The position numbers were made by a program, and so were the translations under genes. Below, piece after piece: positions 1 through 64,000 of a stretch of 64,000 bases of DNA (position 1 is its first letter; each line of letters begins with the position of its first letter). Under the pieces are notes generated by a model, which saw only the letters and a list, made by a program, of their open reading frames with translations, did no database searches and was not told the DNA's origin. The stretch spans positions 310,001 through 374,000 of the forward strand of contig NZ_RKIE01000001.1 of NCBI RefSeq assembly GCF_003751785.1, in the 5' to 3' direction. The DNA comes from Frigoribacterium sp. PhB160. Its GTDB lineage: Bacteria; Actinomycetota; Actinomycetes; Actinomycetales; Microbacteriaceae.

Positions 1-347
1 ATGAACGTCGTACACACGCGGCTGCCCGGGGCAAGGAGCAACTCTTCACCGATGATGTGCGCTGCCCAGTGCACGTCGAAGACCTCGCAGGGGCGATCTT
101 GGAACTGGCCAGCGCGAGACGGAGCGGCATGCATCACCTCGCGGGCCCGGAGGCCATGAGCCGGTACGACCTCGGTCGTCTGATCGCTCTTCGAGACGGT
201 CTCGATCCGTCTCGCATCCCCGCATCGCAGCGAGCACGTTCATCCATGCCAGGGCCGCTGGATGTCCGCCTCGATTCGCAGGCGACGCAACGTCGCATCG
301 GCACACGACTTCGAGGTCCCTCCTCGTTCCTCACGACATCGGGCTAG
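1..347 (+). CDS. SDR / dTDP-4-dehydrorhamnose reductase-like protein, 3' part
   Basis: The reading frame is open from base 3 to a TAG at 345-347, so the gene begins outside the window. The visible 114 or so residues contain LFTDDVRCPVHVEDLA, which resembles the stretch in RmlD/NmrA-type extended short-chain reductases where the substrate domain follows the Rossmann fold, and then HHLAGPEAMSRYDLGR. The nucleotide-binding and catalytic Tyr-Lys regions are missing. The likely role is NAD(P)-dependent reduction or epimerisation of a nucleotide sugar or a related NAD-binding function. The family is fairly clear, the substrate is not. Confidence 0.7.
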   Translation, partial: ERRTHAAARGKEQLFTDDVRCPVHVEDLAGAILELASARRSGMHHLAGPEAMSRYDLGRLIALRDGLDPSRIPASQRARSSMPGPLDVRLDSQATQRRIGTRLRGPSSFLTTSG

Positions 348-394
348 GTGCGGCACCTTCGTTGTCCCGGTAGGGATTGGCCTTGGGCGTTGGC

Positions 395-727
395 TCAGCG
401 TGTCACGATGAGCGACAGGGCCACGACGAGCGCAACCAACACGACGAAAGCTGCCGTGAGCAAGAGACGGACCTTGAGCCGGGCCCAGGGCAGAGCCACG
501 AAAGCCGCGGCCACAACGGCTGTTCCGATCCCCATGCTCTTGATGGCCTGAGCCACCCCCTCGGCAACCTGCGCCTCTGATTCACAGCCCGTCGCTGCTG
601 TGCCGCACCACCCGATGAAGCCTGGAATCGCCGTGACAGTGAGTGTGCCCACGGCGAGGAGGCCCATCCAGGCCCCATGCGCGACCGCGAGAGTCGCGCG
701 GCTCGGCCTTTGCTCCTCAGTTGACAT
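395..727 (-). CDS. small three-helix membrane protein
   Basis: A 110-residue protein. I start it at the ATG at 727 because GAGGAGGG lies just upstream. The frame extends further upstream to another ATG but without a ribosome binding site. After a short polar N-terminus there are about three hydrophobic segments (roughly residues 15-40, 65-85 and 88-108), with a CGTAATGC loop whose two cysteines could form an extracytoplasmic disulfide. No family was recognised. It stands alone, divergent from the ABM-domain gene. Function unknown. Confidence 0.6.
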   Translation of the reverse strand: MSTEEQRPSRATLAVAHGAWMGLLAVGTLTVTAIPGFIGWCGTAATGCESEAQVAEGVAQAIKSMGIGTAVVAAAFVALPWARLKVRLLLTAAFVVLVALVVALSLIVTR

Positions 728-797
728 GACCCTCCTCGGCAACGGGTTACGAAGCTGACGGATCTGGTGCGCTCCCCAGTGAAGGGGGAAGACCCTG

Positions 798-824
798 CCC
801 GATAGGGGATCGACTAACGGACGG
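798..824 (+). repeat. copy a of the GATAGGGGATCG intergenic element
   Basis: CCCGATAGGGGATCG followed by ACTAACGGACGG, 51 bases before the ABM gene start. Same orientation as the other copies at 2003, 16244, 17500, 18372 and 24512. Confidence 0.55.
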
Positions 825-836
825 TCACGAGAGCCG

Positions 837-842
837 TACGGT
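837..842 (+). promoter_or_regulatory. probable -10 box of a leaderless promoter
   Basis: TACGGT, then six bases, then the ATG at 849. No Shine-Dalgarno sequence can fit, which suggests that transcription starts at or next to the start codon. No convincing -35 box is seen. Confidence 0.4.
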
Positions 843-848
843 GGGCGC

Positions 849-1133
849 ATGAGCGAGATACATCTCACTGGTCAACTCGTCTGCGCCACTGAGGAACAGG
901 CAGAGATCGTCAGATTCCACCTGGCGGATCACATCAAGCTCACGCGTGCCGAAGCCGGGTGCATCTCGTTCGTGGTCGCCCAGACCCGAGATCCGCTGGT
1001 CTGGTCAGTCGAGGAGCGGTTTGAAGACCAGCACGTCTTCGAAATTCATCAGCGACGCGTCGCAGGCAGTAAGTGGGGTCGGGTGACGGCCAGCATCGAG
1101 CGCCGCTATTCGATTCAAGGGCTGTCCCGCTAA
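849..1133 (+). CDS. antibiotic-biosynthesis-monooxygenase (ABM) domain protein
   Basis: A 94-residue single-domain protein of the dimeric alpha-beta ferredoxin-like ABM/YgiN fold. Typical features are the early beta strand (IHLTGQLVCATEEQA), the EAGCISFVVAQ strand corresponding to the EpGcl-y-v motif of the family, and the WSVEERFEDQHVFEIHQ segment. Family members are cofactor-free quinol or polyketide monooxygenases, haem-degrading enzymes or simple stress proteins; the substrate cannot be told from sequence. It has its own probable leaderless promoter and no operon partner: the next gene begins 58 bases downstream with a promoter of its own. Confidence 0.75.
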   Translation: MSEIHLTGQLVCATEEQAEIVRFHLADHIKLTRAEAGCISFVVAQTRDPLVWSVEERFEDQHVFEIHQRRVAGSKWGRVTASIERRYSIQGLSR

Positions 1134-1179
1134 GCCATCGTCGTCCGCACGGGTCCTGATGCGAGAAGTCCGGTGCCCG

Positions 1180-1185
1180 TAGGCT
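1180..1185 (+). promoter_or_regulatory. probable -10 box of a leaderless promoter
   Basis: TAGGCT, six bases, then the ATG at 1192. No ribosome binding site lies upstream of that start. Confidence 0.4.
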
Positions 1186-1191
1186 CGCGTC

Positions 1192-1998
1192 ATGGTCTCG
1201 GCGATGAAGCAGACGGTAGTCGCCGACGGGGTGACGATCGCCTACAGGGTGTTCGAAGGTGCTGAGCCAGCAGTGGTTGTCCTTCATGGGCTCGCAGGGA
1301 GCAGCCGCGAGTTCATCGACACTGCGGAAGGCTTGGCCGGGCGCCGGGTCATCCTGATCGATCAGCGAGGCCACGGGCAAAGCACGACCAGGCCGGCGGA
1401 CACCTCTCGCGAGGCCTACGTGTCCGACGTCGAGGCCGTCATCGGCGAAGAGACGTCGGGGCCGGTGACCCTCGTCGGCCAGTCGATGGGGGCGCACACG
1501 GCCATGCTCGTCGCCGCGGCTCGTCCGGACCTCGTGCGGCAGCTCGTCATGCTCGAAGGCAATCAGGGCGGTGGGACGGCTGATGAGCACAGAGCTCTCG
1601 GCGACTTCTTCCGGTCCTGGCATGTTCCGTTCACCGACCGGGCACAAGCCTTGGCGGCTCTCGGTGAGGGGCACCTCGAGCGTGCATGGGTGGAGGACCT
1701 CGAAGAACGGGCCGATGGCTTGCATCCCCGCTTCGACGCCGACGTCATGCAGGCCACGATCGAAGCGGTCGGTGAGCCGCGGTGGGCTGAGTGGGAGAGC
1801 ATCACCGCGCCGACCCTGGTGCTCTACGCGGATGGTGGCATGTTCTCGGACGAGCAAAAGGCGGAATTCGTGACTCGTGGGCGTGTTGTCCGACGCGTAG
1901 ATCTCACGGGCGCATCTCACGACGCGCACCTTGACACCTTCGATCAGTGGATCTCGGCACTTCGCAACGTCGTGGCCGAATCAGCACCCGCCTCCTGA
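1192..1998 (+). CDS. alpha/beta hydrolase
   Basis: A 268-residue alpha/beta-hydrolase-fold enzyme. The oxyanion-hole region LHGLAGSS lies near residues 31-38, the strand/turn DQRGHGQS near 57-64, and the nucleophile elbow GQSMG puts the catalytic serine at about residue 98. The GASHDAHLD segment near the C-terminus carries the catalytic histidine. Length and motif order fit cytosolic esterases, lipases or C-C hydrolases of the homoserine-acetyltransferase-like group. There is no signal peptide. It lies alone between two leaderless-type promoters, so the context does not identify a substrate. Confidence 0.8.
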   Translation: MVSAMKQTVVADGVTIAYRVFEGAEPAVVVLHGLAGSSREFIDTAEGLAGRRVILIDQRGHGQSTTRPADTSREAYVSDVEAVIGEETSGPVTLVGQSMGAHTAMLVAAARPDLVRQLVMLEGNQGGGTADEHRALGDFFRSWHVPFTDRAQALAALGEGHLERAWVEDLEERADGLHPRFDADVMQATIEAVGEPRWAEWESITAPTLVLYADGGMFSDEQKAEFVTRGRVVRRVDLTGASHDAHLDTFDQWISALRNVVAESAPAS

Positions 1999-2002
1999 GC
2001 GT

Positions 2003-2028
2003 CCCGATAGGGGATCGGGCACCGGACG
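2003..2028 (+). repeat. copy b of the GATAGGGGATCG intergenic element
   Basis: The most complete copy: CCCGATAGGGGATCGG, then GCACCGGACG. The inner CCGAT/ATCGG arms can form a five-pair stem around AGGGG. It begins five bases after the hydrolase stop codon. Confidence 0.6.
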
Positions 2029-2168
2029 CGCTCTAAACTCCGGACCTGGTGCCCAGAAGCCCATCGCCCACTGGATCACTTGCTGTGGTGCGAGCGCACT
2101 CGGAGAGGACTCCATCTTGGTCGTTCCGCGTCGTCGGCGAGCGTGGGCGGAAACGGTCCTCGACGTCG

Positions 2169-2174
2169 TACCGT
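2169..2174 (+). promoter_or_regulatory. probable -10 box of a leaderless promoter
   Basis: TACCGT, six bases, then the ATG at 2181. It supports the start chosen for the downstream gene over an in-frame ATG at 2049. Confidence 0.4.
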
Positions 2175-2180
2175 CTAGGG

Positions 2181-2726
2181 ATGCAGCAGCTCAGGGGCCT
2201 CGATCAGCTCGTATCGGAATGGCGGAGCTCCGGACCAGAACGTGCGCGCTTCGTGCCTGGCTTCGACCCATCAGGTGGAGGAGCAGCGGCGAAAGTTCTC
2301 GTGCTGATGGAATCACCCGGTCCTGCCACGATCAGGCAGGGCGAGGACGCGATCAGCAGTGAGGACAACCCGGGGCCGACGGCGTCTGCGTTCAAGCGAG
2401 CACGGATCGAGTCGGGTCTGGGCAGGAACGTCTACCTGCGATGGAACATCGTCCCGTGGGCCCTTGGTCGGGCGCCGACCGTCACTGATATCGACGACGC
2501 ACGCCCTGCCCTGGCCCAGCTGCTCGATTCTCTGCCGCAGCTGCGGGCGATCGTGACCTTCGGCACCCCGGCCCTGACGGGCGTGATGAGGTACTTCACC
2601 CTGGAACCGCGTGCGAGGGTCGTGCCCGTGCTCGCGGCACCCCATCTGTCGCCGGCGAACGCCACCCGCGCCGGCGAGAAGCACCTGCGGGCCGTCACGG
2701 CCCTCCGGCACGCTTCGCTTCTCTGA
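2181..2726 (+). CDS. uracil-DNA glycosylase-superfamily protein
   Basis: A 181-residue protein with the layout of the uracil-DNA glycosylase superfamily: VLVLMESPGPA corresponds to motif 1 (the GxxPG-like water/uracil site), then NIVPWALG, a GTPAL turn, and APHLSPANA corresponding to the histidine-containing motif 2 (HPSP-like). The exact catalytic class is uncertain because motif 1 reads ESPGP rather than GEAPG. Members of this subgroup are often annotated as phage-type glycosylases. It may excise uracil or act on another modified base. It ends flush against the convergent LysR gene, the two stops sharing the hexamer TGATCA at 2724-2729. Confidence 0.7.
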   Translation: MQQLRGLDQLVSEWRSSGPERARFVPGFDPSGGGAAAKVLVLMESPGPATIRQGEDAISSEDNPGPTASAFKRARIESGLGRNVYLRWNIVPWALGRAPTVTDIDDARPALAQLLDSLPQLRAIVTFGTPALTGVMRYFTLEPRARVVPVLAAPHLSPANATRAGEKHLRAVTALRHASLL

Positions 2727-3662
2727 TCATCTCGGCGAGGAGTCGGGGCTGTGCTGCAACGCGGCGATCACGGCCAGGAGATCCTGCGCCCCGGCGCTCA
2801 GACCGGCCGACCACACGGCGCGGAACGGGCGTCTCAGGTCGACGGCTGCCGGGACGGTGACGAGGCGCCCGGCGCGGAGGTCGTCCTCGACCAGCAACGA
2901 GCTGATGACTCCCGGACCCACACCACCGGCGATGGCCGCCCGGATGGCGCCCGTCGACGACAACTGCGCAGCGGGTTCTGCCATCAGGGCAGGGTCGATC
3001 CCCAGCGCGAGCTCGAGGGTCCGGCGAGTGCCCGAGCCCGACTCCCGAGACACGAGCGGTGTGGATGAGAGATCCGCTGCCGTCACGGGTTCGGACTTCG
3101 ATGCCCATGCGTGCCTGGGCGAGACGACGATGAGCAGTTCGTCGACACCCAGGACGGTCGTGGCGAGCCCGTCGGCCTCATCAGGGGTCTCCGTGAACCC
3201 GAGGTGCGCGCGCCCCGAACGGACCTCGCCGACGACCCAGTCGCTGTTGCCCGACTCCAGGCGCACCCGGACACGATCCGCTGCCGCTGTCATCCAGCGG
3301 GGCATCAGCGCCTCTGACACCGTCTGACTCGCCGCGACGAGGAGAGCGTCGGAGGCGCCGGTCGTCAGGGTGTGCAGCGATCGTTCGAAGGTGGTCGCCG
3401 CCTCGAGCAGGGGTCGGCCCCACTCGCACACCAGGAGTCCGTGCTCGGTCAGCGCCGAGCCCGCCCGAGAGCGGACGAGCAACGTACGACCCAGCCGCCG
3501 CTCGGCGCCCGTGATGCGAGACGACGCCGCCTGCTGGCTGATGCCCACCGATGTCGCGGCTCGGCCCAGACTGCCCGATCTCGAGATCGACTCCAGCAGT
3601 CGGAGCGTCTCGAGATCAACAGGGAGTCCGGTCACAAGGATCGATTGTGACACCACAAGCAT
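2727..3662 (-). CDS. LysR-family transcriptional regulator
   Basis: A 311-residue LysR regulator. The N-terminal winged helix-turn-helix is clear (LETLRLLESISRSGSLGRAA, then VGISQQAASSRITGAERRLG, about residues 16-60), followed by a two-lobe effector domain (GEVRSGRAHLGF, SRESGSGTRRTLE, VGPGVISSLLVEDDL). I use the ATG at 3662; GTG codons at 3653 and 3635 are alternatives and none has a good ribosome binding site. It is divergent from the TDT exporter with only 42 bases between starts, the classic arrangement of a LysR activator and its target. The effector is unknown; a small weak acid or sulfite would fit the transporter. Confidence 0.88.
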   Translation of the reverse strand: MLVVSQSILVTGLPVDLETLRLLESISRSGSLGRAATSVGISQQAASSRITGAERRLGRTLLVRSRAGSALTEHGLLVCEWGRPLLEAATTFERSLHTLTTGASDALLVAASQTVSEALMPRWMTAAADRVRVRLESGNSDWVVGEVRSGRAHLGFTETPDEADGLATTVLGVDELLIVVSPRHAWASKSEPVTAADLSSTPLVSRESGSGTRRTLELALGIDPALMAEPAAQLSSTGAIRAAIAGGVGPGVISSLLVEDDLRAGRLVTVPAAVDLRRPFRAVWSAGLSAGAQDLLAVIAALQHSPDSSPR

Positions 3663-3704
3663 CCGCCCGTATCGGCAGCCGGACGCACGTACGAAGATGG
3701 AGAC

Positions 3705-4853
3705 ATGCCTGCCGCGATCACACCGACTGTCGCCCTTCCCCGCACGCACGGTCTGTTCCGCCAGCTCGAGCACCGCGGGCAGATCGTGTCGAACCTGACC
3801 CCGAACTGGTTCGCGTCGATCATGGGGACCGGCATCGTCGCCAACGCTGCGGCGACCCTGCCGTTGCAGTTCCCGGGGCTGCGCCCCGCCGCGACCATCG
3901 TCTGGGCACTGGCCAGCGTGTTGTTGGTCGCTCTCAGCACGGCGACCGTCATGCACTGGGTACGTTACCGAGCCACCGCCCGGGGGCATCGACTCAATCC
4001 GGTGATGGCGCACTTCTACGGGGCACCGCCCATGGCGCTGCTGACCGTCGGCGCGGGCACCCTGCTCTTGGGTGAAGACGTCCTCGGTACGCCCCTGGCG
4101 GTCGGCATCGACTGGGTGTTGTGGACCATCGGTACGGTGCTCGGCCTCGTCAGCGCGATCGCGGTCCCGTACCTGACGTTCACCCGGCACGACACGGCCC
4201 CTGACAGCGCGTTCGGCGGCTGGCTCATGCCCGTGGTTCCCCCGATGGTGTCTGCCTCGACCGGTGCGCTGCTGCTGCCCTTCCTGCCCGAGGGGCAGGC
4301 GAGGCAGAACATGCTCTGGGGGTGCTACGCGATGTTCGGCTTGTCGTTGCTGGCGTCGATCGTGATCATCACGCTGATCTGGTCACGCCTGGCCCAGCAC
4401 AAGATCGGCCCGGCCGGCATGGTCCCGACCCTCTGGATCGTCCTCGGCCCCCTGGGGCAGTCGATCACCGCAGCCAACCTGCTCGGTGGCAACGCCCACC
4501 TCGCCGTCGACCAGGGAACCTCGCACGCCCTGTTCGCCTTCGGGCTCGTCTACGGTGTGCCCACTCTGGGATTCGCCCTGATGTGGGCGGCACTGGCATC
4601 GGCCATCACCCTCCGCACCATCCGCCAGGGGCTCCCGTTCTCACTCACCTGGTGGTCGTTCACCTTCCCCGTCGGCACCTGCGTGACAGGCCTGAACGGT
4701 CTGGCCCTGCACACGGGACTCGTCGCGCTGCAGGTACTGGCGGTCGTGTTCTACATCGGGCTCGTCGGGGCCTGGATCACGGTCGCCGTGCGCACCTTCC
4801 ACGGCAGCGTCATCCGCGGAACGCTCCTCGCGCCTCCCCGTCCTCTGGCCTGA
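3705..4853 (+). CDS. TDT-family transporter (TehA/SSU1/malic-acid type)
   Basis: A 382-residue membrane protein of the tellurite-resistance/dicarboxylate transporter family, with about ten hydrophobic helices. Family signatures seen are NLTPNWFASIMGTGIVANA at residues 30-48, where TP-WF and MGTG are typical, HFYGAPPMALLTVG, and the late WWSFTFPVGTCVTG segment lining the pore. Relatives export sulfite (SSU1) or take up malate, or behave as anion channels (TehA/SLAC1). Sulfite or another small anion is plausible; substrate unproven. It is probably controlled by the divergent LysR gene. Confidence 0.85.
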   Translation: MPAAITPTVALPRTHGLFRQLEHRGQIVSNLTPNWFASIMGTGIVANAAATLPLQFPGLRPAATIVWALASVLLVALSTATVMHWVRYRATARGHRLNPVMAHFYGAPPMALLTVGAGTLLLGEDVLGTPLAVGIDWVLWTIGTVLGLVSAIAVPYLTFTRHDTAPDSAFGGWLMPVVPPMVSASTGALLLPFLPEGQARQNMLWGCYAMFGLSLLASIVIITLIWSRLAQHKIGPAGMVPTLWIVLGPLGQSITAANLLGGNAHLAVDQGTSHALFAFGLVYGVPTLGFALMWAALASAITLRTIRQGLPFSLTWWSFTFPVGTCVTGLNGLALHTGLVALQVLAVVFYIGLVGAWITVAVRTFHGSVIRGTLLAPPRPLA

Positions 4854-4885
4854 CCGCGGATGACGAGGGGGCGTGTGGGAGAGGC

Positions 4886-5329
4886 TCAGATCGAACAGGC
4901 GTCGTTCCAATCACGGCGATAGGCCTCGGGGTCACTGACGTCGACGATGGCCGAGGCGGCGCCCTTGGGCTCGTCACGCGACCGGTAGCTCTCGAACGCC
5001 ACCGCAGTGCGGTCGTTGCTCGCCGGATCACGCACCCCGGAGGCTTCCACCCACAAAGTCCAGTTCCACCGGGTCCGGACGCCAGGCTGCAGCGCGCCTT
5101 CGCCGACGATCAACACCACGTCCGTGCCGGCGGTCGAGGACTCGAAGTCTGTGCCCGTGAATGCTCGGACGGACGACGTGAGGCCTCTCGCGCTGATCTC
5201 CCGAGCCAACTGACTACCCATGTCCGAGAGTTGCTCGCCAGCATCGCCGTCCACAGCCACGATGCCTCCACCTGACGGAAGCCGACTCAGCATCTCGGAA
5301 ACCAAGTCATGGATGACGGTGTTGTTCAT
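4886..5329 (-). CDS. uridine-kinase-like protein with degenerate P-loop
   Basis: A 147-residue protein with a good ribosome binding site (GGAGAAAGCATC before ATG). The N-terminal segment SGGGIVAVDGDAGEQLSDMG looks like the Walker A strand and loop of uridine-kinase-like NTPases (IVAVDGxxGxGKT), but the glycine-lysine-serine/threonine core is gone. The rest (GTDVVLIVGEGALQP, RTRWNWTLWVEAS, YRRDWNDACSI) resembles the C-terminal half of such kinases, shortened. It is therefore probably a non-catalytic remnant or a repurposed fold. It is convergent with the TDT gene (32 bases apart). Function unknown. Confidence 0.5.
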   Translation of the reverse strand: MNNTVIHDLVSEMLSRLPSGGGIVAVDGDAGEQLSDMGSQLAREISARGLTSSVRAFTGTDFESSTAGTDVVLIVGEGALQPGVRTRWNWTLWVEASGVRDPASNDRTAVAFESYRSRDEPKGAASAIVDVSDPEAYRRDWNDACSI

Positions 5330-5371
5330 GATGCTTTCTCCTGCTCACTCGTTCGTCGAAACGGAAAAGGG

Positions 5372-5389
5372 AGTCGGCGGCCGCCGACT
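5372..5389. promoter_or_regulatory. perfect 18-base palindrome, operator or hairpin
   Basis: AGTCGGCGGCCGCCGACT, 42 bases upstream of the minus-strand start at 5329. It could be an operator for that gene or a hairpin in its leader. A second short palindrome, CCCTCATGAGGG, lies at 5451-5462. Confidence 0.35.
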
Positions 5390-5497
5390 GACGCGGCTGC
5401 ACGAAGCGGTCGCGAACCTGATGAGACCACGAGCATGCCCCGATGTTCAGCCCTCATGAGGGGCAGGCTCCGGCTGTGACCAGGTCGTCCTGGGCGG

Positions 5498-5533
5498 TTC
5501 CGGGGTGACGCCTGGGAATGCGTCGCCCCGGAA
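5498..5533 (-). terminator. terminator of the fluoride operon
   Basis: Read on the minus strand: TTCCGGGG, one unpaired base, GACGC, an eight-base loop, GCGTC, one unpaired base, CCCCGGAA. That is 13 pairs around a single internal mismatch, 13 bases past the last crcB stop. No U-run follows, as is common in high-GC actinobacteria. Confidence 0.65.
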
Positions 5534-5545
5534 GTCAGAAGGGTG

Positions 5546-5923
5546 TCATGACGTGCCGATGGTGAGGCCGACGAGCCCGGCAGCGACAGCGAGCAGCAGC
5601 ATGCCCGCGCCGCTGGCGATCCCCGCGACCCATTTCTTCTCGGCTACGAGGCGCACGGTCTCGACGCTGGCGGTGCTGAACGTGGTGTAGCCGCCCATGA
5701 GCCCGCCGCCCGCGACGAGCAGCCACTCTCGGGGCAGCCCCGCGTGGTCGGCGAGACCCGTGAGCAAGCCGAGCACGAACGACCCGCTGACGTTGATGAC
5801 CAGGGTTGCCAGCGGAATGGGCGCCGACCGCGTGCTGCGGACGGCACCATCGACGACTAGGCGCAGGGCCGCACCCACGCCACCGGCGACCGCGATCGCG
5901 ACGAAGAGCCATGGGGCGATCAC
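5546..5923 (-). CDS. crcB: fluoride channel FluC/CrcB, second subunit
   Basis: A 125-residue four-helix membrane protein of the Fluc/CrcB family, which exports F- passively as a dual-topology dimer. Diagnostic motifs are GGVGAALR in helix 1, LATLVINVSGSFVLGL in helix 2 (the NxxGSF motif), and GGGLMGGYTTFSTASVE, the helix-3 break with the TTFS track and phenylalanine box. It is the last gene of the riboswitch-controlled operon and overlaps the upstream crcB by four bases. Adjacent unequal pairs normally assemble as a heterodimer, so this one probably works with the neighbour. Confidence 0.93.
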   Translation of the reverse strand: MIAPWLFVAIAVAGGVGAALRLVVDGAVRSTRSAPIPLATLVINVSGSFVLGLLTGLADHAGLPREWLLVAGGGLMGGYTTFSTASVETVRLVAEKKWVAGIASGAGMLLLAVAAGLVGLTIGTS

Positions 5924-6456
5924 GACGCCGCCTCAGAACGGCGGTGGAGGGCGGCACCGCCGGTGATGCCGGCCCAGGAAGCCACGGCGCCGAGCACGAC
6001 CGAGCCCACACCGTAGGCGATGGCGATCGACGGCGCGTCACCGAACAGGGTCGCGGTGTCGACTGCGAGGGCGCTGTAGGTGGTGAATCCGCCGAGAACG
6101 CCTGTTCCGATGAGTAGACGCAGGTCGCGTCGGCGACCCGCGTCCGGCCCTCGTCGCACCAGCGACTCAAGGAGCAGCCCGAGCGCGAACGCACCGACGA
6201 CATTGATCAGCAGGATCGTCACGGGGATGGTGCCCGGGGCCGCGGGGAAGCTCAACGCCAGGGCTTCGCGCAGGCCCGTGCCGATCGTGCCGCCGAGGGT
6301 GACGAGTCCGATGAACCGCCACCGCAGGTGCACGGGCCGTTCGGTGCCCGTGGAGTCGTCGACATCGAGGTCCGGGTCCTGGCCCAGCCCTCGGAACTCG
6401 TCGCCTCTGCTCGAAGGCAGCGGCGGGAACGGTGAGTCAGGTGAGGGTGAGGTCAT
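5920..6456 (-). CDS. crcB: fluoride channel FluC/CrcB, first subunit with N-terminal extension
   Basis: A 178-residue CrcB homologue with the usual four helices from about residue 45 onward, preceded by a proline- and acid-rich extension of about 44 residues absent from its partner. Motifs: GGTIGTGLREAL, VTILLINVVGAFALGL, GTGVLGGFTTYSALAVD. The TTFS sequence reads TTYS, so one phenylalanine position is changed, consistent with asymmetric roles in a heterodimer. It overlaps enolase upstream and crcB downstream by four bases each, implying translational coupling. Confidence 0.9.
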   Translation of the reverse strand: MTSPSPDSPFPPLPSSRGDEFRGLGQDPDLDVDDSTGTERPVHLRWRFIGLVTLGGTIGTGLREALALSFPAAPGTIPVTILLINVVGAFALGLLLESLVRRGPDAGRRRDLRLLIGTGVLGGFTTYSALAVDTATLFGDAPSIAIAYGVGSVVLGAVASWAGITGGAALHRRSEAAS

Positions 6457-7805
6457 GCATCGTCCTTCGTGCTGAGGCCGTAGGGAAGTCCGGGCTGATC
6501 GGCTTCGATATCGGTCAGGCGGTTGTACTTGCAGACCCGTTCCCCGCGTGCGGGGGCACCGGATTTGATCTGGCCGACCCCGGTGCCGACGACGAGGTCG
6601 GCGATGAACGTGTCGGTGGTCTCCCCGGAGCGGTGCGACACCATGCAGGCCATGTCGTGCGACCGGGCCGTCGCGATCGCGTCGAGGGTCTGGCTCACAG
6701 TACCGATCTGGTTCGGCTTGATGAGAACGGCGTCCGACCAGCCCTGATCCGCGCCTTCGGCGATCCTTCTGGGGTCAGTCACGTACAGGTCATCGCCGAC
6801 GAGCTGAACCCGTCCGCCGAACCGCGACGCCATCAGCGCCCACCCGTCGTGGTCGTCCTCGTGGAACGCGTCTTCGATGCTCCTGATCGGGTACGCCTCG
6901 AGCAGGGCCCCGTACCGGTCCGCGAGACTTCCACGATCGAGGTCTTGCCCGGCGACTCGGTATCGGCCGTCTCCGTCGCCGAATCCGTTCGCGGCAGGGT
7001 CGAGGGCGATGGCGACGTCGTCCAGCGCTGCCCGGTGGCCGGCGTCGGTGATCGCCTGGACGATGAGGTCGAGGGCCTCCTCGGGGTTGCTGATCGCCGG
7101 GGCGAAGCCGCCCTCGTCGCCGAGCCCTGCGGTGCCGTAGCGCGTCTGTACGAGCGTCTTCAGGGCGTGGTAGACCTCTGCTCCGGTCTGTACCGCTTCC
7201 TCTTCACTGGTCGCCCCGACGGGAGCGATCATGAATTCTTGGAAGTCGAGGTCGTTAGCTGCGTGGGCGCCTCCGTTCAGGACGTTGAAGTGCGGGACGG
7301 GGAGCGTTTCGTTCGCCCCCGACAGCAGGGCGATCCACCGGTGCAGGGGCAGGCCGGCTTCGCGGGCCAGCGCCCGGGACGCCGCGATCGAGGTCGCGAC
7401 GACGGCGTTGGCGCCGAGCCTTGACCAGTTCGACGTGCCGTCGAGGTCGGCGAGGGCACGGTCGATCTCGCTGATCCCGGCCCAGGGGCGTGAGGTGAGG
7501 AGGTCGCCGATCTCGGTGGTGACCATCTGCGCGGCTCGTCGGACGCCCTTGCCACTGAACGCTGCGCCACCGTCCCGGAGTTCGACGGCCTCGTGGGCAC
7601 CGGTCGAGGCTCCTGCGGGGGCGGCGCCCGAGACGAGGGTGCCGTCGGCGAGTTCGAGGTCGACTTGGACGGTGGGGAATCCGCGGGAGTCCAAGATCGA
7701 CCGCCCGAGGGCGGACACGATCTGGACGGGGTGTGCGCCTCCGTGGGTGACGTAGGTGCCGACGTCGTGGGTGTGGATGGTGCGGTCGCTGATGTAGTCG
7801 TTCAC
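6453..7805 (-). CDS. eno: enolase, divergent paralogue in the fluoride operon
   Basis: A 450-residue enolase (2-phosphoglycerate to phosphoenolpyruvate, Mg-dependent, cytosolic). The GTG at 7805 is preceded by GAAGGAGG. Family landmarks are present: GASTGAHEAVELRDG loop, HFNVLNGGAHAANDLDFQEF, LGDEGGFAP, metal ligands in ALDPAA, SIEDAF and VGDDL, the catalytic lysine in LIKPNQIGT, and SHRSGETTDTFIADL with GQIKSGAPARGERVCKYN. Several nearly invariant neighbours differ from housekeeping enolases: DSRGFP for DSRGNP, SIEDAF for SIEDP, IKPNQ for KVNQ. Fluoride inhibits enolase as a Mg-F-phosphate complex, so a replacement copy inside a fluoride operon is meaningful. A separate housekeeping eno presumably exists elsewhere. 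Confidence 0.92.
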   Translation of the reverse strand: MNDYISDRTIHTHDVGTYVTHGGAHPVQIVSALGRSILDSRGFPTVQVDLELADGTLVSGAAPAGASTGAHEAVELRDGGAAFSGKGVRRAAQMVTTEIGDLLTSRPWAGISEIDRALADLDGTSNWSRLGANAVVATSIAASRALAREAGLPLHRWIALLSGANETLPVPHFNVLNGGAHAANDLDFQEFMIAPVGATSEEEAVQTGAEVYHALKTLVQTRYGTAGLGDEGGFAPAISNPEEALDLIVQAITDAGHRAALDDVAIALDPAANGFGDGDGRYRVAGQDLDRGSLADRYGALLEAYPIRSIEDAFHEDDHDGWALMASRFGGRVQLVGDDLYVTDPRRIAEGADQGWSDAVLIKPNQIGTVSQTLDAIATARSHDMACMVSHRSGETTDTFIADLVVGTGVGQIKSGAPARGERVCKYNRLTDIEADQPGLPYGLSTKDDA

Positions 7806-7806
7806 G

Positions 7807-8547
7807 TCAGGTTCCTCCTTCGTGGGTGATGACCGCGGCGGCGAGGGCCGCTGCGGCCGGGTCGAGGTACGTGCCGCCCCGCGTCAGCGGATGCCCATCG
7901 GAGGCGAGGTCGTACATCAGGGGGTGTCCGGTCGGGATGTTGAGCGCGGCGACCTCGAGCGGGGTCAGCGCGTCGAGCAGCAGGCAGAGTGCGCGGAGGC
8001 TGTTGCCATGGCCCACCACGAGCACGGTGCCGCCGGCGGTCCCGGCCTTGACCGCCTCGGTGACGGGGCGGACCCGGGCGATGACGTCGAGCAGGCTCTC
8101 GGCCCGGGTGCGGTTCTCGGGTTCCACATGACGGAGGGCATCCTGAGCCCACAGCTTCGCGAACAGCGCGTCAGAGGACGGCGGGGGCGGGGTGTCCAGG
8201 GAGCGCCGCCACAGGGTGAAGTCCTCCTCGCCGGCTGAGCGGCGGACATCAGCCTTGGTCCGTCCGGTCAGGTCGCCGTAGTCGCGTTCCCGGAGTCGCA
8301 CGTCGACGGTGGCGGGCACGGGCCACTTGTTCTCGGCCACCATGATGCGGGCAGTCTCAGTCGCACGGGCCAGCGGTGAGCACAGGGTCGATGCCGGGCG
8401 GAAACCCGCCTCGTCGAGCAGGTGTGCAGCACGGCGGGCTTCTTCCCGGCCTCCGGTCGTCAGGGGTGAGTCGGTGATGCCGGTGAAGAGCCCGTCGGCA
8501 TTGGCCTGGCTTTCGCCATGTCGCACGAGGGCGATCCGGGTCGTCAC
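7807..8547 (-). CDS. gpmA: 2,3-bisphosphoglycerate-dependent phosphoglycerate mutase
   Basis: A 246-residue histidine phosphatase-superfamily mutase that interconverts 3- and 2-phosphoglycerate. LVRHGESQAN carries the phosphorylated histidine and arginine near residues 8-12, RERDYGDLTGRTK the acidic proton donor, and VVGHGNSLRAL the second histidine. A C-terminal tail follows PTGHPLMYDL. Overlap with usp is four bases, and only one base separates its stop from the enolase start. It supplies the substrate of the neighbouring enolase, so the operon carries two successive steps of lower glycolysis under fluoride control. Confidence 0.93.
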   Translation of the reverse strand: MTTRIALVRHGESQANADGLFTGITDSPLTTGGREEARRAAHLLDEAGFRPASTLCSPLARATETARIMVAENKWPVPATVDVRLRERDYGDLTGRTKADVRRSAGEEDFTLWRRSLDTPPPPSSDALFAKLWAQDALRHVEPENRTRAESLLDVIARVRPVTEAVKAGTAGGTVLVVGHGNSLRALCLLLDALTPLEVAALNIPTGHPLMYDLASDGHPLTRGGTYLDPAAAALAAAVITHEGGT

Positions 8548-9008
8548 GGCCGTGCCTCTGAGACCGGCACGACGAGGACTGGCACGAGCTGATGGTGCAT
8601 GAGGAACGATGCCGTGGACCCGTGCAGTGCAGCCTTCAGGCCCGCGGCCGGACCGTTCGAGGAGCCGACGACGATCATCACGGCGTGCGTGTCGGCGGCG
8701 ACGCGGGCCAACGCCTCTGCGGGGTCACCGGCGAGGACACGGACGTCGACCGTGATCTGCACCTCGGTCCGGAGCCGGGCTGCCGCAGTCTCGACGGCGG
8801 ATGTGTCGACGGCGTCGTACTCGTCTGGGTCGAGGGGAGCGGTCGCTCCTCGGCCGCTGCCGTCAACGGGGTCAGCGGGGACGCGAGAGTCGTCGACCCA
8901 GACGACGACGAGTCGCGCCGACAGCCGGGCCGCGATGCGGGCAGCGGTCGAGAGAACGACGCCGGCCGTTCGGGCATGTGCCCCGACGACGATGGTGTCG
9001 GTGGTCAT
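8544..9008 (-). CDS. universal stress protein, first gene of the fluoride operon
   Basis: A 154-residue UspA-domain protein. IVVGAHARTAGVVL is the N-terminal strand/helix with divergent ATP loop, and VIVVGSSNGPAAGLKAALHGSTAS matches the C-terminal G-2x-G-9x-G-S/T nucleotide motif only loosely. The start ATG at 9008 has AGGAG five bases upstream. That sequence is part of a helix predicted to be controlled by the fluoride riboswitch, making this the gene on which translation of the operon is gated. UspA genes are known members of fluoride-riboswitch regulons; their role in fluoride tolerance is not established. Confidence 0.88.
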   Translation of the reverse strand: MTTDTIVVGAHARTAGVVLSTAARIAARLSARLVVVWVDDSRVPADPVDGSGRGATAPLDPDEYDAVDTSAVETAAARLRTEVQITVDVRVLAGDPAEALARVAADTHAVMIVVGSSNGPAAGLKAALHGSTASFLMHHQLVPVLVVPVSEARP

Positions 9009-9013
9009 CTAGT

Positions 9014-9054
9014 CTCCTATCTCGGTATCTGGGCACGCCAGTGGTTGAGATAGG
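9014..9054 (-). promoter_or_regulatory. riboswitch expression platform sequestering the Shine-Dalgarno
   Basis: On the minus strand CCTATCTC (9054-9047) is an exact complement of GAGATAGG (9023-9016). The second arm contains the start of the AGGAG ribosome binding site at 9018-9014. The first arm begins inside the last aptamer pseudoknot strand (CCC at 9055-9053) and its conserved UA. The two structures cannot coexist, so ligand binding should expose the ribosome binding site. Confidence 0.7.
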
Positions 9055-9102
9055 GACTGTTGTCGACCTGAGTCGAGGTTGGTGACGGCGAGCCCCACCG
9101 CC
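9050..9102 (-). promoter_or_regulatory. fluoride riboswitch (crcB motif) aptamer
   Basis: The aptamer fold is visible: GGCG (9102-9099) pairs with CGCC (9090-9087). The enclosed loop GGGGCU (9096-9091) pairs with AGUCCC (9058-9053) as a pseudoknot of six pairs including one G-U. A second hairpin UCGAC/GUCGA (9076-9063) separates them, and the terminal UA (9052-9051) is the family's conserved dinucleotide. This matches the architecture known from the Thermotoga petrophila aptamer. It lies in front of an operon containing two crcB genes. Two normally conserved positions (9098 and 9062) read G and C instead of A and U. Confidence 0.85.
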
Positions 9103-9118
9103 GTGGCGTTTCCGCCAC
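9103..9118 (-). other. perfect GAAA-tetraloop hairpin abutting the riboswitch
   Basis: GTGGCG-GAAA-CGCCAC on the minus strand: six pairs and a GNRA tetraloop, ending on the base before the first aptamer helix, so the two helices could stack. Not part of the standard aptamer. Confidence 0.5.
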
Positions 9119-9289
9119 ACTCAGTGAAGCACTTATCGGATCAGGCCGCACCTCCCGGCGCAAGATCATCTGGGGCTGGGGGAAGGCTGGGCAGATCGTC
9201 CCGAGAGAAGATCGACAGCCAGGCGTGGCCAGCTCGTCTGATGGCTCTGCTGCCGGTCGACACGACGTCGTGCGGGCGGACGAGTGCGC

Positions 9290-9787
9290 TCAGGTGGCCG
9301 ACGAGTCTGACCAGACAGCTTTTGCACCCGAGTCGCCGATGCGAACGGTGGTGACGATCCCGCCGATGCTGGTGCCGACGACCAGCACCGTCAGCACGGC
9401 GCTGACGACCAGGCGCACGTCGTGCCGGAGTGTCGGCCGTGGGCGGTGCGCTTCCGCTGTGAGCACCCAGCGCTGCCACGCCCACTGCGCCACGGCGACG
9501 ACGAACACGGCGATCGCCCACGGCAGCAGGGTGTCGCCCAGCTGCGTGTGGGCCTCGAGCAGTGCGCTGGGGCCGACCCGCTCTTCCAGCGACTCGCCGG
9601 AGGACGTCGCGAGGGGCACCGCGATCAGCGAGACCAGGGCGATCAGCGGGGTGATGACGCCCAGCCGTCGACGGAGCGCGGGCCAGAACGCCTCGACCAA
9701 TATCAGCAGTGACGCCGTCGGGAACGCGACGGTAACGAGGTGGACGATGAGCGGGTGCATCGGGAGACCGTTGATCTGCCAGTCCAT
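9290..9787 (-). CDS. DUF2231-type four-helix membrane protein
   Basis: A 165-residue integral membrane protein starting DWQINGLPMHPLIVHL; the HPLIVHL stretch in the first helix is characteristic of the DUF2231 family, where paired histidines are suspected of haem or metal binding. Four hydrophobic helices follow, with an EAHTQLGDTLLPWA segment. It lies 36 bases downstream of the COG4705 membrane protein on the same strand and is probably co-transcribed with it. The role is unknown. A Lys-Ser-Asp rich tail of about 15 residues closes the protein. Confidence 0.75.
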   Translation of the reverse strand: MDWQINGLPMHPLIVHLVTVAFPTASLLILVEAFWPALRRRLGVITPLIALVSLIAVPLATSSGESLEERVGPSALLEAHTQLGDTLLPWAIAVFVVAVAQWAWQRWVLTAEAHRPRPTLRHDVRLVVSAVLTVLVVGTSIGGIVTTVRIGDSGAKAVWSDSSAT

Positions 9788-9823
9788 GGGGTCCTGCTTT
9801 CTCGTGAGGGTGGTGCCGGAGGG

Positions 9824-10621
9824 TCAGACGCGCAGCGCGGGTCGCGCCGGTCGTCGCACCGTGAGCACGACGACGAGGGCCGCGATCGCGGCCAGGAACA
9901 CCACGCTCGTGACGGTCGACCCGAGGCCGAGCCCGCCGTCGGCGACCGGCTGCGACAGGAAGTCCCCGACGGAGGCGCCGAGCGGCCGGGTGAGGACGTA
10001 CGCTGCCCAGAACGCGAGCACCGAGCCGACGCCGGCGAACCGGTGCGCCAGGGCGACGACGGCGATGGCCGCCGCGAACAGCAGCGCCGAGGGCAGGTAG
10101 CCGAGCGCGAGCTGCTCGCCGAGCAGGTCGCCGACCGCGGTGCCGAGCGCGAAGGTCATCAACACGGCGGCCCAGTAGAAGGCCTCGCGACGCGGGGTCG
10201 TGACCTCGTGGATCGACAGGGTGCCCGCGACGCGGTGCCAGGCGACGAACACGACGGCCAGCGCCACCGCGAAGACGGCCGTCGACACCCACAGGCTGAC
10301 GCCGAGCGAGTCGGTCAGCGTGTCGGTGAGGAGGGTGCCGACGACGCTGATCAGCACGACCGCGAGCCAGTAGACGACCGGGACGTAGGCCCGGGTCCTG
10401 AACTGCACGACCAGCGCCACGACGAGCAGGGCAGCCATCACCACACTCGTCACGGTCAGTCCGAGTCCGAGGCCGTCGGCGAGGAAGTCGGCGAAGGTCT
10501 CGCCGACGGTGGTGCAGAGGACCTTGATCACCCAGAAGGCGACGGTGATCTCGGGGACCTTGTTGAGCAGGGCCCGGCGGTCGGGGGCCGTGGCCCCGGT
10601 CGGAACAGCGCGTGTCGTCAT
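9824..10621 (-). CDS. COG4705-type membrane-anchored protein with four internal repeats
   Basis: A 265-residue polytopic protein of the uncharacterised COG4705 family. Four copies of a two-helix unit are visible, each with a motif of the form G-xxx-D-xL: TVGETFADFLADGLGLGL, VVGTLLTDTLTDSLGVSL, ALGTAVGDLLGEQLALGY, and PLGASVGDFLSQPVADGG. The spacing of about 60 residues and repeated acidic position suggest a pseudo-fourfold channel or carrier with four aspartates in the membrane. It is divergent from the PAP2-DedA-two-component operon and shares a mirrored operator with it. Substrate unknown. Confidence 0.75.
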   Translation of the reverse strand: MTTRAVPTGATAPDRRALLNKVPEITVAFWVIKVLCTTVGETFADFLADGLGLGLTVTSVVMAALLVVALVVQFRTRAYVPVVYWLAVVLISVVGTLLTDTLTDSLGVSLWVSTAVFAVALAVVFVAWHRVAGTLSIHEVTTPRREAFYWAAVLMTFALGTAVGDLLGEQLALGYLPSALLFAAAIAVVALAHRFAGVGSVLAFWAAYVLTRPLGASVGDFLSQPVADGGLGLGSTVTSVVFLAAIAALVVVLTVRRPARPALRV

Positions 10622-10643
10622 GCGATGACGGTCGCGTGTCGCC

Positions 10644-10717
10644 TCCCAGAAACCGCCCAGAGCCCGAGACGAGGAGGCGCGGGTCGGCCCGCCAGGGCAT
10701 CTGGGCGGTTTCTGGGA
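10644..10717. promoter_or_regulatory. mirrored pair of OmpR-type operator sites
   Basis: TCTGGGCGGTTTCTGGGA at 10700-10717, and its exact reverse complement at 10644-10661. Each arm is a direct repeat of TCTGGG with an 11-base period, the geometry bound by OmpR/PhoB-family dimers. Each arm ends exactly 22 bases before a start codon (10621 on the minus strand, 10740 on the plus strand). Confidence 0.65.
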
Positions 10718-10739
10718 CGGCCGGGCGGAGGCTCGGCGC

Positions 10740-11540
10740 ATGACCGTCCTGCACAGTCCGACCTCGTCGGCGCTCCCTCGCGACCGCACCGCGCCTCCTC
10801 TTTTCCCGGCCGTCCGCGCCGTCGTCCGCGACGGGGCGTGGGCGGTGTCAGGCGCGACCGGCTTCGCCGGCGTCGTCGTCGCGGGGCTGCTGATCACCTC
10901 GGGCACGGGCGGCGTGAACGAGGTCGACCTCGACCTCGTGCAGCACGCGAGCCGCGCGCACGTGCCGGTTCTCGACGAGGCCGCGCTGCTCGTCGACCGG
11001 CTGCTCGGGCCGCAGCTCGGCGCAGCCCTCGTGCTGCTGCTGTCCGTCGCGGTCTGGGTCCTGAGCCGTCGCGCGGCTGCGGCCCTCACCGTCCTCGGCG
11101 TCGCGATCGGGCCGTGGGCCGCGGCCGAGCTGGTCAAGCTCGTCGTGCAGCGCGACCGGCCCGACCCCGGGCTCCTCGCCGACCCGCTGATCATCGAGCC
11201 GCACTCCTTCTCGTTCCCCAGCGGGCACACGGCCCTCGCGACCGGGCTCGCGCTGGCACTCGTTCTGCTCGTCTGGGGGAGGCGCTGCGCGCCCATCGTG
11301 GTCGGGGCCTCCGCCCTCGCCGTATCGTTCGTCGGGCTGTCACGCGTCTGGGTCGGCGTGCACTGGCCGAGCGACACGGTCGCGTCCGTCGTGCTGGGCT
11401 GCTCGGTGGTCGCGCTGCTGCTGCCGCCGTGGCTGCGCCTCCTCGACCGGATCGGGCAGCGCTCAGACCCGACCCACCCCGTCGAGGCCCCGGCACCGAA
11501 CCCCGACACGACCACCGATCCAGGACGGACCCGTTCATGA
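10740..11540 (+). CDS. PAP2-family phosphatase (undecaprenyl-pyrophosphatase type)
   Basis: A 266-residue membrane phosphatase with all three PAP2 motifs: KLVVQRDRP (residues 133-141), FPSGHTALA (159-167) and SRVWVGVHWPSD (201-212), giving the catalytic histidines and aspartate. Roughly five to six helices surround them. Relatives remove the terminal phosphate from undecaprenyl pyrophosphate or phosphatidylglycerol phosphate outside the membrane. GGAGG lies nine bases before the ATG. It is the first of four overlapping genes with DedA and a two-component system, pointing to lipid-carrier recycling as the more likely role. Confidence 0.88.
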   Translation: MTVLHSPTSSALPRDRTAPPLFPAVRAVVRDGAWAVSGATGFAGVVVAGLLITSGTGGVNEVDLDLVQHASRAHVPVLDEAALLVDRLLGPQLGAALVLLLSVAVWVLSRRAAAALTVLGVAIGPWAAAELVKLVVQRDRPDPGLLADPLIIEPHSFSFPSGHTALATGLALALVLLVWGRRCAPIVVGASALAVSFVGLSRVWVGVHWPSDTVASVVLGCSVVALLLPPWLRLLDRIGQRSDPTHPVEAPAPNPDTTTDPGRTRS

Positions 11541-12196
11541 GCATCCTCGACCCCCAGACCCTCCTCGCCGGCATGGGCCCGTGGGCCCTCGGCGGCCTGT
11601 CGCTGATGATCTTCGTCGAGTCGGGCCTGCTGTTCCCCTTCCTGCCCGGCGACTCCCTGCTCGTCACCGCCGGCCTCCTGCACCAGAGCCTCGGACTGAG
11701 CGTCGCGGTGATCGCGCTCTGCGCGTTCCTCGCGGCGGCTGCCGGCGACCAGGTCGGGTTCTTCCTCGGCCACCGGTTCGGGCGCCGCTGGTTCCGCCCC
11801 GGCGCCCGCGTGCTGAAGACGGCGCACCTCGAGCAGGCCGAGGCGTTCTTCGAGCGCCACGGCGGCAAGGCGCTCGTCCTCGGCCGGTTCGTTCCCGTCG
11901 TCCGCACCTTCGTGCCGCTGGCCGCCGGGACCAGCGGCTACCCGTACCGCCGGTTCATCGTGTGGAACCTCACCGGCGCGTTCCTCTGGGCCGTCGGCAT
12001 GACGGTGCTCGGATCGCTCCTCGGCGGCCTACCGTTCGTGGCGGACCACATCGACCTGCTCGCTGTCGGGCTCGTCGTCGTGTCGGTGCTGCCGATCGTG
12101 GTCACCGCCCTGCGGCGATCGCGCGCCGGCCGGGCCGAGCAGAGGGTCGCAGCGACGACGACGAGGGACGAGGAGGCGGTGGGTGACCGGTCCTGA
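11537..12196 (+). CDS. DedA-family membrane protein (undecaprenyl-phosphate flippase type)
   Basis: A 219-residue DedA protein: FVESGLLFPFLPGDSLLVTAG is the re-entrant hairpin with acidic residue, then GDQVGFFLGHRFGRRWF, GRFVPVVRTFVPLAAGTSGYPYRRF (conserved arginines), and a C-terminal helix ending in a charged tail. DedA proteins are known to return undecaprenyl phosphate across the membrane. Combined with the PAP2 enzyme this makes a logical pair: dephosphorylate the carrier outside, flip it inside. The ATG overlaps the PAP2 stop (ATGA), and the last 14 bases overlap the response regulator. Confidence 0.88.
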   Translation: MSILDPQTLLAGMGPWALGGLSLMIFVESGLLFPFLPGDSLLVTAGLLHQSLGLSVAVIALCAFLAAAAGDQVGFFLGHRFGRRWFRPGARVLKTAHLEQAEAFFERHGGKALVLGRFVPVVRTFVPLAAGTSGYPYRRFIVWNLTGAFLWAVGMTVLGSLLGGLPFVADHIDLLAVGLVVVSVLPIVVTALRRSRAGRAEQRVAATTTRDEEAVGDRS

Positions 12197-12854
12197 CACG
12201 CCCCCGCGCCTCCTGCTGGTCGAGGACGACCCGGCGCTCGGGCCCATCGTGGCCGACGTGCTCGGCGAGGCCTGGCAGGTCGACCTCGTGACGGACGGGC
12301 GCGGCGGGCTCGAGGCTGCCCGGGCAGGCGGGTACGCGGTCCTCGTCGTCGACCGGCGCCTCCCGGAGCTCGAGGGCACCGAGCTCGTCGCGGCTCTCCG
12401 TCGCGAGCACGTGACGACGCCCGTGCTGATGCTGACGGCGCTCGGCACGACCGCCGACCGCGTCGCGGGGCTCGACGGCGGGGCGGACGACTACCTGGTC
12501 AAGCCGTTCGAGTTCGACGAGCTGTTCGCCCGGCTGCGCGCCCTGACACGGTCGTTCGCCGCCGAGGAGCGCTGGCTCGACGTGGGGGAGGCCCGCCTGT
12601 ACCCGGAGAGCCGCATCGTCGTCACGCCCTGGTCGAGCCGCGTCGTGCTGAGCGAGCGGGAGAGCGCGCTGCTCGCCGAGCTCGCCCGACGCCCGGACCA
12701 CACCTTCGACCGGGCGGACCTGCTCGCGCGGGTGTTCCCGCACGGCGAGCAGCTCGGCACCGTCGACACCTACGTCAGCTACCTGCGCCGCAAGATCGAC
12801 CGCGACGTCGTGTTGACCGTGCGCGGGCGCGGGTACCGGGTGGGTGCTCTGTGA
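12183..12854 (+). CDS. OmpR/PhoB-family response regulator
   Basis: A 223-residue response regulator. Receiver domain: LLVEDDP gives the acidic pocket (E14, D15, D16), VVDRRLPE the phosphorylated D57, MLTALGTT the conserved threonine and LVKPFEFDEL the lysine. The C-terminal winged helix is clear from LSERESALLAELARRPDHTF to YVSYLRRKI and VRGRGYRVG. It starts with GTG inside the end of dedA. The mirrored TCTGGG repeats at 10644-10717 are the obvious candidate binding sites, which would make the operon autoregulated. Confidence 0.95.
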   Translation: MTGPDTPPRLLLVEDDPALGPIVADVLGEAWQVDLVTDGRGGLEAARAGGYAVLVVDRRLPELEGTELVAALRREHVTTPVLMLTALGTTADRVAGLDGGADDYLVKPFEFDELFARLRALTRSFAAEERWLDVGEARLYPESRIVVTPWSSRVVLSERESALLAELARRPDHTFDRADLLARVFPHGEQLGTVDTYVSYLRRKIDRDVVLTVRGRGYRVGAL

Positions 12855-13936
12855 GCGGGCTGCGCGGACGTGGACGCAGGCGCACGGGCGCCCAGGCCCT
12901 CCCCGATCCTGAGGCCAACCCCGAGGCCGCGGCCCTGCAGGCCGCCGCCCGGTCGATCGGCCGACAGATCGTGCTCGTCTCGGGCCTCGTCGTCGTCGGG
13001 GCCCTCGCACTCACCATCGCGTGGGTGCTGCACCAGACCGTCCCGCAGGAGCGCCTCGAGCAGGTCGCCGCCGCAGGCCAGGGCGAGGTGTTCGTCTCGG
13101 CCACGGACGTCGTCGCCGGCCTCGTCGTGCTCGGCGTCGCCGGCGTCGTCTTCGCCGGCCTCGTCACGGTCGTCATTGCCCGGCGGGCCGTCCGGCCGCT
13201 CGGCGAGGCCCTCCGGCTGCAGCGCCAGTTCGTCGCCGATGCGAGCCACGAGCTGCGCACGCCGCTCGCCGTGCTCGACGCCCGACTGCAGGCCCTGCAG
13301 CGGAAGATCGCCGGAGGCGCGGCGACCGCCGACGAGCACGTCACCTCCGACCTGGCGAGGCTCCGCGACGACTCGCGGGCCCTGGTCGACATCGTCGGCG
13401 ACCTGCTCGAGGCAGCAGGAGGCGACCCTGCTGGGCCGGCTGGCGTGCCCGAGCCTGTGCGCATCGACGACGCGGTCGCGGACGTCCTGCGGTCGATGTC
13501 AGTGCTCGCCGACGAGCGCGGCGTGGTCTTGCGGCACGACAGCGCCACAGCCTCGTGGGTCCGAGTGCCTCGCGCGAGCCTCCGACGGGCGGTGCTGGCT
13601 CTGCTCGACAACGCGATCGGCCATGCGCCCCCGGGCTCGACCGTCACGCTGTCGACTCGTGACCAGCGCGGCTCGGCCGTGCTTGCGGTCACCGACGAGG
13701 GGCCAGGGATCACCGGCATCGAGCCCGCGCGCGTCTTCGACCGGTTCGCCCGGTCTGAGCCAGCAGACGGAGCCTCGTGGCGTACCAGCGGCGGCACCCG
13801 ACCGAGCTTCGGAATCGGTCTCGCCCTCGTGAGGGAGATCGCCGTCCGCCACGGAGGCAGCGTCCGGGTCGCTTCAACATCTGCCGCGGGTACGACGCTC
13901 GAGCTGGTCCTGCCAGCCTCCACCGACACGACCTGA
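12851..13936 (+). CDS. sensor histidine kinase
   Basis: A 361-residue HisKA/HATPase kinase. Two transmembrane helices (about residues 40-60 and 86-110) bracket an outside loop of only some 25 residues, so it probably senses within or near the membrane rather than through a large domain. The H-box FVADASHELRTPLAVLDARL places the phosphorylated histidine at residue 133. N-box LLDNAIGHAP, G1 VTDEGPGI and G2 FGIGLALVREIAVRHGGSV are intact. The start overlaps the regulator's stop. With PAP2 and DedA it looks like an intramembrane-sensing system for cell-wall lipid-carrier or antibiotic stress. Confidence 0.93.
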   Translation: MSGLRGRGRRRTGAQALPDPEANPEAAALQAAARSIGRQIVLVSGLVVVGALALTIAWVLHQTVPQERLEQVAAAGQGEVFVSATDVVAGLVVLGVAGVVFAGLVTVVIARRAVRPLGEALRLQRQFVADASHELRTPLAVLDARLQALQRKIAGGAATADEHVTSDLARLRDDSRALVDIVGDLLEAAGGDPAGPAGVPEPVRIDDAVADVLRSMSVLADERGVVLRHDSATASWVRVPRASLRRAVLALLDNAIGHAPPGSTVTLSTRDQRGSAVLAVTDEGPGITGIEPARVFDRFARSEPADGASWRTSGGTRPSFGIGLALVREIAVRHGGSVRVASTSAAGTTLELVLPASTDTT

Positions 13937-14014
13937 CGCGATCCGTCGGGCGTGTCCCGAAGAAAGATGACCCCGGAGATTCGCACACCGCGACCCTGGA
14001 ACCGCCGACGCCGC

Positions 14015-14045
14015 TTGGCCTTCGAGCGGCTCGAACCTCTACGGT
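14015..14045 (+). promoter_or_regulatory. candidate promoter with dyad in a 19-base spacer
   Basis: TTGGCC (14015-14020), 19-base spacer beginning with the perfect dyad TTCGAG-CGG-CTCGAA (14021-14035), then TACGGT (14040-14045). A long spacer with a dyad between the boxes is the layout used by MerR-family activators. The downstream gene is the BASS/ACR3-like transporter. Confidence 0.4.
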
Positions 14046-14081
14046 CGCTGTCGTGCCTTCATCCTCCACGCCGGTCCTGCC

Positions 14082-15083
14082 GTGAACGCGATCGTCTCCT
14101 GGCTCGAACACCGGCAGATCGGCCTCTACCTGGTGGCGATCATGGCTGCCGGCGTCGTCGGCCTCACCGTGCCGGGAGCGCACCACCTAGAAGGAGCGAT
14201 CGAGCCCGTGCTCGCGCTGCTGCTGTTCGCGACGTTCCTCGGGGTGCCGTTCGCGGCGATCGGGAATTCCCTCCGAGACGGACGGTTCCTGGTCGCGGTC
14301 GGGGTCCTGAACTTCGTCGTCGTCCCCCTCGTCGCATATGGGCTGTCCCGGTTCGTCGCGCACGAGCCGGCACTGCTGTTCGGGGTGCTGCTGGTGCTGC
14401 TGACCCCATGCATCGATTACGTGATCGTGTTCGCCGGCCTTGCCGGCGGCGCGTCTGAACGACTCCTCGCCGCTGCACCGCTGCTGATGCTGGCGCAGAT
14501 CCTGCTCCTGCCGTTGTACCTGCTGTTGTTCATCGGCCCCCAGGGCGTCGCCGTGGTCGAGGTCGGCCCCTTCGCCCGGGCGTTCCTGCTCCTGATCGTC
14601 GTCCCGCTCACCGCGGCCGCGCTCGTGCAGGCACTCGCCCGGCGACACCGATCCGGTGTCGTCGTCGAGCGGACGATGCTGGGCCTGATGGTGCCGCTGA
14701 TGATGGCGACCCTGTTCACCGTCGTGGCCTCGCAAGCGGGTGCTGTCGGGGAGTCCGTGGGGCAGCTGCTCGTGCTGGTGCCGATCTACGCCGGATTCCT
14801 CGTCGTCATGGCAGGCCTCGGCATCGGCGCCGGCCGCATCTTCCGACTCGACGTGCCAGCCACCCGAGCCCTCGTGTTCAGCGGCGCGACCAGGAACTCG
14901 CTCGTGGTCTTGCCGCTCGCGCTGGCCCTGCCGGCGTCGCTGTCGCTTGCTCCGGTGGTCGTCGTGACCCAGACGCTCGTCGAGCTCATCGGCATGGTGA
15001 TCTTCGTCCGACTCGTCCCACGCCTCGTCCCGAACCCGAACGGGCGAATCGAATCTGAGGCGGCTGGACCGGTGTCTCACTGA
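14082..15083 (+). CDS. arsenite/bile-acid-type (ACR3/BASS superfamily) transporter
   Basis: A 333-residue, ten-helix permease of the bile acid:Na symporter/arsenical resistance superfamily. The two discontinuous-helix regions are recognisable: LTPCIDYVIVFAGLAGG around residues 106-122 (with the cysteine at the position used by ACR3 for arsenite) and VFSGATRNSLVVLPLALALP near 264-283. The start is a GTG at 14082. It precedes the metal sensor cmtR by 39 bases. Arsenite or another soft metal(loid) oxyanion is a reasonable substrate, but an organic anion is not excluded. Confidence 0.78.
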   Translation: MNAIVSWLEHRQIGLYLVAIMAAGVVGLTVPGAHHLEGAIEPVLALLLFATFLGVPFAAIGNSLRDGRFLVAVGVLNFVVVPLVAYGLSRFVAHEPALLFGVLLVLLTPCIDYVIVFAGLAGGASERLLAAAPLLMLAQILLLPLYLLLFIGPQGVAVVEVGPFARAFLLLIVVPLTAAALVQALARRHRSGVVVERTMLGLMVPLMMATLFTVVASQAGAVGESVGQLLVLVPIYAGFLVVMAGLGIGAGRIFRLDVPATRALVFSGATRNSLVVLPLALALPASLSLAPVVVVTQTLVELIGMVIFVRLVPRLVPNPNGRIESEAAGPVSH

Positions 15084-15110
15084 CCGGACGCCTCGCGTCA
15101 GCGTCGACTG

Positions 15111-15131
15111 TATAGTCAGCACATGCTGACT
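15111..15131 (+). promoter_or_regulatory. cmtR promoter and operator overlapping the start codon
   Basis: TATAGT at 15111-15116 is a -10 box six bases before the ATG. The palindrome AGTCAGCA-CA-TGCTGACT spans 15114-15131 and includes the start codon. A repressor bound here would cover both the -10 box and the translation start. Confidence 0.7.
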
Positions 15132-15476
15132 CTTTCCTCGCGCGTCGACGTCATGAACCGCCTCGGGCGCGCCATGGCCGATCCCACCCGATCACGCATC
15201 CTGCTACACCTGCTCGACGAGCCTGGCTACCCCGGCGCCCTGGCCGAGCAGCTCGAACTCACGCGGTCCAACGTGTCGAACCACCTGTCGTGCCTCCGGG
15301 GCTGCGGCATCGTCGTCGCCGTCCCTGAAGGCCGGTCGACCCGCTACGAGATCGCTGACGCTCACCTCACGAAGGCACTCACCGCCCTCGTCGACGTCGT
15401 ACTGGCTGTCGACGACGGAGAGCCCTGCACCGACGACAGCTGCGACGTTCCTCTCTGCCGCGGAACCGGCGCATGA
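15123..15476 (+). CDS. cmtR: CmtR-like ArsR/SmtB Cd(II)/Pb(II) sensor
   Basis: A 117-residue ArsR-family winged-helix repressor. Helix-turn-helix LTRSNVSNHLSCLRGCGIV is nearly the same as in Mycobacterium tuberculosis CmtR. The three cysteines that form the cadmium/lead site there, C57 and C61 in the recognition helix and C102 in the tail, are at exactly 57, 61 and 102 here. Two more, C107 and C112, extend the tail. Metal binding should release DNA. The gene overlaps the CDF exporter by four bases and is preceded by its own palindromic operator. Confidence 0.93.
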   Translation: MLTLSSRVDVMNRLGRAMADPTRSRILLHLLDEPGYPGALAEQLELTRSNVSNHLSCLRGCGIVVAVPEGRSTRYEIADAHLTKALTALVDVVLAVDDGEPCTDDSCDVPLCRGTGA

Positions 15477-16153
15477 CCACGACCGCGCTTCCCGCCCTGC
15501 TCGCGCCGGCCCGCCGGCTGCTCTTGCAACGTCGCATCCGGATCATCGTCGCGATCACGATCACCTACAACGTGATCGAGGCGATCGTCGCGATCGCCGC
15601 CGGCACCGTCGCCTCCTCGACCGCCCTGATCGGCTTCGGCCTCGACTCGATCGTGGAGGTGCTGTCGGCCGCCGCGATCGCGTGGCAGTTCGCCGCCCCC
15701 GACCCGGAGAAGCGAGAACGGGTCGCGCTGCGCGTCATCGCCGTGTCGTTCTTCGGCCTGGCCGCGTACGTCTCCGTCTACGCAGTGCTGGCGCTGACCG
15801 GCATCCGCGAACCCGATCACTCCCCCGTGGGCATCGTTCTCGCCGCGGTGAGCCTGGCGATCATGCCGTTCCTCAGCCTGGTCGAACGCCGCACCGGCAC
15901 AGAACTGGGCTCGGCGTCAGCGGTGGCCGACTCGAAACAGACCCTGATCTGCTCGTACCTGTCATCTGCGGTCCTCATCGGCCTGGTCCTCAACCTCGCC
16001 TTCGGGTGGACGTGGGCTGATCCGGTCGCGGGGCTCGTGATCGTCGTGTTCGCCGTCCGGGAAGGCCTCGAGGCGTGGCGCGGCGACGCGTGCAAGACGC
16101 CCGTGTCGGCCCTGACGGGCGAGCGCCAGGTCGAGGCCTGCGACTGCTGCTGA
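15473..16153 (+). CDS. cation-diffusion-facilitator-like metal exporter
   Basis: A 226-residue membrane protein of the CDF type, with five or six helices and a short C-terminus. The second-helix segment LIGFGLDSIVEVLSAAAI resembles the CDF metal-site helix (DSxxH/D pattern), and SAVADSKQTLICSYLSSAVL resembles the helix-5 site. The cytoplasmic dimerisation domain of ordinary CDFs is missing and the protein ends in EACDCC, a possible metal-binding tail. Translational coupling to cmtR suggests cadmium, lead or zinc export. Actinobacterial relatives are often annotated only as cation transporters. Confidence 0.82.
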   Translation: MTTTALPALLAPARRLLLQRRIRIIVAITITYNVIEAIVAIAAGTVASSTALIGFGLDSIVEVLSAAAIAWQFAAPDPEKRERVALRVIAVSFFGLAAYVSVYAVLALTGIREPDHSPVGIVLAAVSLAIMPFLSLVERRTGTELGSASAVADSKQTLICSYLSSAVLIGLVLNLAFGWTWADPVAGLVIVVFAVREGLEAWRGDACKTPVSALTGERQVEACDCC

Positions 16154-16243
16154 TCTGCTCACCCTCGGCGGCATCACCACCAGCGTCGTGTACTCCGGTC
16201 CCGTCCCTGCCCGCCACATCACCCCGGCGTAGCGATCACCCCG

Positions 16244-16269
16244 CCCGATGGGGGATCGGCCACCGGACG
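16244..16269 (+). repeat. copy c of the GATAGGGGATCG intergenic element
   Basis: CCCGATGGGGGATCGG then CCACCGGACG, 77 bases upstream of the WYL regulator start. The only differences from copy b are a G for the A in the loop and a C for a G after the stem. Confidence 0.55.
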
Positions 16270-16320
16270 GGGTGGAATCGCCACCATGCCGGAGAGAGCG
16301 ACCTGTTGGATGATGGATCA

Positions 16321-17016
16321 GTGAACAGGACCGACCGTCTCTACGGCCTCGTGGAGGAGTTGCGTGCCGTGTCACCGCGGCCACGAAGCGCGCGTCGTCT
16401 CGCGGAACGGTTCGAGGTGTCAGTGCGCACGATCGAGCGGGACCTTGCTGCGTTACAGCAGTCGGGCCTGCCGATCTGGGCGGAGCCCGGCCGGACCGGT
16501 GGGTACGTCATCAACGCGTCAGCGACGCTCGGACCGGCAGGATTCACGCTGGACGAGGCCCTTGCAGTGCTGATCGGGCTCGGATCCCTCCGGCACAGCC
16601 CGTTCCGGCAGGCCGCCCAGACCGCCGCCCGGAAGATGCTCGCGGTCATGCCCGACGGGGACGCTGCACGTGCCAGCGCGCTCGCTTCCCGGGTCCACTT
16701 CCTGGAAAGCGAGGATGACGCAGTTGTGCCGGCCGAGTTCGCGGCGGCCCTCCGTGCGGACCGTGTCGTGCGGCTTCGGTACCAGGACGCCAGCGGCGCT
16801 GGCTCCACCCGAGACGTCGAACCATTGGGTTCGATCGGGAAGGACGGGCGGTGGTACTTGATCGCGTGGTGCCGACTCCGTGACGGGGTGCGAGCGTTCC
16901 GGGGAGACCGGATGCTCTCAGTCGAGGTGACCGACGAGCGGCCACCGCAGCGCACTCTCCGAGCCGAGGACCTCGCGATCCCCTACGGGCGGCTGCGATC
17001 CGTCATCGACGATTGA
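16321..17016 (+). CDS. HTH-WYL transcriptional regulator
   Basis: A 231-residue regulator starting at GTG 16321 (VNRTDRLYGLVEEL); no strong ribosome binding site is visible, and an upstream in-frame TTG is possible. The N-terminal winged helix (RSARRLAERFEVSVRTIERD, then LAALQQSGLPIWAEPGRTGG) is of the DeoR/HTH_11 type. The C-terminal WYL domain is identified by RWYLIAWCRLRDGVRAFRGDRM. WYL domains bind nucleic acid or nucleotide ligands. The C-terminal WCX extension of larger PafBC-type regulators is absent. The VOC-fold protein downstream is a possible target. Confidence 0.88.
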   Translation: MNRTDRLYGLVEELRAVSPRPRSARRLAERFEVSVRTIERDLAALQQSGLPIWAEPGRTGGYVINASATLGPAGFTLDEALAVLIGLGSLRHSPFRQAAQTAARKMLAVMPDGDAARASALASRVHFLESEDDAVVPAEFAAALRADRVVRLRYQDASGAGSTRDVEPLGSIGKDGRWYLIAWCRLRDGVRAFRGDRMLSVEVTDERPPQRTLRAEDLAIPYGRLRSVIDD

Positions 17017-17113
17017 TCCGCAACCGGTGATATCTGGAAACACCGACAGGACGGTGTCGCGAAGACCGGTGAAGCTGATGCTCACACCTCGTCAGCTCTA
17101 CCGAAGGAACCCC

Positions 17114-17488
17114 ATGTCGTTCGCCTCCATCCGCATCGTCACCGACGACCTCGACGGCCTCGTCGCCTTCTACGAGCAGGTCACCGGCCAGCAAGCAGAG
17201 CGCCCAGCACCGGTCTTCGCCCAGTTCAGCGGCCCGGGCGCGAATCTCGCGATCGCGAGCACTGCCACCGTCGCCATGCTCGACGGTGCACTGACCCCTG
17301 CGACGAACAGATCCGTGCTCATCGAGTTCGAAGTCGCTGACGTCGACGGTGAGTTCGCGGAGCTTCAGCCAGAGAGTGAGGACGTCGTCCTCGAACCGAC
17401 CACGATGCCATGGGGCAACCGGTCTGCTATGGTCCGCGACCCCGACGGCAACGTCGTCAACCTGTTCAGCAAGCCCACCACGAACTAG
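17114..17488 (+). CDS. VOC-superfamily (glyoxalase/bleomycin-resistance) protein
   Basis: A 124-residue vicinal-oxygen-chelate protein with paired beta-alpha-beta-beta-beta modules: SFASIRIVTDDLDGLVAFYEQ at the start, FEVADVDGEF in the middle, and MPWGNRSAMVRDPDGNVVNLF at the end (the RDPDGN turn and final strand are typical). GAAGGAACCCC precedes the ATG at 17114, which decides the start against an in-frame ATG at 17027. The family includes glyoxalase I, dioxygenases and antibiotic-binding proteins; the metal ligands are incomplete, so binding or resistance is as likely as catalysis. Confidence 0.82.
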   Translation: MSFASIRIVTDDLDGLVAFYEQVTGQQAERPAPVFAQFSGPGANLAIASTATVAMLDGALTPATNRSVLIEFEVADVDGEFAELQPESEDVVLEPTTMPWGNRSAMVRDPDGNVVNLFSKPTTN

Positions 17489-17499
17489 CGCCGGTCGCG

Positions 17500-17526
17500 T
17501 CCGGTAGGGGATCGCTCAGCGGTCGC
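17500..17526 (+). repeat. copy d of the GATAGGGGATCG intergenic element
   Basis: TCCGGTAGGGGATCG then CTCAGCGGTCGC, 12 bases after the VOC stop. A shorter related sequence, AGGGGATCGCTGGCCGGG, lies at 17852-17869. Confidence 0.5.
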
Positions 17527-17734
17527 CCTGGGGGAGGGGCAGGAACGATCGGGTCGTGGGGCCACCCGGGCCCGTGGGGGCAACTCCGACGAGCGCTTCC
17601 CGGATGATGTCGCCGAGGTCGACCCGCTGCACGGGATCGGCACCGAGGTCACGTCGGGCCGAGCCGTGGTGGCGGATCACGATGTGAACGACCCGGTAGC
17701 GACACGGCTGGTTCTTCGTCGACGCCGGCGCGGC
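17516..17734 (-). pseudogene. possible gene remnant, about 70 codons
   Basis: The 405-base gap between the VOC gene and the lipoprotein gene holds a minus-strand frame without a credible start. It includes RYRVVHIVIRHHGSARRDLG and VQRVDLGDIIREALVG, which have protein-like composition, bounded by TAG upstream and TGA downstream. It may be the tail of a decayed regulator or enzyme. No family was recognised. The rest of the gap (17735-17893) contains only a short hairpin, CCGTCC-AA-GGACGG, and element copy h. Confidence 0.25.
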
Positions 17735-17893
17735 CTAGGTCGCCGATGCTGCCCGCAGGGACGCCTCGAGGTGTCGAGTGCCGTGACTCCTCGCTAGCTG
17801 AGGCCAGGTCGTGCATGTGCGCGTCCGTCCAAGGACGGGGTCTGTCTCAGGAGGGGATCGCTGGCCGGGCCCTCGCAGTGGGGCGTCGCGACG

Positions 17894-18379
17894 ATGTGCG
17901 CTTCCTGCCATCCTTCGATCGTGTGCCCCCGATCGCTCTGCCTGCTCGTCGTGACCCTCTGTGCTGTCAGCCTCGTCGGGTGCTCCGAGGTCGATCCCGG
18001 TGAGCAGGCCGGCGACATCGCTCTGTGGCTCGACCAGGCGCCTTCAGCGGTGCGGGACGACGGCGACGAGCTGGCCGTCTTGGCAGCGGTCGCCGATCGC
18101 GGCGAGGAAGCGGGCGGCAGCGAGATCTCGGTGACCTTCGAGGAGCCCGTGACGATCAGGCGAGTCGAACTCGAGTGTTTCGGCGACGGATCCGTCGAGG
18201 GGCTGTTGGGTCTGACGTCGGCTGCGGGTGCCGTCGACACGACGTCCGCCCGTGCGAGCTGCACCGAGGGCGTGCTCGAGCTGGACATCCCGGAGTCGTC
18301 CCGCGAGGGCGTGACGAAAGTCAGCTTCTCCTCGGTGGCGAGCACCGAGAAGGGCGCGTGGCGCGTCATCGTCCGATAG
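17894..18379 (+). CDS. putative secreted lipoprotein, unknown function
   Basis: A 161-residue protein with a hydrophobic leader ending in a lipobox, SLVGC, with the lipidated cysteine at about residue 30. The mature part is acidic and probably beta-rich (EISVTFEEPVTIRRVELECF, KVSFSSVASTEKGAWRVIVR). Two cysteines, one in RRVELECF and one in ARASCTEG, could form a disulfide. The start is uncertain: ATG 17894 or GTG 17921, neither with a good ribosome binding site. No family was recognised. Its stop codon falls inside an intergenic element copy. Confidence 0.5.
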   Translation: MCASCHPSIVCPRSLCLLVVTLCAVSLVGCSEVDPGEQAGDIALWLDQAPSAVRDDGDELAVLAAVADRGEEAGGSEISVTFEEPVTIRRVELECFGDGSVEGLLGLTSAAGAVDTTSARASCTEGVLELDIPESSREGVTKVSFSSVASTEKGAWRVIVR

Positions 18380-18397
18380 GGGATCGGGCCGCGGGCA
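18372..18397 (+). repeat. copy e of the GATAGGGGATCG intergenic element
   Basis: TCCGATAGGGGATCGGG then CCGCGGGC, 81 bases upstream of the start at 18453. It contains the TAG stop of the lipoprotein gene at 18377-18379. Confidence 0.55.
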
Positions 18398-18452
18398 TGG
18401 ACATTCCTCCGTCTGCCGGACACGTACGAGGTGAACCCACCTTGGAGGAACG

Positions 18453-19112
18453 ATGAACCCCACCCCCGATCACCTCGACGTGCTCCTCGCCGACAGTGCG
18501 CCCGCGGAGACGACCTCGAGCCCTGCACTGCGCCACGACCTCGCCGTGATGGCGGTCGAGGCCGGGGCCGCCGCGCGCCTCCGGCGTCGGCCGCTCCGCG
18601 TCGCCGCGACCGCGGGCCTCGCAGCGCTGCTCGTCAGCGGTGCCGGGACGGCTGTCGCAGCCTCGGTCTTCGACTGGGCGCCGTGGGCCCAGGACCCTGA
18701 CCTCGCTTACCCGTTCATCCTGCCGAGTGGTCGAGCCTGCGAGGCCCGGGTCGCCGTCTACGACATCGAGAGCGTCGACGGCAACGGGGCCGTCACACGA
18801 TCCGACCCGGCGAACGACAGCGACTTCGCCCGCCACCTCCGAGACCTCGACCTCGTCGACCAGGCCGACGTCCAGGCCTCGATCACGGAGGTGCGCCAGC
18901 GGGACTCGAGCATCTCCTACGTGGCCGTCCTCCCGGACGGACACCTCGAGGACGTCCACGCCACCGCAGCCGGCCCGACCGAGGACGACGTCTACGCCGC
19001 AGCGGTGTCGATCGCCGTGAGGGACGTCGTCGACGCCGAAGCTGCGGCATACGAGGGCGGCCATGAGTACACCGGCGAAGAGTCGATCCTCTGCGAGACG
19101 GTCGCCCCGTGA
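18453..19112 (+). CDS. single-pass membrane protein, possible anti-sigma partner
   Basis: A 219-residue protein with a TTGGAGGAACG ribosome binding site. About 48 N-terminal cytoplasmic residues (DHLDVLLADSAPAETTSSPA) end in an RLRRRP basic stretch, then one helix (LRVAATAGLAALLVSGAGTAVAA, 48-70), then an external domain of about 150 residues with two cysteines. The topology and the four-base overlap with an ECF sigma gene are those of an anti-sigma factor, but no zinc-binding HxxxCxxC motif is present and the gene precedes rather than follows the sigma gene. The assignment is inference from context. Confidence 0.55.
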   Translation: MNPTPDHLDVLLADSAPAETTSSPALRHDLAVMAVEAGAAARLRRRPLRVAATAGLAALLVSGAGTAVAASVFDWAPWAQDPDLAYPFILPSGRACEARVAVYDIESVDGNGAVTRSDPANDSDFARHLRDLDLVDQADVQASITEVRQRDSSISYVAVLPDGHLEDVHATAAGPTEDDVYAAAVSIAVRDVVDAEAAAYEGGHEYTGEESILCETVAP

Positions 19113-19612
19113 TCGGGAACCGGAGGCGCGCCCTCCGCTCTGCCTTGGAGGCCAGCTCCGTCGACCTGTTGTCGTACCTGCGGAGGCGCGCTGACCTCGA
19201 CGACGCGCCTGACCTGCTGGGCGAGACCTTCGTCGTCGCGTGGCGCCGCCTCGACGACCTGCCCGACGAACCCGAGCGGGCCCGGATGTGGCTCTTCGGC
19301 ATCGCCCGGGGCGTCCTGCTCAACCATGCTCGGGGCGTGCACCGGCGGTGGGCGCTTGCTGATCGCCTCCGGGGGCACGCCGCTCTGGCGCAGGCCACGG
19401 CACCGCCGGCGGACGCGCACCTCGAAGTCAGGGTCGCCATCTCACGGCTCGAGCCGGACATGGCGGAGCTCGTCCGGCTCATCCACTGGGATGGCTTCAC
19501 CATCACCGACGCGGCTCACGTCATGGGGGTCCCGGCATCGACCGCACGGGGCCGCTATCAGCGCGCCAAGGAACTCCTCCGCCTCGCCCTCGACCCCGCG
19601 GTGGCCCCCTGA
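19109..19612 (+). CDS. ECF-type RNA polymerase sigma factor
   Basis: A 167-residue sigma-70-family factor with regions 2 and 4 only. Region 2: LSYLRRRADLDDAPDLLGET, FVVAWRRLDDLP, ARMWLFGIARGVLLNHARG. Region 4: LIHWDGFTITDAAHVMGVPA and STARGRYQRAKELLRLAL, the helix-turn-helix that reads the -35 element. It starts with GTG 19109, overlapping the membrane protein's stop. It probably responds to an envelope signal passed by that protein. Target promoters could not be identified in the window. Confidence 0.88.
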   Translation: MIGNRRRALRSALEASSVDLLSYLRRRADLDDAPDLLGETFVVAWRRLDDLPDEPERARMWLFGIARGVLLNHARGVHRRWALADRLRGHAALAQATAPPADAHLEVRVAISRLEPDMAELVRLIHWDGFTITDAAHVMGVPASTARGRYQRAKELLRLALDPAVAP

Positions 19613-19691
19613 GCCGAGCTCGCGACCTCGTCGCCGACGGCACCTGCAGAACGCGTCAGCTGTCGCGACAGCCGATCGTCGACGGGACGCC

Positions 19692-20717
19692 TCAGGCCGT
19701 CAGGTGCTGCGTGATGCTTCCCTGGCCGTCGACTAGGGAGACGTCGGCGAGAGCCCCGTTGACCAGCGGCATCTGCGGGGGCTGGTGGCCGGTGTCGAAG
19801 TCGAGGATGACGGGGAGATCGACGTCTCCCAGTGCGCGTCGCACGGCATCTTCCTGGCTCAGTTCCGGGGTGTCCGGGCCGTTCGTGCGCCCGATCAGGA
19901 CGCCCTGGGCGGCGTCGAACCACCCGGCCAGCCGGAGGGAACGAAGCATGCGCAGGACACCGATCGCGTCGGAGCCCGCGGCCTCGAGGTAGATGAGGGT
20001 TCCTTCGGGGGCGTTCTCGCGGGCGAATCGGGGCACGTCTCCGTATGGTGTGCCTGCCAACAGCGACACGGTCTCGAGGCATCCACCGATGAGGCGTCCG
20101 CTGATGCTGATGTCGCTTCGGCCGTCGAGCGTGCGCCACCTGGTCGGGGTCTCGTAGACGCGTTCCCGGTCGAGGGGCTCATCGCTCCAGGCGGCCCACG
20201 GGCGTGAGCGGCGACGCGGTGCGCTGCGTTGCTCGAACGAGCTCCCGGCCAGCATGCTCGCGACGTCTGTCCAGCGGTGGAACTCCGTCGGCAGCTCCCA
20301 TGGCTCGTCCATGAGGTTCGCACCGTGCATGGTGGCGAGCCCGGTGAGGGTGGTCAGCGGCAGGAGCAGGGTCGAGATGTCCGACCAGCCGACGAACCAG
20401 GTCTGGGCATCCGCGAGGGCAGCCCAGTCGATGCCGTCGAGCAACTCGATGGCCAACTCACCTCCCCAAGGGGGCAGTACCGCGTCGCCGGAGCCGAACG
20501 AGTCGTGGAGGTCCTGGACGCGGTCTGCAGCCGACGCGGGAACGAGGCCGCCGATGGCGGCGTGATCCCGGACGTGAACATCGAGGCCCTGGGCGGTCAG
20601 CGAAGCAACGGCTGCACGGAGACGCTCGTGGAGTTCTTCAGGGACACCCATCGACGGAGCGGGCACCTCGATGCGCCCTCCTGCCCGGAGCGGTGTCGGG
20701 TACGTGATGCCGGCCAT
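19692..20717 (-). CDS. S66-family serine carboxypeptidase (LdcA/MccF-like)
   Basis: A 341-residue S66 peptidase. The nucleophile elbow FVGWSDIS places the catalytic serine at residue 112. GTLIYLEAAGSD carries the glutamate, and ILDFDTGHQPPQMPL the histidine, so the Ser-Glu-His triad appears complete. HGANLMDEPW and GGCLETVSLLAGTPYG are further family blocks. Members cut LD-peptide bonds in murein tetrapeptides or inactivate peptidyl-nucleotide antibiotics of the microcin C type. The insert of about 30 residues (APRRRSRPWAAWSDEP) favours the MccF side. A leaderless promoter lies directly upstream; there is no operon partner. Confidence 0.85.
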   Translation of the reverse strand: MAGITYPTPLRAGGRIEVPAPSMGVPEELHERLRAAVASLTAQGLDVHVRDHAAIGGLVPASAADRVQDLHDSFGSGDAVLPPWGGELAIELLDGIDWAALADAQTWFVGWSDISTLLLPLTTLTGLATMHGANLMDEPWELPTEFHRWTDVASMLAGSSFEQRSAPRRRSRPWAAWSDEPLDRERVYETPTRWRTLDGRSDISISGRLIGGCLETVSLLAGTPYGDVPRFARENAPEGTLIYLEAAGSDAIGVLRMLRSLRLAGWFDAAQGVLIGRTNGPDTPELSQEDAVRRALGDVDLPVILDFDTGHQPPQMPLVNGALADVSLVDGQGSITQHLTA

Positions 20718-20723
20718 CCGTCG

Positions 20724-20729
20724 ACGCTA
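20724..20729 (-). promoter_or_regulatory. probable -10 box of a leaderless promoter
   Basis: TAGCGT on the minus strand, six bases before the ATG at 20717. No ribosome binding site is present. Confidence 0.4.
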
Positions 20730-20799
20730 GCAACGCGCCGTCTGCTCCCGCCTCGTCGTCCCGACATGCCGTCCTCGTGCAGACGCTCGTGGGTGCTCT

Positions 20800-21693
20800 T
20801 CAGGGCCCTGTTCCCGCCGTTGCGCCGAGTCGCACCGCGAGCTCCATCGAGCGCAGGCGGGCCGGGGAGAAGTCGTAGGGCATGCTCTGGATGATCGCCG
20901 CCGCGCTCGTGACGCGCGAGCCCTGTACGGGGTCGGGCGACGCGTCGGCGTCCTGGGACGGGTGGAGCTCGTCCCAGGCGTCGAAGATCGCGTCGTCCTC
21001 GTCTAGCTGACCGGATTCGTCGATGACGCGCATCAGCGTGGTCTCGAAGGCGTGACGTTCGGCCGCCACCTGCGTCACCCGGGGATCGTCGACGGCGACT
21101 GTGTCGTCGAGCGCCTCCTCAGCGGCGTCGACGCGGTCGGACTCGACGCGCAGCTCGGGATGGAGGGCCAGGGCGAGGAAGCGCCCCGCCTGGGCGACGG
21201 CGCCGAGGGGACCGAAGATCCGCTCGTTCACCAGCAGGGCGTCGAGGTCGTCCTGGCGCAACGAGCCCTCGGGCGCGGCCTGGAGGCGGCTGGAGACGAT
21301 GTCGTCGAGCAGTCCCAGCCGGCTGCCGAGGGTGCGCATGCGCCGCACCGAGGCGAGCTTCTCCTGCAGTTCGGCTGCCTGAGCGGAGAGGGTGTCCTCG
21401 AGGTGTGCGAGGACGTCTGCTACCCCGTCGTCGCTGTCGGCCGCGGCGGGTGCGGCACCCGCGAACGCGTCGCGGATGTCGTCGAGGGCGATCCCGGCGT
21501 CGGCCATGCGTCGGATCCAGAGCAGCCGGATGATCTCCTCGTAGCCGTACCGGCGGCGGCCGTCGCTGCCGCGCTCGCGTTCCGGGAGGAGGCCGACCTG
21601 GTGGTAGTGGCGGATCGTGCGGGGAGTGATGCCGACGAACGCCGCGGCGTCGCCGATCAGGACCTGACGGGGCGGGGCCGGGAACGGGTGCAT
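20800..21693 (-). CDS. MerR-family transcriptional regulator
   Basis: A 297-residue MerR regulator. Winged helix: LIGDAAAFVGITPRTIRHYH, then QVGLLPERERGSDGRRRYGY and LLWIRRMADAGIALDDIRDA. An antiparallel dimerisation helix follows (VADVLAHLEDTLSAQAAELQ), and then an unusually long C-terminal domain of about 170 residues rich in aspartate and glutamate, probably the effector domain. The ATG at 21693 has GAGAGG upstream; longer frames on this strand lack that. The neighbours upstream on the same strand are an esterase and a drug-type MFS exporter, so it may control them in response to a hydrophobic compound. Confidence 0.88.
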   Translation of the reverse strand: MHPFPAPPRQVLIGDAAAFVGITPRTIRHYHQVGLLPERERGSDGRRRYGYEEIIRLLWIRRMADAGIALDDIRDAFAGAAPAAADSDDGVADVLAHLEDTLSAQAAELQEKLASVRRMRTLGSRLGLLDDIVSSRLQAAPEGSLRQDDLDALLVNERIFGPLGAVAQAGRFLALALHPELRVESDRVDAAEEALDDTVAVDDPRVTQVAAERHAFETTLMRVIDESGQLDEDDAIFDAWDELHPSQDADASPDPVQGSRVTSAAAIIQSMPYDFSPARLRSMELAVRLGATAGTGP

Positions 21694-21824
21694 GGCGGAC
21701 CTCTCGGAGCGGGACGGGACGTGCTTCGAGGAGACCACATGACGCTGCGGCAGGTGCAAGCCCATCTCATCTCGGATGCTGGCCCCGACGAGGTCACGGG
21801 TGCATCGCCTCCCCCAGGGGCGGG

Positions 21825-21857
21825 CCCGGGGCGGGCGATCCACATGCCCGCCCCGGG
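21825..21857 (-). terminator. terminator after the esterase gene
   Basis: CCCGGGGCGGGC and GCCCGCCCCGGG, a perfect 12-pair stem around a nine-base loop, seven bases beyond the esterase stop. No U-run. It separates the exporter-esterase unit from merR. Confidence 0.7.
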
Positions 21858-21863
21858 ATGCCG

Positions 21864-22844
21864 TCAGGGAGTGGGGTCGAGGAGGCGCCCGGTCCAGTCG
21901 CGCAGAGCGGCGACGGCCCGGCGCGACAGGGTCGCTCCCGGCATCATGCTCGTCGACCCGTGGAACGCCCCCGGCCACACGTGCAGCTCCGCCTGCACTC
22001 CCGCCGCCCAGAGCGCGCTGGCGTAGGCGACGGTCTCGTCGCGGAACACCTCGGCGCTGCCGCAGTCGACGTACGCCGGCGGAAGGCCCGCCAGCTCGTC
22101 CGCGCGGCCGGGAGCGGCGTAGATCGACACGTCGTCGCCGCCGCGACGGTCGCCGAGGTAGGCGTCCCAGCCGAACCGGGTCATGTCTCGGTCGGCGACG
22201 CCCACCCCGTCGAACTGCCGGGCGGAGACGGTCGCGTCGCGGTCGTCGAGCATGGGGCTGACGAGCACCTGGCCGACGACGGCCGGCCCCTGCCGATCGC
22301 GGGCGAGGAGCGCCGTGCCCGCCGCGAGCCCTGCCCCGGCGCTCTGGCCGACGAGGACGATGCGATCCGGGTCGACGCCGAGCTCGTCGGCGTGCGCGGC
22401 GACCCAGACGAGGCCGGCGTAGCAGTCCTCGACCGGGTAGGGGTCGGGGTGCTCCGGGGCGAGACGGTAGTCGGGGCTGACGAGGACGACGTCGTGCACG
22501 AGCAGCCAGTCGTCGTACGAGTCGAGGTTGCCGAGGTGGTGGCCGAACATCATCCCGCCGCCGTGGATCGCGTAGGCGCAGGCCGCCGTCCCGGTGCGGC
22601 CGATGCGCTGGACCACCGCCAGGGCGATCGGCTCGCCGAGGTGCCCGGGGACGGTGATGCTGCGCCTCTCGAGACCGCGGGCGCGCAGTCCTTCGTCGAG
22701 CTGCGCCTCCGTCATGTCCAGCTGCCGCATCTGCGGCAGCATCGCGGTCTCGAGGCGGGGGCGGCCGCGGGCGTCCATCGCCTCGAGGAAGGGCACGTAC
22801 TCGGCGTCGAACGGGGGACGGGGCAGGGTGGTGGCGTCAGGCAC
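21864..22844 (-). CDS. hormone-sensitive-lipase-family esterase
   Basis: A 326-residue alpha/beta hydrolase of the HSL/GDXG group: oxyanion motif HGGG at residues 94-97, YRLAPEHPDPYPVEDCYAGL, nucleophile elbow GQSAG with serine at 168, PPAYVDCGSAEVFRDET with the acid, and WPGAFHG with the histidine. A cap of about 75 residues precedes the core. It hydrolyses short acyl esters or amides in the cytosol; an exact substrate cannot be given. The start overlaps the end of the MFS exporter gene by eight bases, so the two are translated together, suggesting modification plus export of the same compound. Confidence 0.88.
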   Translation of the reverse strand: MPDATTLPRPPFDAEYVPFLEAMDARGRPRLETAMLPQMRQLDMTEAQLDEGLRARGLERRSITVPGHLGEPIALAVVQRIGRTGTAACAYAIHGGGMMFGHHLGNLDSYDDWLLVHDVVLVSPDYRLAPEHPDPYPVEDCYAGLVWVAAHADELGVDPDRIVLVGQSAGAGLAAGTALLARDRQGPAVVGQVLVSPMLDDRDATVSARQFDGVGVADRDMTRFGWDAYLGDRRGGDDVSIYAAPGRADELAGLPPAYVDCGSAEVFRDETVAYASALWAAGVQAELHVWPGAFHGSTSMMPGATLSRRAVAALRDWTGRLLDPTP

Positions 22845-24360
22845 GAGAGGGCTCCTGGGTCGTGGGGGTGAGCGTGGTCGAGGGGTCGGGTGCAGTGGTG
22901 AGGGGCGCCAGGTCGGCGGTTCGTGCCCGGAGCATCCCGACCACGACGAGCCCGGCGGCGACGGCGGCGAGACCGAGCCCGGCGACGGTGAGGGCGTCCT
23001 CGAAGCCCGCGAGCCGAGCGGCCGTCCACGGGGTGGTCGTGATGCTGCCGGTGACGAGGGCGGCGACGATCGTGCCCGCGGCGGCGACCGCGGCTCCTCC
23101 CACCAGCTCGCTCGACGTGTCGACGAGGGCCGCGCCGACCGAGGTGCGGTCGGCCGGGAGGCCCGTGAGCACGGAGGCTCCCGCGACGACCCCGACGACG
23201 CGCATGCCGGCGGCGACGAGCACGAGCGCGACGAGCACCCAGACGTACCCGTGACGGCTCAGGGCGCCGAAGACGGCGAGGCCCGACACGACCGCGGCCG
23301 CGCTGATCCACGCCGCCCGGCCGAGGCCGACCCGCTGCACGAACGGCCCCACGAGGCGGCCTCCGGCCAGGAGCACGACGACCTGCGGCAGCGTGCCGAC
23401 AGCGGCCAGGGCCGGAGGCCAGCCCCAGCCGAACTGCAGCTGCAGGGTCACGAGGTACGACAACCCGGCGACGGCGAGGCCCGACGCGGCCTTGAACGCC
23501 AGGCCGCTCGACACCAGGGGGCGGGCGAGCAGGTGCAGGTCGACCACCGGGTGCCGCGCCGTCCGCAGGCGCACCACGAACCCGGCGCCGCACGCGACGG
23601 TCAGCACGACGGCGGCCCACCCCCACGAGGAGGCGGTGGCCGGCTCGACGAGGACGGTCGGCGTCACGAGCAGCCCGGTCACGGCGGCGGTGCCGAGCAG
23701 TGCGCCACCCACGTCGACGGGGACGCGCCGCAGCCCCGCCGCGTCGTCGCGAGCGACGCCGACGCGGATGCCGACGAACGCCAGCACCGCGATCGGCACG
23801 TCGGCCAGCAGCAGCACCTGCCACGGGGCGACGGCGAGCACGAACCCGCCGACGGTCGGGCCGACGGCGAGGCCGACGAGCCCCGCGGTCGAGATCACGG
23901 TCAGGGCCCGGACCCGGAGGCCCTCGTCGTCGAACAGCCGGAACGCCAACGCCATCGACCCGGGGGTGGTCATCGCGGCGGCGACGCCCGTCAGCACCCG
24001 GACGGTGACGAGCTGCTCGGTCGTCGTGACCGCCACGGTGGCGAGGCTCGCCACGGCCAGCAGCGCGAGGCCCACGAGCATGACGCGGCGGCGCCCCACA
24101 CGGTCGGCGACGGCGCCGAAGAGCAGCATCAGCCCGCCGAAGGCGACCGCGTAGGCGCCCGACACCCACTGCAGGCCCGTCGTCGACGAGCCCAGCTCGC
24201 GGCCGATCGTCGGCAGCGCGACGTTCAGCACCGAGGTGTCGAGCATCTCGAACAGGAACACCGCGGACAGCCCGGCCAGGGCGATCCACGCATCGGAGAG
24301 CCGGGGAGGCGCGTCGCCGGCACGCAGCCGACCGCGGGAGACAGAGGTGAGGGGGGACAC
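22837..24360 (-). CDS. MFS drug exporter, DHA2 type (14 helices)
   Basis: A 507-residue major-facilitator protein with about 14 helices. LDTSVLNVALPTIGRELG is the DHA2 motif D1 in helix 1, GAVADRVGRRRVML motif A between helices 2 and 3, and VTVRVLTGVAAAMTTPGSM motif B with motif C-like glycines later. I start it at GTG 24360, which has AAGGAG eight bases upstream; a GTG at 24369 overlaps that sequence. It probably exports lipophilic drugs or dyes with proton antiport. It forms a unit with the esterase and probably the MerR regulator. Confidence 0.88.
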   Translation of the reverse strand: MSPLTSVSRGRLRAGDAPPRLSDAWIALAGLSAVFLFEMLDTSVLNVALPTIGRELGSSTTGLQWVSGAYAVAFGGLMLLFGAVADRVGRRRVMLVGLALLAVASLATVAVTTTEQLVTVRVLTGVAAAMTTPGSMALAFRLFDDEGLRVRALTVISTAGLVGLAVGPTVGGFVLAVAPWQVLLLADVPIAVLAFVGIRVGVARDDAAGLRRVPVDVGGALLGTAAVTGLLVTPTVLVEPATASSWGWAAVVLTVACGAGFVVRLRTARHPVVDLHLLARPLVSSGLAFKAASGLAVAGLSYLVTLQLQFGWGWPPALAAVGTLPQVVVLLAGGRLVGPFVQRVGLGRAAWISAAAVVSGLAVFGALSRHGYVWVLVALVLVAAGMRVVGVVAGASVLTGLPADRTSVGAALVDTSSELVGGAAVAAAGTIVAALVTGSITTTPWTAARLAGFEDALTVAGLGLAAVAAGLVVVGMLRARTADLAPLTTAPDPSTTLTPTTQEPSRA

Positions 24361-24511
24361 GAGACGCACTCCTTCTGGGAAGAAGTGGCGACTCGTTCGA
24401 TGCCGCGTGCGGGTGCGTCGCAGAGCGCGACGCCTTTTACCTCAGTGATGGGAACGATACACCGGCTGCCGCCGGAGGAGGACTCCGGCAGTCCGGCCGC
24501 TCATGCAGGTG

Positions 24512-24537
24512 CCCGACAGGGGATCACGCACCGAACG
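24512..24537 (+). repeat. copy f of the GATAGGGGATCG intergenic element
   Basis: CCCGACAGGGGATCACGCACCGAACG, split as CCCGACAGGGGATC and ACGCACCGAACG, 74 bases upstream of the GNAT gene. The inner stem is imperfect in this copy. Confidence 0.5.
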
Positions 24538-24585
24538 TGTCCAGGCGCCTGGCGGCCCAGGCGCTCGTCCGCCAGGCTGTCCTCG

Positions 24586-25530
24586 ATGACCGACACCGAC
24601 GCCTCCCTGCTCATCAGACGGTGTCGACGTGCCGACGTGCCGCTCCTGACGGCCTGGACGAGTGCCGATCCCGTGGCGTGGGTCGGGAGGAGAGCGCTCA
24701 CGGACGAGCTCGAGACGGGCGCCTACCGGCCGGAGTGGTCGTGGATCGCCGAACGGGACGGGCGGCCCGTGGGTCGAGCGCTGTGGTGGGGCAGGGCGGG
24801 GGCGGACGTGCCCTCGACCCTCGACTGCCTCACCGTCTCACCCGGGGTCCCTGTGCCGGAGGACGTCGGAACGGCGCTGGTCCGAGCCGGTCTTGACACG
24901 TTCGGCTCGCACGGCGACCTCGAGTTCAACGTCGACGTCGCGGTGTCGTGGGCCGGCGATCCGGCTGCGGCCGAGGCAGTCCGCTGGCGTCATGAAGCAG
25001 CCCACCGTGGTGGCTTCGCCCGCACCACCGAGCGGATCAGCTTCGCGTGGACCTCGTCGGACCCCATGCCGCCCCGATCGACCCGTCTGCGCTTCGAGTC
25101 CGCCCCTGATGCCTTCTTCCAGGCGATGTTCGCCGACGTCGCGTCGGGGTCGCTCGACGGCCACACCATCGACATGGCCGCCCGTGAGGGTGTCGAGGCC
25201 CTGGCCGAGGACGACTTGGCCTTCTACCTCTCCCTCCCCGGCGACCGGGAAGCGTGGCGCTCAGCCCGCCTCTCGGACGGGAGGACCGTCGGATTCATCG
25301 TGCCGACCAGGACCGCCTACGACGCGAGCATCAGCTACCTCGGCGTGCTGCCCGGACACCGAGGCCACGGCTACGTGCACGACCTCCTCGCGGAGATGGT
25401 GCACGTCCACCACGAGGACGGCCAGCCCCGGATCGTCGGCACCACCGACGCAGCCAATCGACCCATGCGAGCCGCGTTCGAGCGGGCCGGGTTCTCCGTC
25501 ACCAGGGTGCGCCTCGTCCACTCCCGGTGA
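24586..25530 (+). CDS. GNAT-family N-acetyltransferase
   Basis: A 314-residue protein with two GNAT-like halves. The C-terminal half is the active one: SISYLGVLPGHRGHGYVHDL is motif A with the R-G-x-G-Y acetyl-CoA pyrophosphate loop, and TTDAANRPMRAAFERAGFSV motif B. The N-terminal half (LIRRCRRADVPLLTAWTSAD, LDCLTVSPGVPVPEDVGTAL) has a decayed loop. The tandem form resembles mycothiol synthase-like and antibiotic acetyltransferases. The acceptor is unknown. The ATG at 24586 follows a copy of the intergenic element and has no clear ribosome binding site. Confidence 0.8.
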   Translation: MTDTDASLLIRRCRRADVPLLTAWTSADPVAWVGRRALTDELETGAYRPEWSWIAERDGRPVGRALWWGRAGADVPSTLDCLTVSPGVPVPEDVGTALVRAGLDTFGSHGDLEFNVDVAVSWAGDPAAAEAVRWRHEAAHRGGFARTTERISFAWTSSDPMPPRSTRLRFESAPDAFFQAMFADVASGSLDGHTIDMAAREGVEALAEDDLAFYLSLPGDREAWRSARLSDGRTVGFIVPTRTAYDASISYLGVLPGHRGHGYVHDLLAEMVHVHHEDGQPRIVGTTDAANRPMRAAFERAGFSVTRVRLVHSR

Positions 25531-25579
25531 GTCGGGTCAGGTGCGCCGCCGACCTGGATGAGGACGCCCGCGAGGGGGG

Positions 25580-26098
25580 TCACCGGGGCGTGGCTCGGGA
25601 CCCGACGTCCAGCGACGCGAGGTGTTCAGCGTTGCCTCGCAGAGCTGGCTTGTACCTGTCGAGCTCTGGTGCGTCGACGTGATCGGCCAGGAGGTCGAGG
25701 AGGCGTGCCAGGGCCGTGTCGACCTGTCCCGCCGCGTGGAGGGTGAGGGCCTCGAAGGCTCCCAGAGCGACCGAGTCCGGGAACTCCCCCCGTGCCCGGG
25801 CGAAGACGTCCAGTGATTCCTCGATCCTGCCGAGGTTGCGGAGGGTGCTCCCGTACTGGAGGTAGCAGCGTCGGCGGATGTCACCCGCCAGTCCTTCCTG
25901 CATCGATCGCTCGTAGAAGCCGAGTGCCGTCGCTTCTTCTCCCGCCGTGTCGTAGGCGCCGCCGAGTTCGTAGAGGACCCGCGGATCCTCGGGGTGCTCC
26001 CTGTGGAGGGGCAGGAGCGCGTCGATGGTCGGGCGCATGTCGTCCCGGTCGCGGGCGGCGAAGATGCGGTCGAGCTGCGCTTCGAGGGTGTCTGGCAT
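25580..26098 (-). CDS. tetratricopeptide-repeat protein
   Basis: A 172-residue all-helical protein with GGAGAA before the ATG at 26098. About four TPR-like helix pairs can be traced: LPLHREHPEDPRVLYELGGA with YDTAGEEATALGFYERSM, GDIRRRCYLQYGSTLRNLGR with IEESLDVFARARGEFPDS, and VALGAFEALTLHAAGQVDTA. TPR proteins of this size are protein-binding adaptors. A similar short protein is common in actinobacteria, usually annotated only as a TPR protein. It is divergent from the small membrane protein at 26229, with an intergenic element copy between them. Confidence 0.75.
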   Translation of the reverse strand: MPDTLEAQLDRIFAARDRDDMRPTIDALLPLHREHPEDPRVLYELGGAYDTAGEEATALGFYERSMQEGLAGDIRRRCYLQYGSTLRNLGRIEESLDVFARARGEFPDSVALGAFEALTLHAAGQVDTALARLLDLLADHVDAPELDRYKPALRGNAEHLASLDVGSRATPR

Positions 26099-26130
26099 GA
26101 CAGGTTCTCCTAGAGGGATCGGACAGGGCC

Positions 26131-26157
26131 TGCCCGACAGACGGTCGGTGACGGGCG
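26131..26157 (+). repeat. copy g, diverged member of the intergenic element family
   Basis: CCCGACAGACGGTCGG then TGACGGGCG. The stem is kept with paired changes (CCGAC/GTCGG instead of CCGAT/ATCGG) although the loop differs. Located 98 bases upstream of the gene at 26229. Confidence 0.4.
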
Positions 26158-26228
26158 CCGCGGGCTCGGGCGAGATGCGCCGCACCAGGTCGTCAGCGGC
26201 CTGAGAGGCGCGACGTAGGATCTCACGC

Positions 26229-26663
26229 ATGGTGCGGAACGGCAGCCCAGGCTGGCTCGGATCGCTCTTCCGTGCGCGTCCGTGGGTAGCAGCCGTCGTC
26301 AGTGCGGGCTTCCTCGTGATCATCCTCTGGGGCGGGACGTCCGTCGGGTGGGATCCGTGGGCTCCGATGGGTCGGGGCCTGAAGAGTCTGCCGGTGTGGC
26401 TGATGGTCGCGGTCGGGGTGCCCTTCTTCGCCACGGGCGTCGTCGTCGGGGTCGTCCTGCAGTGGCGGCTGCTGAGGCAGAAGTCGCAGGTCCCTCCCGG
26501 ACCGAGCCGCGAGCTCGAGCAGCTCCGACGCGACGGACCGGGCTGGCTCAGTCGTCGAGCGGGCGTCGACGACACGGTCTACGACTCCGTGTCGACCATC
26601 AGCACGGACGGGGGCACCGACTACTCCGTCGCCGTGGAGGTCGATCAGACGCCGAAGGGCTGA
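26229..26663 (+). CDS. small two-helix membrane protein, unknown
   Basis: A 144-residue protein with two hydrophobic segments (about residues 18-35 and 52-78, separated by GWDPWAPMGRGLKSLP), then a charged cytoplasmic tail (SRELEQLRRDGPGWLSRRAG) ending in a serine/threonine- and aspartate-rich stretch. TAGGAT lies seven bases before the ATG, consistent with a leaderless transcript. No family was recognised. Confidence 0.55.
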   Translation: MVRNGSPGWLGSLFRARPWVAAVVSAGFLVIILWGGTSVGWDPWAPMGRGLKSLPVWLMVAVGVPFFATGVVVGVVLQWRLLRQKSQVPPGPSRELEQLRRDGPGWLSRRAGVDDTVYDSVSTISTDGGTDYSVAVEVDQTPKG

Positions 26664-26703
26664 GTCGCGCAGCGGCGTGCCGCGGACCTTCCTCCACGGT
26701 CGG

Positions 26704-26718
26704 CGTCGGCCGCCGACG
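26704..26718. terminator. weak hairpin between convergent genes
   Basis: CGTCGG-CCG-CCGACG, six pairs with a three-base loop, between the convergent stops at 26663 and 26737. Could serve both directions. Confidence 0.3.
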
Positions 26719-26736
26719 TCGGTGGGCCTGGACGCG

Positions 26737-27846
26737 TCAGGCGCCTCCTGCCAGCACCCTGCTCCGCCCGTACCGTCCGGTCCATCGGCCGAGGATCAAG
26801 ATCTCCCACGGCAGGGTGAACGCTCCGCTCAGGGAGGCGTTCTCCCGAGGTCGGACCAGGTACTCGAGCCGCAGTCCGTCATCTCGGAGGTCGAAGGCGA
26901 GACGTGCCTGCACCGCGACGTCGCGGTCACCAGGCCCGTCGGAGTTGTCTCGCGTGTACTGGACGGAGCCCACGTCGTCGGAGACGAGCTCGACGACTGC
27001 GTGACGACTCATGGTGAGAAGGTCGCGCACCCTCTCGAGGTCGACGCCGCGCAGGCTCACCCGGACCGGGTCTTCGCGTCCTTCCACGAACCCGGTGCTC
27101 GAGCGGGTCTCTCGGAACGGCGCACAGAACGTGAAGGTGGAGAGGAAGTAGATGACGCTCACGAGTCGGCCGTCGTCGGTCCGGGCGAAGAGCCCGCCGT
27201 CGGCGCCGACCGGCGTCGCGGCGAGCCGCATCGACGCTGCTGTCGTCCGGGTCGTCCGCTGAGGCGCCTCTCCTGGTGCATCGCCGTAGAGCGTGGTCGA
27301 CATCGAGCCGTAGGCGAGAGCGCGGGTGGCTGGATCGAGGGTGCACTCCAACGACAAGCGGGAGTCGGCCACGTCGGACGGCCATTCACTGCGGGGTCCG
27401 GAGTCGGCGGGGTGCGGGCGCAGCGCTGCCGAGAGGTCGATCCGGACGGCGCCTGGGTCGACGGCGGCGTCGTCAGCGACGGCGGTGACCGCGATCCTCC
27501 AGTCCGACGCGCCGTGCTCGAAGCCGCCCCCCGGCAGCCGGACACCGCCAGGAGCATCGACGGCCACGGCCAGGGGAGCTGAGCCGGCGTACTTCACCAC
27601 GCGACCGATCAAGCTCCCGACACCGACCGGCAGACGCACGGTGGCGCCCTGACGGTCCGACGTGAGGTAGCCCGATCGCTGGTCCCTGTCGGACGGGGCG
27701 GCCGTGAAGAACTGCGCGGAGGACTCGTTCCCCGCGACCTCGATCGTGGTCGCCTCGGCGGTGACCTGGTCCATCCCGAGGAAGGACAACCGCCCGCGTC
27801 CGTACACCTGCCCCTCACGACCGATCATCGCGTCGCTCACCTGCAC
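26737..27846 (-). CDS. hypothetical protein downstream of the GH2 gene
   Basis: A 369-residue protein starting at GTG 27846 with AGGGGGA five bases upstream. No signal peptide, helix or known motif was recognised. It reads as a mostly beta protein (SGYLTSDRQGATVRLPVGVG, VRIDLSAALRPHPADSGPRS, DSRLSLECTLDPATRALAYG, FDLRDDGLRLEYLVRPRENA), and could be a carbohydrate-binding or structural jelly-roll. It follows the GH2 glycosidase on the same strand after 146 bases, so a role with plant or microbial glycans is plausible but unproven. Convergent with the gene at 26229. Confidence 0.6.
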   Translation of the reverse strand: MQVSDAMIGREGQVYGRGRLSFLGMDQVTAEATTIEVAGNESSAQFFTAAPSDRDQRSGYLTSDRQGATVRLPVGVGSLIGRVVKYAGSAPLAVAVDAPGGVRLPGGGFEHGASDWRIAVTAVADDAAVDPGAVRIDLSAALRPHPADSGPRSEWPSDVADSRLSLECTLDPATRALAYGSMSTTLYGDAPGEAPQRTTRTTAASMRLAATPVGADGGLFARTDDGRLVSVIYFLSTFTFCAPFRETRSSTGFVEGREDPVRVSLRGVDLERVRDLLTMSRHAVVELVSDDVGSVQYTRDNSDGPGDRDVAVQARLAFDLRDDGLRLEYLVRPRENASLSGAFTLPWEILILGRWTGRYGRSRVLAGGA

Positions 27847-27992
27847 GGTTCCCCCTGGTCTCGTCCCTCCGTCGAGCATGCCCGGATGCGAGCCCCGAGA
27901 CCACCCCCAGTGCAGGAGGCCTGCGGGCCCCGGCGTCCGACTGAGCGACGGCCCGATGCGCTCGTGCCGCTCGAAGGCGAGGCAGCACCCGT

Positions 27993-29837
27993 TCAGGTCT
28001 GCGCCTGGACGGCGGCACGGATCACTTCGATCGGGACCTTCGGGCGGCGTCGGGCGTCGACCAGGCCGTTGGCCTCCTGCCGGGTGTCGGTCAGCTGCGT
28101 GTAGCAGAAGCCCGCGAGGCTCGAGCTCGCGATGACGGCCCCGAGCAGCCCCCGCAGCTGGGACGCGAACTGCTCTGCGCTGCCGGCGCTCGAGTAGCCC
28201 CAGGCGTCGTCTGCGCCCTCCGCCGAGGTGTCGTAGCGGATGCCGCCGAACTCCGTCAGCATCAACGGCGACCCGGGGTCCGTGTCCCCGGGCAGGAGGA
28301 TGCGTCGTCCCGCCGGTCCGTGACCGGAGACGAGGTCTTCCCGGGCCGTCGCGGAGCCGTACCGCTCCGCCATGACCGCGGGTGACGCCTCGTAGTCGTG
28401 GACGGAGATGATGTCGGACGACACGTGCTCCCACCCGTCGTTCGAGATGACGGGACGCGAGGGGTCGAGCGCCCTGGTGAGGTCGGCCATGGAACGGGCG
28501 AACGCGCGTTGGGCCGGATCGCGGGCGATGTGCTGCACGCCCCAGCTCTCGTTCATCGGCACCCACGTGACGATGCAGGGGTGCGAGACGTCACGTCGGA
28601 CGGCTTCCGTCCACTCGGACGCGAAACGGGCGACGGCCAGCGGCGAGAACTCGAACGCTCCGGCCATCTCGCCCCAGACGAGGAGGCCCAGCCGGTCGGC
28701 CCAGAAGAGGAACCGCGGGTCCTCGATCTTCTGGTGCACCCGAGCCGCGTTGAAGCCCAGCGACTTGATCAGCTCGACCTCGTCACGGAGGGCCCCCGGC
28801 GAGGGAGCGGCCAGGTGGGACTCCGGCCAGTACCCCTGCTCGAGGACGCTGCGGACGTAGTACGGCCGGTCGTTGAGCCGGAACGCCCCGTCCGAGACGT
28901 CGACGGATCGGAGCCCCAGGTAGGAGTCCACGAGATCGAGCACCTCGCCCGCCGGACCGACGAGCCGCACCGTCGCGTCGAGCAGGACCGGCGACTCCGG
29001 CGACCACAGCAGTCGCTCGTAGGCCTGCCCGTTGCGCTGGGCGACGAGGTGGACCCGGGTCGTGATCGTCCGCGAAGCGGCAGGCACGGTGACGCGGCCG
29101 AGCTCGGCGCCGTCGTGCGCGACGACCACCTCGACGACCGCGGAGGCCGTGACGGGACCGCGGAGCTCCAGCGCGAGGTCGACGGCGGCGGCGGGCAGGT
29201 CGCTGGTCCAGCCGAGCGTCCGGATCGAGGTGCGCGGCACGGCCTCGAGCCAGACCGTCTGCCAGATGCCCGTCGTGCGGTGGTACCAGATCACGTGCGG
29301 ATCGAGCTGCCAGTCCTGCTTGCCACGAGGCTGCGTGACGTCGTGGGGGTCGTCCTCGGCCCGGACGACCAGCAGCTGCTCGGCGGCGTCGTCGTCGACC
29401 GCGTCGGTCGCGTCGAACGTGAAGGGGGTGTGGCCGCCCTCGTGCTCGCCCAGCAGCACGCCGTTGAGCCAGACCTTGGCCCGGTAGTCGACGGCACCGA
29501 AGTGCACGAGCAGCCGGGGGGCGTCGGGCCCGAGGCCGGCGTCGCGGAGCTCGTCGACCGTCAGCGCTCGTGAGTACCACACGACGGGGTGGAAGCCGGT
29601 GTCGGCGATGCCGGACGCCGGTGACTCCGGAGGGAACGGCACGGTGATGGTCCGATCACCGACGGGGCGCCGGGACCAGCCACGTGCTTGGCCCTCGTCG
29701 TCGTCGTCGTGGCAGAAGCCCCACGGGCCCGACAGGTCCGCCCACCGCGGGCGCACCACCTGGGGCCGCGGATAGCAGCCGTCCCCCCGCGACGCAGGGA
29801 CGGAAGAGGAGGCGTCATCGCCGTCGTTTCTCAGCAC
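27993..29837 (-). CDS. glycoside hydrolase family 2 (beta-glycosidase)
   Basis: A 614-residue GH2 enzyme: N-terminal sugar-binding jelly roll (WYSRALTVDEL, VDYRAKVWLNGVLLGEHEGG, HTPFTFDAT), immunoglobulin-like middle domain, then a TIM barrel with GFNAARVHQKIEDPRFLFWAD, the acid/base glutamate in WVPMNESWG and the nucleophile in LMLTEFGGI. There is no secretion signal, so it acts on imported oligosaccharides. Family specificities include beta-galactosidase, mannosidase and glucuronidase; this short form cannot be placed. The GTG at 29837 lies four bases after a TACTGT box. Upstream on the same strand is the LacI gene, whose stop codon sits within a likely operator. Confidence 0.88.
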   Translation of the reverse strand: MLRNDGDDASSSVPASRGDGCYPRPQVVRPRWADLSGPWGFCHDDDDEGQARGWSRRPVGDRTITVPFPPESPASGIADTGFHPVVWYSRALTVDELRDAGLGPDAPRLLVHFGAVDYRAKVWLNGVLLGEHEGGHTPFTFDATDAVDDDAAEQLLVVRAEDDPHDVTQPRGKQDWQLDPHVIWYHRTTGIWQTVWLEAVPRTSIRTLGWTSDLPAAAVDLALELRGPVTASAVVEVVVAHDGAELGRVTVPAASRTITTRVHLVAQRNGQAYERLLWSPESPVLLDATVRLVGPAGEVLDLVDSYLGLRSVDVSDGAFRLNDRPYYVRSVLEQGYWPESHLAAPSPGALRDEVELIKSLGFNAARVHQKIEDPRFLFWADRLGLLVWGEMAGAFEFSPLAVARFASEWTEAVRRDVSHPCIVTWVPMNESWGVQHIARDPAQRAFARSMADLTRALDPSRPVISNDGWEHVSSDIISVHDYEASPAVMAERYGSATAREDLVSGHGPAGRRILLPGDTDPGSPLMLTEFGGIRYDTSAEGADDAWGYSSAGSAEQFASQLRGLLGAVIASSSLAGFCYTQLTDTRQEANGLVDARRRPKVPIEVIRAAVQAQT

Positions 29838-29841
29838 GCGG

Positions 29842-29872
29842 ACAGTATGTCCGAAATTTCTAGCGCTGTAAA
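29842..29872 (-). promoter_or_regulatory. GH2 promoter with second LacI operator
   Basis: TTTCTAGCGCTGTAAA at 29857-29872 differs at two positions from the perfect operator at 30934 and overlaps the LacI stop codon (29860-29862). On the minus strand TACTGT (29847-29842) is a -10 box four bases from the GTG, and TTACAG inside the operator is at -35 distance (18-base spacer). Confidence 0.6.
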
Positions 29873-30879
29873 TTCTCTGGCGCGCTGCCGCGGTAGACCA
29901 CCTCGTGGCCGACCAGGACGTGCCTGCCGAGCTCGTCGAACCCCGCGATGCGCTGTTCGAGCATGCCGAGCGCGGTGCTGGCGAGGGCGGCCATGTCGGG
30001 CCGGACGGTGGTGAGGCCCGGCTGCGTGAACGACGCCATGGCGACGTCGTCCCACCCGCTGACGACGACGTCGTCCGGGACGCGGACGCCCGCGGCGCCG
30101 AGGGCGTGGATCGCGCCGATGGCGGCCAGGTCGTCGCGGCAGACGAGCCCGTCGAAGCGCAGCCCGGCCTCGAGCGCCTCGGTCACCGCCCGGTCGGCGC
30201 TGGCCGACGAGACGGCGTCGCTCGCCACGAGGAGCCCCATGTCGAGGGGGAGGCCCTCGGCCTCGAGGCCCTCCTGGTAGCCCGCGAGGCGGACCTTCGA
30301 GGTCGGGCTGAGCGCCGAGCGTTCGTGGCCGAGGAAGGCGATGCGGCGCGCGCCGAGCGACGCCAGGTGGCGCGTGACCTCGCGGGCGGCGGCCACGTTG
30401 TCGATCATCACGTGGTCGACGCTGACCGGGGCCTGCGCCTCGCCGAGCAGGACGACGGGGATGTCGCTGCGATGCCGGGCGATCTCGGACGACCCGAGGG
30501 TGGAGGGCTGGAAGAGCACGCCGTCGACGAGGCCCGCCTCGGAGGTGGAGACGATGGCCCGCTCGGCGTCGAGCGTGCCGTCGGTCTGCTCGAGCAGCAC
30601 GCGGTAGCCGCGGTCACGCGCCAGCGTCGAGACGCATCGAGCCAGCTCCGAGTAGTAGGGGATGCTGATGTCGCTGAACGCCAGGGCGAGCAGCCCGGTC
30701 CGTCCGGTCGCCAACGACCGGCCCGACTCGTTCGGGCGGTAGTCCAGGTCGTCGATCGCCCGCTGGACCTTCGCGCGCGTGGCGGGGGACACGTGGACGT
30801 AGCCCCGGACGACGTTCGACACGGTCTTCATCGAGACGCCGGCCACCTCGGCGACGTCCTGCAGTCTCGCCCTCGCCAT
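29860..30879 (-). CDS. LacI-family repressor of the glycoside locus
   Basis: A 339-residue LacI regulator with GGAGG before the ATG. DNA-binding domain: LQDVAEVAGVSMKTVSNVVR plus the hinge helix RPNESGRSLATGRTG. The periplasmic-binding-type effector core follows (LALAFSDISIPYYSELARCV, HVMIDNVAAAREVTRHLASL, VVSGWDDVAMASFTQPGLTT). It sits between the divergent ABC importer and the GH2 gene. A perfect palindrome TTTACAGCGCTGTAAA lies in the importer promoter and a near copy before GH2, which fits a local repressor released by a sugar from the imported oligosaccharide. Confidence 0.92.
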   Translation of the reverse strand: MARARLQDVAEVAGVSMKTVSNVVRGYVHVSPATRAKVQRAIDDLDYRPNESGRSLATGRTGLLALAFSDISIPYYSELARCVSTLARDRGYRVLLEQTDGTLDAERAIVSTSEAGLVDGVLFQPSTLGSSEIARHRSDIPVVLLGEAQAPVSVDHVMIDNVAAAREVTRHLASLGARRIAFLGHERSALSPTSKVRLAGYQEGLEAEGLPLDMGLLVASDAVSSASADRAVTEALEAGLRFDGLVCRDDLAAIGAIHALGAAGVRVPDDVVVSGWDDVAMASFTQPGLTTVRPDMAALASTALGMLEQRIAGFDELGRHVLVGHEVVYRGSAPENLQR

Positions 30880-30922
30880 GCTCCGCCTCCCGATCGTCGT
30901 CCCCCGACTGTAGGGCACAGAC

Positions 30923-30951
30923 TTGACGGAGCGTTTACAGCGCTGTAAAGA
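30923..30951 (+). promoter_or_regulatory. importer promoter with LacI operator in the spacer
   Basis: TTGACG (30923-30928), 17-base spacer, TAAAGA (30946-30951). The perfect 16-base palindrome TTTACAGCGCTGTAAA (30934-30949) fills the spacer and most of the -10 box, so repressor binding should block RNA polymerase directly. Confidence 0.78.
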
Positions 30952-31029
30952 TACGTGCACACCACGGCGACGCCGCCGACAGCGTGCCTCGGCACGACGG
31001 CGAGGCCGGACTCAAAGGAGAGCACCCAC

Positions 31030-32340
31030 ATGAACAGATCCCTCGTCACCCGGGCGGTCACGGTCGCGACCGTCGTCGGTCTCGGCGTCTCGCTCGCCGG
31101 CTGCAGCTCAGGCGCCTCGTCCACGACGGGCAGCGTCTCGGGCGCGGACTACACGGGGCCGAAGGTCACCGTCGACTTCTGGAACGGCTGGACCGGCGGC
31201 GCCGCGCCGACGATCGTGCCCGAGCTCGTGAAGCAGTTCAACGCCGAGCACGACAACATCGTCGTCAAGAGCGTCCCCATGGAGTGGGCCGACATCTCCG
31301 CGAAGATGCCCCTCGCCATCAAGGCGGGCAAGGGGCCCGACGTCGCCGTCGCGCACGGCGACGACGTCGCGACCTACGCCGCCCAGGGCCTGCTGCTCGA
31401 CAGCGGCGACATCGTCGACGGCCTCGGCTACACCGCAGACGATTTCCCCGAGGGACTCTTCGAGGGCAACCAGTACCAGGGCACCCAGTACGGCATCCCG
31501 TGGAGCGTCACGCCCCTCGGCCTGTACGTCAACAACGACGTGCTGAAGGCAGCCGGTGTCGACACGACGGTGCCGACCGACGCCGCGTCGTACGAGAAGA
31601 GCCTCGCCGCCCTGAAGGCCGCGGGCGTGCAGGGCGAGTGGGTCGACGGGTACGTCTTCACCGGCACCTTCGAGTTCCAGAGCCTCCTCTGGCAGTTCGG
31701 GGGCGACCTCTACGACGAGGACGTGACCGAGGCCACCTTCAACAGCGACGCCGGGGTCCAGGCGCTGCAGCACATGGTCGACCAGATCGACAAGGGCTAC
31801 AGCCCGAAGAACGTGCCCCAGGACGGCAACTTCAACGCCCTGGTCAAGGGCGAGAACGCCTACAACTGGAACGGCGTCTGGCAGACCACGAACGAGGCCC
31901 TGCAGGACGTCGACTTCTCCGTCGCCCCGCTGCCCCAGATCGGCACCGAGAAGGCGGTGTGGTCGAGCTCGACCGACTGGATCTTCCCCAGCAACAAGGG
32001 ACAGAGCGCCGACGAGACCTCCGCTGCCGCGACGTTCGTCAAGTGGATGAACGACAACTCGGCCGGCTGGGCCGAGACCGGCGAGCTGCCGGCCGCCAAC
32101 GACGTGCGAGAGGACCCGGCCCTGGTCGAGGAGTACCCGAACCTCAAGCCCTTCCTCGACCAGCTGCCCTACGCCCACTACGAGACCGTGGCGCCCGGCA
32201 TCACCGCCGCCAACGCCGAGATCACGACGGCCGTCGGCGAGGCCGTGCTCGGCAAGAAGACCCCGAAGGAGGCGCTCGACGACGCGGCCGCGCAGGCCGA
32301 CAAGATCCTCGAGCAGAACGCGCAGACCTACGGTGGCTGA
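31030..32340 (+). CDS. ABC sugar-binding lipoprotein
   Basis: A 436-residue extracellular solute-binding protein of family 1 (maltose/oligosaccharide type). The leader ends in the lipobox SLAGC (cysteine 25). The mature protein opens with VTVDFWNGWTGGAAPTIVPE, and has PLAIKAGKGPDVAVAHGDDV and GIPWSVTPLGLYVNNDVLKA, all typical of this cluster. AAAGGAG precedes the ATG. It hands an oligosaccharide to the two permeases encoded next. Aromatic residues such as WNGW, NWNGVW and DWIF probably stack on sugar rings. The substrate may be a beta-linked oligosaccharide cut by the neighbouring GH2 enzyme. Confidence 0.92.
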   Translation: MNRSLVTRAVTVATVVGLGVSLAGCSSGASSTTGSVSGADYTGPKVTVDFWNGWTGGAAPTIVPELVKQFNAEHDNIVVKSVPMEWADISAKMPLAIKAGKGPDVAVAHGDDVATYAAQGLLLDSGDIVDGLGYTADDFPEGLFEGNQYQGTQYGIPWSVTPLGLYVNNDVLKAAGVDTTVPTDAASYEKSLAALKAAGVQGEWVDGYVFTGTFEFQSLLWQFGGDLYDEDVTEATFNSDAGVQALQHMVDQIDKGYSPKNVPQDGNFNALVKGENAYNWNGVWQTTNEALQDVDFSVAPLPQIGTEKAVWSSSTDWIFPSNKGQSADETSAAATFVKWMNDNSAGWAETGELPAANDVREDPALVEEYPNLKPFLDQLPYAHYETVAPGITAANAEITTAVGEAVLGKKTPKEALDDAAAQADKILEQNAQTYGG

Positions 32341-33268
32341 CACGCTCCTCAGCCCGGCCGCGCGGACCCCACGGTCCGCGCGGCCGGGCGCCCCCCGTCG
32401 CGACCTGACCGCCTACGCGTTCCTCGCGCCCTTCCTCGTGCTGTTCGCCCTGTTCGTGCTGGTGCCGGCCGTCTACGGCCTCGTCATCAGCCTCCACCGG
32501 TGGAACTCGCTCGTCCCGGTGCACCCGTTCATCGGGCTGCAGAACTACGTCGACCTCGTGACGCCCGGGTCGCTGACCTTCTCCGACTTCTGGTCGAGCA
32601 TGCGGGCGACCGGCATCTTCACGGTCTTCAGCGTGCCGCTGCTCATCGTCGTCCCCCTGCTCGCAGCCGTCCTGCTGAACCAGAACCTCAAGGGGACCAC
32701 GTTCTTCCGCGGCGTCTTCTTCGCCCCCTACGTGCTGGGCGTCGCCGTCATCGGCGTCATCTGGAAGTACCTGCTCGACCCGCAGGCCGGGGTCGTCAAC
32801 CACCTCCTCGGCCTGATCGGGCTCCCCGACCAGACGCCGTGGACCGTCGACGTGCCGTGGGCCTGGGTGTCGCTCGTCGGCGTCACCATCTGGTGGACCG
32901 CCGGCCTCAACACCGTCATCCTCCTCGCGGGCCTCAAGGGCATCAACGCCGACCTGTACGAAGCCGCGGCCCTCGACGGGGCCGGCACGATGCGGAAGTT
33001 CTGGTCGGTGACGCTCCCCGGGCTGCGGCCGGTGATGATCTTCGTCACGACGACGACGATCCTCGCCTCGGCCAACATGTTCGGGCAGTCGTTCCTCCTG
33101 ACCCAGGGCGGCCCCGGCACCGAGACCCGCTCGGCGATCATGTACATCGCCGACCAGGGGCTGGCGCAGGGCAACATGGGCGCCGCGTCGGCCATGAGCT
33201 ACCTGCTGTTCGCCGTCCTCGCCGTGATCAGCGTCGTCAACTTCCGCATCCAACGAGAGAAGGCGTGA
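32333..33268 (+). CDS. ABC sugar permease, MalF type
   Basis: A 311-residue permease with six helices. The EAA loop that docks the ATPase is DLYEAAALDGAGTMRKFWSV (EAA---G), located after the fifth helix as usual, followed by TLPGLRPVMIFVTTTTI. Start GTG 32333 overlaps the binding-protein gene by eight bases. It forms the membrane channel with the next gene. No ATPase gene is present in this operon, which is normal for actinobacteria that share one MsmK-type ATPase among several importers. Confidence 0.93.
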   Translation: MADTLLSPAARTPRSARPGAPRRDLTAYAFLAPFLVLFALFVLVPAVYGLVISLHRWNSLVPVHPFIGLQNYVDLVTPGSLTFSDFWSSMRATGIFTVFSVPLLIVVPLLAAVLLNQNLKGTTFFRGVFFAPYVLGVAVIGVIWKYLLDPQAGVVNHLLGLIGLPDQTPWTVDVPWAWVSLVGVTIWWTAGLNTVILLAGLKGINADLYEAAALDGAGTMRKFWSVTLPGLRPVMIFVTTTTILASANMFGQSFLLTQGGPGTETRSAIMYIADQGLAQGNMGAASAMSYLLFAVLAVISVVNFRIQREKA

Positions 33269-34179
33269 TGACCCAGCTCGCCCCCGAGCGGCTGCCGGCC
33301 GCGGTCCCGCAGCCCCCGACCCGCGCCTCCACCGGTGGCCGCCGTCGCCGCCCGTGGCACCGACGCGTGCCGACCGTGGCGCTCTACGTCGCCCTGGCGA
33401 TCATGACGCTGGCGATCCTGCTGCCGCTCCTCTGGATCGTGCTGACCTCGTTCAAGACGGACTTCGACGCCATCAGCAGGCCCGCCTCCCCGATCCCCGA
33501 CCCCTTCACCGTCGACGCCTACCAGACCCTGTCGAGCGGGCAGCAGCCGATCTTCCGGTGGTTCCTCAACAGCCTGGCGGCGGGAGCCCTGCAGACGGCG
33601 ATAATCCTCGTCACCGCCTCGCTCGGGGCCTACGCCCTGGCGCGGCTCGAGTTCCGCGGCAAGAAGATCGTCTTCGGCATGATCGTGTCGACCCTGCTCG
33701 TGCCGCCGGTGATCTTCCTCATCCCGAACTACCTCATCGTCGAGAGCCTCGGCTGGCTCGACACCATCTGGGCCATCACGGTCCCGGGAGCCGCTGGTGC
33801 GTTCGGCATCTTCTTCCTGCGGCAGTTCTTCGTCGGCCTGCCGGCGGAGATCGAGGAGGCGGCGCGCCTCGACGGGGCGAGCGACCTGCGGATCTTCCTG
33901 CAGATCGTCATCCCCCTCTCGCGGCCGGCCCTGGCGACGCTCGCCGTGCTGAGCTTCCTGTCGAACTGGAACGACTTCCTCTGGCCGGTGTACGTGCTGC
34001 TCAGCCCGGAGAACCTGACCCTGCAGCCGGGACTCTCGGTGCTCTCGGGCGCCTACTCGACCCACTTCGGCATCGTGATGGCGGGGGCGGTCATCGCCTC
34101 GGTGCCGGTCCTCGTCCTCTTCACGCTGGCGCAGCGGCAGATCGTCGACAGCGTGGCGGCCTCGGGGGTCAAGGGATGA
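33268..34179 (+). CDS. ABC sugar permease, MalG type
   Basis: A 303-residue permease with about six helices after a basic, proline-rich N-terminus (STGGRRRRPWHRRVP). EAA loop: EIEEAARLDGASDLRIFLQI. Other family segments are LLWIVLTSFKTD and LSNWNDFLWPVYVL. The ATG shares a base with the preceding stop (TGATG). A GC-rich terminator hairpin lies 53 bases after its stop codon, so the secreted GH43 gene that follows may be read separately. Confidence 0.93.
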   Translation: MTQLAPERLPAAVPQPPTRASTGGRRRRPWHRRVPTVALYVALAIMTLAILLPLLWIVLTSFKTDFDAISRPASPIPDPFTVDAYQTLSSGQQPIFRWFLNSLAAGALQTAIILVTASLGAYALARLEFRGKKIVFGMIVSTLLVPPVIFLIPNYLIVESLGWLDTIWAITVPGAAGAFGIFFLRQFFVGLPAEIEEAARLDGASDLRIFLQIVIPLSRPALATLAVLSFLSNWNDFLWPVYVLLSPENLTLQPGLSVLSGAYSTHFGIVMAGAVIASVPVLVLFTLAQRQIVDSVAASGVKG

Positions 34180-34231
34180 CGTCCTCGCCCTGACGGGCGA
34201 CGGAGGAGGCCTGCCCGACCCCGGGCGGGTC

Positions 34232-34257
34232 GGCCCCGGTCGACGACGACCGGGGCC
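34232..34257 (+). terminator. terminator-like hairpin after the importer operon
   Basis: GGCCCCGGTCG-ACGA-CGACCGGGGCC, a perfect 11-pair stem. No U-run. A second small stem, CCCGC-GAGGAG-GCGGG (34260-34275), carries the GH43 ribosome binding site in its loop. Confidence 0.6.
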
Positions 34258-34281
34258 TGCCCGCGAGGAGGCGGGCCCACC

Positions 34282-35361
34282 ATGACGACACGACCTTCAC
34301 TGATCCGCGCGCTGGTCGCCGGCGCCGGGGCGTTGCTCCTCGCCGCGGGACTCGCCGTCCCGATGGCGGCGGCCCCCAGCGCACCCGCCGAGGCGGCGCC
34401 TTCATGCACCCTCTCGAACCCGATCTCGAACGGGGCCGATCCGTCGGTCTGGCTGCGGAACGGCGTCTACTACCTCGCCCAGTCCGACGGAGCCCGGTCG
34501 ATCTCGCTCAAGGCGGCCAGCACGCTGTCCGGCCTGTCGACCGCCACGGCCCGGACGATCTTCACCGCGCCGACCGGCACCGATCACAGCGCGCAGACCT
34601 GGGCGCCCGAACTCGAGTACCTCGACGGCAGATGGATCATCTACTACGCCGCGGCGACCGACCGTGGCTCGTTCGACGCCACGAACGACACCCACCGCAT
34701 GTTCGCCATCACCGCGAACGGGCAAGACCCCCTGGGCACGTGGTCGTTCGCCGGCAAGATCGCCGACTCCACCGACCAGTGGGCCATCGACGGAACCGTG
34801 TTCCGGTACCAGGACAGCTGGTGGATGCTCTGGTCGGGGACCCCGACCGGGAACGGCGGCCGGGCGCCGCAGCAGATCTACATCGCCCACATGTCCGATC
34901 CGCTGCACATCGACCAGGACCACCGTCGCCTCATCGGCAACCCCGACCAGGCCTGGGAGACGAGCCGCCAGGCGATCATGGAAGGCCCGGAGGCGTGGAT
35001 CAGCCCCTCGGGCACCCTCTCGATCGTCTACAACGCGAACGCGTCGTGGACGACGTCGTACGCGCTCGGGATGCTGGTCTACAAGGGCGGTGACATGACG
35101 ACGTACCAGTCGTACGCGAAGCGCGGGCCCGTCTTCTCGTCGGGCGGGGGCGTCTACGGCCCCGGCGGTGAGTCGATCCCCGTCCCGGGTGCGAACGGCA
35201 TGAACTGGAACGTCTACCACGCGAAGACGACGACGGCCGACGGCTGGGACGACCGCAAGGTCTTCGCCCAGCCCGTGCCGTGGGCCGCCGACGGCACTCC
35301 CGCCTTCGGCACGCCCACCGGGTTCGCCGGGTACGACGAGGCGCTGCAGCAGCGCTGTTGA
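34282..35361 (+). CDS. secreted glycoside hydrolase family 43 (arabinanase/arabinofuranosidase type)
   Basis: A 359-residue exported enzyme. A Sec signal peptide (basic start, hydrophobic stretch about residues 10-30, cleavage near APAEAA) leads into a five-bladed propeller. The three catalytic acids are visible: NGADPSVW (D53, base), DGTVFRYQDSWWMLW (D170, pKa modulator) and MEGPEAW (E234, acid). WAPELEYLDGRWIIYYAA is the standard second-blade motif. It probably releases arabinose or xylose units from hemicellulose outside the cell, feeding the ABC importer upstream. A single cysteine near the start (SC42) and one at the C-terminus may form a disulfide. Confidence 0.88.
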   Translation: MTTRPSLIRALVAGAGALLLAAGLAVPMAAAPSAPAEAAPSCTLSNPISNGADPSVWLRNGVYYLAQSDGARSISLKAASTLSGLSTATARTIFTAPTGTDHSAQTWAPELEYLDGRWIIYYAAATDRGSFDATNDTHRMFAITANGQDPLGTWSFAGKIADSTDQWAIDGTVFRYQDSWWMLWSGTPTGNGGRAPQQIYIAHMSDPLHIDQDHRRLIGNPDQAWETSRQAIMEGPEAWISPSGTLSIVYNANASWTTSYALGMLVYKGGDMTTYQSYAKRGPVFSSGGGVYGPGGESIPVPGANGMNWNVYHAKTTTADGWDDRKVFAQPVPWAADGTPAFGTPTGFAGYDEALQQRC

Positions 35362-35467
35362 CGGTCGTCGACCGGAGCGCGACCGTCGTCGTCACGACGC
35401 CGCCTCCGGTCGACGCCGGTCCTCGCCGGGGCCAGGGTGTGGGCGTCGTGGTCGAGGCGGTCGTTCG

Positions 35468-35642
35468 TCAGGTCGAGCCACTCCTGCAGGGACCGGTCTC
35501 GACGACCCGGTCCTCGGTGCCGTGCACGAGGACGACCCGCGCCGTGACGTCGGCGAGCTCGACACCCCAGGGCCTGACGAACGCGAGATCGTCGTCGACG
35601 CTCCCGTCCAGGTCCGCCGGCGAGGGCGGGACGATCGATCAC
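35468..35642 (-). pseudogene. alpha/beta-hydrolase remnant
   Basis: This lies in the 446-base gap between the GH43 and ABC exporter genes. On the minus strand a short frame, following a TGA, reads SVDDDLAFVRPWGVELADVT then ARVVLVHGTEDRVV. That is the block before and including the acid-residue strand of typical actinobacterial alpha/beta hydrolases (DDLAFxRPWGFDLA...VLLxHGxxDRxVP). It is followed by frame loss and a TGA at 35470-35468. No nucleophile elbow or start remains. It is the decayed tail of a deleted gene. The rest of the gap, 35643-35807, holds the exporter's promoter region with TACGGT at 35773-35778. Confidence 0.6.
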
Positions 35643-35807
35643 GGGTCCGTTCCTGGCGCATCCGCCCCGCATCATCCACGGTCTCTCGATCCACCTCGCG
35701 CGACCGCGGCGCCCGTGTCGCGCCGGTGCACCCGGGAGGCGGAGGTCGCCGCCGGGACCGCCGTGCCCCGTCTACGGTGGGCACGGTCACCCTCGGAAGG
35801 AACCGTC

Positions 35808-37727
35808 ATGAGCATGGAAGGCGCGGCCTGGAGCTCGCTGTACAAGATCTCGAGCGCCCGCGACGGCGAGCACGGCATCTCCCGCGCGTCCGTGCGACGG
35901 ATCATGACGTTCGCGGTGCCCTACCGGTCGAAGCTCGTGGTCTTCATCGCCCTCTCCGTCGTCGGGGCCTTCCTCGCCGTCGCGACGCCGGTGCTGGCCG
36001 GCCGGGTGGTCGACGTGATCGTCGCCCGGGGCGAGACCTCCACCATCGTCAAGCTCGCCGTCCTGATCGCCGCGGTCGCCGTGGCCGACGCGGGTGCGTC
36101 GCTCGTGACGCGCTGGTACTCGGCCCGCATCGGCGAGGGCGTGATCCTCGACCTCCGCACCGCCGTGTTCGACCACGTGCAGAAGATGCCGATCGCGTTC
36201 TTCACGCGCACGCGGACGGGCGCCCTGGTGAGCCGCCTCAACAACGACGTCATCGGTGCCCAGCAGGCCTTCAGCGGCACGCTGTCGGGCGTGGTCACGA
36301 ACGTCGTGGCGCTCGTCCTCACCCTGGTCGTCATGCTCAGCACGTCGTGGCTCGTGACGGTCCTCGCCGTGGTCATGCTCCCGATCTTCCTCGTGCCCGC
36401 GCGGCGCATGGGCACCCGCCTCGCCGCGCTCCGCCGCGAGGCCGCCGACCACAACTCGGCGATGAGCACGCAGATGACCGAGCGGTTCTCGGCGCCCGGC
36501 GCCACCCTCGTCAAGCTCTTCGGCCGTCCCGACGAGGAGTCGGAGGAGTTCCGCGTCCGTGCCGCCCGCGTCCGCGACATCGGGGTCCGCAGCGCGCTGC
36601 TGCAGTTCGTCTTCGTCACCGCGCTGACGCTCGTCTCCGCCCTCGCCCTGGCGCTCGTGTACGGGCTCGGCGGTGCCCTGGCGCTCGCCGGCCAGCTCGA
36701 CACCGGGGAGGTCGTCACCCTGGCCCTCCTCCTCACCCGCCTCTACGTGCCGCTGACCGGTCTCGCGAACGCCCGGGTGGAGATCATGAGCGCGGTCGTC
36801 AGCTTCGAGCGCGTCTTCGAGGTCCTCGACCTGGAGCCGCTCATCCGGGAGAAGCCCGACGCCGGCGTCGTGCCCGCCGGCCCGGTGGCCGTCGAGTTCG
36901 ACGACGTCCGCTTCGCCTACCCGTCCGCCGACAAGGTGTCGCTCGCCTCCCTCGAGGAGGTCTCGACGCTCGACACCCGCGGCGGCGAGGAGGTGCTGCA
37001 CGGCGTCTCCTTCCGGATCGAGCCGGGGCAGACCGTCGCCCTCGTGGGCACGTCGGGTGCGGGCAAGTCGACCATCGCGCAGCTCCTCTCGCGCCTGTAC
37101 GACGTCGACGACGGCGCGGTGCGCCTGGCGGGGACGGACGTGCGCGACGTGACCTTCGCCTCCCTGCGGCACACCCTGGGCATGGTGACGCAGGACGGCC
37201 ACCTCTTCCACGAGACGATCCTCAGCAACCTGCGCCTCGCGCGGCCGGAGGCGTCCGAGGACGAGGTGTGGGACGCCGTCCGTCGGGCGCGGCTCGAGCC
37301 GCTCGTCCGGTCGCTGCCCGACCAGCTCGACACGATGGTGGGGGAGCGCGGCTACCGGCTCTCCGGGGGCGAGCGCCAGCGGATGACCATCGCGCGCCTC
37401 CTGCTGGCCCAGCCTCGCGTCGTGATCCTCGACGAGGCGACGGCGGCTCTCGACTCGACGTCCGAGGCGGCCGTGCAGGCAGCCCTCAGCGAGGCGCTCG
37501 AGGGGCGGACCGCGCTGGTGATCGCCCACCGGCTCTCGACCATCCGCAGCGCCGACCTGATCCTCGTCGTCGAGGACGGCTCGATCGTCGAGCGCGGCAC
37601 GCACGACGAGCTGCTCGCCGCGGCCGGTCGCTACGACGAGCTGCACCGGACCCAGTTCGCCGTGCAGAAGGAGGTCGCGGCCGACGAGGAGGCGCTGCCG
37701 ACGGGGGCGACGCCGCTCCCGTCGTAG
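35808..37727 (+). CDS. ABC exporter, fused permease-ATPase (multidrug/lipid type)
   Basis: A 639-residue half-transporter that would work as a homodimer or with an unlinked partner. Membrane domain with six helices (residues about 40-340), then the ATPase: Walker A GTSGAGKST, Q-loop MVTQDGHLFHETIL, signature LSGGERQR, Walker B VVILDEAT, D-loop AALDS and H-switch IAHRLS. GGAAGGA lies just before the ATG. An insert of about 20 residues before the ATPase strand (SLASLEEVSTLDTRGGEEVL) is unusual. Substrate unknown. It lies between the glycoside and rhamnose loci and has no obvious link to either. Confidence 0.9.
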   Translation: MSMEGAAWSSLYKISSARDGEHGISRASVRRIMTFAVPYRSKLVVFIALSVVGAFLAVATPVLAGRVVDVIVARGETSTIVKLAVLIAAVAVADAGASLVTRWYSARIGEGVILDLRTAVFDHVQKMPIAFFTRTRTGALVSRLNNDVIGAQQAFSGTLSGVVTNVVALVLTLVVMLSTSWLVTVLAVVMLPIFLVPARRMGTRLAALRREAADHNSAMSTQMTERFSAPGATLVKLFGRPDEESEEFRVRAARVRDIGVRSALLQFVFVTALTLVSALALALVYGLGGALALAGQLDTGEVVTLALLLTRLYVPLTGLANARVEIMSAVVSFERVFEVLDLEPLIREKPDAGVVPAGPVAVEFDDVRFAYPSADKVSLASLEEVSTLDTRGGEEVLHGVSFRIEPGQTVALVGTSGAGKSTIAQLLSRLYDVDDGAVRLAGTDVRDVTFASLRHTLGMVTQDGHLFHETILSNLRLARPEASEDEVWDAVRRARLEPLVRSLPDQLDTMVGERGYRLSGGERQRMTIARLLLAQPRVVILDEATAALDSTSEAAVQAALSEALEGRTALVIAHRLSTIRSADLILVVEDGSIVERGTHDELLAAAGRYDELHRTQFAVQKEVAADEEALPTGATPLPS

Positions 37728-37756
37728 CCCCCGCGCGCCAGCGCTCCTGCCGCCCC

Positions 37757-37774
37757 GAGCTCGACTGCGAGCTC
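37757..37774. terminator. bidirectional terminator hairpin
   Basis: GAGCTCG-ACTG-CGAGCTC, seven perfect pairs, between the convergent ABC exporter and LacI genes. Confidence 0.55.
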
Positions 37775-37800
37775 TGTGCGGGTCAGCCGGACCGCGGTCG

Positions 37801-38826
37801 TCAGGCCGGAGCCGACCCCGCCACGGTGCTCGCCCGCACCACGAGCTCGGGCGCGAAGACGACCCGGCGCGGCTCGCGCGTCGGGTCGTCGATCTCGTCC
37901 TGGAGGATGTCCATCGCCGTCTGCCCGATGAGCCCGCTGGGCTGCCGGATCGAGCTGAGCGGCACCACGGCGGCCCGCGCGAAGTCGATGTCGTCGTAGC
38001 CGATCAGCGCCACGTCGTCGGGCACCCGCAGGTCGCCGAGCATCACGAGCGACTGCAGGACGCCCATCGCCACGAGGTCGTTCGCCGCGAACACGCCGTC
38101 GGGGCGCTCCGACGGCGGGCGCGCCATGAGCGCCGCGGCGGCCGCGCGGCCGTGCTCGACCGTGAGGCCCGGCACCTCGACGACCTCGAGGGCGACGTCC
38201 GCGCCGGCGCGGCGCACCGCCTCCTGCGCCCCGGCGAGGCGGTCGGCGACCTGCTGCAGGTCGAGCGGTCCGCCGACGAAGGCCAGGCGCCGTCGACCCA
38301 CGGCGACGAGGTGCTCGACGGCGAGCTGGCCGCCCCGCACGTCGTCGACGGAGACCGACGAGAACGTCGTGAGGCTCGCCTGCCGGTCGACGAGCACGGC
38401 GGGCGTGCCGCGGCGGCGCAGGCGGGCGAGGCGCTCGCTCACGTCGCCGACGGGGGAGATGAGGATGCCGAGCACGCGGTTCTGCTCGAAGAGGTCGAGG
38501 TAGTGGGCCTCGCGCTCGACCTGCTGGTCGCTGTTGCCGAGCAGCACGACGCGGCCCGCCTTCTCGGCGGCCGTCTCGGCGCCGCGGGCGACGTCGGTGA
38601 AGAACGGGTTGCCGCCGTCGAGGATCACGAGGCCGATCGCCCGGCTCGCCCCGGCGCGCAGCTGACGCGCCGCGTCGTTGCGGACGAAGCCGAGCTCGTC
38701 GATGGCGGCGTGCACGCGGTCGACGGTCGCCGGGCTGACCTTGTCGGGGTGGTTCAGCACGTTCGAGACGGTGCCGACCGAGACGCCGGCCGTGGTCGCG
38801 ACGTCGCGGATGCTGACGGACTCCAC
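37801..38826 (-). CDS. rhaR: LacI-family regulator of the rhamnose locus
   Basis: A 341-residue LacI regulator starting at GTG 38826 with AGGAGG upstream. DNA-binding domain: SIRDVATTAGVSVGTVSNVL with the hinge ARQLRAGASRAIG; effector domain with GLVILDGGNPFFTDVARGAE, SVDDVRGGQLAVEHLVAVGR, GVFAANDLVAMGVLQSL and IGYDDIDFARAAVVPLSSIR. It is divergent from the rhamnose importer operon, and TTGAAACGATTCA sequences occur before both rhamnose transcription units. By position it is the rhamnose-responsive repressor. The symbol is assigned on context. Confidence 0.88.
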   Translation of the reverse strand: MESVSIRDVATTAGVSVGTVSNVLNHPDKVSPATVDRVHAAIDELGFVRNDAARQLRAGASRAIGLVILDGGNPFFTDVARGAETAAEKAGRVVLLGNSDQQVEREAHYLDLFEQNRVLGILISPVGDVSERLARLRRRGTPAVLVDRQASLTTFSSVSVDDVRGGQLAVEHLVAVGRRRLAFVGGPLDLQQVADRLAGAQEAVRRAGADVALEVVEVPGLTVEHGRAAAAALMARPPSERPDGVFAANDLVAMGVLQSLVMLGDLRVPDDVALIGYDDIDFARAAVVPLSSIRQPSGLIGQTAMDILQDEIDDPTREPRRVVFAPELVVRASTVAGSAPA

Positions 38827-38936
38827 CCGCGCCTCCTGCCCCTGGTCGACCGCACCGCCGCGGGGCAGTGGTCGACGCCGGAGGTCGACGGGGCCGAGTC
38901 TAGGCGGGCCCTCCGCGCCCGTGACGCAACTGGTGC

Positions 38937-38994
38937 TTGACGCCGCACCGACCCGCCCCTACTGTCGACCCCAGCAGCTTTTGAAACGATTCAT
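38937..38994 (+). promoter_or_regulatory. rhamnose importer promoter and operator
   Basis: TTGACG (38937-38942), 17-base spacer, TACTGT (38960-38965). The operator TTGAAACGATTCAT (38981-38994) lies just past the expected start of transcription. The same 13-base core recurs at 45502. GAGGAG follows before the GTG at 39017. Confidence 0.78.
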
Positions 38995-39016
38995 TTCTCG
39001 ATGAGGAGAACGATCA

Positions 39017-40615
39017 GTGACGATCGACCCCACGCCCGGCGGCCTCTCGCCCACGGCCCCCGTGCTCGAGCTGAGGGGGGCGCGCAAGACCTTCGGCGCC
39101 GTCGTGGCGCTCGCCAGCGGCAGCGTCCAGCTGCGGGCCGGCGAGATCAACGCCCTGGTCGGCGAGAACGGCGCCGGCAAGTCGACGATGGTCAAGATCC
39201 TCGCCGGGGTGCACCAGCCCGACAGCGGCGAGTTCCTCTTCGACGGGCACCCGATCGTCTTCCGCACCCCCGCCGAGAGCAAGGCCGCGGGCGTCAGCGT
39301 CATCTACCAGGAGCCCACGCTCTTCCCCGACCTCACCGTCGCCGAGAACATCTTCGTCGGCCGCCAGCCCACCTCGCGCCTCGGCTTCATCGACCGGGCG
39401 AAGATGCGCGCCGACGCCCGGGCCCTCTTCGAGCGGCTCGGCGTGCCGATCGACCCCGACCGCGCCGCCGAGGGGCTCTCGATCGCCGACCAGCAGATCA
39501 TCGAGATCGCCAAGGCCATCTCGCTCGACGCCAAGGTGCTGATCATGGACGAGCCGACGGCCGCCCTCAGCGGCGTCGAGGTCGAGCGGCTGTTCGGCGT
39601 CGCCCGCGCCCTCCGCGACCGCGGCAGCGCGATCATGTTCATCTCGCACCGCTTCGACGAGGTCTTCGGGCTCAGCGACCGCATCACGGTCATGCGTGAC
39701 GGCGCCTTCATCAGCGAGCACGCGACCGGCGACGTCACGACGGCGGAGATCGTCCGGGCCATGGTCGGGCGCGACGTCGACCAGCTGTTCCCCAAGCAGG
39801 AGGCGCGGATCGGCGAGCCCGTCGTCACCGTCCAGGGGCTGACGCGGCAGGGCGTCTTCCACGACGTGTCGTTCGAGGTGCGGGCCGGCGAGATCGTCGG
39901 GCTGGCCGGGCTCGTGGGCGCGGGCCGCACCGAGGTCGCCCGGGCGCTCTTCGGCATCGACCGCTACGACGCCGGCAGCGTGACGATCGGCGGGAAGCCC
40001 CTCGCCCGACGTGACCCGCGGGCCTCGATCAGCGCGGGCATCGGCTTCGTGCCGGAGGACCGCCGCAAGCAGGGCCTCGTCATGGACATGTCGGTGAGCC
40101 GCAACACGACGCTGACCCTCCGCAAGACCCTCAGCCGCTTCGGCCTGGTCAGCGCCCGACGCGAACGAGAGGCGGCCGCCGACTGGTCGCAGCGCCTCCA
40201 GGTCAAGACCGGCAGCCAGGAGCTCGCGGTGGCGACGCTCTCGGGCGGCAACCAGCAGAAGGTCGTGCTCGCGAAGTGGCTGGCGACCGACCCGGCCTTC
40301 CTCATCGTCGACGAGCCCACCCGCGGCATCGACGTCGGCACGAAGAGCGAGGTGCACCGGCTGATCAGCGACCTGGCCGGCCGCGGCATCGCCGTGCTGA
40401 TGATCTCGTCCGAGCTTCCGGAGGTGCTCGGCATGGCCGACCGCGTGCTCGTCATGCACGAGGGCCGCCTCACCGCGACCCTCGACCGCGCCGACGCCAC
40501 GGCCGAGCGCGTGATGCACGCCGCGACCGGTTCGGGAGCCGCCGACGTCACCGAGCACGCGGCGCCGTCGGCGCCCGTCACCCCGACGACCCCGACCGCG
40601 GAGGCCCCCCGATGA
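39017..40615 (+). CDS. rhaT: rhamnose ABC importer, double ATPase (RbsA type)
   Basis: A 532-residue tandem ATPase of the carbohydrate-uptake-2 family. First domain: Walker [10 protein letters not shown], signature LSIADQQ, Walker B VLIMDEPT. Second domain: the usual degenerate Walker A ([16 protein letters not shown]), an intact signature LSGGNQQK and Walker B FLIVDEPT. It energises the two permeases encoded next. The C-terminal 30 residues are a proline/threonine-rich tail. Start GTG 39017 with GAGGAG. First gene of an operon directly under the LacI operator. Confidence 0.92.
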
Positions 40616-41643
40616 CGACCACCCACGCCCTCGCCCCCGCCCCGACGACGGGTCGCGGCCCCCTCGCCTCGGTGCTGAGGCAGCGCGAGGTGCCGGTCGC
40701 CTCCGCGCTCGTCGTGCTGGTGATCGTCACGACGATCGCCAACCCTCTGTTCGTGTCGGCGCAGGGCGTCAAGGACCTCATGCTGAACGCGACGATCACG
40801 GTGATCATGGCCGTCGGCCTCGGCACCGTCATCATCACGAACAACATCGACCTCTCGGTCGGCTCGATCCTCGGCCTCGTCGCCTTCGCGACGGGCACCG
40901 TCTTCGCCGCGGCCCCCGACATCCCGATCGTGGTCGTCTTCCTCATCGGCCTCGCGATCGGCGCCGTGCTGGGGGCGATCAACGGGCTGCTCGTGACGGT
41001 CGCACGGGTGCCCTCGCTCGTCATCACGCTGGGCATGCTCTACATCTACCGCGGGCTCAACAACGCCTGGGCCGGCGGGCAGCAGTACTTCGCCGGCGAC
41101 CGGCCCGCCGCCTTCGGCCGGCTCTCGGTCGACACCGTCGTCGGCATCCCGATCATCACGATCATCGCGATCGTGGTCGTCGTGCTCGTGGCCGTCTTCC
41201 TCGCCCGCACCCGCCCCGGCCGCGACATGTACGCCATCGGCTCCGACGAGCAGGCGGCCCGCCTGTTCGGCATCTCGGTGAGCAGGCGCGTCGTCACGGC
41301 CTTCGTGCTCAACGGCACCCTGACCGGCCTGGCCGGCGTGCTCTACGCCAGCCGCTTCAACTCGGTGGGCGCGACGACGGGCACGGGGCTCGAGCTCGAC
41401 ATCGTCGCCGCGGCCGTCGTCGGCGGCATCGCCATCTTCGGCGGCTCGGGCAGCGTCGTGGGCGCCGCCATCGGGGCCGTGCTGCTCACCACCATCACGA
41501 GCAGCCTCACCGCCCTCGGCGTCGACAAGTTCTGGCAACAGGCCATCGTCGGCGTCCTCATCCTGACCGCCATCCTCGTCGAGCGGATCGCCTCGATCCG
41601 CAAGGCCCGACGACTGCGCACGAGCGAGGCCACCAATGCCTGA
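40612..41643 (+). CDS. rhaP: rhamnose ABC permease 1
   Basis: A 343-residue RbsC-type permease with eight to ten helices: [20 protein letters not shown] is the characteristic helix pair, [20 protein letters not shown] follows, and [20 protein letters not shown] is the cytoplasmic ATPase-coupling loop (AxxxGI). [20 protein letters not shown] is also typical. The start overlaps the ATPase gene by four bases. It works with the next gene as an unlike pair, as in other rhamnose importers. Confidence 0.92.
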
Positions 41644-42670
41644 CCGGACGACCACCGAGGCGGCCCTGCGCCGCCGACGACTGCTGACCGGCCGCGGCGC
41701 GATCATGGTGTGGGCCCTGCTCGCCACCCTGCTCGTCTGCGCCCTGACCGTGCCGCGGTTCGCGAGCGTGCAGACGACCGGGTTCCTGCTGCTCGACGCG
41801 ATCCCGATCCTCATGATCGCCATGCCGATGGCGCTCGTCGTCATCACCGGCGAGATCGACCTCTCGGTCGCGAGCACCGCCGGCCTGACGAGCGCCGTGA
41901 TGGGCGTGCTCTGGGCCGCGGGCTGGGGCATCCCCGAGATCTTCGTCGTCTGCGTGCTGATCGGCGTCGCCTGCGGCGCCCTCAACGGCGCCCTGGTCAC
42001 CTCGATCGGCCTGCCGAGCCTGGCGGTCACGATCGGCACCCTGGCCCTTTACCGCGGGCTGGCCCTCGTCGTGATCGGCGACAACGCCGTCGCGAACTTC
42101 CCGCCCGGGCTCACCTCGTTCTTCACCTCGAAGATCGGCGGCACGGGCATCCCCACCGTGATGGTCGGCGTGGCCGTCGTCATCGTCTTCTTCGGGGTGC
42201 TGCTGCACGCCAGCTCGTTCGGCCGGGCCCTGCCCGCCATCGGCTTCAGCAAGGAGGCCGCGAGCTTCGTCGGCGTGCACGTCGGCCGTGCCAAGTTCTG
42301 GATGTTCGTCGCCACCGGCGTCGTCTCCGCCCTCGTCGGCATCTACTGGACGCTCCGCTACTCGAGCGCCCGCAGCGACAACGCGACCGGCATCGAGCTG
42401 GCCGTCATCGCCGCCGTGCTGCTCGGCGGCGTCTCGATCTTCGGCGGCCGGGGCTCGATCCCCGGCGTCGTCGCCGGCGTGCTGATCATCTCGAGCATCA
42501 GCTACGCGCTGCGGCTCGGCGGCATCAGCGACGTCGTGCTCAACATCGTCACCGGGCTGCTGCTCGTCGGCAGCGTGGTCACGCCGAGCCTCATCGCGGT
42601 CGTCCGCGAGAAGACCCGCGTCAGACGGGCGTCGAGGGCCGTGCTGGCCCGCTCCGCCGAGCACGCCTGA
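41636..42670 (+). CDS. rhaQ: rhamnose ABC permease 2
   Basis: A 344-residue RbsC-type permease homologous to its neighbour: VVITGEIDLSVASTAGLTSA, SIGLPSLAVTIGTLALYRGL, FSKEAASFVGVHVGRAKFWM (coupling loop) and VIAAVLLGGVSIFGGRGSIP. Overlaps the preceding gene by eight bases. It has a charged C-terminal tail (KTRVRRASRAVLARSAEHA). The 74-base gap to the binding-protein gene holds only a ribosome binding site (AAAGGA). Confidence 0.92.
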   Translation: MPDRTTTEAALRRRRLLTGRGAIMVWALLATLLVCALTVPRFASVQTTGFLLLDAIPILMIAMPMALVVITGEIDLSVASTAGLTSAVMGVLWAAGWGIPEIFVVCVLIGVACGALNGALVTSIGLPSLAVTIGTLALYRGLALVVIGDNAVANFPPGLTSFFTSKIGGTGIPTVMVGVAVVIVFFGVLLHASSFGRALPAIGFSKEAASFVGVHVGRAKFWMFVATGVVSALVGIYWTLRYSSARSDNATGIELAVIAAVLLGGVSIFGGRGSIPGVVAGVLIISSISYALRLGGISDVVLNIVTGLLLVGSVVTPSLIAVVREKTRVRRASRAVLARSAEHA

Positions 42671-42744
42671 CACCCCCGATCCCACCCGCACCACCCGGCT
42701 CCACCCACCCCGGCACCATCCCACCCACAGCAAAGGACAGAACG

Positions 42745-43809
42745 ATGACGTTCCCCACCTCCCCCCGAGGCCGTGCCCTCCGGCGTGGCCTCGCCGCCGC
42801 CGCGGCCCTCGCCGCCGTCTCGCTCGTCGCCTCCGGCTGCGCCCTCACCGCAGGCGGCGACGACGCCTCGTCGGGCTCCGGCTCGGGCGGCACCGAGTCG
42901 ATCGCCTTCGTGCCGAAGCAGCTCAACAACCCGTACACCGACGTCGTGCTCGGCGGCGGCGAGGAGGCCTCGAAGGCGATCGGCTACGACTACAGCGTCG
43001 TCGGCCCGCTCGAGGCGAGCGCCTCCTCGCAGGTCACCTTCCTCAACACGCTGACGCAGCAGGGCACGAACGTCATCGTCATCGCCGCGAACGACCCCGA
43101 CGCGGTCGGACCGGCCTTGAAGGAGGCGCGTGACGGCGGGGCGAAGATCGTCGCGTTCGACTCCGACACGAACCCCGACTACCGCGACGTGTTCGTCAGC
43201 CAGGTCGAGGCCAAGGACGTCGCGCTGATCCAGATCCGCCAGATGAGCGAGCAGATCGGCGGGGAGGGCGACATCGCCATCCTGTCGGCGACCGCGAACG
43301 CCACGAACCAGAACGAGTGGATCAAGTACATCCAGGAGGAGGTCGACACGAACCCCGACTACGCCGGGATCACGATCGTCTCGACGGTCTACGGGGACGA
43401 CGACGACGCGAAGTCGTTCCAGGAGGCCCAGGGCCTGCTGCAGGCGAACCCCGACCTCAAGGGCATCATCTCGCCCACGACGGTCGGCATCGCCGCCACC
43501 GCCCGCTACCTCTCGACCTCGGAGTACAAGGGCAAGGTCGCGCTGACCGGCCTCGGCCTGCCCAACGAGATGCGCGAGTTCGTCAAGGACGGCACCGTCA
43601 CGGCCTTCGCCCTGTGGGACCCGGCGCAGCTCGGCGAGGTCGCGGCCTACGCCGGCCAGGCACTCGTCGACGGCACCATCACCGGCGCGAAGGGCGACAC
43701 GTTCACCGCGGGCGACCTCGGGGAGCGCACCGTCGGCGACGACGGCATCGTGATCGTCGGCCCGCCGACCGAGTTCGACGCCGACAACATCGACGACTAC
43801 GACTTCTAG
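42745..43809 (+). CDS. rhaS: rhamnose-binding lipoprotein
   Basis: A 354-residue periplasmic-binding-protein-type sugar receptor (family 4, ribose/rhamnose type) anchored by lipid at cysteine 32 (LVASGC). The mature protein begins after a serine/glycine linker with SIAFVPKQLNNPYTDVVLGG; VIVIAANDPDAVGPALKEAR, IVAFDSDTNPDYRDVFVSQV and GIISPTTVGIAATARYL are typical. In rhamnose systems this receptor pairs with the importer encoded upstream. It ends the importer unit; a ten-pair hairpin follows 20 bases after the stop. Confidence 0.9.
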   Translation: MTFPTSPRGRALRRGLAAAAALAAVSLVASGCALTAGGDDASSGSGSGGTESIAFVPKQLNNPYTDVVLGGGEEASKAIGYDYSVVGPLEASASSQVTFLNTLTQQGTNVIVIAANDPDAVGPALKEARDGGAKIVAFDSDTNPDYRDVFVSQVEAKDVALIQIRQMSEQIGGEGDIAILSATANATNQNEWIKYIQEEVDTNPDYAGITIVSTVYGDDDDAKSFQEAQGLLQANPDLKGIISPTTVGIAATARYLSTSEYKGKVALTGLGLPNEMREFVKDGTVTAFALWDPAQLGEVAAYAGQALVDGTITGAKGDTFTAGDLGERTVGDDGIVIVGPPTEFDADNIDDYDF

Positions 43810-43828
43810 TCGTCGCCCGTGACGGGGC

Positions 43829-43857
43829 GCGGCGGTGCGCACGACCGGCACCGCCGC
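43829..43857 (+). terminator. hairpin after rhaS
   Basis: GCGGCGGTGC, nine-base loop, GCACCGCCGC: ten perfect pairs. It could terminate or attenuate, or protect the 3' end of the importer mRNA. Confidence 0.5.
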
Positions 43858-43960
43858 CCCCGGCCACGATCCCCGGGGCGCACGCCGCGCCTCCCCGGCG
43901 GCCCCGCACCCCGCTGCCCGCAGTCCCACCGTCATCGGCCCTCGCAACGGAGCGAACCCC

Positions 43961-45460
43961 ATGAGCACCACCCCCTCGCCGGTCAGCGACCTGCTGCCCC
44001 CGTCCCGCCGCCGTCGCACCCGCGTGGGCCTCGTGGCCGGCGGGCTCGGCACCTACTGGCCGCAGTTCCCCGGGCTGCTGCCGCAGCTGCAGGAGTCGAC
44101 CCGCTACGTCGTCGACCGCTTCGGCCGCCTCGACGCCGAGGTGGTCGACACCGGGTTCATCTCCGACGCGCAGGAGGCGCGGGTCGCGGCCGACACCCTG
44201 CGCCGGGCCGACTGCGACCTGATCGTCGTCTTCCTCACCACGTACCTGACCTCGTCGATGGTGCTGCCGATCGCGCAGCGGGCCGGAGTGCCCGTGCTCG
44301 TCATCGACCTGCAGCCCACCGAGGCCATGGACCACGCGACCTTCGACACGGGCCTGTGGCTGGCGTACTGCGGCCAGTGCCCGGTGCCCGAGGTGGCGAA
44401 CGTCTTCACGCGGGCCGGCATCGAGTTCCGCTCGGTCACGGGGCACCTCCGCAGCGAACGGGCCTGGAGGCGCATCGAGCGCTGGGTGCACGCTGCCGGC
44501 GTCCGAGCCCGCCTGCGCGAGGCCCGCCACGGGCTGATGGGCCACCTCTACCCGGGCATGCTCGACGTCTCGACCGACCTCACGCTGCTCTCGACCCACT
44601 TCGGGTCGCACGTCGAGGTGCTCGAGCTCGACGACCTGCGCGTGCGGGTCGACGCGGTCGCGGACGCCGAGGTGCGCGAGCGCGTGGCCCTCGCCCGCGA
44701 GGTCTTCGACGTCGACGCGTCCGTCCGCGAGGAGGACCTCGACTGGGGCGCGCGCGTCTCCGTCGGCCTCGACCGGCTCGTCGACGACCTCGACCTCGAC
44801 TCGCTCGCCTACTACCACCGCGGCCTCGAGGGCGAGGTGCACGAGCGGCTCGGCGCGGGCCTCATCCTCGGCGCCTCGCTGCTCAACGCCCGGGGCGTGC
44901 CGGCCGTGGGCGAGTACGAGCTGCGCACCTCCGTGGCGATGCTCGCGGCGCAGGCGCTCGGGGTCGGCGGCTCGTTCACCGAGATCCAGGCGGTGAACTT
45001 CGACGACGACGTGGTCGAGATGGGCCACGACGGGCCGGGGCACCTCGCGATCTCGTCGTCCCGGCCCGTGCTGCGGGGCCTCGGCGTCTTCCACGGCAAG
45101 CGCGGCCACGGCGTCAGCGTCGAGTTCGACGTGCAGCCGGGGCCGGTCACGACGTTCGGCCTCGGGCAGGACCGCGACGGCGCGCTGTCGTTCGTCACGA
45201 GCGAGGGCACGGTCGTGCCGGGGCCGCTGCTGACGATCGGCAACACGACCTCCCGGGTCGACTTCGGCGGCGACCCCGGCGAGTGGGTCGACGAGTGGTC
45301 GCGCACCGGCATCGGGCACCACTGGGGGCTCTGCGTCGGCCACGTCGCGCGCGACGTCGCGGCCGCGGCCTCGCTGCTCGGCATCGAGCACCGGCACGTC
45401 TCGGCGCCCTTCGACGACGCCGACGGGTTCGCGCGCAGCCTCGGCAGCGGGCCCTCCTGA
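43961..45460 (+). CDS. L-fucose/L-arabinose-isomerase-like protein
   Basis: A 499-residue protein of the fucose/arabinose isomerase fold, starting at ATG 43961 after ACGGAGCG. N-terminal Rossmann-like part: VGLVAGGLGTYWPQFPGLLP, DCDLIVVFLTTYLTSSMVLP, VPVLVIDLQP; later FTEIQAVNFDDDVVEMGHDG and GLGQDRDGALSFVTSEGTVV resemble the C-terminal domain that supplies metal ligands (E, D, H). It is expected to interconvert an aldose and a ketose with Mn2+. The locus already has a dedicated rhamnose isomerase, so this may act on arabinose, fucose or another related sugar. Confidence 0.78.
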   Translation: MSTTPSPVSDLLPPSRRRRTRVGLVAGGLGTYWPQFPGLLPQLQESTRYVVDRFGRLDAEVVDTGFISDAQEARVAADTLRRADCDLIVVFLTTYLTSSMVLPIAQRAGVPVLVIDLQPTEAMDHATFDTGLWLAYCGQCPVPEVANVFTRAGIEFRSVTGHLRSERAWRRIERWVHAAGVRARLREARHGLMGHLYPGMLDVSTDLTLLSTHFGSHVEVLELDDLRVRVDAVADAEVRERVALAREVFDVDASVREEDLDWGARVSVGLDRLVDDLDLDSLAYYHRGLEGEVHERLGAGLILGASLLNARGVPAVGEYELRTSVAMLAAQALGVGGSFTEIQAVNFDDDVVEMGHDGPGHLAISSSRPVLRGLGVFHGKRGHGVSVEFDVQPGPVTTFGLGQDRDGALSFVTSEGTVVPGPLLTIGNTTSRVDFGGDPGEWVDEWSRTGIGHHWGLCVGHVARDVAAAASLLGIEHRHVSAPFDDADGFARSLGSGPS

Positions 45461-45465
45461 GGCGC

Positions 45466-45515
45466 TTGTCGGGCGGCACGGCAGCCGCTACGCTCGACTC
45501 ATTGAAACGATTCAA
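45466..45515 (+). promoter_or_regulatory. rhamnose catabolic promoter and operator
   Basis: TTGTCG (45466-45471), 17-base spacer, TACGCT (45489-45494), then operator TTGAAACGATTCAA (45502-45515), 21 bases before the rhaM start. Layout is the same as at the importer promoter. Confidence 0.75.
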
Positions 45516-45536
45516 CGACGAACCGGAGACCACCGC

Positions 45537-45989
45537 ATGACCGCCGACGAGCACGAGCGCTACGCGTTCCGGCTGCAGGTCGCGCCCGACCGCCTCGACG
45601 AGTACGCCCGGCGCCACGCCGAGGTCTGGCCCGAGATGCTGCAGGCCCTCCACGACAGCGGCTGGCACGGCTACTCGCTCTTCGCCGCCCCCGACGGCCT
45701 GCTCGTCGGCTACGTCGAGGCCGAGTCGCTCGCCGCGGCGCAGGCCGCCATGGCCGAGACCGACGTCAACGCCCGCTGGCAGGCGTCAATGGCCGAGTTC
45801 TTCACCTCGCTCGACGGCACGCCGCCCGACGAGGGCTTCGAGCTGCTGACCCAGGTCTTCAACCTCGAGACGCAGCTCGGGCTGCCGGGCGGCGGCCGCC
45901 GCGCCGCCCCCACCACGACCACCACGACCCGCTCGACACCGGCGTCGCCGACGACGTCCGACACCACGACCACGGAAGAGACCTCATGA
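45537..45989 (+). CDS. rhaM: L-rhamnose mutarotase with threonine-rich tail
   Basis: A 150-residue protein whose first 105 residues are a RhaM mutarotase (equilibrates alpha and beta L-rhamnose): FRLQVAPDRLDEYARRHAEV, VWPEMLQALHDSGWHGYSLF, GLLVGYVEAE and DVNARWQASMAEFF. The family is normally about 104 residues. The extra C-terminal portion passes through QVFNLETQLGLPGGGRR into a low-complexity run dominated by threonine (TTTTTTRSTPASPTTS). It overlaps rhaI by four bases, so the tail lies immediately before the coupled start. Confidence 0.88.
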   Translation: MTADEHERYAFRLQVAPDRLDEYARRHAEVWPEMLQALHDSGWHGYSLFAAPDGLLVGYVEAESLAAAQAAMAETDVNARWQASMAEFFTSLDGTPPDEGFELLTQVFNLETQLGLPGGGRRAAPTTTTTTRSTPASPTTSDTTTTEETS

Positions 45990-47149
45990 CCACCTTCGAG
46001 TCCATCGCCCCCACGCTCGAGCGGCAGGCCATCGAGCTGCCCAGCTGGGCCTTCGGCAACTCGGGCACCCGCTTCAAGGTCTTCGGCACGCCGGGCACGC
46101 CGCGCACCCCCGAGGAGAAGATCGCCGACGCCGCGACCGTGCACCGCTTCACCGGCCTCGCGCCGAGCGTCGCCCTGCACATCCCGTGGGACGAGGTCGA
46201 CGACTTCGGAGCCCTCCGCTCGCACGCCGCGGGCCTCGGCGTCGACCTCGGCACCGTCAACTCGAACACCTTCCAGGACGACGCCTACAAGTTCGGCAGC
46301 CTGGCCCACAGCGACGCGGCCGTCCGCCGCAAGGCGATCGACCACCACCTGCGCTGCCTCGAGATCATGCACGAGACGGGCTCGCGCGACCTCAAGATCT
46401 GGCTCGCCGACGGCACGAACTACCCCGGGCAGGACAGCCTCCGCCAGCGCCAGGACCACCTCGCCGAGTCGCTCGCCGAGATCTACGCGGGCCTCGGCGA
46501 CGAGCAGCGGCTCGTGCTCGAGTACAAGTTCTTCGAACCGGCGTTCTACCACACCGACGTGCCCGACTGGGGCACCAGCTACGCCCAGGTGAGCGCCCTC
46601 GGCGACCGCGCCCTCACCTGCCTCGACACCGGCCACCACGCACCCGGCACGAACATCGAGTTCATCGTCATGCAGCTGCTGCGGCTCGGCAAGCTCGGCT
46701 CGTTCGACTTCAACTCGCGCTTCTACGCCGACGACGACCTCATCGTCGGGGCGGCCGACCCGTTCCAGCTCTTCCGCATCCTGTTCGAGGTCGTCGACGG
46801 CGGCGGGCTCGACGAGGGCTCGCCGGTCCAGTTCATGCTCGACCAGTGCCACAACGTCGAGGACAAGATCCCCGGCCAGATCCGCAGCGTGCTCAACGTG
46901 CAGGAGATGACGGCGCGCGCCCTGCTCGTCGACCGTCCGGCGCTCGACGCGGCCCGCGCCTCCCACGACGTCCTCGGCGCCAACGCCGTGCTGATGGACG
47001 CCTTCTACACCGACGTCCGCCCGGCCCTGGCCGACTGGCGCGAGGGCCGCGGCCTGCCGCGCGACCCGATGGCGGCCTACCTCGCGAGCGGCACGCCGGA
47101 ACGCCTCGCCGCCGAGCGCGTCGGCGGCAAGCAGCTCAGCTGGACCTGA
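45986..47149 (+). CDS. rhaI: L-rhamnose isomerase, Pseudomonas stutzeri type
   Basis: A 387-residue TIM-barrel isomerase converting L-rhamnose to L-rhamnulose with divalent metal. Motifs: VALHIPWDEVDDF, GTVNSNTFQDDAYKFGSLAH, LKIWLADGTNYPGQDSLRQR, LEYKFFEPAFYHTDVPDWG (glutamate and aspartate ligands), CLDTGHHAPGTNIEF (aspartate-histidine) and FDFNSRFYADDDLIVGAADP. Four-base overlap with rhaM. Length and motifs match the RhaI rather than the E. coli RhaA group. Confidence 0.93.
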   Translation: MTTFESIAPTLERQAIELPSWAFGNSGTRFKVFGTPGTPRTPEEKIADAATVHRFTGLAPSVALHIPWDEVDDFGALRSHAAGLGVDLGTVNSNTFQDDAYKFGSLAHSDAAVRRKAIDHHLRCLEIMHETGSRDLKIWLADGTNYPGQDSLRQRQDHLAESLAEIYAGLGDEQRLVLEYKFFEPAFYHTDVPDWGTSYAQVSALGDRALTCLDTGHHAPGTNIEFIVMQLLRLGKLGSFDFNSRFYADDDLIVGAADPFQLFRILFEVVDGGGLDEGSPVQFMLDQCHNVEDKIPGQIRSVLNVQEMTARALLVDRPALDAARASHDVLGANAVLMDAFYTDVRPALADWREGRGLPRDPMAAYLASGTPERLAAERVGGKQLSWT

Positions 47150-47158
47150 GACGCGACG

Positions 47159-47181
47159 GGCGCGGCCGGCCGGCCCGCGCC
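47159..47181 (+). other. intercistronic hairpin rhaI-rhaEW
   Basis: GGCGCGG and CCGCGCC, seven pairs around a GC-only loop that can pair further, in the 80-base gap between the genes. Could set mRNA stability or relative expression. Confidence 0.4.
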
Positions 47182-47229
47182 TCCCCCGCACGACCTGACC
47201 CGACCCGACACGACACGAACGGACCTCCC

Positions 47230-49269
47230 GTGAGCAGCACGACCACCGCCGCCGACCTCGTCGCGCGCAGCAACCGCCTCGGCGCCGACCCGGCGAACAC
47301 CAACTACGCCGGCGGCAACACCTCGGCCAAGGGCACCGCGACCGACCCCGCCACGGGCGAGCCGGTCGAGCTGCTCTGGGTGAAGGGCAGCGGGGGAGAC
47401 CTCGGCACCCTCACCGAGGAGGGCCTCGCGGTGCTGCGGCTCGACCGGCTGCGAGGCCTCGCGGGCGTCTACCGCGGCGTCGAGCACGAGGACGAGATGG
47501 TCGCCGCCTTCGACTACGCCCTGCACGGCAAGGGGGGCGCGGCGCCGTCGATCGACACCGCGATGCACGGGCTCGTCGACGCGGCGCACGTCGACCACCT
47601 GCACCCCGACGCCGGCATCGCGATCGCGACGGCGGCCGACGGCGAGCGGCTGACGGCCGAGATCTTCGGCGGCGCGGTCGTCTGGGTGCCGTGGCGCCGA
47701 CCCGGCTGGCAGCTGGGCCTCGACATCGCCGCGATCGCGGCCGAGCACCCGGAGGCGCGGGGCACGATCCTGGGCGGGCACGGCATCACCGCGTGGGGCG
47801 ACACGAGCGAGGAGGCGGAGCGCAACTCCCTCTGGATCATCGAGACCGCGCAGGCGTACCTCGACGAGCACTCCCGCCCGGAGCCGTTCGGCCCGCCGCT
47901 GGCCGGCCACGCCGCCCTGCCCGTCGAGGAGCGCCGGGCCAAGGCCGCGGCCCTCGCCCCGGTGATCCGCGGCATCGCGTCGCGCGACCGGCCGCAGGTC
48001 GGGCACTTCACCGACAGCGACGTCGTGCTCGACTTCCTCGCCGCCACCGAGCACCCGCGGCTCGCCGCGCTCGGCACGAGCTGCCCCGACCACTTCCTCC
48101 GCACGAAGGTGCGGCCGCTGGTGCTCGACCTGCCGGCCGACGCGAGCGTCGAGGAGGCCGTCGCGCGCCTCCGCGAGCTGCACGAGCAGTACCGCCTCGA
48201 CTACCAGGCCTACTACGACCGCCACGCGACCTCCGAGAGCCCCGCCATCCGCGGGGCCGACCCGCTGATCGTGCTCGTGCCGGGCGTCGGCATGTTCTCG
48301 TACGGCAAGGACGCGCAGACCGCCCGGGTCGCCGGCGAGTTCTACGTCAACGCGATCGCCGTGATGCGCGGCGCCGAGGGCGTCTCGAGCTACGCGCCGA
48401 TCGACGAGGCCGAGAAGTTCCGCATCGAGTACTGGGCCCTGGAGGAGGCGAAGCTGCGGCGGATGCCCGCGCCGAAGCCGCTCGCCACCCGCGTCGCGCT
48501 CGTCACGGGCGCTGCGTCGGGCATCGGCAAGGCCATCGCGACGCGCCTCGCGGCCGAGGGGGCCTGCGTCGTGATCGCCGACCTCGACCTCGCGAAGGCA
48601 GAGGCCGCGGCGGCCGAGATCGGCGGGCCCGACGTGGCCCGCGGCGTCGCGGCCGACGTCAGCGACGAGGCGGCCGTGAAGGCGGCGATCGCCGAGGTGC
48701 TGCTCGCGTTCGGCGGGCTCGACCTCGTCGTCAACAACGCGGGCCTCAGCCTGTCGAAGTCGCTCTTCGACACGACCGAGGCCGACTGGGACCTGCAGCA
48801 CGACGTCATGGCGAAGGGCTCGTTCCTCGTCGCGAAGAACGCCGCGCGCGTGCTCGTCGACCAGGGCCTCGGCGGCGACATCGTCTACATCTCGTCGAAG
48901 AACTCGGTCTTCGCCGGCCCGAACAACATCGCGTACAGCGCCACCAAGGCCGACCAGGCCCACCAGGTTCGACTGCTCGCGGCGGAGCTCGGCGAGCACG
49001 GCATCCGCGTCAACGGCATCAACCCCGACGGCGTCGTGCGCGGCTCGGGCATCTTCGCGAGCGGCTGGGGCGCCAACCGCGCCGCGACCTACGGCGTCGA
49101 CGAGAAAGACCTCGGGGCCTTCTACGCCCAGCGCACCATCCTCAAGCGCGAGGTCGTGCCCGAGAACGTGGCCGCCGCCGTGTACGCCATCTGCACGAGC
49201 GACTTCTCGCACACGACCGGCCTGCACGTGCCGGTCGACGCGGGGGTCGCCGCGGCCTTCCTCCGATGA
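47230..49269 (+). CDS. rhaEW: bifunctional rhamnulose-1-phosphate aldolase / lactaldehyde dehydrogenase
   Basis: A 679-residue fusion. The N-terminal class II aldolase/adducin domain (about 1-410) has NTNYAGGNTSAKG (phosphate site), LWVKGSGGDLGTL, DHLHPDAGIAIATAADGE (zinc histidines) and GGHGITAWGD. The C-terminal short-chain dehydrogenase (about 420-679) has TGAASGIGKAIA (NAD site), VNNAG and YSATKADQ (Tyr-Lys). It splits rhamnulose-1-phosphate into dihydroxyacetone phosphate and L-lactaldehyde and oxidises or reduces the latter. GTG 47230 is chosen as the first start after the rhaI stop with a partial GGACCT site. Confidence 0.92.
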   Translation: MSSTTTAADLVARSNRLGADPANTNYAGGNTSAKGTATDPATGEPVELLWVKGSGGDLGTLTEEGLAVLRLDRLRGLAGVYRGVEHEDEMVAAFDYALHGKGGAAPSIDTAMHGLVDAAHVDHLHPDAGIAIATAADGERLTAEIFGGAVVWVPWRRPGWQLGLDIAAIAAEHPEARGTILGGHGITAWGDTSEEAERNSLWIIETAQAYLDEHSRPEPFGPPLAGHAALPVEERRAKAAALAPVIRGIASRDRPQVGHFTDSDVVLDFLAATEHPRLAALGTSCPDHFLRTKVRPLVLDLPADASVEEAVARLRELHEQYRLDYQAYYDRHATSESPAIRGADPLIVLVPGVGMFSYGKDAQTARVAGEFYVNAIAVMRGAEGVSSYAPIDEAEKFRIEYWALEEAKLRRMPAPKPLATRVALVTGAASGIGKAIATRLAAEGACVVIADLDLAKAEAAAAEIGGPDVARGVAADVSDEAAVKAAIAEVLLAFGGLDLVVNNAGLSLSKSLFDTTEADWDLQHDVMAKGSFLVAKNAARVLVDQGLGGDIVYISSKNSVFAGPNNIAYSATKADQAHQVRLLAAELGEHGIRVNGINPDGVVRGSGIFASGWGANRAATYGVDEKDLGAFYAQRTILKREVVPENVAAAVYAICTSDFSHTTGLHVPVDAGVAAAFLR

Positions 49270-50795
49270 CGCCGACCCGGCCGCTCGCGGGCGGCGTCGT
49301 CGCCGCGGTCGACCTCGGCGCGACGAGCGGGCGCGTCGTGCTCGGCCACGTCGACCGCGACGGCGTCCGGCTGCAGCACGTCGCCCGCTTCGCGAACGAG
49401 CCGGTGACGCTGCCCGAGGGGCGGTCCGCCGACCAGGGCACGAGCGCCGGAGGCGCGGACCGGGTCGGCCTGCACTGGGACGTCACGGGGCTCTGGCGGT
49501 CGGTCGTCGCGGGGCTCGCGCTGGCGCTCCGTGACGAGCCCGCCACGGCCTCCGTCGGCGTCGACTCGTGGGCGGTCGACTACGGCCTCCTCCGCGACGG
49601 ACGCCTGCTCGGCGCCCCGTACCACTACCGCGACGAGCGGTCGGCGGCCGGCGTCGAGGCCGTGCACGCCGTCGTGCCGCCCACGGAGCTCTTCGCCCGC
49701 ACGGGCCTGCAGCACCTGCCGTTCAACACGGTCTTCCAGCTCGCGGCCGACCGCGCCGCCGGGGTGCTCGAGCCCGCCGACCGGGCCCTGCTCGTGCCCG
49801 ACCTCGTCTCGTGGTGGCTCACCGGCACGGCCGTCACCGAGCGCACGAACGCCTCGACGACGGGGCTGCTCTCGCCCTTGACGGGGGAGTGGGACGACGA
49901 GCTGTCGGGCCGCCTCGGCCTCGCGCCCGACCTGTTCGCGCCCCTCGTCGACCCGGGCGCCTCCCTCGGGGCGCTGCTGCCGTCGGTCGCCGCGGCGATC
50001 GGGGCGCCGGCCTCCCTCGGCGTCACGGCCGTCGGCTCGCACGACACCGCCTCCGCCGTCGTCGCCGTGCCGCTCGCGGGCGACGACGCCGCCTACGTCT
50101 CGAGCGGCACGTGGTCGCTCGTCGGCCTCGAGCTGCCGTCGCCCCTCCTCGGCGACGAGGTGCGGGCCGCCGGCTTCACGAACGAGGGCGGCGTCGACGG
50201 CCGCGTGCGCTTCCTCAAGAACGTCTCGGGCCTCTGGCTGCTGAGCGAGTCGATGCGCGCCTGGAGCCGCTCGGGCACCTCGTCCGCCGAGCGCAGCAGC
50301 GACCTCGCCGCCCTCCTCGCCGAGGCGGCCGCCGTCGGCCGGTCCGTCCCGGTCTTCGACGCCACCGACGCCCGCTTCACGCCGCCCGGCGACATGCCCG
50401 CGCGCATCGAGGCGTGGTGCGTCGAGCACGACGTCGCGCCCCCGCGCGGGCGGGCCGAGACGGTGCGGAGCATCCTCGAGTCGCTCGCCGCGGCCTACGC
50501 CGCGACCCTCCGCGACGCCGAGCGTCTCTCCGGCCGCACGGTCCGCACCGTGCACGTCGTCGGGGGCGGCTCGCAGAACGAGCTGCTCTGCCAGCTGACC
50601 GCCGACCGCACCGGCTGCACCGTGCTGGCCGGCCCCGTCGAGGCGACCGCCCTCGGCAACGTGCTCGTCCAGGCCCGCGCCGCCGGGCTCGTGCGCGGGA
50701 GCCTCGAGTCCTTGCGCGCCCTGGTGCGCCGCAGCTCCTCACCCGTCCGGTACGAGCCGCGGACCACCGCGGCCGCCACTTCGCAGAAAGGCTGA
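49266..50795 (+). CDS. rhaB: rhamnulokinase
   Basis: A 509-residue FGGY-family sugar kinase that phosphorylates L-rhamnulose at C1 with [23 protein letters not shown] is the N-terminal phosphate loop, [20 protein letters not shown] contains the catalytic aspartate region, [13 protein letters not shown] is typical of RhaB, and [20 protein letters not shown] is the C-terminal ATP-binding signature. Four-base overlap with rhaEW. A linker [14 protein letters not shown] is longer than usual. Confidence 0.93.
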
Positions 50796-50799
50796 GACC

Positions 50800-52038
50800 G
50801 TGGTCCAGCGTCAGTTCCCCAAGCCCGTCGAGCTGCTCGAGTACCTGAGCTTCAAGAAACCCGAGCTCGACGGGCGCAAGCGCCGCCTCGAGGCCGCCCT
50901 CACCATCGAGGACCTGCGGGCGATCGCGAAGCGCCGCACGCCGAAGGCCGCCTTCGACTACACGGACGGCAGCGCGGAGGCGGAGATCTCGATCACGCGG
51001 GCCCGGCAGGCGTTCGAGGACGTGGAGTTCCACCCCGAGGTGCTGCGGGACGTGGCCGAGATCGACACGACGGCGACGGTGTTCGGGGCGCCGTCGGCGA
51101 TGCCGTTCGCGATCGCACCGACGGGCTTCACCCGACTCATGCAGACCGAGGGCGAGACGGCCGGTGCGTCGGCTGCGGCGGCAGCGGGCATCCCGTTCAC
51201 CCTGTCGACGCTGGGGACGACGTCCATCGAGGACGTGAAGGCGGCGAACCCGCACGGTCGCAACTGGTTCCAGCTCTACGTCATGCGTCAGCGCGACATC
51301 TCGTACGGGCTCGTGGAGCGGGCTGCGACTGCCGGGTACGAGACCCTCTTCTTCACGGTGGACACACCTGTCGCGGGGGCGCGCCTCCGCGACAAGCGGA
51401 ACGGGTTCTCGATCCCGCCCCAGCTGACGCTGGGGACGGTGCTCGACGCGTTGCCGCGACCGTGGTGGTGGTACGACTTCCTCACGACGAACAAGCTGGA
51501 GTTCGCGTCGTTGAGCGCCACCGGCGGGACGGTCGGCGATCTGCTCGACCTGGCGATGGACCCCACGATCAGCTTCGACGACCTGCGGATCATCCGCGAG
51601 ATGTGGCCGGGAAAGCTGGCGGTGAAGGGCGTGCAGAGCATCGACGACGCGAAGAAGTTCGTCGACGCGGGAGTCGACGGCATCGTGCTGTCCAACCACG
51701 GCGGGCGGCAGCTCGACCGGGCGCCGATCCCCTTCCACCTCCTGCCGGAGGTGGTGCGCGAGGTGGGCGCAGACACGGACGTGCTCGTCGACACCGGCAT
51801 CATGAACGGCGCCGACATCGTCGCGTCCGTCGCGCTCGGGGCCAAGACGACCCTGATCGGGCGGGCCTACCTCTACGGGCTCATGGCCGGAGGGCGGCAG
51901 GGCGTCGACCGCACGATCCAGATCCTCTCGGACCAGGTCGTCCGGACGATGAAGCTGCTCGGGGCGCACTCCTTGGAAGAGCTCGAGCCGCGGCACGTGA
52001 CCCAGCTCGAGAGGCTCGTGCCGCGGGCGCGGGGCTAG
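50800..52038 (+). CDS. lldD: FMN-dependent L-lactate dehydrogenase (LldD-type)
   Basis: A 412-residue alpha-hydroxy-acid dehydrogenase with an FMN-binding TIM barrel. [20 protein letters not shown] opens the domain, then [45 protein letters not shown] (lysine), and [14 protein letters not shown] with the catalytic histidine and substrate-binding arginine; [15 protein letters not shown] closes the flavin site. GTG 50800 with AAAGG. Only four bases separate it from rhaB, so it is the last gene of the rhamnose operon: it can oxidise the L-lactate made from lactaldehyde to pyruvate, feeding electrons to quinone. Confidence 0.9.
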
Positions 52039-52043
52039 GGCGC

Positions 52044-52100
52044 GCCTCCGCCTCCGCCTCCGCCTCCGCCTCCTCCTCCTCCTCCTCCTCCTCCGCCTCC
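52044..52100 (+). repeat. GCCTCC/TCC simple-sequence repeat
   Basis: Five GCCTCC units, seven TCC units and a further GCCTCC, starting six bases after the lldD stop. A homopyrimidine-rich tract on this strand. It lies in the 273-base gap before the inositol transporter. Confidence 0.85.
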
Positions 52101-52209
52101 GCACCCTCTTTCTCCGGGCCGGTGTCGTCGACCATCTCGTCGACGGCACCGGCCTCGGTCGTGCCCGGGTTGACTGGGGTGCTGCTGCCCCCGTCGTCGT
52201 CATGATGCA

Positions 52210-52238
52210 TTGACAGGACATGAGCACATGGCTAGTCT
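52210..52238 (+). promoter_or_regulatory. inositol operon promoter
   Basis: TTGACA (52210-52215), 17-base spacer, TAGTCT (52233-52238). The spacer contains CATG-AGCA-CATG, possibly a regulator half-site pair. The predicted transcript starts near 52245, so the ATG at 52210 cannot be the gene start. Confidence 0.7.
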
Positions 52239-52311
52239 CGGCACATCGCCCGAGTCGGGGGCGACGGTCCGGCCCCCGCTGGCCGGAGCAGCCACAACCA
52301 ACGGAGGAATC

Positions 52312-53760
52312 GTGGTCACGAACGCACCCGGGAGCAGCCCTCGCACGGCACTCCCCGCCCTGGTCTCAGGGCCCCACACGAAGCGGCTCGGCACGGTCGC
52401 CGTCATCGCGACCTTCGGCGGGCTCCTCTTCGGCTACGACACCGGCGTCATCAACGGTGCCCTCGACTCGATGGAGGAGAGCCTCGGCCTCACTCCTGCC
52501 AGCGAGGGGATCATGGTCTCGGCGATCCTCATCGGCGCCGCGGTCGGAGCCTTCTTCATCGGCCGCATCTCGGACGCGTTCGGCCGCAAGCCCACGATCA
52601 ACACCCTCGCGATCCTCTTCTTCTTCGCCGCGGTGGCCTGCGTGCTCGCCCCGACGTGGGAGTTCTTGACGGGGGCGCGGTTCTTCCTCGGCATCGCCGT
52701 CGGCGGAGCGTCGGTCACCGTCCCGGTGTTCCTCGCCGAGCTGGCGCCGACCGAGCAGCGTGGCGGGCTCGTCAGCCGCAACGAGCTCATGATCGTCTCC
52801 GGTCAGCTCGCGGCGTTCACCATCAACGCCGTCATCGGCAGTGTCTGGGGCGAGCACGACAACGTGTGGCGCTACATGCTCTCCGTCGCCGTCCTGCCGG
52901 CCATCGCACTCTTCATCGGCATGTTCCGGGTCCCCGAGAGCCCTCGGTGGCTCATCGCCAAGGGCCGTGACGACGAGGCCCTCGCCGTGCTGAAGCAGAT
53001 CCGTGCCGACGACCGGGCGATCGCCGAGATGGCGGAGGTCCGCCTGCTCGCCGAAGAGGAGAAAGAGGCCAAGAGCGCCCGCCTCGCCGACCTCGTGGCC
53101 GAGCCCTGGCTGCGCAAGATCCTCTTCATCGGGATCGGGCTGGCCGTCGCCCAGCAGCTGACCGGCATCAACTCGATCATGTACTACGGCACCCAGGTGC
53201 TGCAGCAGTCCGGCTTCTCCCAGAGCGGCGCACTGATCGCCAACGTCGGGGCGGGCGTCATCGCCGTCGTCGCGATGCTCGTCGCCCTGCGCGTGATCAA
53301 CAAGGTCGGCCGACGCAACATGCTCATGTTCGGCTTCGCCGGCGTGACCGTCTTCCACCTGCTCATCGGACTCTCGTCGCTGCTCATCCCCGAGGGCCTC
53401 GGCCGGGCGATCGTCGTGCTGGTCTTCGTCATCTGCTTCGTGGGCACGATGCAGGGCACCATCGGCCCGCTGGTCTGGCTGATGCTCTCCGAGATCTTCC
53501 CGCTCAAGCTGCGCGGCGTCGGCATGGGCGTCACCGTCCTCATCCTGTGGCTCACGAACTTCGCCGTGAGCCTGCTCTTCCCGATCCTCGTGGCCGGCAT
53601 CGGCATCTCGACGACGTTCTTCATCTTCGCGGTGCTGAACGCCGCGTCGCTGGTCTTCGCCGCGACCCGGGTGCCCGAGACGAACGGACGATCGCTCGAG
53701 CAGCTGGAGGAAGACTTCAGCACCGGCGCCATCTACACCGTCCAGGCAGGCAAGAAGTGA
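52312..53760 (+). CDS. iolT: myo-inositol MFS transporter (IolT type)
   Basis: A 482-residue sugar porter with 12 helices. Motifs: GGLLFGYDTGVINGAL in helix 1, GRISDAFGRKP (motif A), RFFLGIAVGGASVTVPVFLA, PESPRWL after helix 6, QQLTGINSIMYYG in helix 7 and PETNGRSLEQLEEDF at the end. I start at GTG 52312: GGAGG lies four bases upstream and the promoter at 52210-52238 excludes earlier starts. Its position at the head of the iol genes gives the substrate; proton symport is expected. Confidence 0.9.
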   Translation: MVTNAPGSSPRTALPALVSGPHTKRLGTVAVIATFGGLLFGYDTGVINGALDSMEESLGLTPASEGIMVSAILIGAAVGAFFIGRISDAFGRKPTINTLAILFFFAAVACVLAPTWEFLTGARFFLGIAVGGASVTVPVFLAELAPTEQRGGLVSRNELMIVSGQLAAFTINAVIGSVWGEHDNVWRYMLSVAVLPAIALFIGMFRVPESPRWLIAKGRDDEALAVLKQIRADDRAIAEMAEVRLLAEEEKEAKSARLADLVAEPWLRKILFIGIGLAVAQQLTGINSIMYYGTQVLQQSGFSQSGALIANVGAGVIAVVAMLVALRVINKVGRRNMLMFGFAGVTVFHLLIGLSSLLIPEGLGRAIVVLVFVICFVGTMQGTIGPLVWLMLSEIFPLKLRGVGMGVTVLILWLTNFAVSLLFPILVAGIGISTTFFIFAVLNAASLVFAATRVPETNGRSLEQLEEDFSTGAIYTVQAGKK

Positions 53761-53786
53761 CGAGCCCCGGAGAGGACCACCCCGCC

Positions 53787-54761
53787 ATGACTCCCGACGA
53801 CACCGCGACCACGACCCCCTACGACGTCCTCACCGTCGGCCGGGTCGGCGTCGACATCTACCCGCAGCAGGCCGGCGTGCCGCTCGAGCAGGTCGAGACC
53901 TTCAGCAAGTCGGTCGGCGGCAGCGCGACGAACGTCGCCATCGCCGCCGCCCGCCACGGCCGCTGCTCGGCCGTGCTCACCCGCACCGGCGACGACCCCT
54001 TCGGCCGGTACGTCGTGCAGGAGCTCGATCGGCTCGGCGTCTCCACCCGCCTCATCTCGACCGTCGACGGACTCAGCACGCCCGTCACGTTCTGCGAGAT
54101 CTTCCCGCCCGACGACTTCCCGCTGTACTTCTACCGCAAGCCCAAGGCGCCCGACCTCATGATCACCGCGGCGCAGCTCGACCTCGCCGCGATCGCGCAG
54201 GCCGGCGTGTTCTGGGCGACCGTCACCGGCCTCAGCGAGGAGCCCAGCCGCCAGGCCCACCACGTCGCCTGGCAGGCCCGGGCCCGCCGACCGCTGACGA
54301 TCCTCGACCTCGACTACCGCCCCATGTTCTGGAGCAGCCCCGAGGTCGCGCACCGCGAGGTCGCCCGCGCCCTCGAGCACGTCACGGTCGCCGTCGGCAA
54401 CCGGGAGGAGTGCGAGGTCGCCGTCGGCGAGACCGAGCCCGACCGGGCCGCCGACGCCCTGCTCGAGCGCGGCGTCGAGCTCGCGATCGTGAAGCAGGGC
54501 CCCAAGGGCGTGCTCGCCAAGACCCGCGACGAGCGCGTCGAGGTGCCCGCCCACCTCGTCGAGGTCATCAACGGCCTCGGCTCCGGCGACGGCTTCGGCG
54601 GCGCGCTCTGCCACGGCCTGCTCGAGGGCTGGTCGCTCGACCGCACCCTCCGCTTCGCCAACGCGGCCGGCGGCATCGTCGCCACCCGCTTCGAGTGCTC
54701 CACCGCCATGCCGACGACCATCGAGGTCGAGGCCGTCCTGAAGGAGGCGCTCCATGCCTGA
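53787..54761 (+). CDS. iolC: 5-dehydro-2-deoxygluconokinase
   Basis: A 324-residue PfkB-family kinase phosphorylating 5-dehydro-2-deoxygluconate. N-terminal DVLTVGRVGVDIYPQQAGVP and SKSVGGSATNVAIAAARHG (GG hinge), FFYRKPKAPDLMI lid, VKQGPKGVLAK, and the PfkB signature with the catalytic base in VINGLGSGDGFGGALCHGLL (here GLGSGD; family GAGD). Starts 26 bases after iolT and overlaps the next gene by eight bases. Confidence 0.9.
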   Translation: MTPDDTATTTPYDVLTVGRVGVDIYPQQAGVPLEQVETFSKSVGGSATNVAIAAARHGRCSAVLTRTGDDPFGRYVVQELDRLGVSTRLISTVDGLSTPVTFCEIFPPDDFPLYFYRKPKAPDLMITAAQLDLAAIAQAGVFWATVTGLSEEPSRQAHHVAWQARARRPLTILDLDYRPMFWSSPEVAHREVARALEHVTVAVGNREECEVAVGETEPDRAADALLERGVELAIVKQGPKGVLAKTRDERVEVPAHLVEVINGLGSGDGFGGALCHGLLEGWSLDRTLRFANAAGGIVATRFECSTAMPTTIEVEAVLKEALHA

Positions 54762-55701
54762 GCAGGCCACCCCCGTCACGCTCGACCACGCCACCGCCGC
54801 CGCGGTCAGCCCCGGCCGGTTCGACCGTCTCCGCGAGATCCGGGCCGCCGAGCCGCACCGGGTCGCCGAGGTGCTCGCCTCTCGCACCCGTCGCCTGCCC
54901 GTCGAGGGCGACGGCCGCCTCTTCATCGTCGCCGCCGACCACCCGGCCCGCGGCGCCCTCGGGGTCCGCTCCGAGCGCATGGCCATGGCCGACCGCCACG
55001 ACCTCCTCCGCCGCCTCGTGGTGGCGCTCGGTCGACCGGGCGTCGACGGCGTGCTCGGCACGCCCGACATCATCGACGACCTCGCCCTCCTCGGCGCCCT
55101 CGACGGCAAGGTCGTCGTCGGCAGCATGAACCGCGGCGGCCTGCAGGGCGCCTCGTTCGAGCTCGACGACCGCTTCACCGCCTACTCGGCGCGGTCGATC
55201 GTCGACTCCCGCCTCGACTTCGCCAAGCTGCTCGTGCGCATCGGCCTCGGCGACCCGGGCACGGCCGCGACCCTCGAGGCGACCGCACGGGCGGTGACCG
55301 AGTCGGCCGCCCTGCGCCTCCCGATCATGCTCGAGCCGTTCATGAGCGAGCGACGTGACGGACGCATCGTCAACGACCTCAGCCCCGAGGCGGTCATCAC
55401 CTCGGTGGCGATCTCGTCCGGGCTGGGCGAGTCGTCGGCCTACAGCTGGCTCAAGCTGCCCGTCGTCGACGAGATGGAGCGGGTGATGGCGTCGACGACG
55501 CTGCCCACGCTGCTGCTCGGCGGCGACCCGGCGGGCCACCCCGACGAGACCTACGCCCGGTGGGCCGACGCGCTCGCCCTGCCCGGCGTCCGCGGCCTCG
55601 TCGTCGGGCGCACCCTGCTCTACCCGAGCGACGGCGACGTCGCCTCCGCCGTCGACGTGGCCGCCGGCCTCGTGCACGTCGGCGAGCCCGCCCGGCGCTG
55701 A
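54754..55701 (+). CDS. 6-phospho-5-dehydro-2-deoxygluconate aldolase, Cgl0158-like TIM barrel
   Basis: A 315-residue TIM-barrel protein of the actinobacterial family typified by Corynebacterium Cgl0158, often labelled deoxyribose-phosphate-aldolase-like. FIVAADHPARGALGV, GVLGTPDIIDDLALLGALDG, VVGSMNRGGLQGASFELDDR, YSWLKLPVVDEMERVMAS (probable Schiff-base lysine) and LLLGGDPAGHPDETYARW are seen. Its place between iolC and iolA indicates that it does the IolJ step, splitting the kinase product into dihydroxyacetone phosphate and malonic semialdehyde. That role is inferred from position. Confidence 0.8.
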   Translation: MPEQATPVTLDHATAAAVSPGRFDRLREIRAAEPHRVAEVLASRTRRLPVEGDGRLFIVAADHPARGALGVRSERMAMADRHDLLRRLVVALGRPGVDGVLGTPDIIDDLALLGALDGKVVVGSMNRGGLQGASFELDDRFTAYSARSIVDSRLDFAKLLVRIGLGDPGTAATLEATARAVTESAALRLPIMLEPFMSERRDGRIVNDLSPEAVITSVAISSGLGESSAYSWLKLPVVDEMERVMASTTLPTLLLGGDPAGHPDETYARWADALALPGVRGLVVGRTLLYPSDGDVASAVDVAAGLVHVGEPARR

Positions 55702-55737
55702 CCGCGCCTCCCGCCCGAGAACCAGAACGGACCTGCC

Positions 55738-57279
55738 ATGACCACCACCACCCCCTCCGCCTCGCCCGGCACCGCCGCCGGCGTCGACGGCCTGCCCCTC
55801 GTCGCCCACTGGATCGACAACGCCGAGGTGCCCGGCGCGAGCGGACGCACCGCCCCGGTGTTCGACCCCGCCCTCGGCGTCGAGACGAAACGTGTCTCGC
55901 TCGCCGACCAGTCCGAGATCGACGCGGCCGTCGCCTCGGCCGCCCGGGCCTTCCCCGCCTGGCGCGACCTGTCGATCACGAAGCGGCAGCAGATCATGTT
56001 CCGCTTCCGCGAGCTGCTGAACGAGCGCAAGGGCGAGCTGGCCGAGATCCTCACGGCCGAGCACGGCAAGGTGCTCAGCGACGCGCTCGGCGAGATCACC
56101 CGCGGCCTCGAGGTCGTCGAGCTCGCGACCGGGTTCCCGCACCTGGTGAAGGGCGAGTTCTCGCAGCAGGTCTCGACCGGGGTCGACGTCTACTCGACGA
56201 AGGCGCCCCTCGGCGTCGTCGGCGTCATCAGCCCCTTCAACTTCCCCGCGATGGTCCCGATGTGGTTCTTCCCCATCGCGATCGCGGTCGGCAACACGGT
56301 CGTCCTCAAGCCCAGCGAGAAGGACCCGTCCAGCGCGATGTTCCTCGCCCGCCTCTTCGCCGAGGCCGGCCTGCCCGAGGGCGTCTTCAACGTCCTCCAC
56401 GGCGACAAGGAGGCCGTCGACGGCCTGCTCACCCACCCCAAGGTGAAGAGCATCTCGTTCGTCGGGTCCACCCCGATCGCGCAGTACATCTACGAGACCG
56501 CCGCCAAGCACGGCAAGCGCGTCCAGGCGCTCGGCGGCGCCAAGAACCACATGCTCGTACTGCCCGACGCCGACCTCGACCTCGTCGCCGACAGCGCCAT
56601 CAACGCCGGCTTCGGATCGGCCGGCGAGCGCTGCATGGCCATCAGTGTCGTCGTCGCGGTCGAGCCCGTCGCCGACGAGCTGATCGAGAAGATCACGGCG
56701 CGCATGTCGGGCCTCACCGTCGGCGACGGGCGGCGCAGCTGCGACATGGGCCCGCTCGTCACCGAGCAGCACCGCGACAAGGTCGCGAGCTACATCGACA
56801 TCGCCCTCGAGGACGGCGCCGACGTCGTCGTCGACGGCCGCGGAGTCGAGGTCGACGGCGAGGCCGACGGCTTCTGGCTCGGGCCCACCCTGATCGACAA
56901 GGTGCCGCTCACGAGCCGCGTCTACACCGAGGAGATCTTCGGCCCGGTGCTCTCGGTCGTCCGCGTCGCCTCGTACGAGGAGGGCGTGGCTCTCATCAAC
57001 GCCGGCGCGTTCGGCAACGGCACCGCGATCTTCACCAACGACGGAGGCGCGGCCCGGCGCTTCCAGGCCGAGATCGAGGTCGGCATGATCGGCATCAACG
57101 TGCCGATCCCCGTGCCGGTGGCGTACTACTCGTTCGGCGGCTTCAAGGACAGCATCTTCGGGTCGGACAAGGCCTACGGCCTGCAGGGCTTCGAGTTCTT
57201 CACCCGCGAGAAGGCGATCACGTCGCGCTGGCTCGACCCGAGCCACGGCGGCGTCGACCTGGGGTTCCCCCAGAACTGA
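55738..57279 (+). CDS. mmsA: methylmalonate/malonate-semialdehyde dehydrogenase (CoA-acylating)
   Basis: A 513-residue aldehyde dehydrogenase. VVGVISPFNFPAMVPMWFFP and SFVGSTPIAQYIYE form the NAD site, ALGGAKNHMLVLPDADLD carries the general-base region, and FGSAGERCMAIS the nucleophilic cysteine 299. IGINVPIPVPVAYYSFGGFK and FFTREKAITSRW are hallmarks of the CoA-dependent MmsA/IolA group. It turns malonic semialdehyde into acetyl-CoA and CO2. Equivalent to iolA by location. Confidence 0.94.
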   Translation: MTTTTPSASPGTAAGVDGLPLVAHWIDNAEVPGASGRTAPVFDPALGVETKRVSLADQSEIDAAVASAARAFPAWRDLSITKRQQIMFRFRELLNERKGELAEILTAEHGKVLSDALGEITRGLEVVELATGFPHLVKGEFSQQVSTGVDVYSTKAPLGVVGVISPFNFPAMVPMWFFPIAIAVGNTVVLKPSEKDPSSAMFLARLFAEAGLPEGVFNVLHGDKEAVDGLLTHPKVKSISFVGSTPIAQYIYETAAKHGKRVQALGGAKNHMLVLPDADLDLVADSAINAGFGSAGERCMAISVVVAVEPVADELIEKITARMSGLTVGDGRRSCDMGPLVTEQHRDKVASYIDIALEDGADVVVDGRGVEVDGEADGFWLGPTLIDKVPLTSRVYTEEIFGPVLSVVRVASYEEGVALINAGAFGNGTAIFTNDGGAARRFQAEIEVGMIGINVPIPVPVAYYSFGGFKDSIFGSDKAYGLQGFEFFTREKAITSRWLDPSHGGVDLGFPQN

Positions 57280-57352
57280 CCGACGGGCGGATCCGTCCCC
57301 AGGCTGCACCCCGCGACCCCCGGCCGTGGCACTCGATGATGAGGTAGGCGAC

Positions 57353-58300
57353 ATGAACGACGACCCCCGCTGGTTCTTCCCGCACGGCGACCTGGCCCGC
57401 GACGGCTGGCAGGCCGTGGCCGACGACCGGCTCGACGGCTGGCAGCACACGGGACTGCGCGTCGGCGACCTCGCCGGCGGCGTCGAGCTGCGCCTCCCGC
57501 CGCGCCAGGTCGAGTGCATGGTGGTGCCGCTCTCGGGCGACGTCGTCGTCGAGTGGAGCGACGCCCGGGGCGGCTCGGGCACCGTCGAGCTCGCAGGCCG
57601 GGCGTCCGTGTTCGACGGCCCCGCCGACGTCGTCTACCTGGGGGTGCAGACCGGGGCCCGTCTCACCGGCACGGGCCGGGTGGCCGTCGCCGAGGCCCCC
57701 GCCGACCAGGTGCTCGACCTGCAGGTGCTGCGTCGCGACGAGGTGCCCGTCGAGATCCGCGGAGCGGGCCGGTCGACGCGCCAGGTGCACAACTTCGGCA
57801 CCCCGGAGGGCCTGCACGCGCAGAAGCTGATCGTCTGCGAGGTCGTCACCCCGGCCGAGAACTGGTCGTCGTACCCGCCGCACAAGCACGACGAGCAGGT
57901 GCCCGGGGCCGAGTCGCGCCTGGAGGAGATCTACCTGTTCGAATCCGCGGTCTCGCGCGGGCTCGAGGCCCCCGACGGGGCCGACCCGTTCGGCATGTTC
58001 GCGACGTACGGCTCCTCCGCCGGGGAGATCGCCATCGACCGGCGAGTGCGCACCGGCGACGTCGCGCTCGTGCCCTTCGGGTACCACGGCCCCGCGGTCG
58101 CGGCGCCGGGCTACGACCTCTGGTACCTCAACGTCATGGCCGGCCCCGACCCCGAGCGGGTCTGGGCGATCACCGACGACCCCGCCCACGCCTGGGTGCG
58201 CTCGACCTGGGGGGCCCAGCAGCCCGACCCACGCCTGCCCTACCGGCCGGCCGACACCACGACCTCCCACCCCACCGCCCCGAGAGGAGCACGTCGATGA
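57353..58300 (+). CDS. iolB: 5-deoxy-glucuronate isomerase
   Basis: A 315-residue double-cupin IolB that converts 5-deoxy-glucuronate to 5-dehydro-2-deoxygluconate. [20 protein letters not shown], then [20 protein letters not shown] carries the metal histidines (PPHKHD) and glutamate, and [20 protein letters not shown] the second histidine; [13 protein letters not shown] is the typical ending. The start at ATG 57353 has GAGG upstream and excludes an in-frame ATG at 57326. Overlaps iolD by four bases. Confidence 0.94.
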
Positions 58301-60195
58301 CGACGACGCGACTGACCGTCGGCCAGGCCCTGGTCACCTTCCTGGCCAACCAGCACACGGTCGACGGCGACGTGCGCGAGCGCACGATCCCCGGCATGTT
58401 CGGCATCTTCGGCCACGGCAACGTCGCCGGCGTCGGCCAAGCCCTCAAGCAGGCCCACGTCGACAGCCCAGGCCTCATGCCGTACCTGCAGGCGCGCAAC
58501 GAGCAGGCCATGGTGCACGAGGCCGTCGGCTTCGCGCGCATGCACCGGCGCCGCGCCACGTACGCGTGCACCGCCTCCGTCGGCCCCGGCGCCGCCAACA
58601 TGCTCACGGGGGCAGCGCTCGCGACGACGAACCGCCTGCCCGTGCTGCTGCTGCCGAGCGACACCTTCGCCACCCGCGTCAGCGACCCCGTGCTGCAGCA
58701 GGTCGAGATGCCGCACGACACGTCGCTGCAGGTGACCGACGCCTTCCGGCCCCTGTCGCGGTTCTTCGACCGCGTCGACCGGCCCGAGCAGCTCTTCTCG
58801 ATCGCGCTCGCCGCGATGCGCGTGCTCACCGACCCCGCCGAGACCGGCGCCGTGACGATCGCCCTGCCCGAGGACGTGCAGGCCGAGCAGCTCGACGTGC
58901 CGCTCGAGTTCCTCCGCCCGCGCGAGTGGCACGTGCGGCGCCCGGTGCCCGAGCGCGGTCCCCTCGACCGCGCCGTCGCGGCGATCCGCGCCGCGAGGCG
59001 CCCCCTCGTGGTCGCGGGCGGGGGAGTGCTCTACTCCGGCGCCGAGCAGCAGCTCGACGCGTTCGCGCGCGACACCGGCATCCCCGTGGGCACCACCCAG
59101 GCGGGCGGCGGATCGCTCGTCTGGGACCACCCGCAGAGCCTCGGCGGCATCGGTGCCACGGGCACGACGGCCGCGAACCGGATCGCCGCCGAGGCCGACC
59201 TCGTCATCGGCGTCGGCACCCGGTACAGCGACTTCACGACCGCGTCGCGCACGGCCTTCCAGGCGTCCGACGTGCAGTTCGTCAACGTCAACGTCGCCTC
59301 CTTCGACGCCTACAAGCACGGGTCGCAGCTGCCGGTCGTGGCCGACGCCCGCGAGGCGCTCGACGCCCTGCGGGCCGCCCTCGGCGACCACCGGGTCGAC
59401 GCGGCCCACGCCGACCGCGTCGCCGCGGAGAAGGCCGCGTGGGACGACCTCGTCGACGAGGCCCTCCTGCCGACCGGCAGCGCCCTGCCCGGGCAGCCCG
59501 AGATCATCGGCGCCGTGCAGGCCGCGAGCGACCCGACCGACGTCGTGGTCCAGGCCGCGGGCTCGCTGCCGGGCGACCTGCACAAGCTCTGGCGGGTGCG
59601 CGACGCCCTCGGGTACCACGTCGAGTACGCCTTCTCGTGCATGGGCTACGAGATCGCGGGCGGCCTCGGCGTCGCGCGCGGGGCGCCCGACCGCGACGTG
59701 ATCGTCATGGTCGGCGACGGCTCGTACCTCATGCTGCACACCGAGCTCGTGACGGCGGTCGCCGAGGGCGTCAAGATCATCGTCGTGCTGATCCAGAACC
59801 ACGGCTACGCGTCGATCGGGCACCTCTCCGAGACCGTCGGGTCGGAGCGCTTCGGCACGCTGTACCGGCGCCTCGACCCCGAGACCCTCGACTTCGAGGG
59901 CGGCGACGTCCTGCCCGTCGACCTCGCGATGAACGCCCGCAGCTACGGCGTCGACGTCATCGAGGTCGAGCCCGGGCCGTCGGCCGTCGCCGACCTGTCG
60001 GCGGCCGTGACCGCGGCGAAGGCCTCGCCGACGACGACGCTGATCCACGTGAACAGCGACCCGGTCGTCTACGCACCCGACGGCGAGGGCTGGTGGGACG
60101 TCCCGGTGGCCCAGGTCTCGACGCTGCCGAGCACGCAGGCGGCCCGCGACGACTACCTGCGGCAGCAGGCCGCGCAGCGCCCCCTGCTCGGCTGA
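58297..60195 (+). CDS. iolD: 3D-(3,5/4)-trihydroxycyclohexane-1,2-dione hydrolase
   Basis: A 632-residue thiamine-diphosphate enzyme that opens the cyclohexanedione ring to 5-deoxy-glucuronate. N-terminal domain: GMFGIFGHGNVAGVGQALKQ and RNEQAMVHEAVGFAR (the conserved glutamate). ThDP-binding domain: YEIAGGLGVARG, then VMVGDGSYLMLHTEL (GDG) with QNHGYASIGHL supplying the asparagine. The remaining central Rossmann domain is regular (LVVAGGGVLYSGAEQQLDAF). Overlaps iolB; GAGAGGAG before the start. Confidence 0.95.
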   Translation: MTTTRLTVGQALVTFLANQHTVDGDVRERTIPGMFGIFGHGNVAGVGQALKQAHVDSPGLMPYLQARNEQAMVHEAVGFARMHRRRATYACTASVGPGAANMLTGAALATTNRLPVLLLPSDTFATRVSDPVLQQVEMPHDTSLQVTDAFRPLSRFFDRVDRPEQLFSIALAAMRVLTDPAETGAVTIALPEDVQAEQLDVPLEFLRPREWHVRRPVPERGPLDRAVAAIRAARRPLVVAGGGVLYSGAEQQLDAFARDTGIPVGTTQAGGGSLVWDHPQSLGGIGATGTTAANRIAAEADLVIGVGTRYSDFTTASRTAFQASDVQFVNVNVASFDAYKHGSQLPVVADAREALDALRAALGDHRVDAAHADRVAAEKAAWDDLVDEALLPTGSALPGQPEIIGAVQAASDPTDVVVQAAGSLPGDLHKLWRVRDALGYHVEYAFSCMGYEIAGGLGVARGAPDRDVIVMVGDGSYLMLHTELVTAVAEGVKIIVVLIQNHGYASIGHLSETVGSERFGTLYRRLDPETLDFEGGDVLPVDLAMNARSYGVDVIEVEPGPSAVADLSAAVTAAKASPTTTLIHVNSDPVVYAPDGEGWWDVPVAQVSTLPSTQAARDDYLRQQAAQRPLLG

Positions 60196-60256
60196 CCCGG
60201 CCGCGCCCCCCTCCACCGTCATCGACACCCCCACCGTCCCGAGAGGCACCGACGCC

Positions 60257-61228
60257 ATGACCGACACCGTCACCGACCCCGACGCCACCCCCACGAGCCC
60301 CGCCGGCGGCTCCTCAACGAACCCCGGCCTGCGCATCGGCACGGCCCCCGACTCGTGGGGCGTCTGGTTCCCCGAGCACCCGAGCCAGGTGCCCTGGCCG
60401 CGGTTCCTCGACGAGGTGCAGCAGGCCGGCTACCACTGGATCGAGCTCGGCCCCTACGGCTACCTGCCGACCGACCCGGCCCAGCTCGCCGACGAGCTCG
60501 CCGCCCGCGACCTCCGGCTCTCGGCCGGCACCGTCTTCACCGGCTTCCACAAGGGCGAGGGCCAGTGGCAGCGCGCCTGGGACCAGGCGCTCGCCGTCGC
60601 CGGGCTCTCGTCGGCGCTCGGTGCCGAGCACCTCGTCGTCATCCCCGACCTCTGGCGCAGCGACGCGACGAGCGAGGTGCTCGAGCCCCGCACCCTCACC
60701 GACGAGCAGTGGTCGGCGCTCGGCGCCGGGCACGACCAGCTCGGCAAGGCCCTCCTCGAGGAGTTCGGGGTGAAGCAGCAGTTCCACACCCACGCCGACA
60801 GCCACGTGGGCACCTACCACGAGACCGAGCGGTTCCTCGCCGAGACCGACCCGCGCTACGCGAACCTGTGCCTCGACACCGGCCACTTCGCCTACTACGG
60901 CGGCGACTGCCTCCGCCTCGTCGACCAGCACCCTGGCCGCATCGGGTACCTGCACCTCAAGCAGGTCGACTCCGACCTGCGCTTCACCGTGCTGAAGAAC
61001 GACGTGCCGTTCGGCGACGCGGTCGCGCAGGGCGTGATGGTCGAGCCGCCGTCGGGCGTGCCCGAGCTGGCGCCGATCATCGAGGCGGTCAGCGACCTCG
61101 ACCCCGACATCTTCGCGATCGTCGAGCAGGACATGTTCCCGGTCGAGTCGATCGACCTCCCCCTCGGCATCGCGACGCGCACCCGCGAGCACATCGTCGG
61201 CTGCTCGCACCGCGCGCGCCTGCGCTGA
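60257..61228 (+). CDS. iolE: myo-inosose-2 dehydratase
   Basis: A 323-residue TIM-barrel dehydratase acting on 2-keto-myo-inositol. GTAPDSWGVWFPEHPSQVPW is the N-terminal IolE signature, followed by ELGPYGYLP, HTHADSHVGTYHETERFLAE, LCLDTGHFAYYGGDCLRLVD (metal ligands) and YLHLKQVD. The first 25 residues, rich in threonine, proline and serine, are an extension beyond the usual start. Located 61 bases after iolD, ribosome binding site GAGAGG. Confidence 0.93.
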   Translation: MTDTVTDPDATPTSPAGGSSTNPGLRIGTAPDSWGVWFPEHPSQVPWPRFLDEVQQAGYHWIELGPYGYLPTDPAQLADELAARDLRLSAGTVFTGFHKGEGQWQRAWDQALAVAGLSSALGAEHLVVIPDLWRSDATSEVLEPRTLTDEQWSALGAGHDQLGKALLEEFGVKQQFHTHADSHVGTYHETERFLAETDPRYANLCLDTGHFAYYGGDCLRLVDQHPGRIGYLHLKQVDSDLRFTVLKNDVPFGDAVAQGVMVEPPSGVPELAPIIEAVSDLDPDIFAIVEQDMFPVESIDLPLGIATRTREHIVGCSHRARLR

Positions 61229-61275
61229 GCCGACGCCGACCCCACCGCCACCCCACCCTCCCGAGGAGAACCACC

Positions 61276-62361
61276 GTGAGCATCCCCACCACCGGACCCC
61301 TGCGCGTCGCCGTCGTCGGCGCCGGCATGATGGGCGCCGACCACGTCCGCCGCATCACCTCGACCATCAGCGGCGCCGAGGTCGTCGTCGTCGTCGACCC
61401 CGACGGCGACCGGGCCTCGGCCGCCGCCGCGACGGCGCCCGGCGCGGTCACCGCCGCCAGCTTCGAGGAGGCGCTCGACGCGGTCGAGATCGACGCGGTG
61501 ATCATCGCGACGCCGGGCTTCCTCCACGAGGCCGTGCTCCTGCCCGCCCTCGAGCGTGGCCTCGCGATCCTCTGCGAGAAGCCCCTGACCACCGACGAGG
61601 CCGCGTCGCTGCGCGTGCTCGAGGCCGAGCAGCGGCTCGACCGGCCTCACGTCCAGGTCGGCTTCATGCGGCGCTTCGACCAGGGGTACCTCGACCTGCG
61701 TGCCCTCGTCGAGTCGGGCGAGCAGGGTGCGCTGCTCGCGCTGCACTGCGCCCACCGCAACGCGACGACCCCGCCGAACTACTCGGAGGAGATGCTCATC
61801 CTCGACTCGGTCATCCACGAGATCGACGTCGTGCCCTTCCTCGTCGGCGAGCCGATCGTCGCGGTCGAGGTGAAGAAGCCGCGCCGCAACTCGCTGGCGC
61901 CCGCGGGCCTGCCCGAACCGCAGATCGTCATCCTCGAGACGACGTCGGGCACGATGGCGATCGTCGAGATCAACGTCAACGTCCAGTTCGGCTACCAGGT
62001 GACGACCGACGCCGTCTTCGAGAGCGGCGTCGCGTCGATCGGGCGCGAGACCGGGCCCCTGCTGACGACCGCGGGCCGCACGGGCCAGCCCGTCCCGCCC
62101 AGCTTCAAGGAGCGCTTCGCCGCCGCCTACGACACCCAGGTGCAGCGGTGGGTCGACGCCGCACGCCGCGGCACGATCGACGGACCGAGCGCCTGGGACG
62201 GCTACCTCGCGAGCGTCGTCGCGACCGCCGGGGTCGAGGCGCAGGCGTCGGGGCGTCGGGTAGAGGTCGAGTACGCGATGGCCAAGCCGGCCTTCTACGA
62301 GCTGGGGGCGGGCGCCTCGGCGGGCCGCGCCTCCTCGTCGCCCTCCGTGGTGGGGGCCTGA
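61276..62361 (+). CDS. iolG: inositol 2-dehydrogenase (Gfo/Idh/MocA family)
   Basis: A 361-residue NAD-dependent oxidoreductase that performs the first step, myo-inositol to 2-keto-myo-inositol. VAVVGAGMMGADHVRRI is the dinucleotide fold, AILCEKPLT holds the catalytic lysine, VQVGFMRRFDQGYLDLR and DSVIHEIDVVPFLVGEP carry the aspartate-histidine pair at the active site. It starts at GTG 61276, nine bases after GAGGAG. The C-terminus has a short low-complexity tail (AGASAGRASSSPSVVGA). Confidence 0.92.
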   Translation: MSIPTTGPLRVAVVGAGMMGADHVRRITSTISGAEVVVVVDPDGDRASAAAATAPGAVTAASFEEALDAVEIDAVIIATPGFLHEAVLLPALERGLAILCEKPLTTDEAASLRVLEAEQRLDRPHVQVGFMRRFDQGYLDLRALVESGEQGALLALHCAHRNATTPPNYSEEMLILDSVIHEIDVVPFLVGEPIVAVEVKKPRRNSLAPAGLPEPQIVILETTSGTMAIVEINVNVQFGYQVTTDAVFESGVASIGRETGPLLTTAGRTGQPVPPSFKERFAAAYDTQVQRWVDAARRGTIDGPSAWDGYLASVVATAGVEAQASGRRVEVEYAMAKPAFYELGAGASAGRASSSPSVVGA

Positions 62362-62363
62362 CG

Positions 62364-63245
62364 ATGGTGAAGATCGCCCTCGACCCGACGCCGCTGCACC
62401 ACAGCCACTCGCTGCTCGAGCTGCCCGCGGCCGTGCACGCGCTCGGCTACGACCACCTGCAGCTGACCCCGCACCGCGACATGATCCCGTTCTTCCGGCA
62501 CCCGAAGGCGGACGACGACCTCGTCGACGCCTTCGCTGCCGCGTGCCGCGACGCCGGGGTGCAGATCGCGTCGGTGCTGCCGGTGCTGCGCTGGTCGGGC
62601 CCCGACGAGGAGGCGCGGCGTGCGGCGGTCAAGCACTGGAAGCGCGTCATCGAGATCACCCTGCGTCTCGGCGTGGGCGTGATCAACACCGAGTTCAGCG
62701 GCCGGCCGGAGCTCCAGGAGGAGTCGGAGCGGCAGTTCTACTGGTCGATGGAGGAACTGCTGCCGATCATCGAGCGCGAGGGGCTGCAGGTGCTGATCGA
62801 CCCGCACCCCGACGACTTCGTCGAGGACGGGCTCGAGGCGCTCCGGGTGATCCGCGGCCTCAACTCGCCGAACGTCGGGCTGGCGTACGTGGCCTGCCAC
62901 ACGTTCCACTACGGCGGGAACACGGCCGAGATCATGGCCGCCGCGGGCCACCGGCTCGGGCTCGTCCACGTCGCCGACACCTTCGACCACCGCCGCTCGC
63001 ACGGGCTGCGCTACATCACGAACCCGCCCGGCAGCGCCGCGCGCGTGCACCAGCACCTCAAGATCGGCGACGGGGACGTCGACTGGGACGCCTTCTTCGG
63101 CGGGCTGGGTCGGCTGGGCTTCCTCGACCGCGACGACGCCGTGGTCGTGTCGAGCGTCTTCGCCGAGGACGAGGCGGTCGACGAGGTCAGCCGGTACCAG
63201 CTCGAGCAGATCCGGGCGCGCATCGCCGCCGCGCCCCGCGACTGA
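62364..63245 (+). CDS. TIM-barrel sugar-phosphate isomerase/epimerase (IolH/IolI-like)
   Basis: A 293-residue protein of the xylose-isomerase-like TIM-barrel group. KIALDPTPLHHSHSLLELPA, HALGYDHLQLTPHRDMIPFF, GVGVINTEFSGRP (glutamate ligand), LIDPHPDDFVEDG (aspartate and histidine), VGLAYVACHTFHYGG and VHVADTFDHRRSHGLRYITN. It follows iolG by two bases. In inositol clusters IolI interconverts inosose isomers, and IolH is of unknown role; the motifs and length resemble IolH more. The precise reaction is not certain. Confidence 0.82.
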   Translation: MVKIALDPTPLHHSHSLLELPAAVHALGYDHLQLTPHRDMIPFFRHPKADDDLVDAFAAACRDAGVQIASVLPVLRWSGPDEEARRAAVKHWKRVIEITLRLGVGVINTEFSGRPELQEESERQFYWSMEELLPIIEREGLQVLIDPHPDDFVEDGLEALRVIRGLNSPNVGLAYVACHTFHYGGNTAEIMAAAGHRLGLVHVADTFDHRRSHGLRYITNPPGSAARVHQHLKIGDGDVDWDAFFGGLGRLGFLDRDDAVVVSSVFAEDEAVDEVSRYQLEQIRARIAAAPRD

Positions 63246-63246
63246 G

Positions 63247-63314
63247 CCTCCCGCCACACCCGACCTCCCGCCACGCCCGACCTCCCGCCACGCCCGACCT
63301 CCCGCACAGCACCC
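63247..63314 (+). repeat. 17-base tandem repeat
   Basis: Three copies of CCTCCCGCCACGCCCGA (the first has A for G at position 12) and a degraded fourth, in the gap between the isomerase and tautomerase genes. Confidence 0.8.
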
Positions 63315-63379
63315 GCACGTACCGTGACCCGGCGCGGGCTCGACCTCGCCCGCCGCCCCACCTGGAAGGACCCACCACC

Positions 63380-63796
63380 ATGCCCCTCGTCCGCATCGAC
63401 CTCCTGCCCGGCCGCACGCCGGAGCAGGTCACCGCGATCGCCGACGCGATCCACGAGGCGATCGTCGACTCGTACGGCATCCCGCCGCGCGACCGCTTCC
63501 AGGTGGTCAGCGAGCTGCCCGCCGGCCGGATCATCGCCCAGGACGCCGGGCTCGGCTTCGAGCGCAGCGACGGCGTCGTGATGATCCAGGTCTTCACGCA
63601 GCGCGGGCGCACCGACGAGGCCAAGCAGGCGCTCTACGCCCGCATCGCCTCCGGTCTCGCCGAGGTCGGCGTCGCCGGGGAGGACGTCTTCATCGGGTAC
63701 GTCGAGAACGGCCCGCAGGACTGGTCGTTCGGCTTCGGCGCGGCCCAGTACGTGACGGGCGAGCTGTCGGTGCCCGGGGCGTCGTCGGGCGACTGA
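63380..63796 (+). CDS. tautomerase-family protein
   Basis: A 138-residue protein of the 4-oxalocrotonate tautomerase superfamily, long (cis-CaaD/MSAD-like) subgroup. Proline 2 after the initiator methionine is the catalytic base (MPLVRIDLLPGRTPEQVTA); IHEAIVDSYGIPPRDRFQVV and EDVFIGYVENGPQDWSFGFG follow. GGAAGGA precedes the ATG. It is the last gene in the direction of the iol operon, 134 bases after the isomerase across a tandem repeat. It may tautomerise an inosose-derived enol, but such a role is not established. Confidence 0.85.
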   Translation: MPLVRIDLLPGRTPEQVTAIADAIHEAIVDSYGIPPRDRFQVVSELPAGRIIAQDAGLGFERSDGVVMIQVFTQRGRTDEAKQALYARIASGLAEVGVAGEDVFIGYVENGPQDWSFGFGAAQYVTGELSVPGASSGD

Positions 63797-63815
63797 CCCG
63801 GTCGGGGCGGCGGAG

Positions 63816-63868
63816 GCCCGGCGACCGCCGCCCGGCGACCGCCGCCCGGCGACCGCCGCCCGGCGGCC
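63816..63868. repeat. 14-base tandem repeat between convergent genes
   Basis: Three exact copies of GCCCGGCGACCGCC (63816-63857) and a partial fourth. With GGGGCGGCGG at 63804-63813 it can form strong hairpins, so it may also serve as a terminator. Confidence 0.75.
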
Positions 63869-64000
63869 TACTTGTCGACGAGCGTGATCGAGAACGAGTA
63901 GAGGTCGGGTCGATAGCAGTGCGTCCCGACCTCGACGGCGCGGCCGGAGGCGTCGTACGCGGTGCGCGTCATGGTCAGCAGCGGGCCGCCCGCCTCGATC
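63868..64000 (-). CDS. GntR-family regulator with UTRA domain, C-terminal end
   Basis: The last 43 codons of a gene that runs out of the window. The sequence EAGGPLLTMTRTAYDASGRA then VEVGTHCYRPDLYSFSITL is the final strand pair of the UTRA effector domain (PLLxMxRxxYDxxGxPVEx-xxxYRxDxYxF), so the gene encodes a HutC/FarR-type GntR regulator. It is convergent with the inositol operon and may be its regulator, although a GntR gene of this kind could also serve an unrelated locus beyond the window. Confidence 0.85.
   Translation of the reverse strand, partial: IEAGGPLLTMTRTAYDASGRAVEVGTHCYRPDLYSFSITLVDK

Follow-up and report, generated by a model that had tools for sequence, protein, structure and literature searches.

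The window analysed here is a stretch of 64,000 nucleotides of the Frigoribacterium sp. PhB160 genome (contig NZ_RKIE01000001.1, positions 310,001 to 374,000), which carries on its minus strand a leader followed by usp, dPGM, eno, crcB1 and crcB2, an order read directly from the sequence. The pairs usp/dPGM, eno/crcB1 and crcB1/crcB2 overlap by 4 nt each, and dPGM and eno are separated by a 1-nt gap. Genes of the usp, eno, gpm and crcB families are here gathered in one unit behind a fluoride-type leader, presumably on a single transcript, with the following features (positions in the window):

9047..9108, minus strand: variant fluoride-type aptamer (RF01734 11.7 bits; model R1 79 bits, the window leader itself being one of the 11 training rows of R1; covariation)
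9098, minus strand: aptamer position 6, G where A is usual; its partner, position 38, lies at 9062 and is C where U is usual
9053..9058, minus strand: pseudoknot 3' strand A42 G43 U44 C45 C46 C47, pairing with 9096-9091
9047..9054, minus strand: CCUAUCUC, made up of C46, C47 and U48 with the 5 nt that follow, complementary to the Shine-Dalgarno region
9016..9023, minus strand: GAGAUAGG, overlapping the usp Shine-Dalgarno, pairable with 9054-9047 if the aptamer is not locked
8544..9008, minus strand: usp, universal stress protein, 154 aa (PF00582, 58.5 bits)
7807..8547, minus strand: dPGM, 2,3-bisphosphoglycerate-dependent phosphoglycerate mutase, 246 aa (TIGR01258 (pgm_1) 174 bits, His_Phos_1 130 bits)
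6453..7805, minus strand: eno, enolase of 450 aa, extended by ~25 aa at the N-terminus (TIGR01060, 478.5 bits)
5920..6456, minus strand: crcB1, Fluc subunit, predicted N-in, 178 aa (PF02537, 72 bits)
5546..5923, minus strand: crcB2, Fluc subunit, predicted N-out, 125 aa (PF02537, 75 bits)
5498..5533, minus strand: 36-nt hairpin 3' of crcB2, without a U tract, a possible transcript end

A preliminary description of this DNA had reported consecutive, tightly packed genes for a universal stress protein, a mutase, an enolase and two CrcB proteins, without stating the strand; the packing is borne out by the coordinates and the families by their profile scores. Its strong terminator after crcB2 was only partly supported, since the hairpin is present (folding z of -2.7 for the 121-nt stretch around it) but lacks a U tract, and no intrinsic terminator on the operon strand emerged from a consensus scan. 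A sigma-70 promoter scan found none either, the consensus being uninformative in a high-GC actinobacterium. The operon contains no pyrophosphatase gene, the stretch from 9008 to 5546 being filled by its five genes. LysR, TDT/SLAC1 (anion channel) and UDG-like genes lie near the operon.

At the gathering cut-off Rfam gave no riboswitch match within the window, and RF01734 had no match in the whole Frigoribacterium genome. In a permissive scan, the leader aligned to the entire RF01734 model with 11.7 bits (E 0.65), thus not reaching the cut-off of 34 bits; its core is altered, and covariance models leave the pseudoknot unscored. In structure, the leader resembles RF01734: P1 (GGCG/CGCC), P3 (UCGAC/GUCGA), the pseudoknot 8-13/42-47 and the linchpin A40-U48 are all present, and it shares with that family the place before fluoride genes. 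The loop reads G6 U7 G8 G9 G10 G11 C12 U13, and the 3' part C38 A39 A40 C41 A42, followed by the pseudoknot 3' strand GUCCC and U48. The leader differs from RF01734 at four positions of the usual core (6, 38, 39 and 41), having G6-C38 in place of the reversed Watson-Crick pair A6-U38, together with A39 and, in place of the conserved U41, C41. To read the Rfam blank as "no riboswitch" was rejected, the permissive full-model alignment and the comparison across genomes making chance untenable; the riboswitch of the preliminary description is real by that comparison, its atypical core having gone unnoticed there. The change of U41 to C counts against reading the leader as a fluoride switch: U41 is described as highly conserved, and U41A as abolishing the B. 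cereus switch, in the part of PMC11077080 that deals with it.

To follow such leaders across Actinomycetes, the covariance model R1 was built from 11 leaders, with usp, pgm, eno or PPase as first gene in 10 of the 11 and never crcB, which lies further downstream in 4 of the 11 units. R1 gave 73 matches in 67 of 394 Actinomycetes genomes, 70 of which were fetched for the neighbour counts, the other 3 all lying near the E limit. A fluoride-regulon gene starts within 320 nt of 56 of these 70, in 52 genomes (crcB 50, usp 2, GTPase 2, PPase 1, eno 1); the six gene profiles used derive from proteins of the window and from the first genes behind some R1 leaders, so that the single-member types (GTPase L166, eno L151, usp) are partly self-recognising. 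All nine crcB products tested belong to PF02537 (75-101 bits), and crcB is the first gene behind an R1 leader in 48 of the 67 genomes, so that the association with crcB in Actinomycetes is directly observed. None of the six gene types was found within 320 nt of the remaining 14 fetched matches: 2 are at a contig edge, about 5 combine an intact variant core with a neighbour of some other type, and those left over, whose cores are broken, look like chance matches. When the scan was extended to the phylum, matches occurred in 15 of 296 genomes, of which 8 lie outside the class; seven of the matches in these 8 precede crcB and, by eye, all seven have the usual A6/U38/U41 core, while the eighth (L215) looks like chance.

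Core letters were counted at positions taken only from covariance-model alignments. Pair 6-38 is G-C in 82 of 96 intact matches, A-U in 13 and G-U in 1, and A6-C38 was seen in 1 of 106 unique matches (L125:2626, partial, among the 10 dropped). U41 and C41 each occur with both forms of the pair, and the linchpin 40-48 is A-U in 74 of the 78 distinct rows of alignment A3. Covariation was tested on 17 pairs, including the pseudoknot, 6-38 and the linchpin, with 500 shuffles and with alignments fitted to a model having P1 and P3 but neither the pseudoknot nor 6-38. In the first set 97.2% of cells are paired, both sides change in 13 pairs and none of the 500 shuffles was as high by any measure, and in the second 95.7% of cells pair, 10 pairs change on both sides and shuffles were as high in 0/500 on four measures and 3/500 on the fifth; this control ignores relatedness, and the two sets have relatives in common. 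The covariation of the aptamer is a direct observation. The exchange at 6-38 is the one also found in the Levitt pair of tRNA, G15-C48/A15-U48. That G6-C38 replaces A6-U38 in nature gives evolutionary support to a tertiary pair known from structures, and the two forms are ready variants for asking what determines fluoride affinity.

The four changed core positions, the failure of Rfam to detect the leader and the LysR and anion-channel genes close by might also indicate a decayed fluoride riboswitch, the operon being constitutive or under another regulator, such as the adjoining LysR. However, A40 and U48 would not have survived decay, nor would the pseudoknot and the pairing with the Shine-Dalgarno region, and the altered core is found again in 54 of the 56 context-confirmed class matches (52 genomes), with covarying pairs and kept before crcB, making decay very unlikely. 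A second possibility is that the altered core binds another ligand, either a different anion or a metal-anion complex. Indeed, the changes at 6, 38, 39 and 41 encircle the ion pocket, variants with changed ligands are known in other riboswitch classes, and some of the leaders precede genes with no obvious fluoride tie, a dynamin-like GTPase for instance. On the contrary, 50 of the 56 context-confirmed matches lead crcB, with others leading enolase or pyrophosphatase, and the known ligand is contacted not through bases, fluoride being held via metal ions whose own contacts are backbone phosphates and water (PMC8752731, in its account of the pocket); a change of ligand is on these grounds quite improbable.

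We consider it probable that a re-cored fluoride riboswitch, having G6-C38 for A6-U38 and mostly A39 and C41, translational and missed by Rfam, is widespread in Actinomycetes. No paper on a G6-C38 fluoride riboswitch was found by word searches of the open-access literature. Among the same 394 genomes, crcB is present in 362, RF01734 at or above the cut-off in 11 and R1 in 67; the 73 R1 matches overlap RF01734 matches in no case above the gathering score and in 7 below it, and both kinds of leader occur, at different places, in 6 genomes. According to a 2024 review, riboswitches control only ~15% of Fluc genes, and there is other, unknown regulation (PMC11139923, in the passage on regulation). 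The 67 genomes of R1 against the 11 of Rfam, with no agreement above the cut-off, indicate that part of this gap is a detection problem, a part that a new covariance model would close. If the re-cored reading is true, some Fluc genes taken as "riboswitch-free" are riboswitch-controlled, being missed by the Rfam model, and the threshold for fluoride may be shifted by the altered core.

Complementarity between the pseudoknot 3' strand and the Shine-Dalgarno region was observed directly and implies translational control. Over 81 leaders, the helix between these two elements has a mean of 7.5 bp, against 5.74 with swapped leaders, the highest of 200 swaps reaching 6.09. Fluoride riboswitches of Actinomycetota were almost never transcriptional in the in vitro termination assay reported in PMC13273304, as far as that section of the paper goes. 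The aptamer, as a fluoride riboswitch variant, would sense cytoplasmic fluoride; without fluoride, CCUAUCUC would pair with GAGAUAGG over the usp Shine-Dalgarno and turn translation off, and the downstream overlapping genes would follow usp via translational coupling. A CrcB1/CrcB2 heterodimer would then export fluoride, while the enolase and phosphoglycerate mutase of the operon, joined by the universal stress protein, would boost capacity at the fluoride-sensitive step of glycolysis. We infer the ligand, the direction of switching, the coupling and what the cell gains from the extra enzymes; taken together, a fluoride-inducible defence operon under variant-riboswitch control, adding enolase and phosphoglycerate mutase capacity to fluoride export, is very likely.

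Being full-length and with conserved motifs, the operon enolase and dPGM might be simply the housekeeping enzymes, fluoride being incidental. A profile search of the genome found better-scoring genes for both, an enolase at C2:463669, with 672 bits where the operon copy has 478, and at C2:238874 a dPGM of housekeeping type (NF010718, 430 bits vs 212), so that the operon genes are extra copies, second enzyme copies being directly observed. The preliminary description had suggested such a search and had held that the lack of a second enolase would contradict it; the enolase on C2 excludes that outcome. Moreover, a full-length operon-type enolase is present in 7 of 16 genomes of the genus, the present one included, and the operon enolase branches apart from the housekeeping one in the tree. 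A housekeeping role, refuted by the higher-scoring C2 genes, has next to no probability. All conserved motifs checked are kept in the operon enolase, dPGM, CrcB1 and CrcB2. Among active-site changes of the operon enolase that might confer fluoride resistance, the one that stood out is PAGAST in place of PSGAST.

CrcB1 and CrcB2 are tandem homologues with the motifs GG(F/Y)TT(F/Y)S and IN, which we take to be those of Fluc, and with opposite Arg+Lys bias: with helices placed by eye, CrcB1 has 12 such residues on N/L2/C and 0 on L1/L3, CrcB2 1 and 5, respectively. Such a bias is expected for the subunits of an antiparallel Fluc heterodimer (PMC3755343, in part), thus agreeing with the heterodimeric channel proposed earlier, as a prediction. 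The likeness to the heteromeric La1/La2 Fluc of that work lies in the tandem homologous pair of opposite charge bias, while the Frigoribacterium pair sits in an operon with metabolic enzymes and its channel is predicted from sequence. A second crcB pair is present elsewhere in the genome.

The gene set of the operon is of an already known kind; the new part is the leader, by its sequence a variant fluoride riboswitch with fluoride as the putative ligand. In the Enterobacter cloacae FRM operon ppaC-uspA-eno-gpmA-crcB-orf5249, fluoride induction was measured (PMC5533749, in the sections on this operon). There, too, a fluoride riboswitch precedes genes for uspA, enolase, phosphoglycerate mutase and crcB, and that paper reads the enzymes as additional copies. 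As far as those sections show, the differences are a pyrophosphatase gene there and none in Frigoribacterium, one crcB vs two here, an unlike gene order, and a riboswitch found with RF01734, whereas the Frigoribacterium variant is far under the cut-off and probably translational. In supplying additional enzymes the operon follows the strategy of the Enterobacter one, and its enolase forms a separate lineage that occurs on plasmids too. Indeed, pSGAir0127 (Micrococcus luteus) and pCT1 (Clavibacter michiganensis) carry usp, pgm, crcB, crcB and eno behind a G6-C38 leader, as here, and pSGAir0127 also has the LysR, TDT/SLAC1 and UDG-like neighbours. Related loci bear a fluoride-type leader with eno, pgm, usp, PPase and crcB, differing in which of these genes they have and how they are arranged; together with the extra eno and dPGM copies and the CrcB pair, this supports the fluoride-defence reading first proposed. 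On the two plasmids the order differs, being usp-pgm-crcB-crcB-PPase-eno, with PPase present, and the cassettes adjoin recombinase and Mu-type transposase genes.

The proposed fluoride-defence operon is arranged as follows:

9111 down to 5498, minus strand: leader, usp, gene (pgm) of a 2,3-bisphosphoglycerate-dependent phosphoglycerate mutase (dPGM), eno, two crcB genes and hairpin
5533-5498, minus strand: closing hairpin

Coordinates, family matches, 4-nt overlaps at the usp/pgm, eno/crcB1 and crcB1/crcB2 junctions and a 1-nt gap between pgm and eno confirmed the packed usp, pgm, eno, crcB, crcB unit of the preliminary description. The strong terminator claimed at its end was retained only in part, as the hairpin lies in a well-folding stretch but lacks a U tract. 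Operons of this kind are known: a fluoride-induced ppaC-uspA-eno-gpmA-crcB operon is described in E. cloacae FRM, where eno was up 176-fold and knockouts with complementation indicate joint action of the operon genes (PMC5533749), a precedent that places the window gene set in an already known kind.

The riboswitch core is new, as a variant. At its cut-off, Rfam detected no riboswitch in the window, and its fluoride riboswitch model RF01734 (cut-off 34 bits) detected none in the genome; in a permissive scan the leader scored 11.7 bits. Hand reading and a structure descriptor revealed the stems P1 and P3, a pseudoknot of six pairs, and both A40 and U48, with G6 for A6, C38 for U38, A39 for G39 and C41 for U41. 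Position numbers follow the T. petrophila structure and were matched to the papers cited next. The known fluoride riboswitch is described with a long-range reversed Watson-Crick pair, named A5-U35 or A10-U38 and equated here with A6-U38, and with a reverse Hoogsteen linchpin, A40-U48 (PMC8004769, PMC10687018, PMC8752731). As a caution, the B. cereus switch is reported to be abolished by U41A (PMC11077080); the window leader has C, not A, at 41, and its binding of fluoride is a prediction. Since two conserved core positions differ and its score is below the Rfam cut-off, we call it a variant, not a member, of the fluoride riboswitch. The riboswitch proposed earlier stood as a fluoride-type leader but not as a standard core, and the leader is predicted to behave like a fluoride riboswitch. 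Word searches of the open-access literature found no description of the variant.

A covariance model (R1) was built from 11 variant leaders with usp, pgm, eno, PPase and one unidentified gene as first genes; crcB was first in none and lay further downstream in four training units (the window and loci L023, L024 and L099). At E 0.001, R1 gave 73 matches in 67 of 394 Actinomycetes genomes, and RF01734 gave 38 in 24 genomes (21 in 11 above cut-off); seven R1 matches overlapped RF01734 ones, every one under the Rfam cut-off. Gene context was fetched for 70, and in 56 (52 genomes) a fluoride-set gene started at most 320 nt away, by profiles derived from window proteins and the first genes of some of these very leaders. 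The first gene was crcB in 50 (48 genomes), usp in two (the window being one), a dynamin-like GTPase in two, and PPase and enolase in one each. Nine of the 50 crcB products (five profile seeds included) were scanned against Pfam, all matching CRCB. The remaining 14 comprised two at a contig edge, about five with an intact variant core and other neighbours, and others that are doubtful or whose cores are broken. In all, crcB occurs in 362 of the 394 genomes. Its absence as first gene from the training leaders makes the crcB association largely independent evidence for fluoride as ligand.

Variant leaders also lie immediately 5' of dynamin-like GTPase genes at four loci (L028:2570, L083:1703, L137:845, L166:4786), with PF00350 in all three products tested; this gene type is not known to belong to fluoride regulons. 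Microbacterium sp. STN6 (L022) carries four variant leaders inside 6 kb (5126 plus; 560, 1042 and 4073 minus), one preceding pgm-eno and another a usp-like gene.

For covariation, two locus searches yielded 106 unique matches, 96 of them with the five central pseudoknot pairs and U48; the 10 dropped include one partial match reading A6-C38. Pair 6-38 was G-C in 82 of the 96, A-U in 13, G-U in one and A-C in none (54 G-C, one A-U and one G-U among the 56 context-confirmed hits), and pair 13-42 was C-G in 37, U-A in 29, U-G in 29, a gap in one and C-A in none. Residue 41 varied independently of pair 6-38 (A-U with U41 in seven and with C41 in six, G-C with U41 in three), so inheritance as a single intact block does not by itself explain the 6-38 exchange. 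When the full structure is scored, pairing holds in 97.2% of cells and 13 of the 17 pairs show changes at both positions, with none of 500 shuffles as high (kinship ignored); sliding the alignment by 1-3 columns destroys the signal. In a second set, again ignoring kinship, 95.7% of cells pair, 10 pairs change on both sides, and shuffles as high numbered 0/500 on four measures and 3/500 on a fifth. A phylum scan found R1 matches in eight genomes outside Actinomycetes; seven precede crcB and, read by eye, carry the usual A6/U38/U41 core, thus R1 detects the usual form too. Within these samples, the G6-C38 form was seen only in Actinomycetes.

In the window, CCUAUCUC (9054-9047, minus strand) is complementary to GAGAUAGG (9023-9016, minus strand); the second of these segments overlaps the Shine-Dalgarno sequence of usp. 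For the 81 of 96 leaders whose start codon and Shine-Dalgarno sequence were assignable by script, the longest helix that the pseudoknot strand could form with the 22 nt 5' of the start averaged 7.5 bp (just 3-5 bp in 17), versus 5.74 bp for swapped leaders (maximum of 200 swaps, 6.09). Complementarity is kept while sequences diverge by lineage (CCUAUCUC/GAGAUAGG, CCUGGUC/GACCAGG, CCUACUUGC/GCGAGUAGG, CCCUGCGUG/CACGCAGGG). C46, C47 and U48 would thereby have alternative partners: those of the pseudoknot and linchpin, or the ribosome site. Such putative pairing fits an in vitro assay reporting nearly no transcriptional variants among Actinomycetota fluoride riboswitches (PMC13273304).

Separate housekeeping genes, whose search had been suggested, were both found in the four-contig, 99.97% complete genome: an enolase at C2:463669-464928 (672 bits versus 478 for the operon copy) and a dPGM at C2:238874-239614 (430 versus 212). 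The operon eno and dPGM are extra copies, not the housekeeping ones, with intact motifs, judged by the catalytic residues. CrcB1 and CrcB2 each match solved Fluc channels and keep GG(F/Y)TT(F/Y)S. Their Arg+Lys bias is opposite (12 versus 0 in CrcB1, 1 versus 5 in CrcB2), the pattern reported for paired subunits of heteromeric Fluc channels (PMC3755343), in agreement with the heterodimeric channel predicted earlier; the overall interpretation, fluoride defence with extra enzymes and a channel, is supported. A second crcB pair lies at C3:159262-160037 (L096), where R1 found no leader nearby even at E 1, and is presumably without riboswitch control.

Frigoribacterium sp. PhB24, PhB116, Leaf8 and ACAM 257 are the closest relatives with a name, sharing a 96-98% identical enolase. 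Among 60 genomes surveyed (own included), the operon enolase is full-length at at least 95% identity in seven of 16 genus genomes, own included and one (G004) listed with an in-frame TAG; another (G003) has two fragments only, and three family genomes hold a 64-67% relative. The G003 cassette (L102) is reduced, with the leader immediately 5' of pgm, usp absent and the enolase gene lacking its middle part. A tree of 43 rows places the operon enolase with 12 others in a fully supported group; 11 of the 13 have a variant-type leader within the same unit, and the remaining two (L025, L027) adjoin a crcB pair but lack such a leader. Around it lies a larger group, likewise fully supported, of 31 actinobacterial enolases. 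The genome's own housekeeping copy, the sole actinobacterial housekeeping enolase put into the tree, falls outside it. Nine of the 31 are unlabelled as fluoride-linked, so not all of the larger group can be called fluoride enolases.

Plasmids pSGAir0127 (Micrococcus luteus) and pCT1 (Clavibacter) carry usp-pgm-crcB-crcB-PPase-eno behind a leader of the window's kind. Genes for recombinase and Mu-type transposase adjoin it there, which makes the cassette probably mobile. After crcB2, in the same orientation, lies a 147-aa gene (4886-5329, minus strand) without match in Pfam and NCBIfam searches, also present in all five other Frigoribacterium loci reaching that far (L019, L020, L021, L026, L101). 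UDG-like (named from the pSGAir0127 annotation; the window gene has no Pfam match), LysR and SLAC1/TDT anion-channel genes adjoin the cassette at 2049-4853. The same neighbours are common to Frigoribacterium, two further family genomes and the Micrococcus plasmid (L020, L021, L026, L099, L100, L218), and their recurrence suggests that the anion channel is part of the same island.
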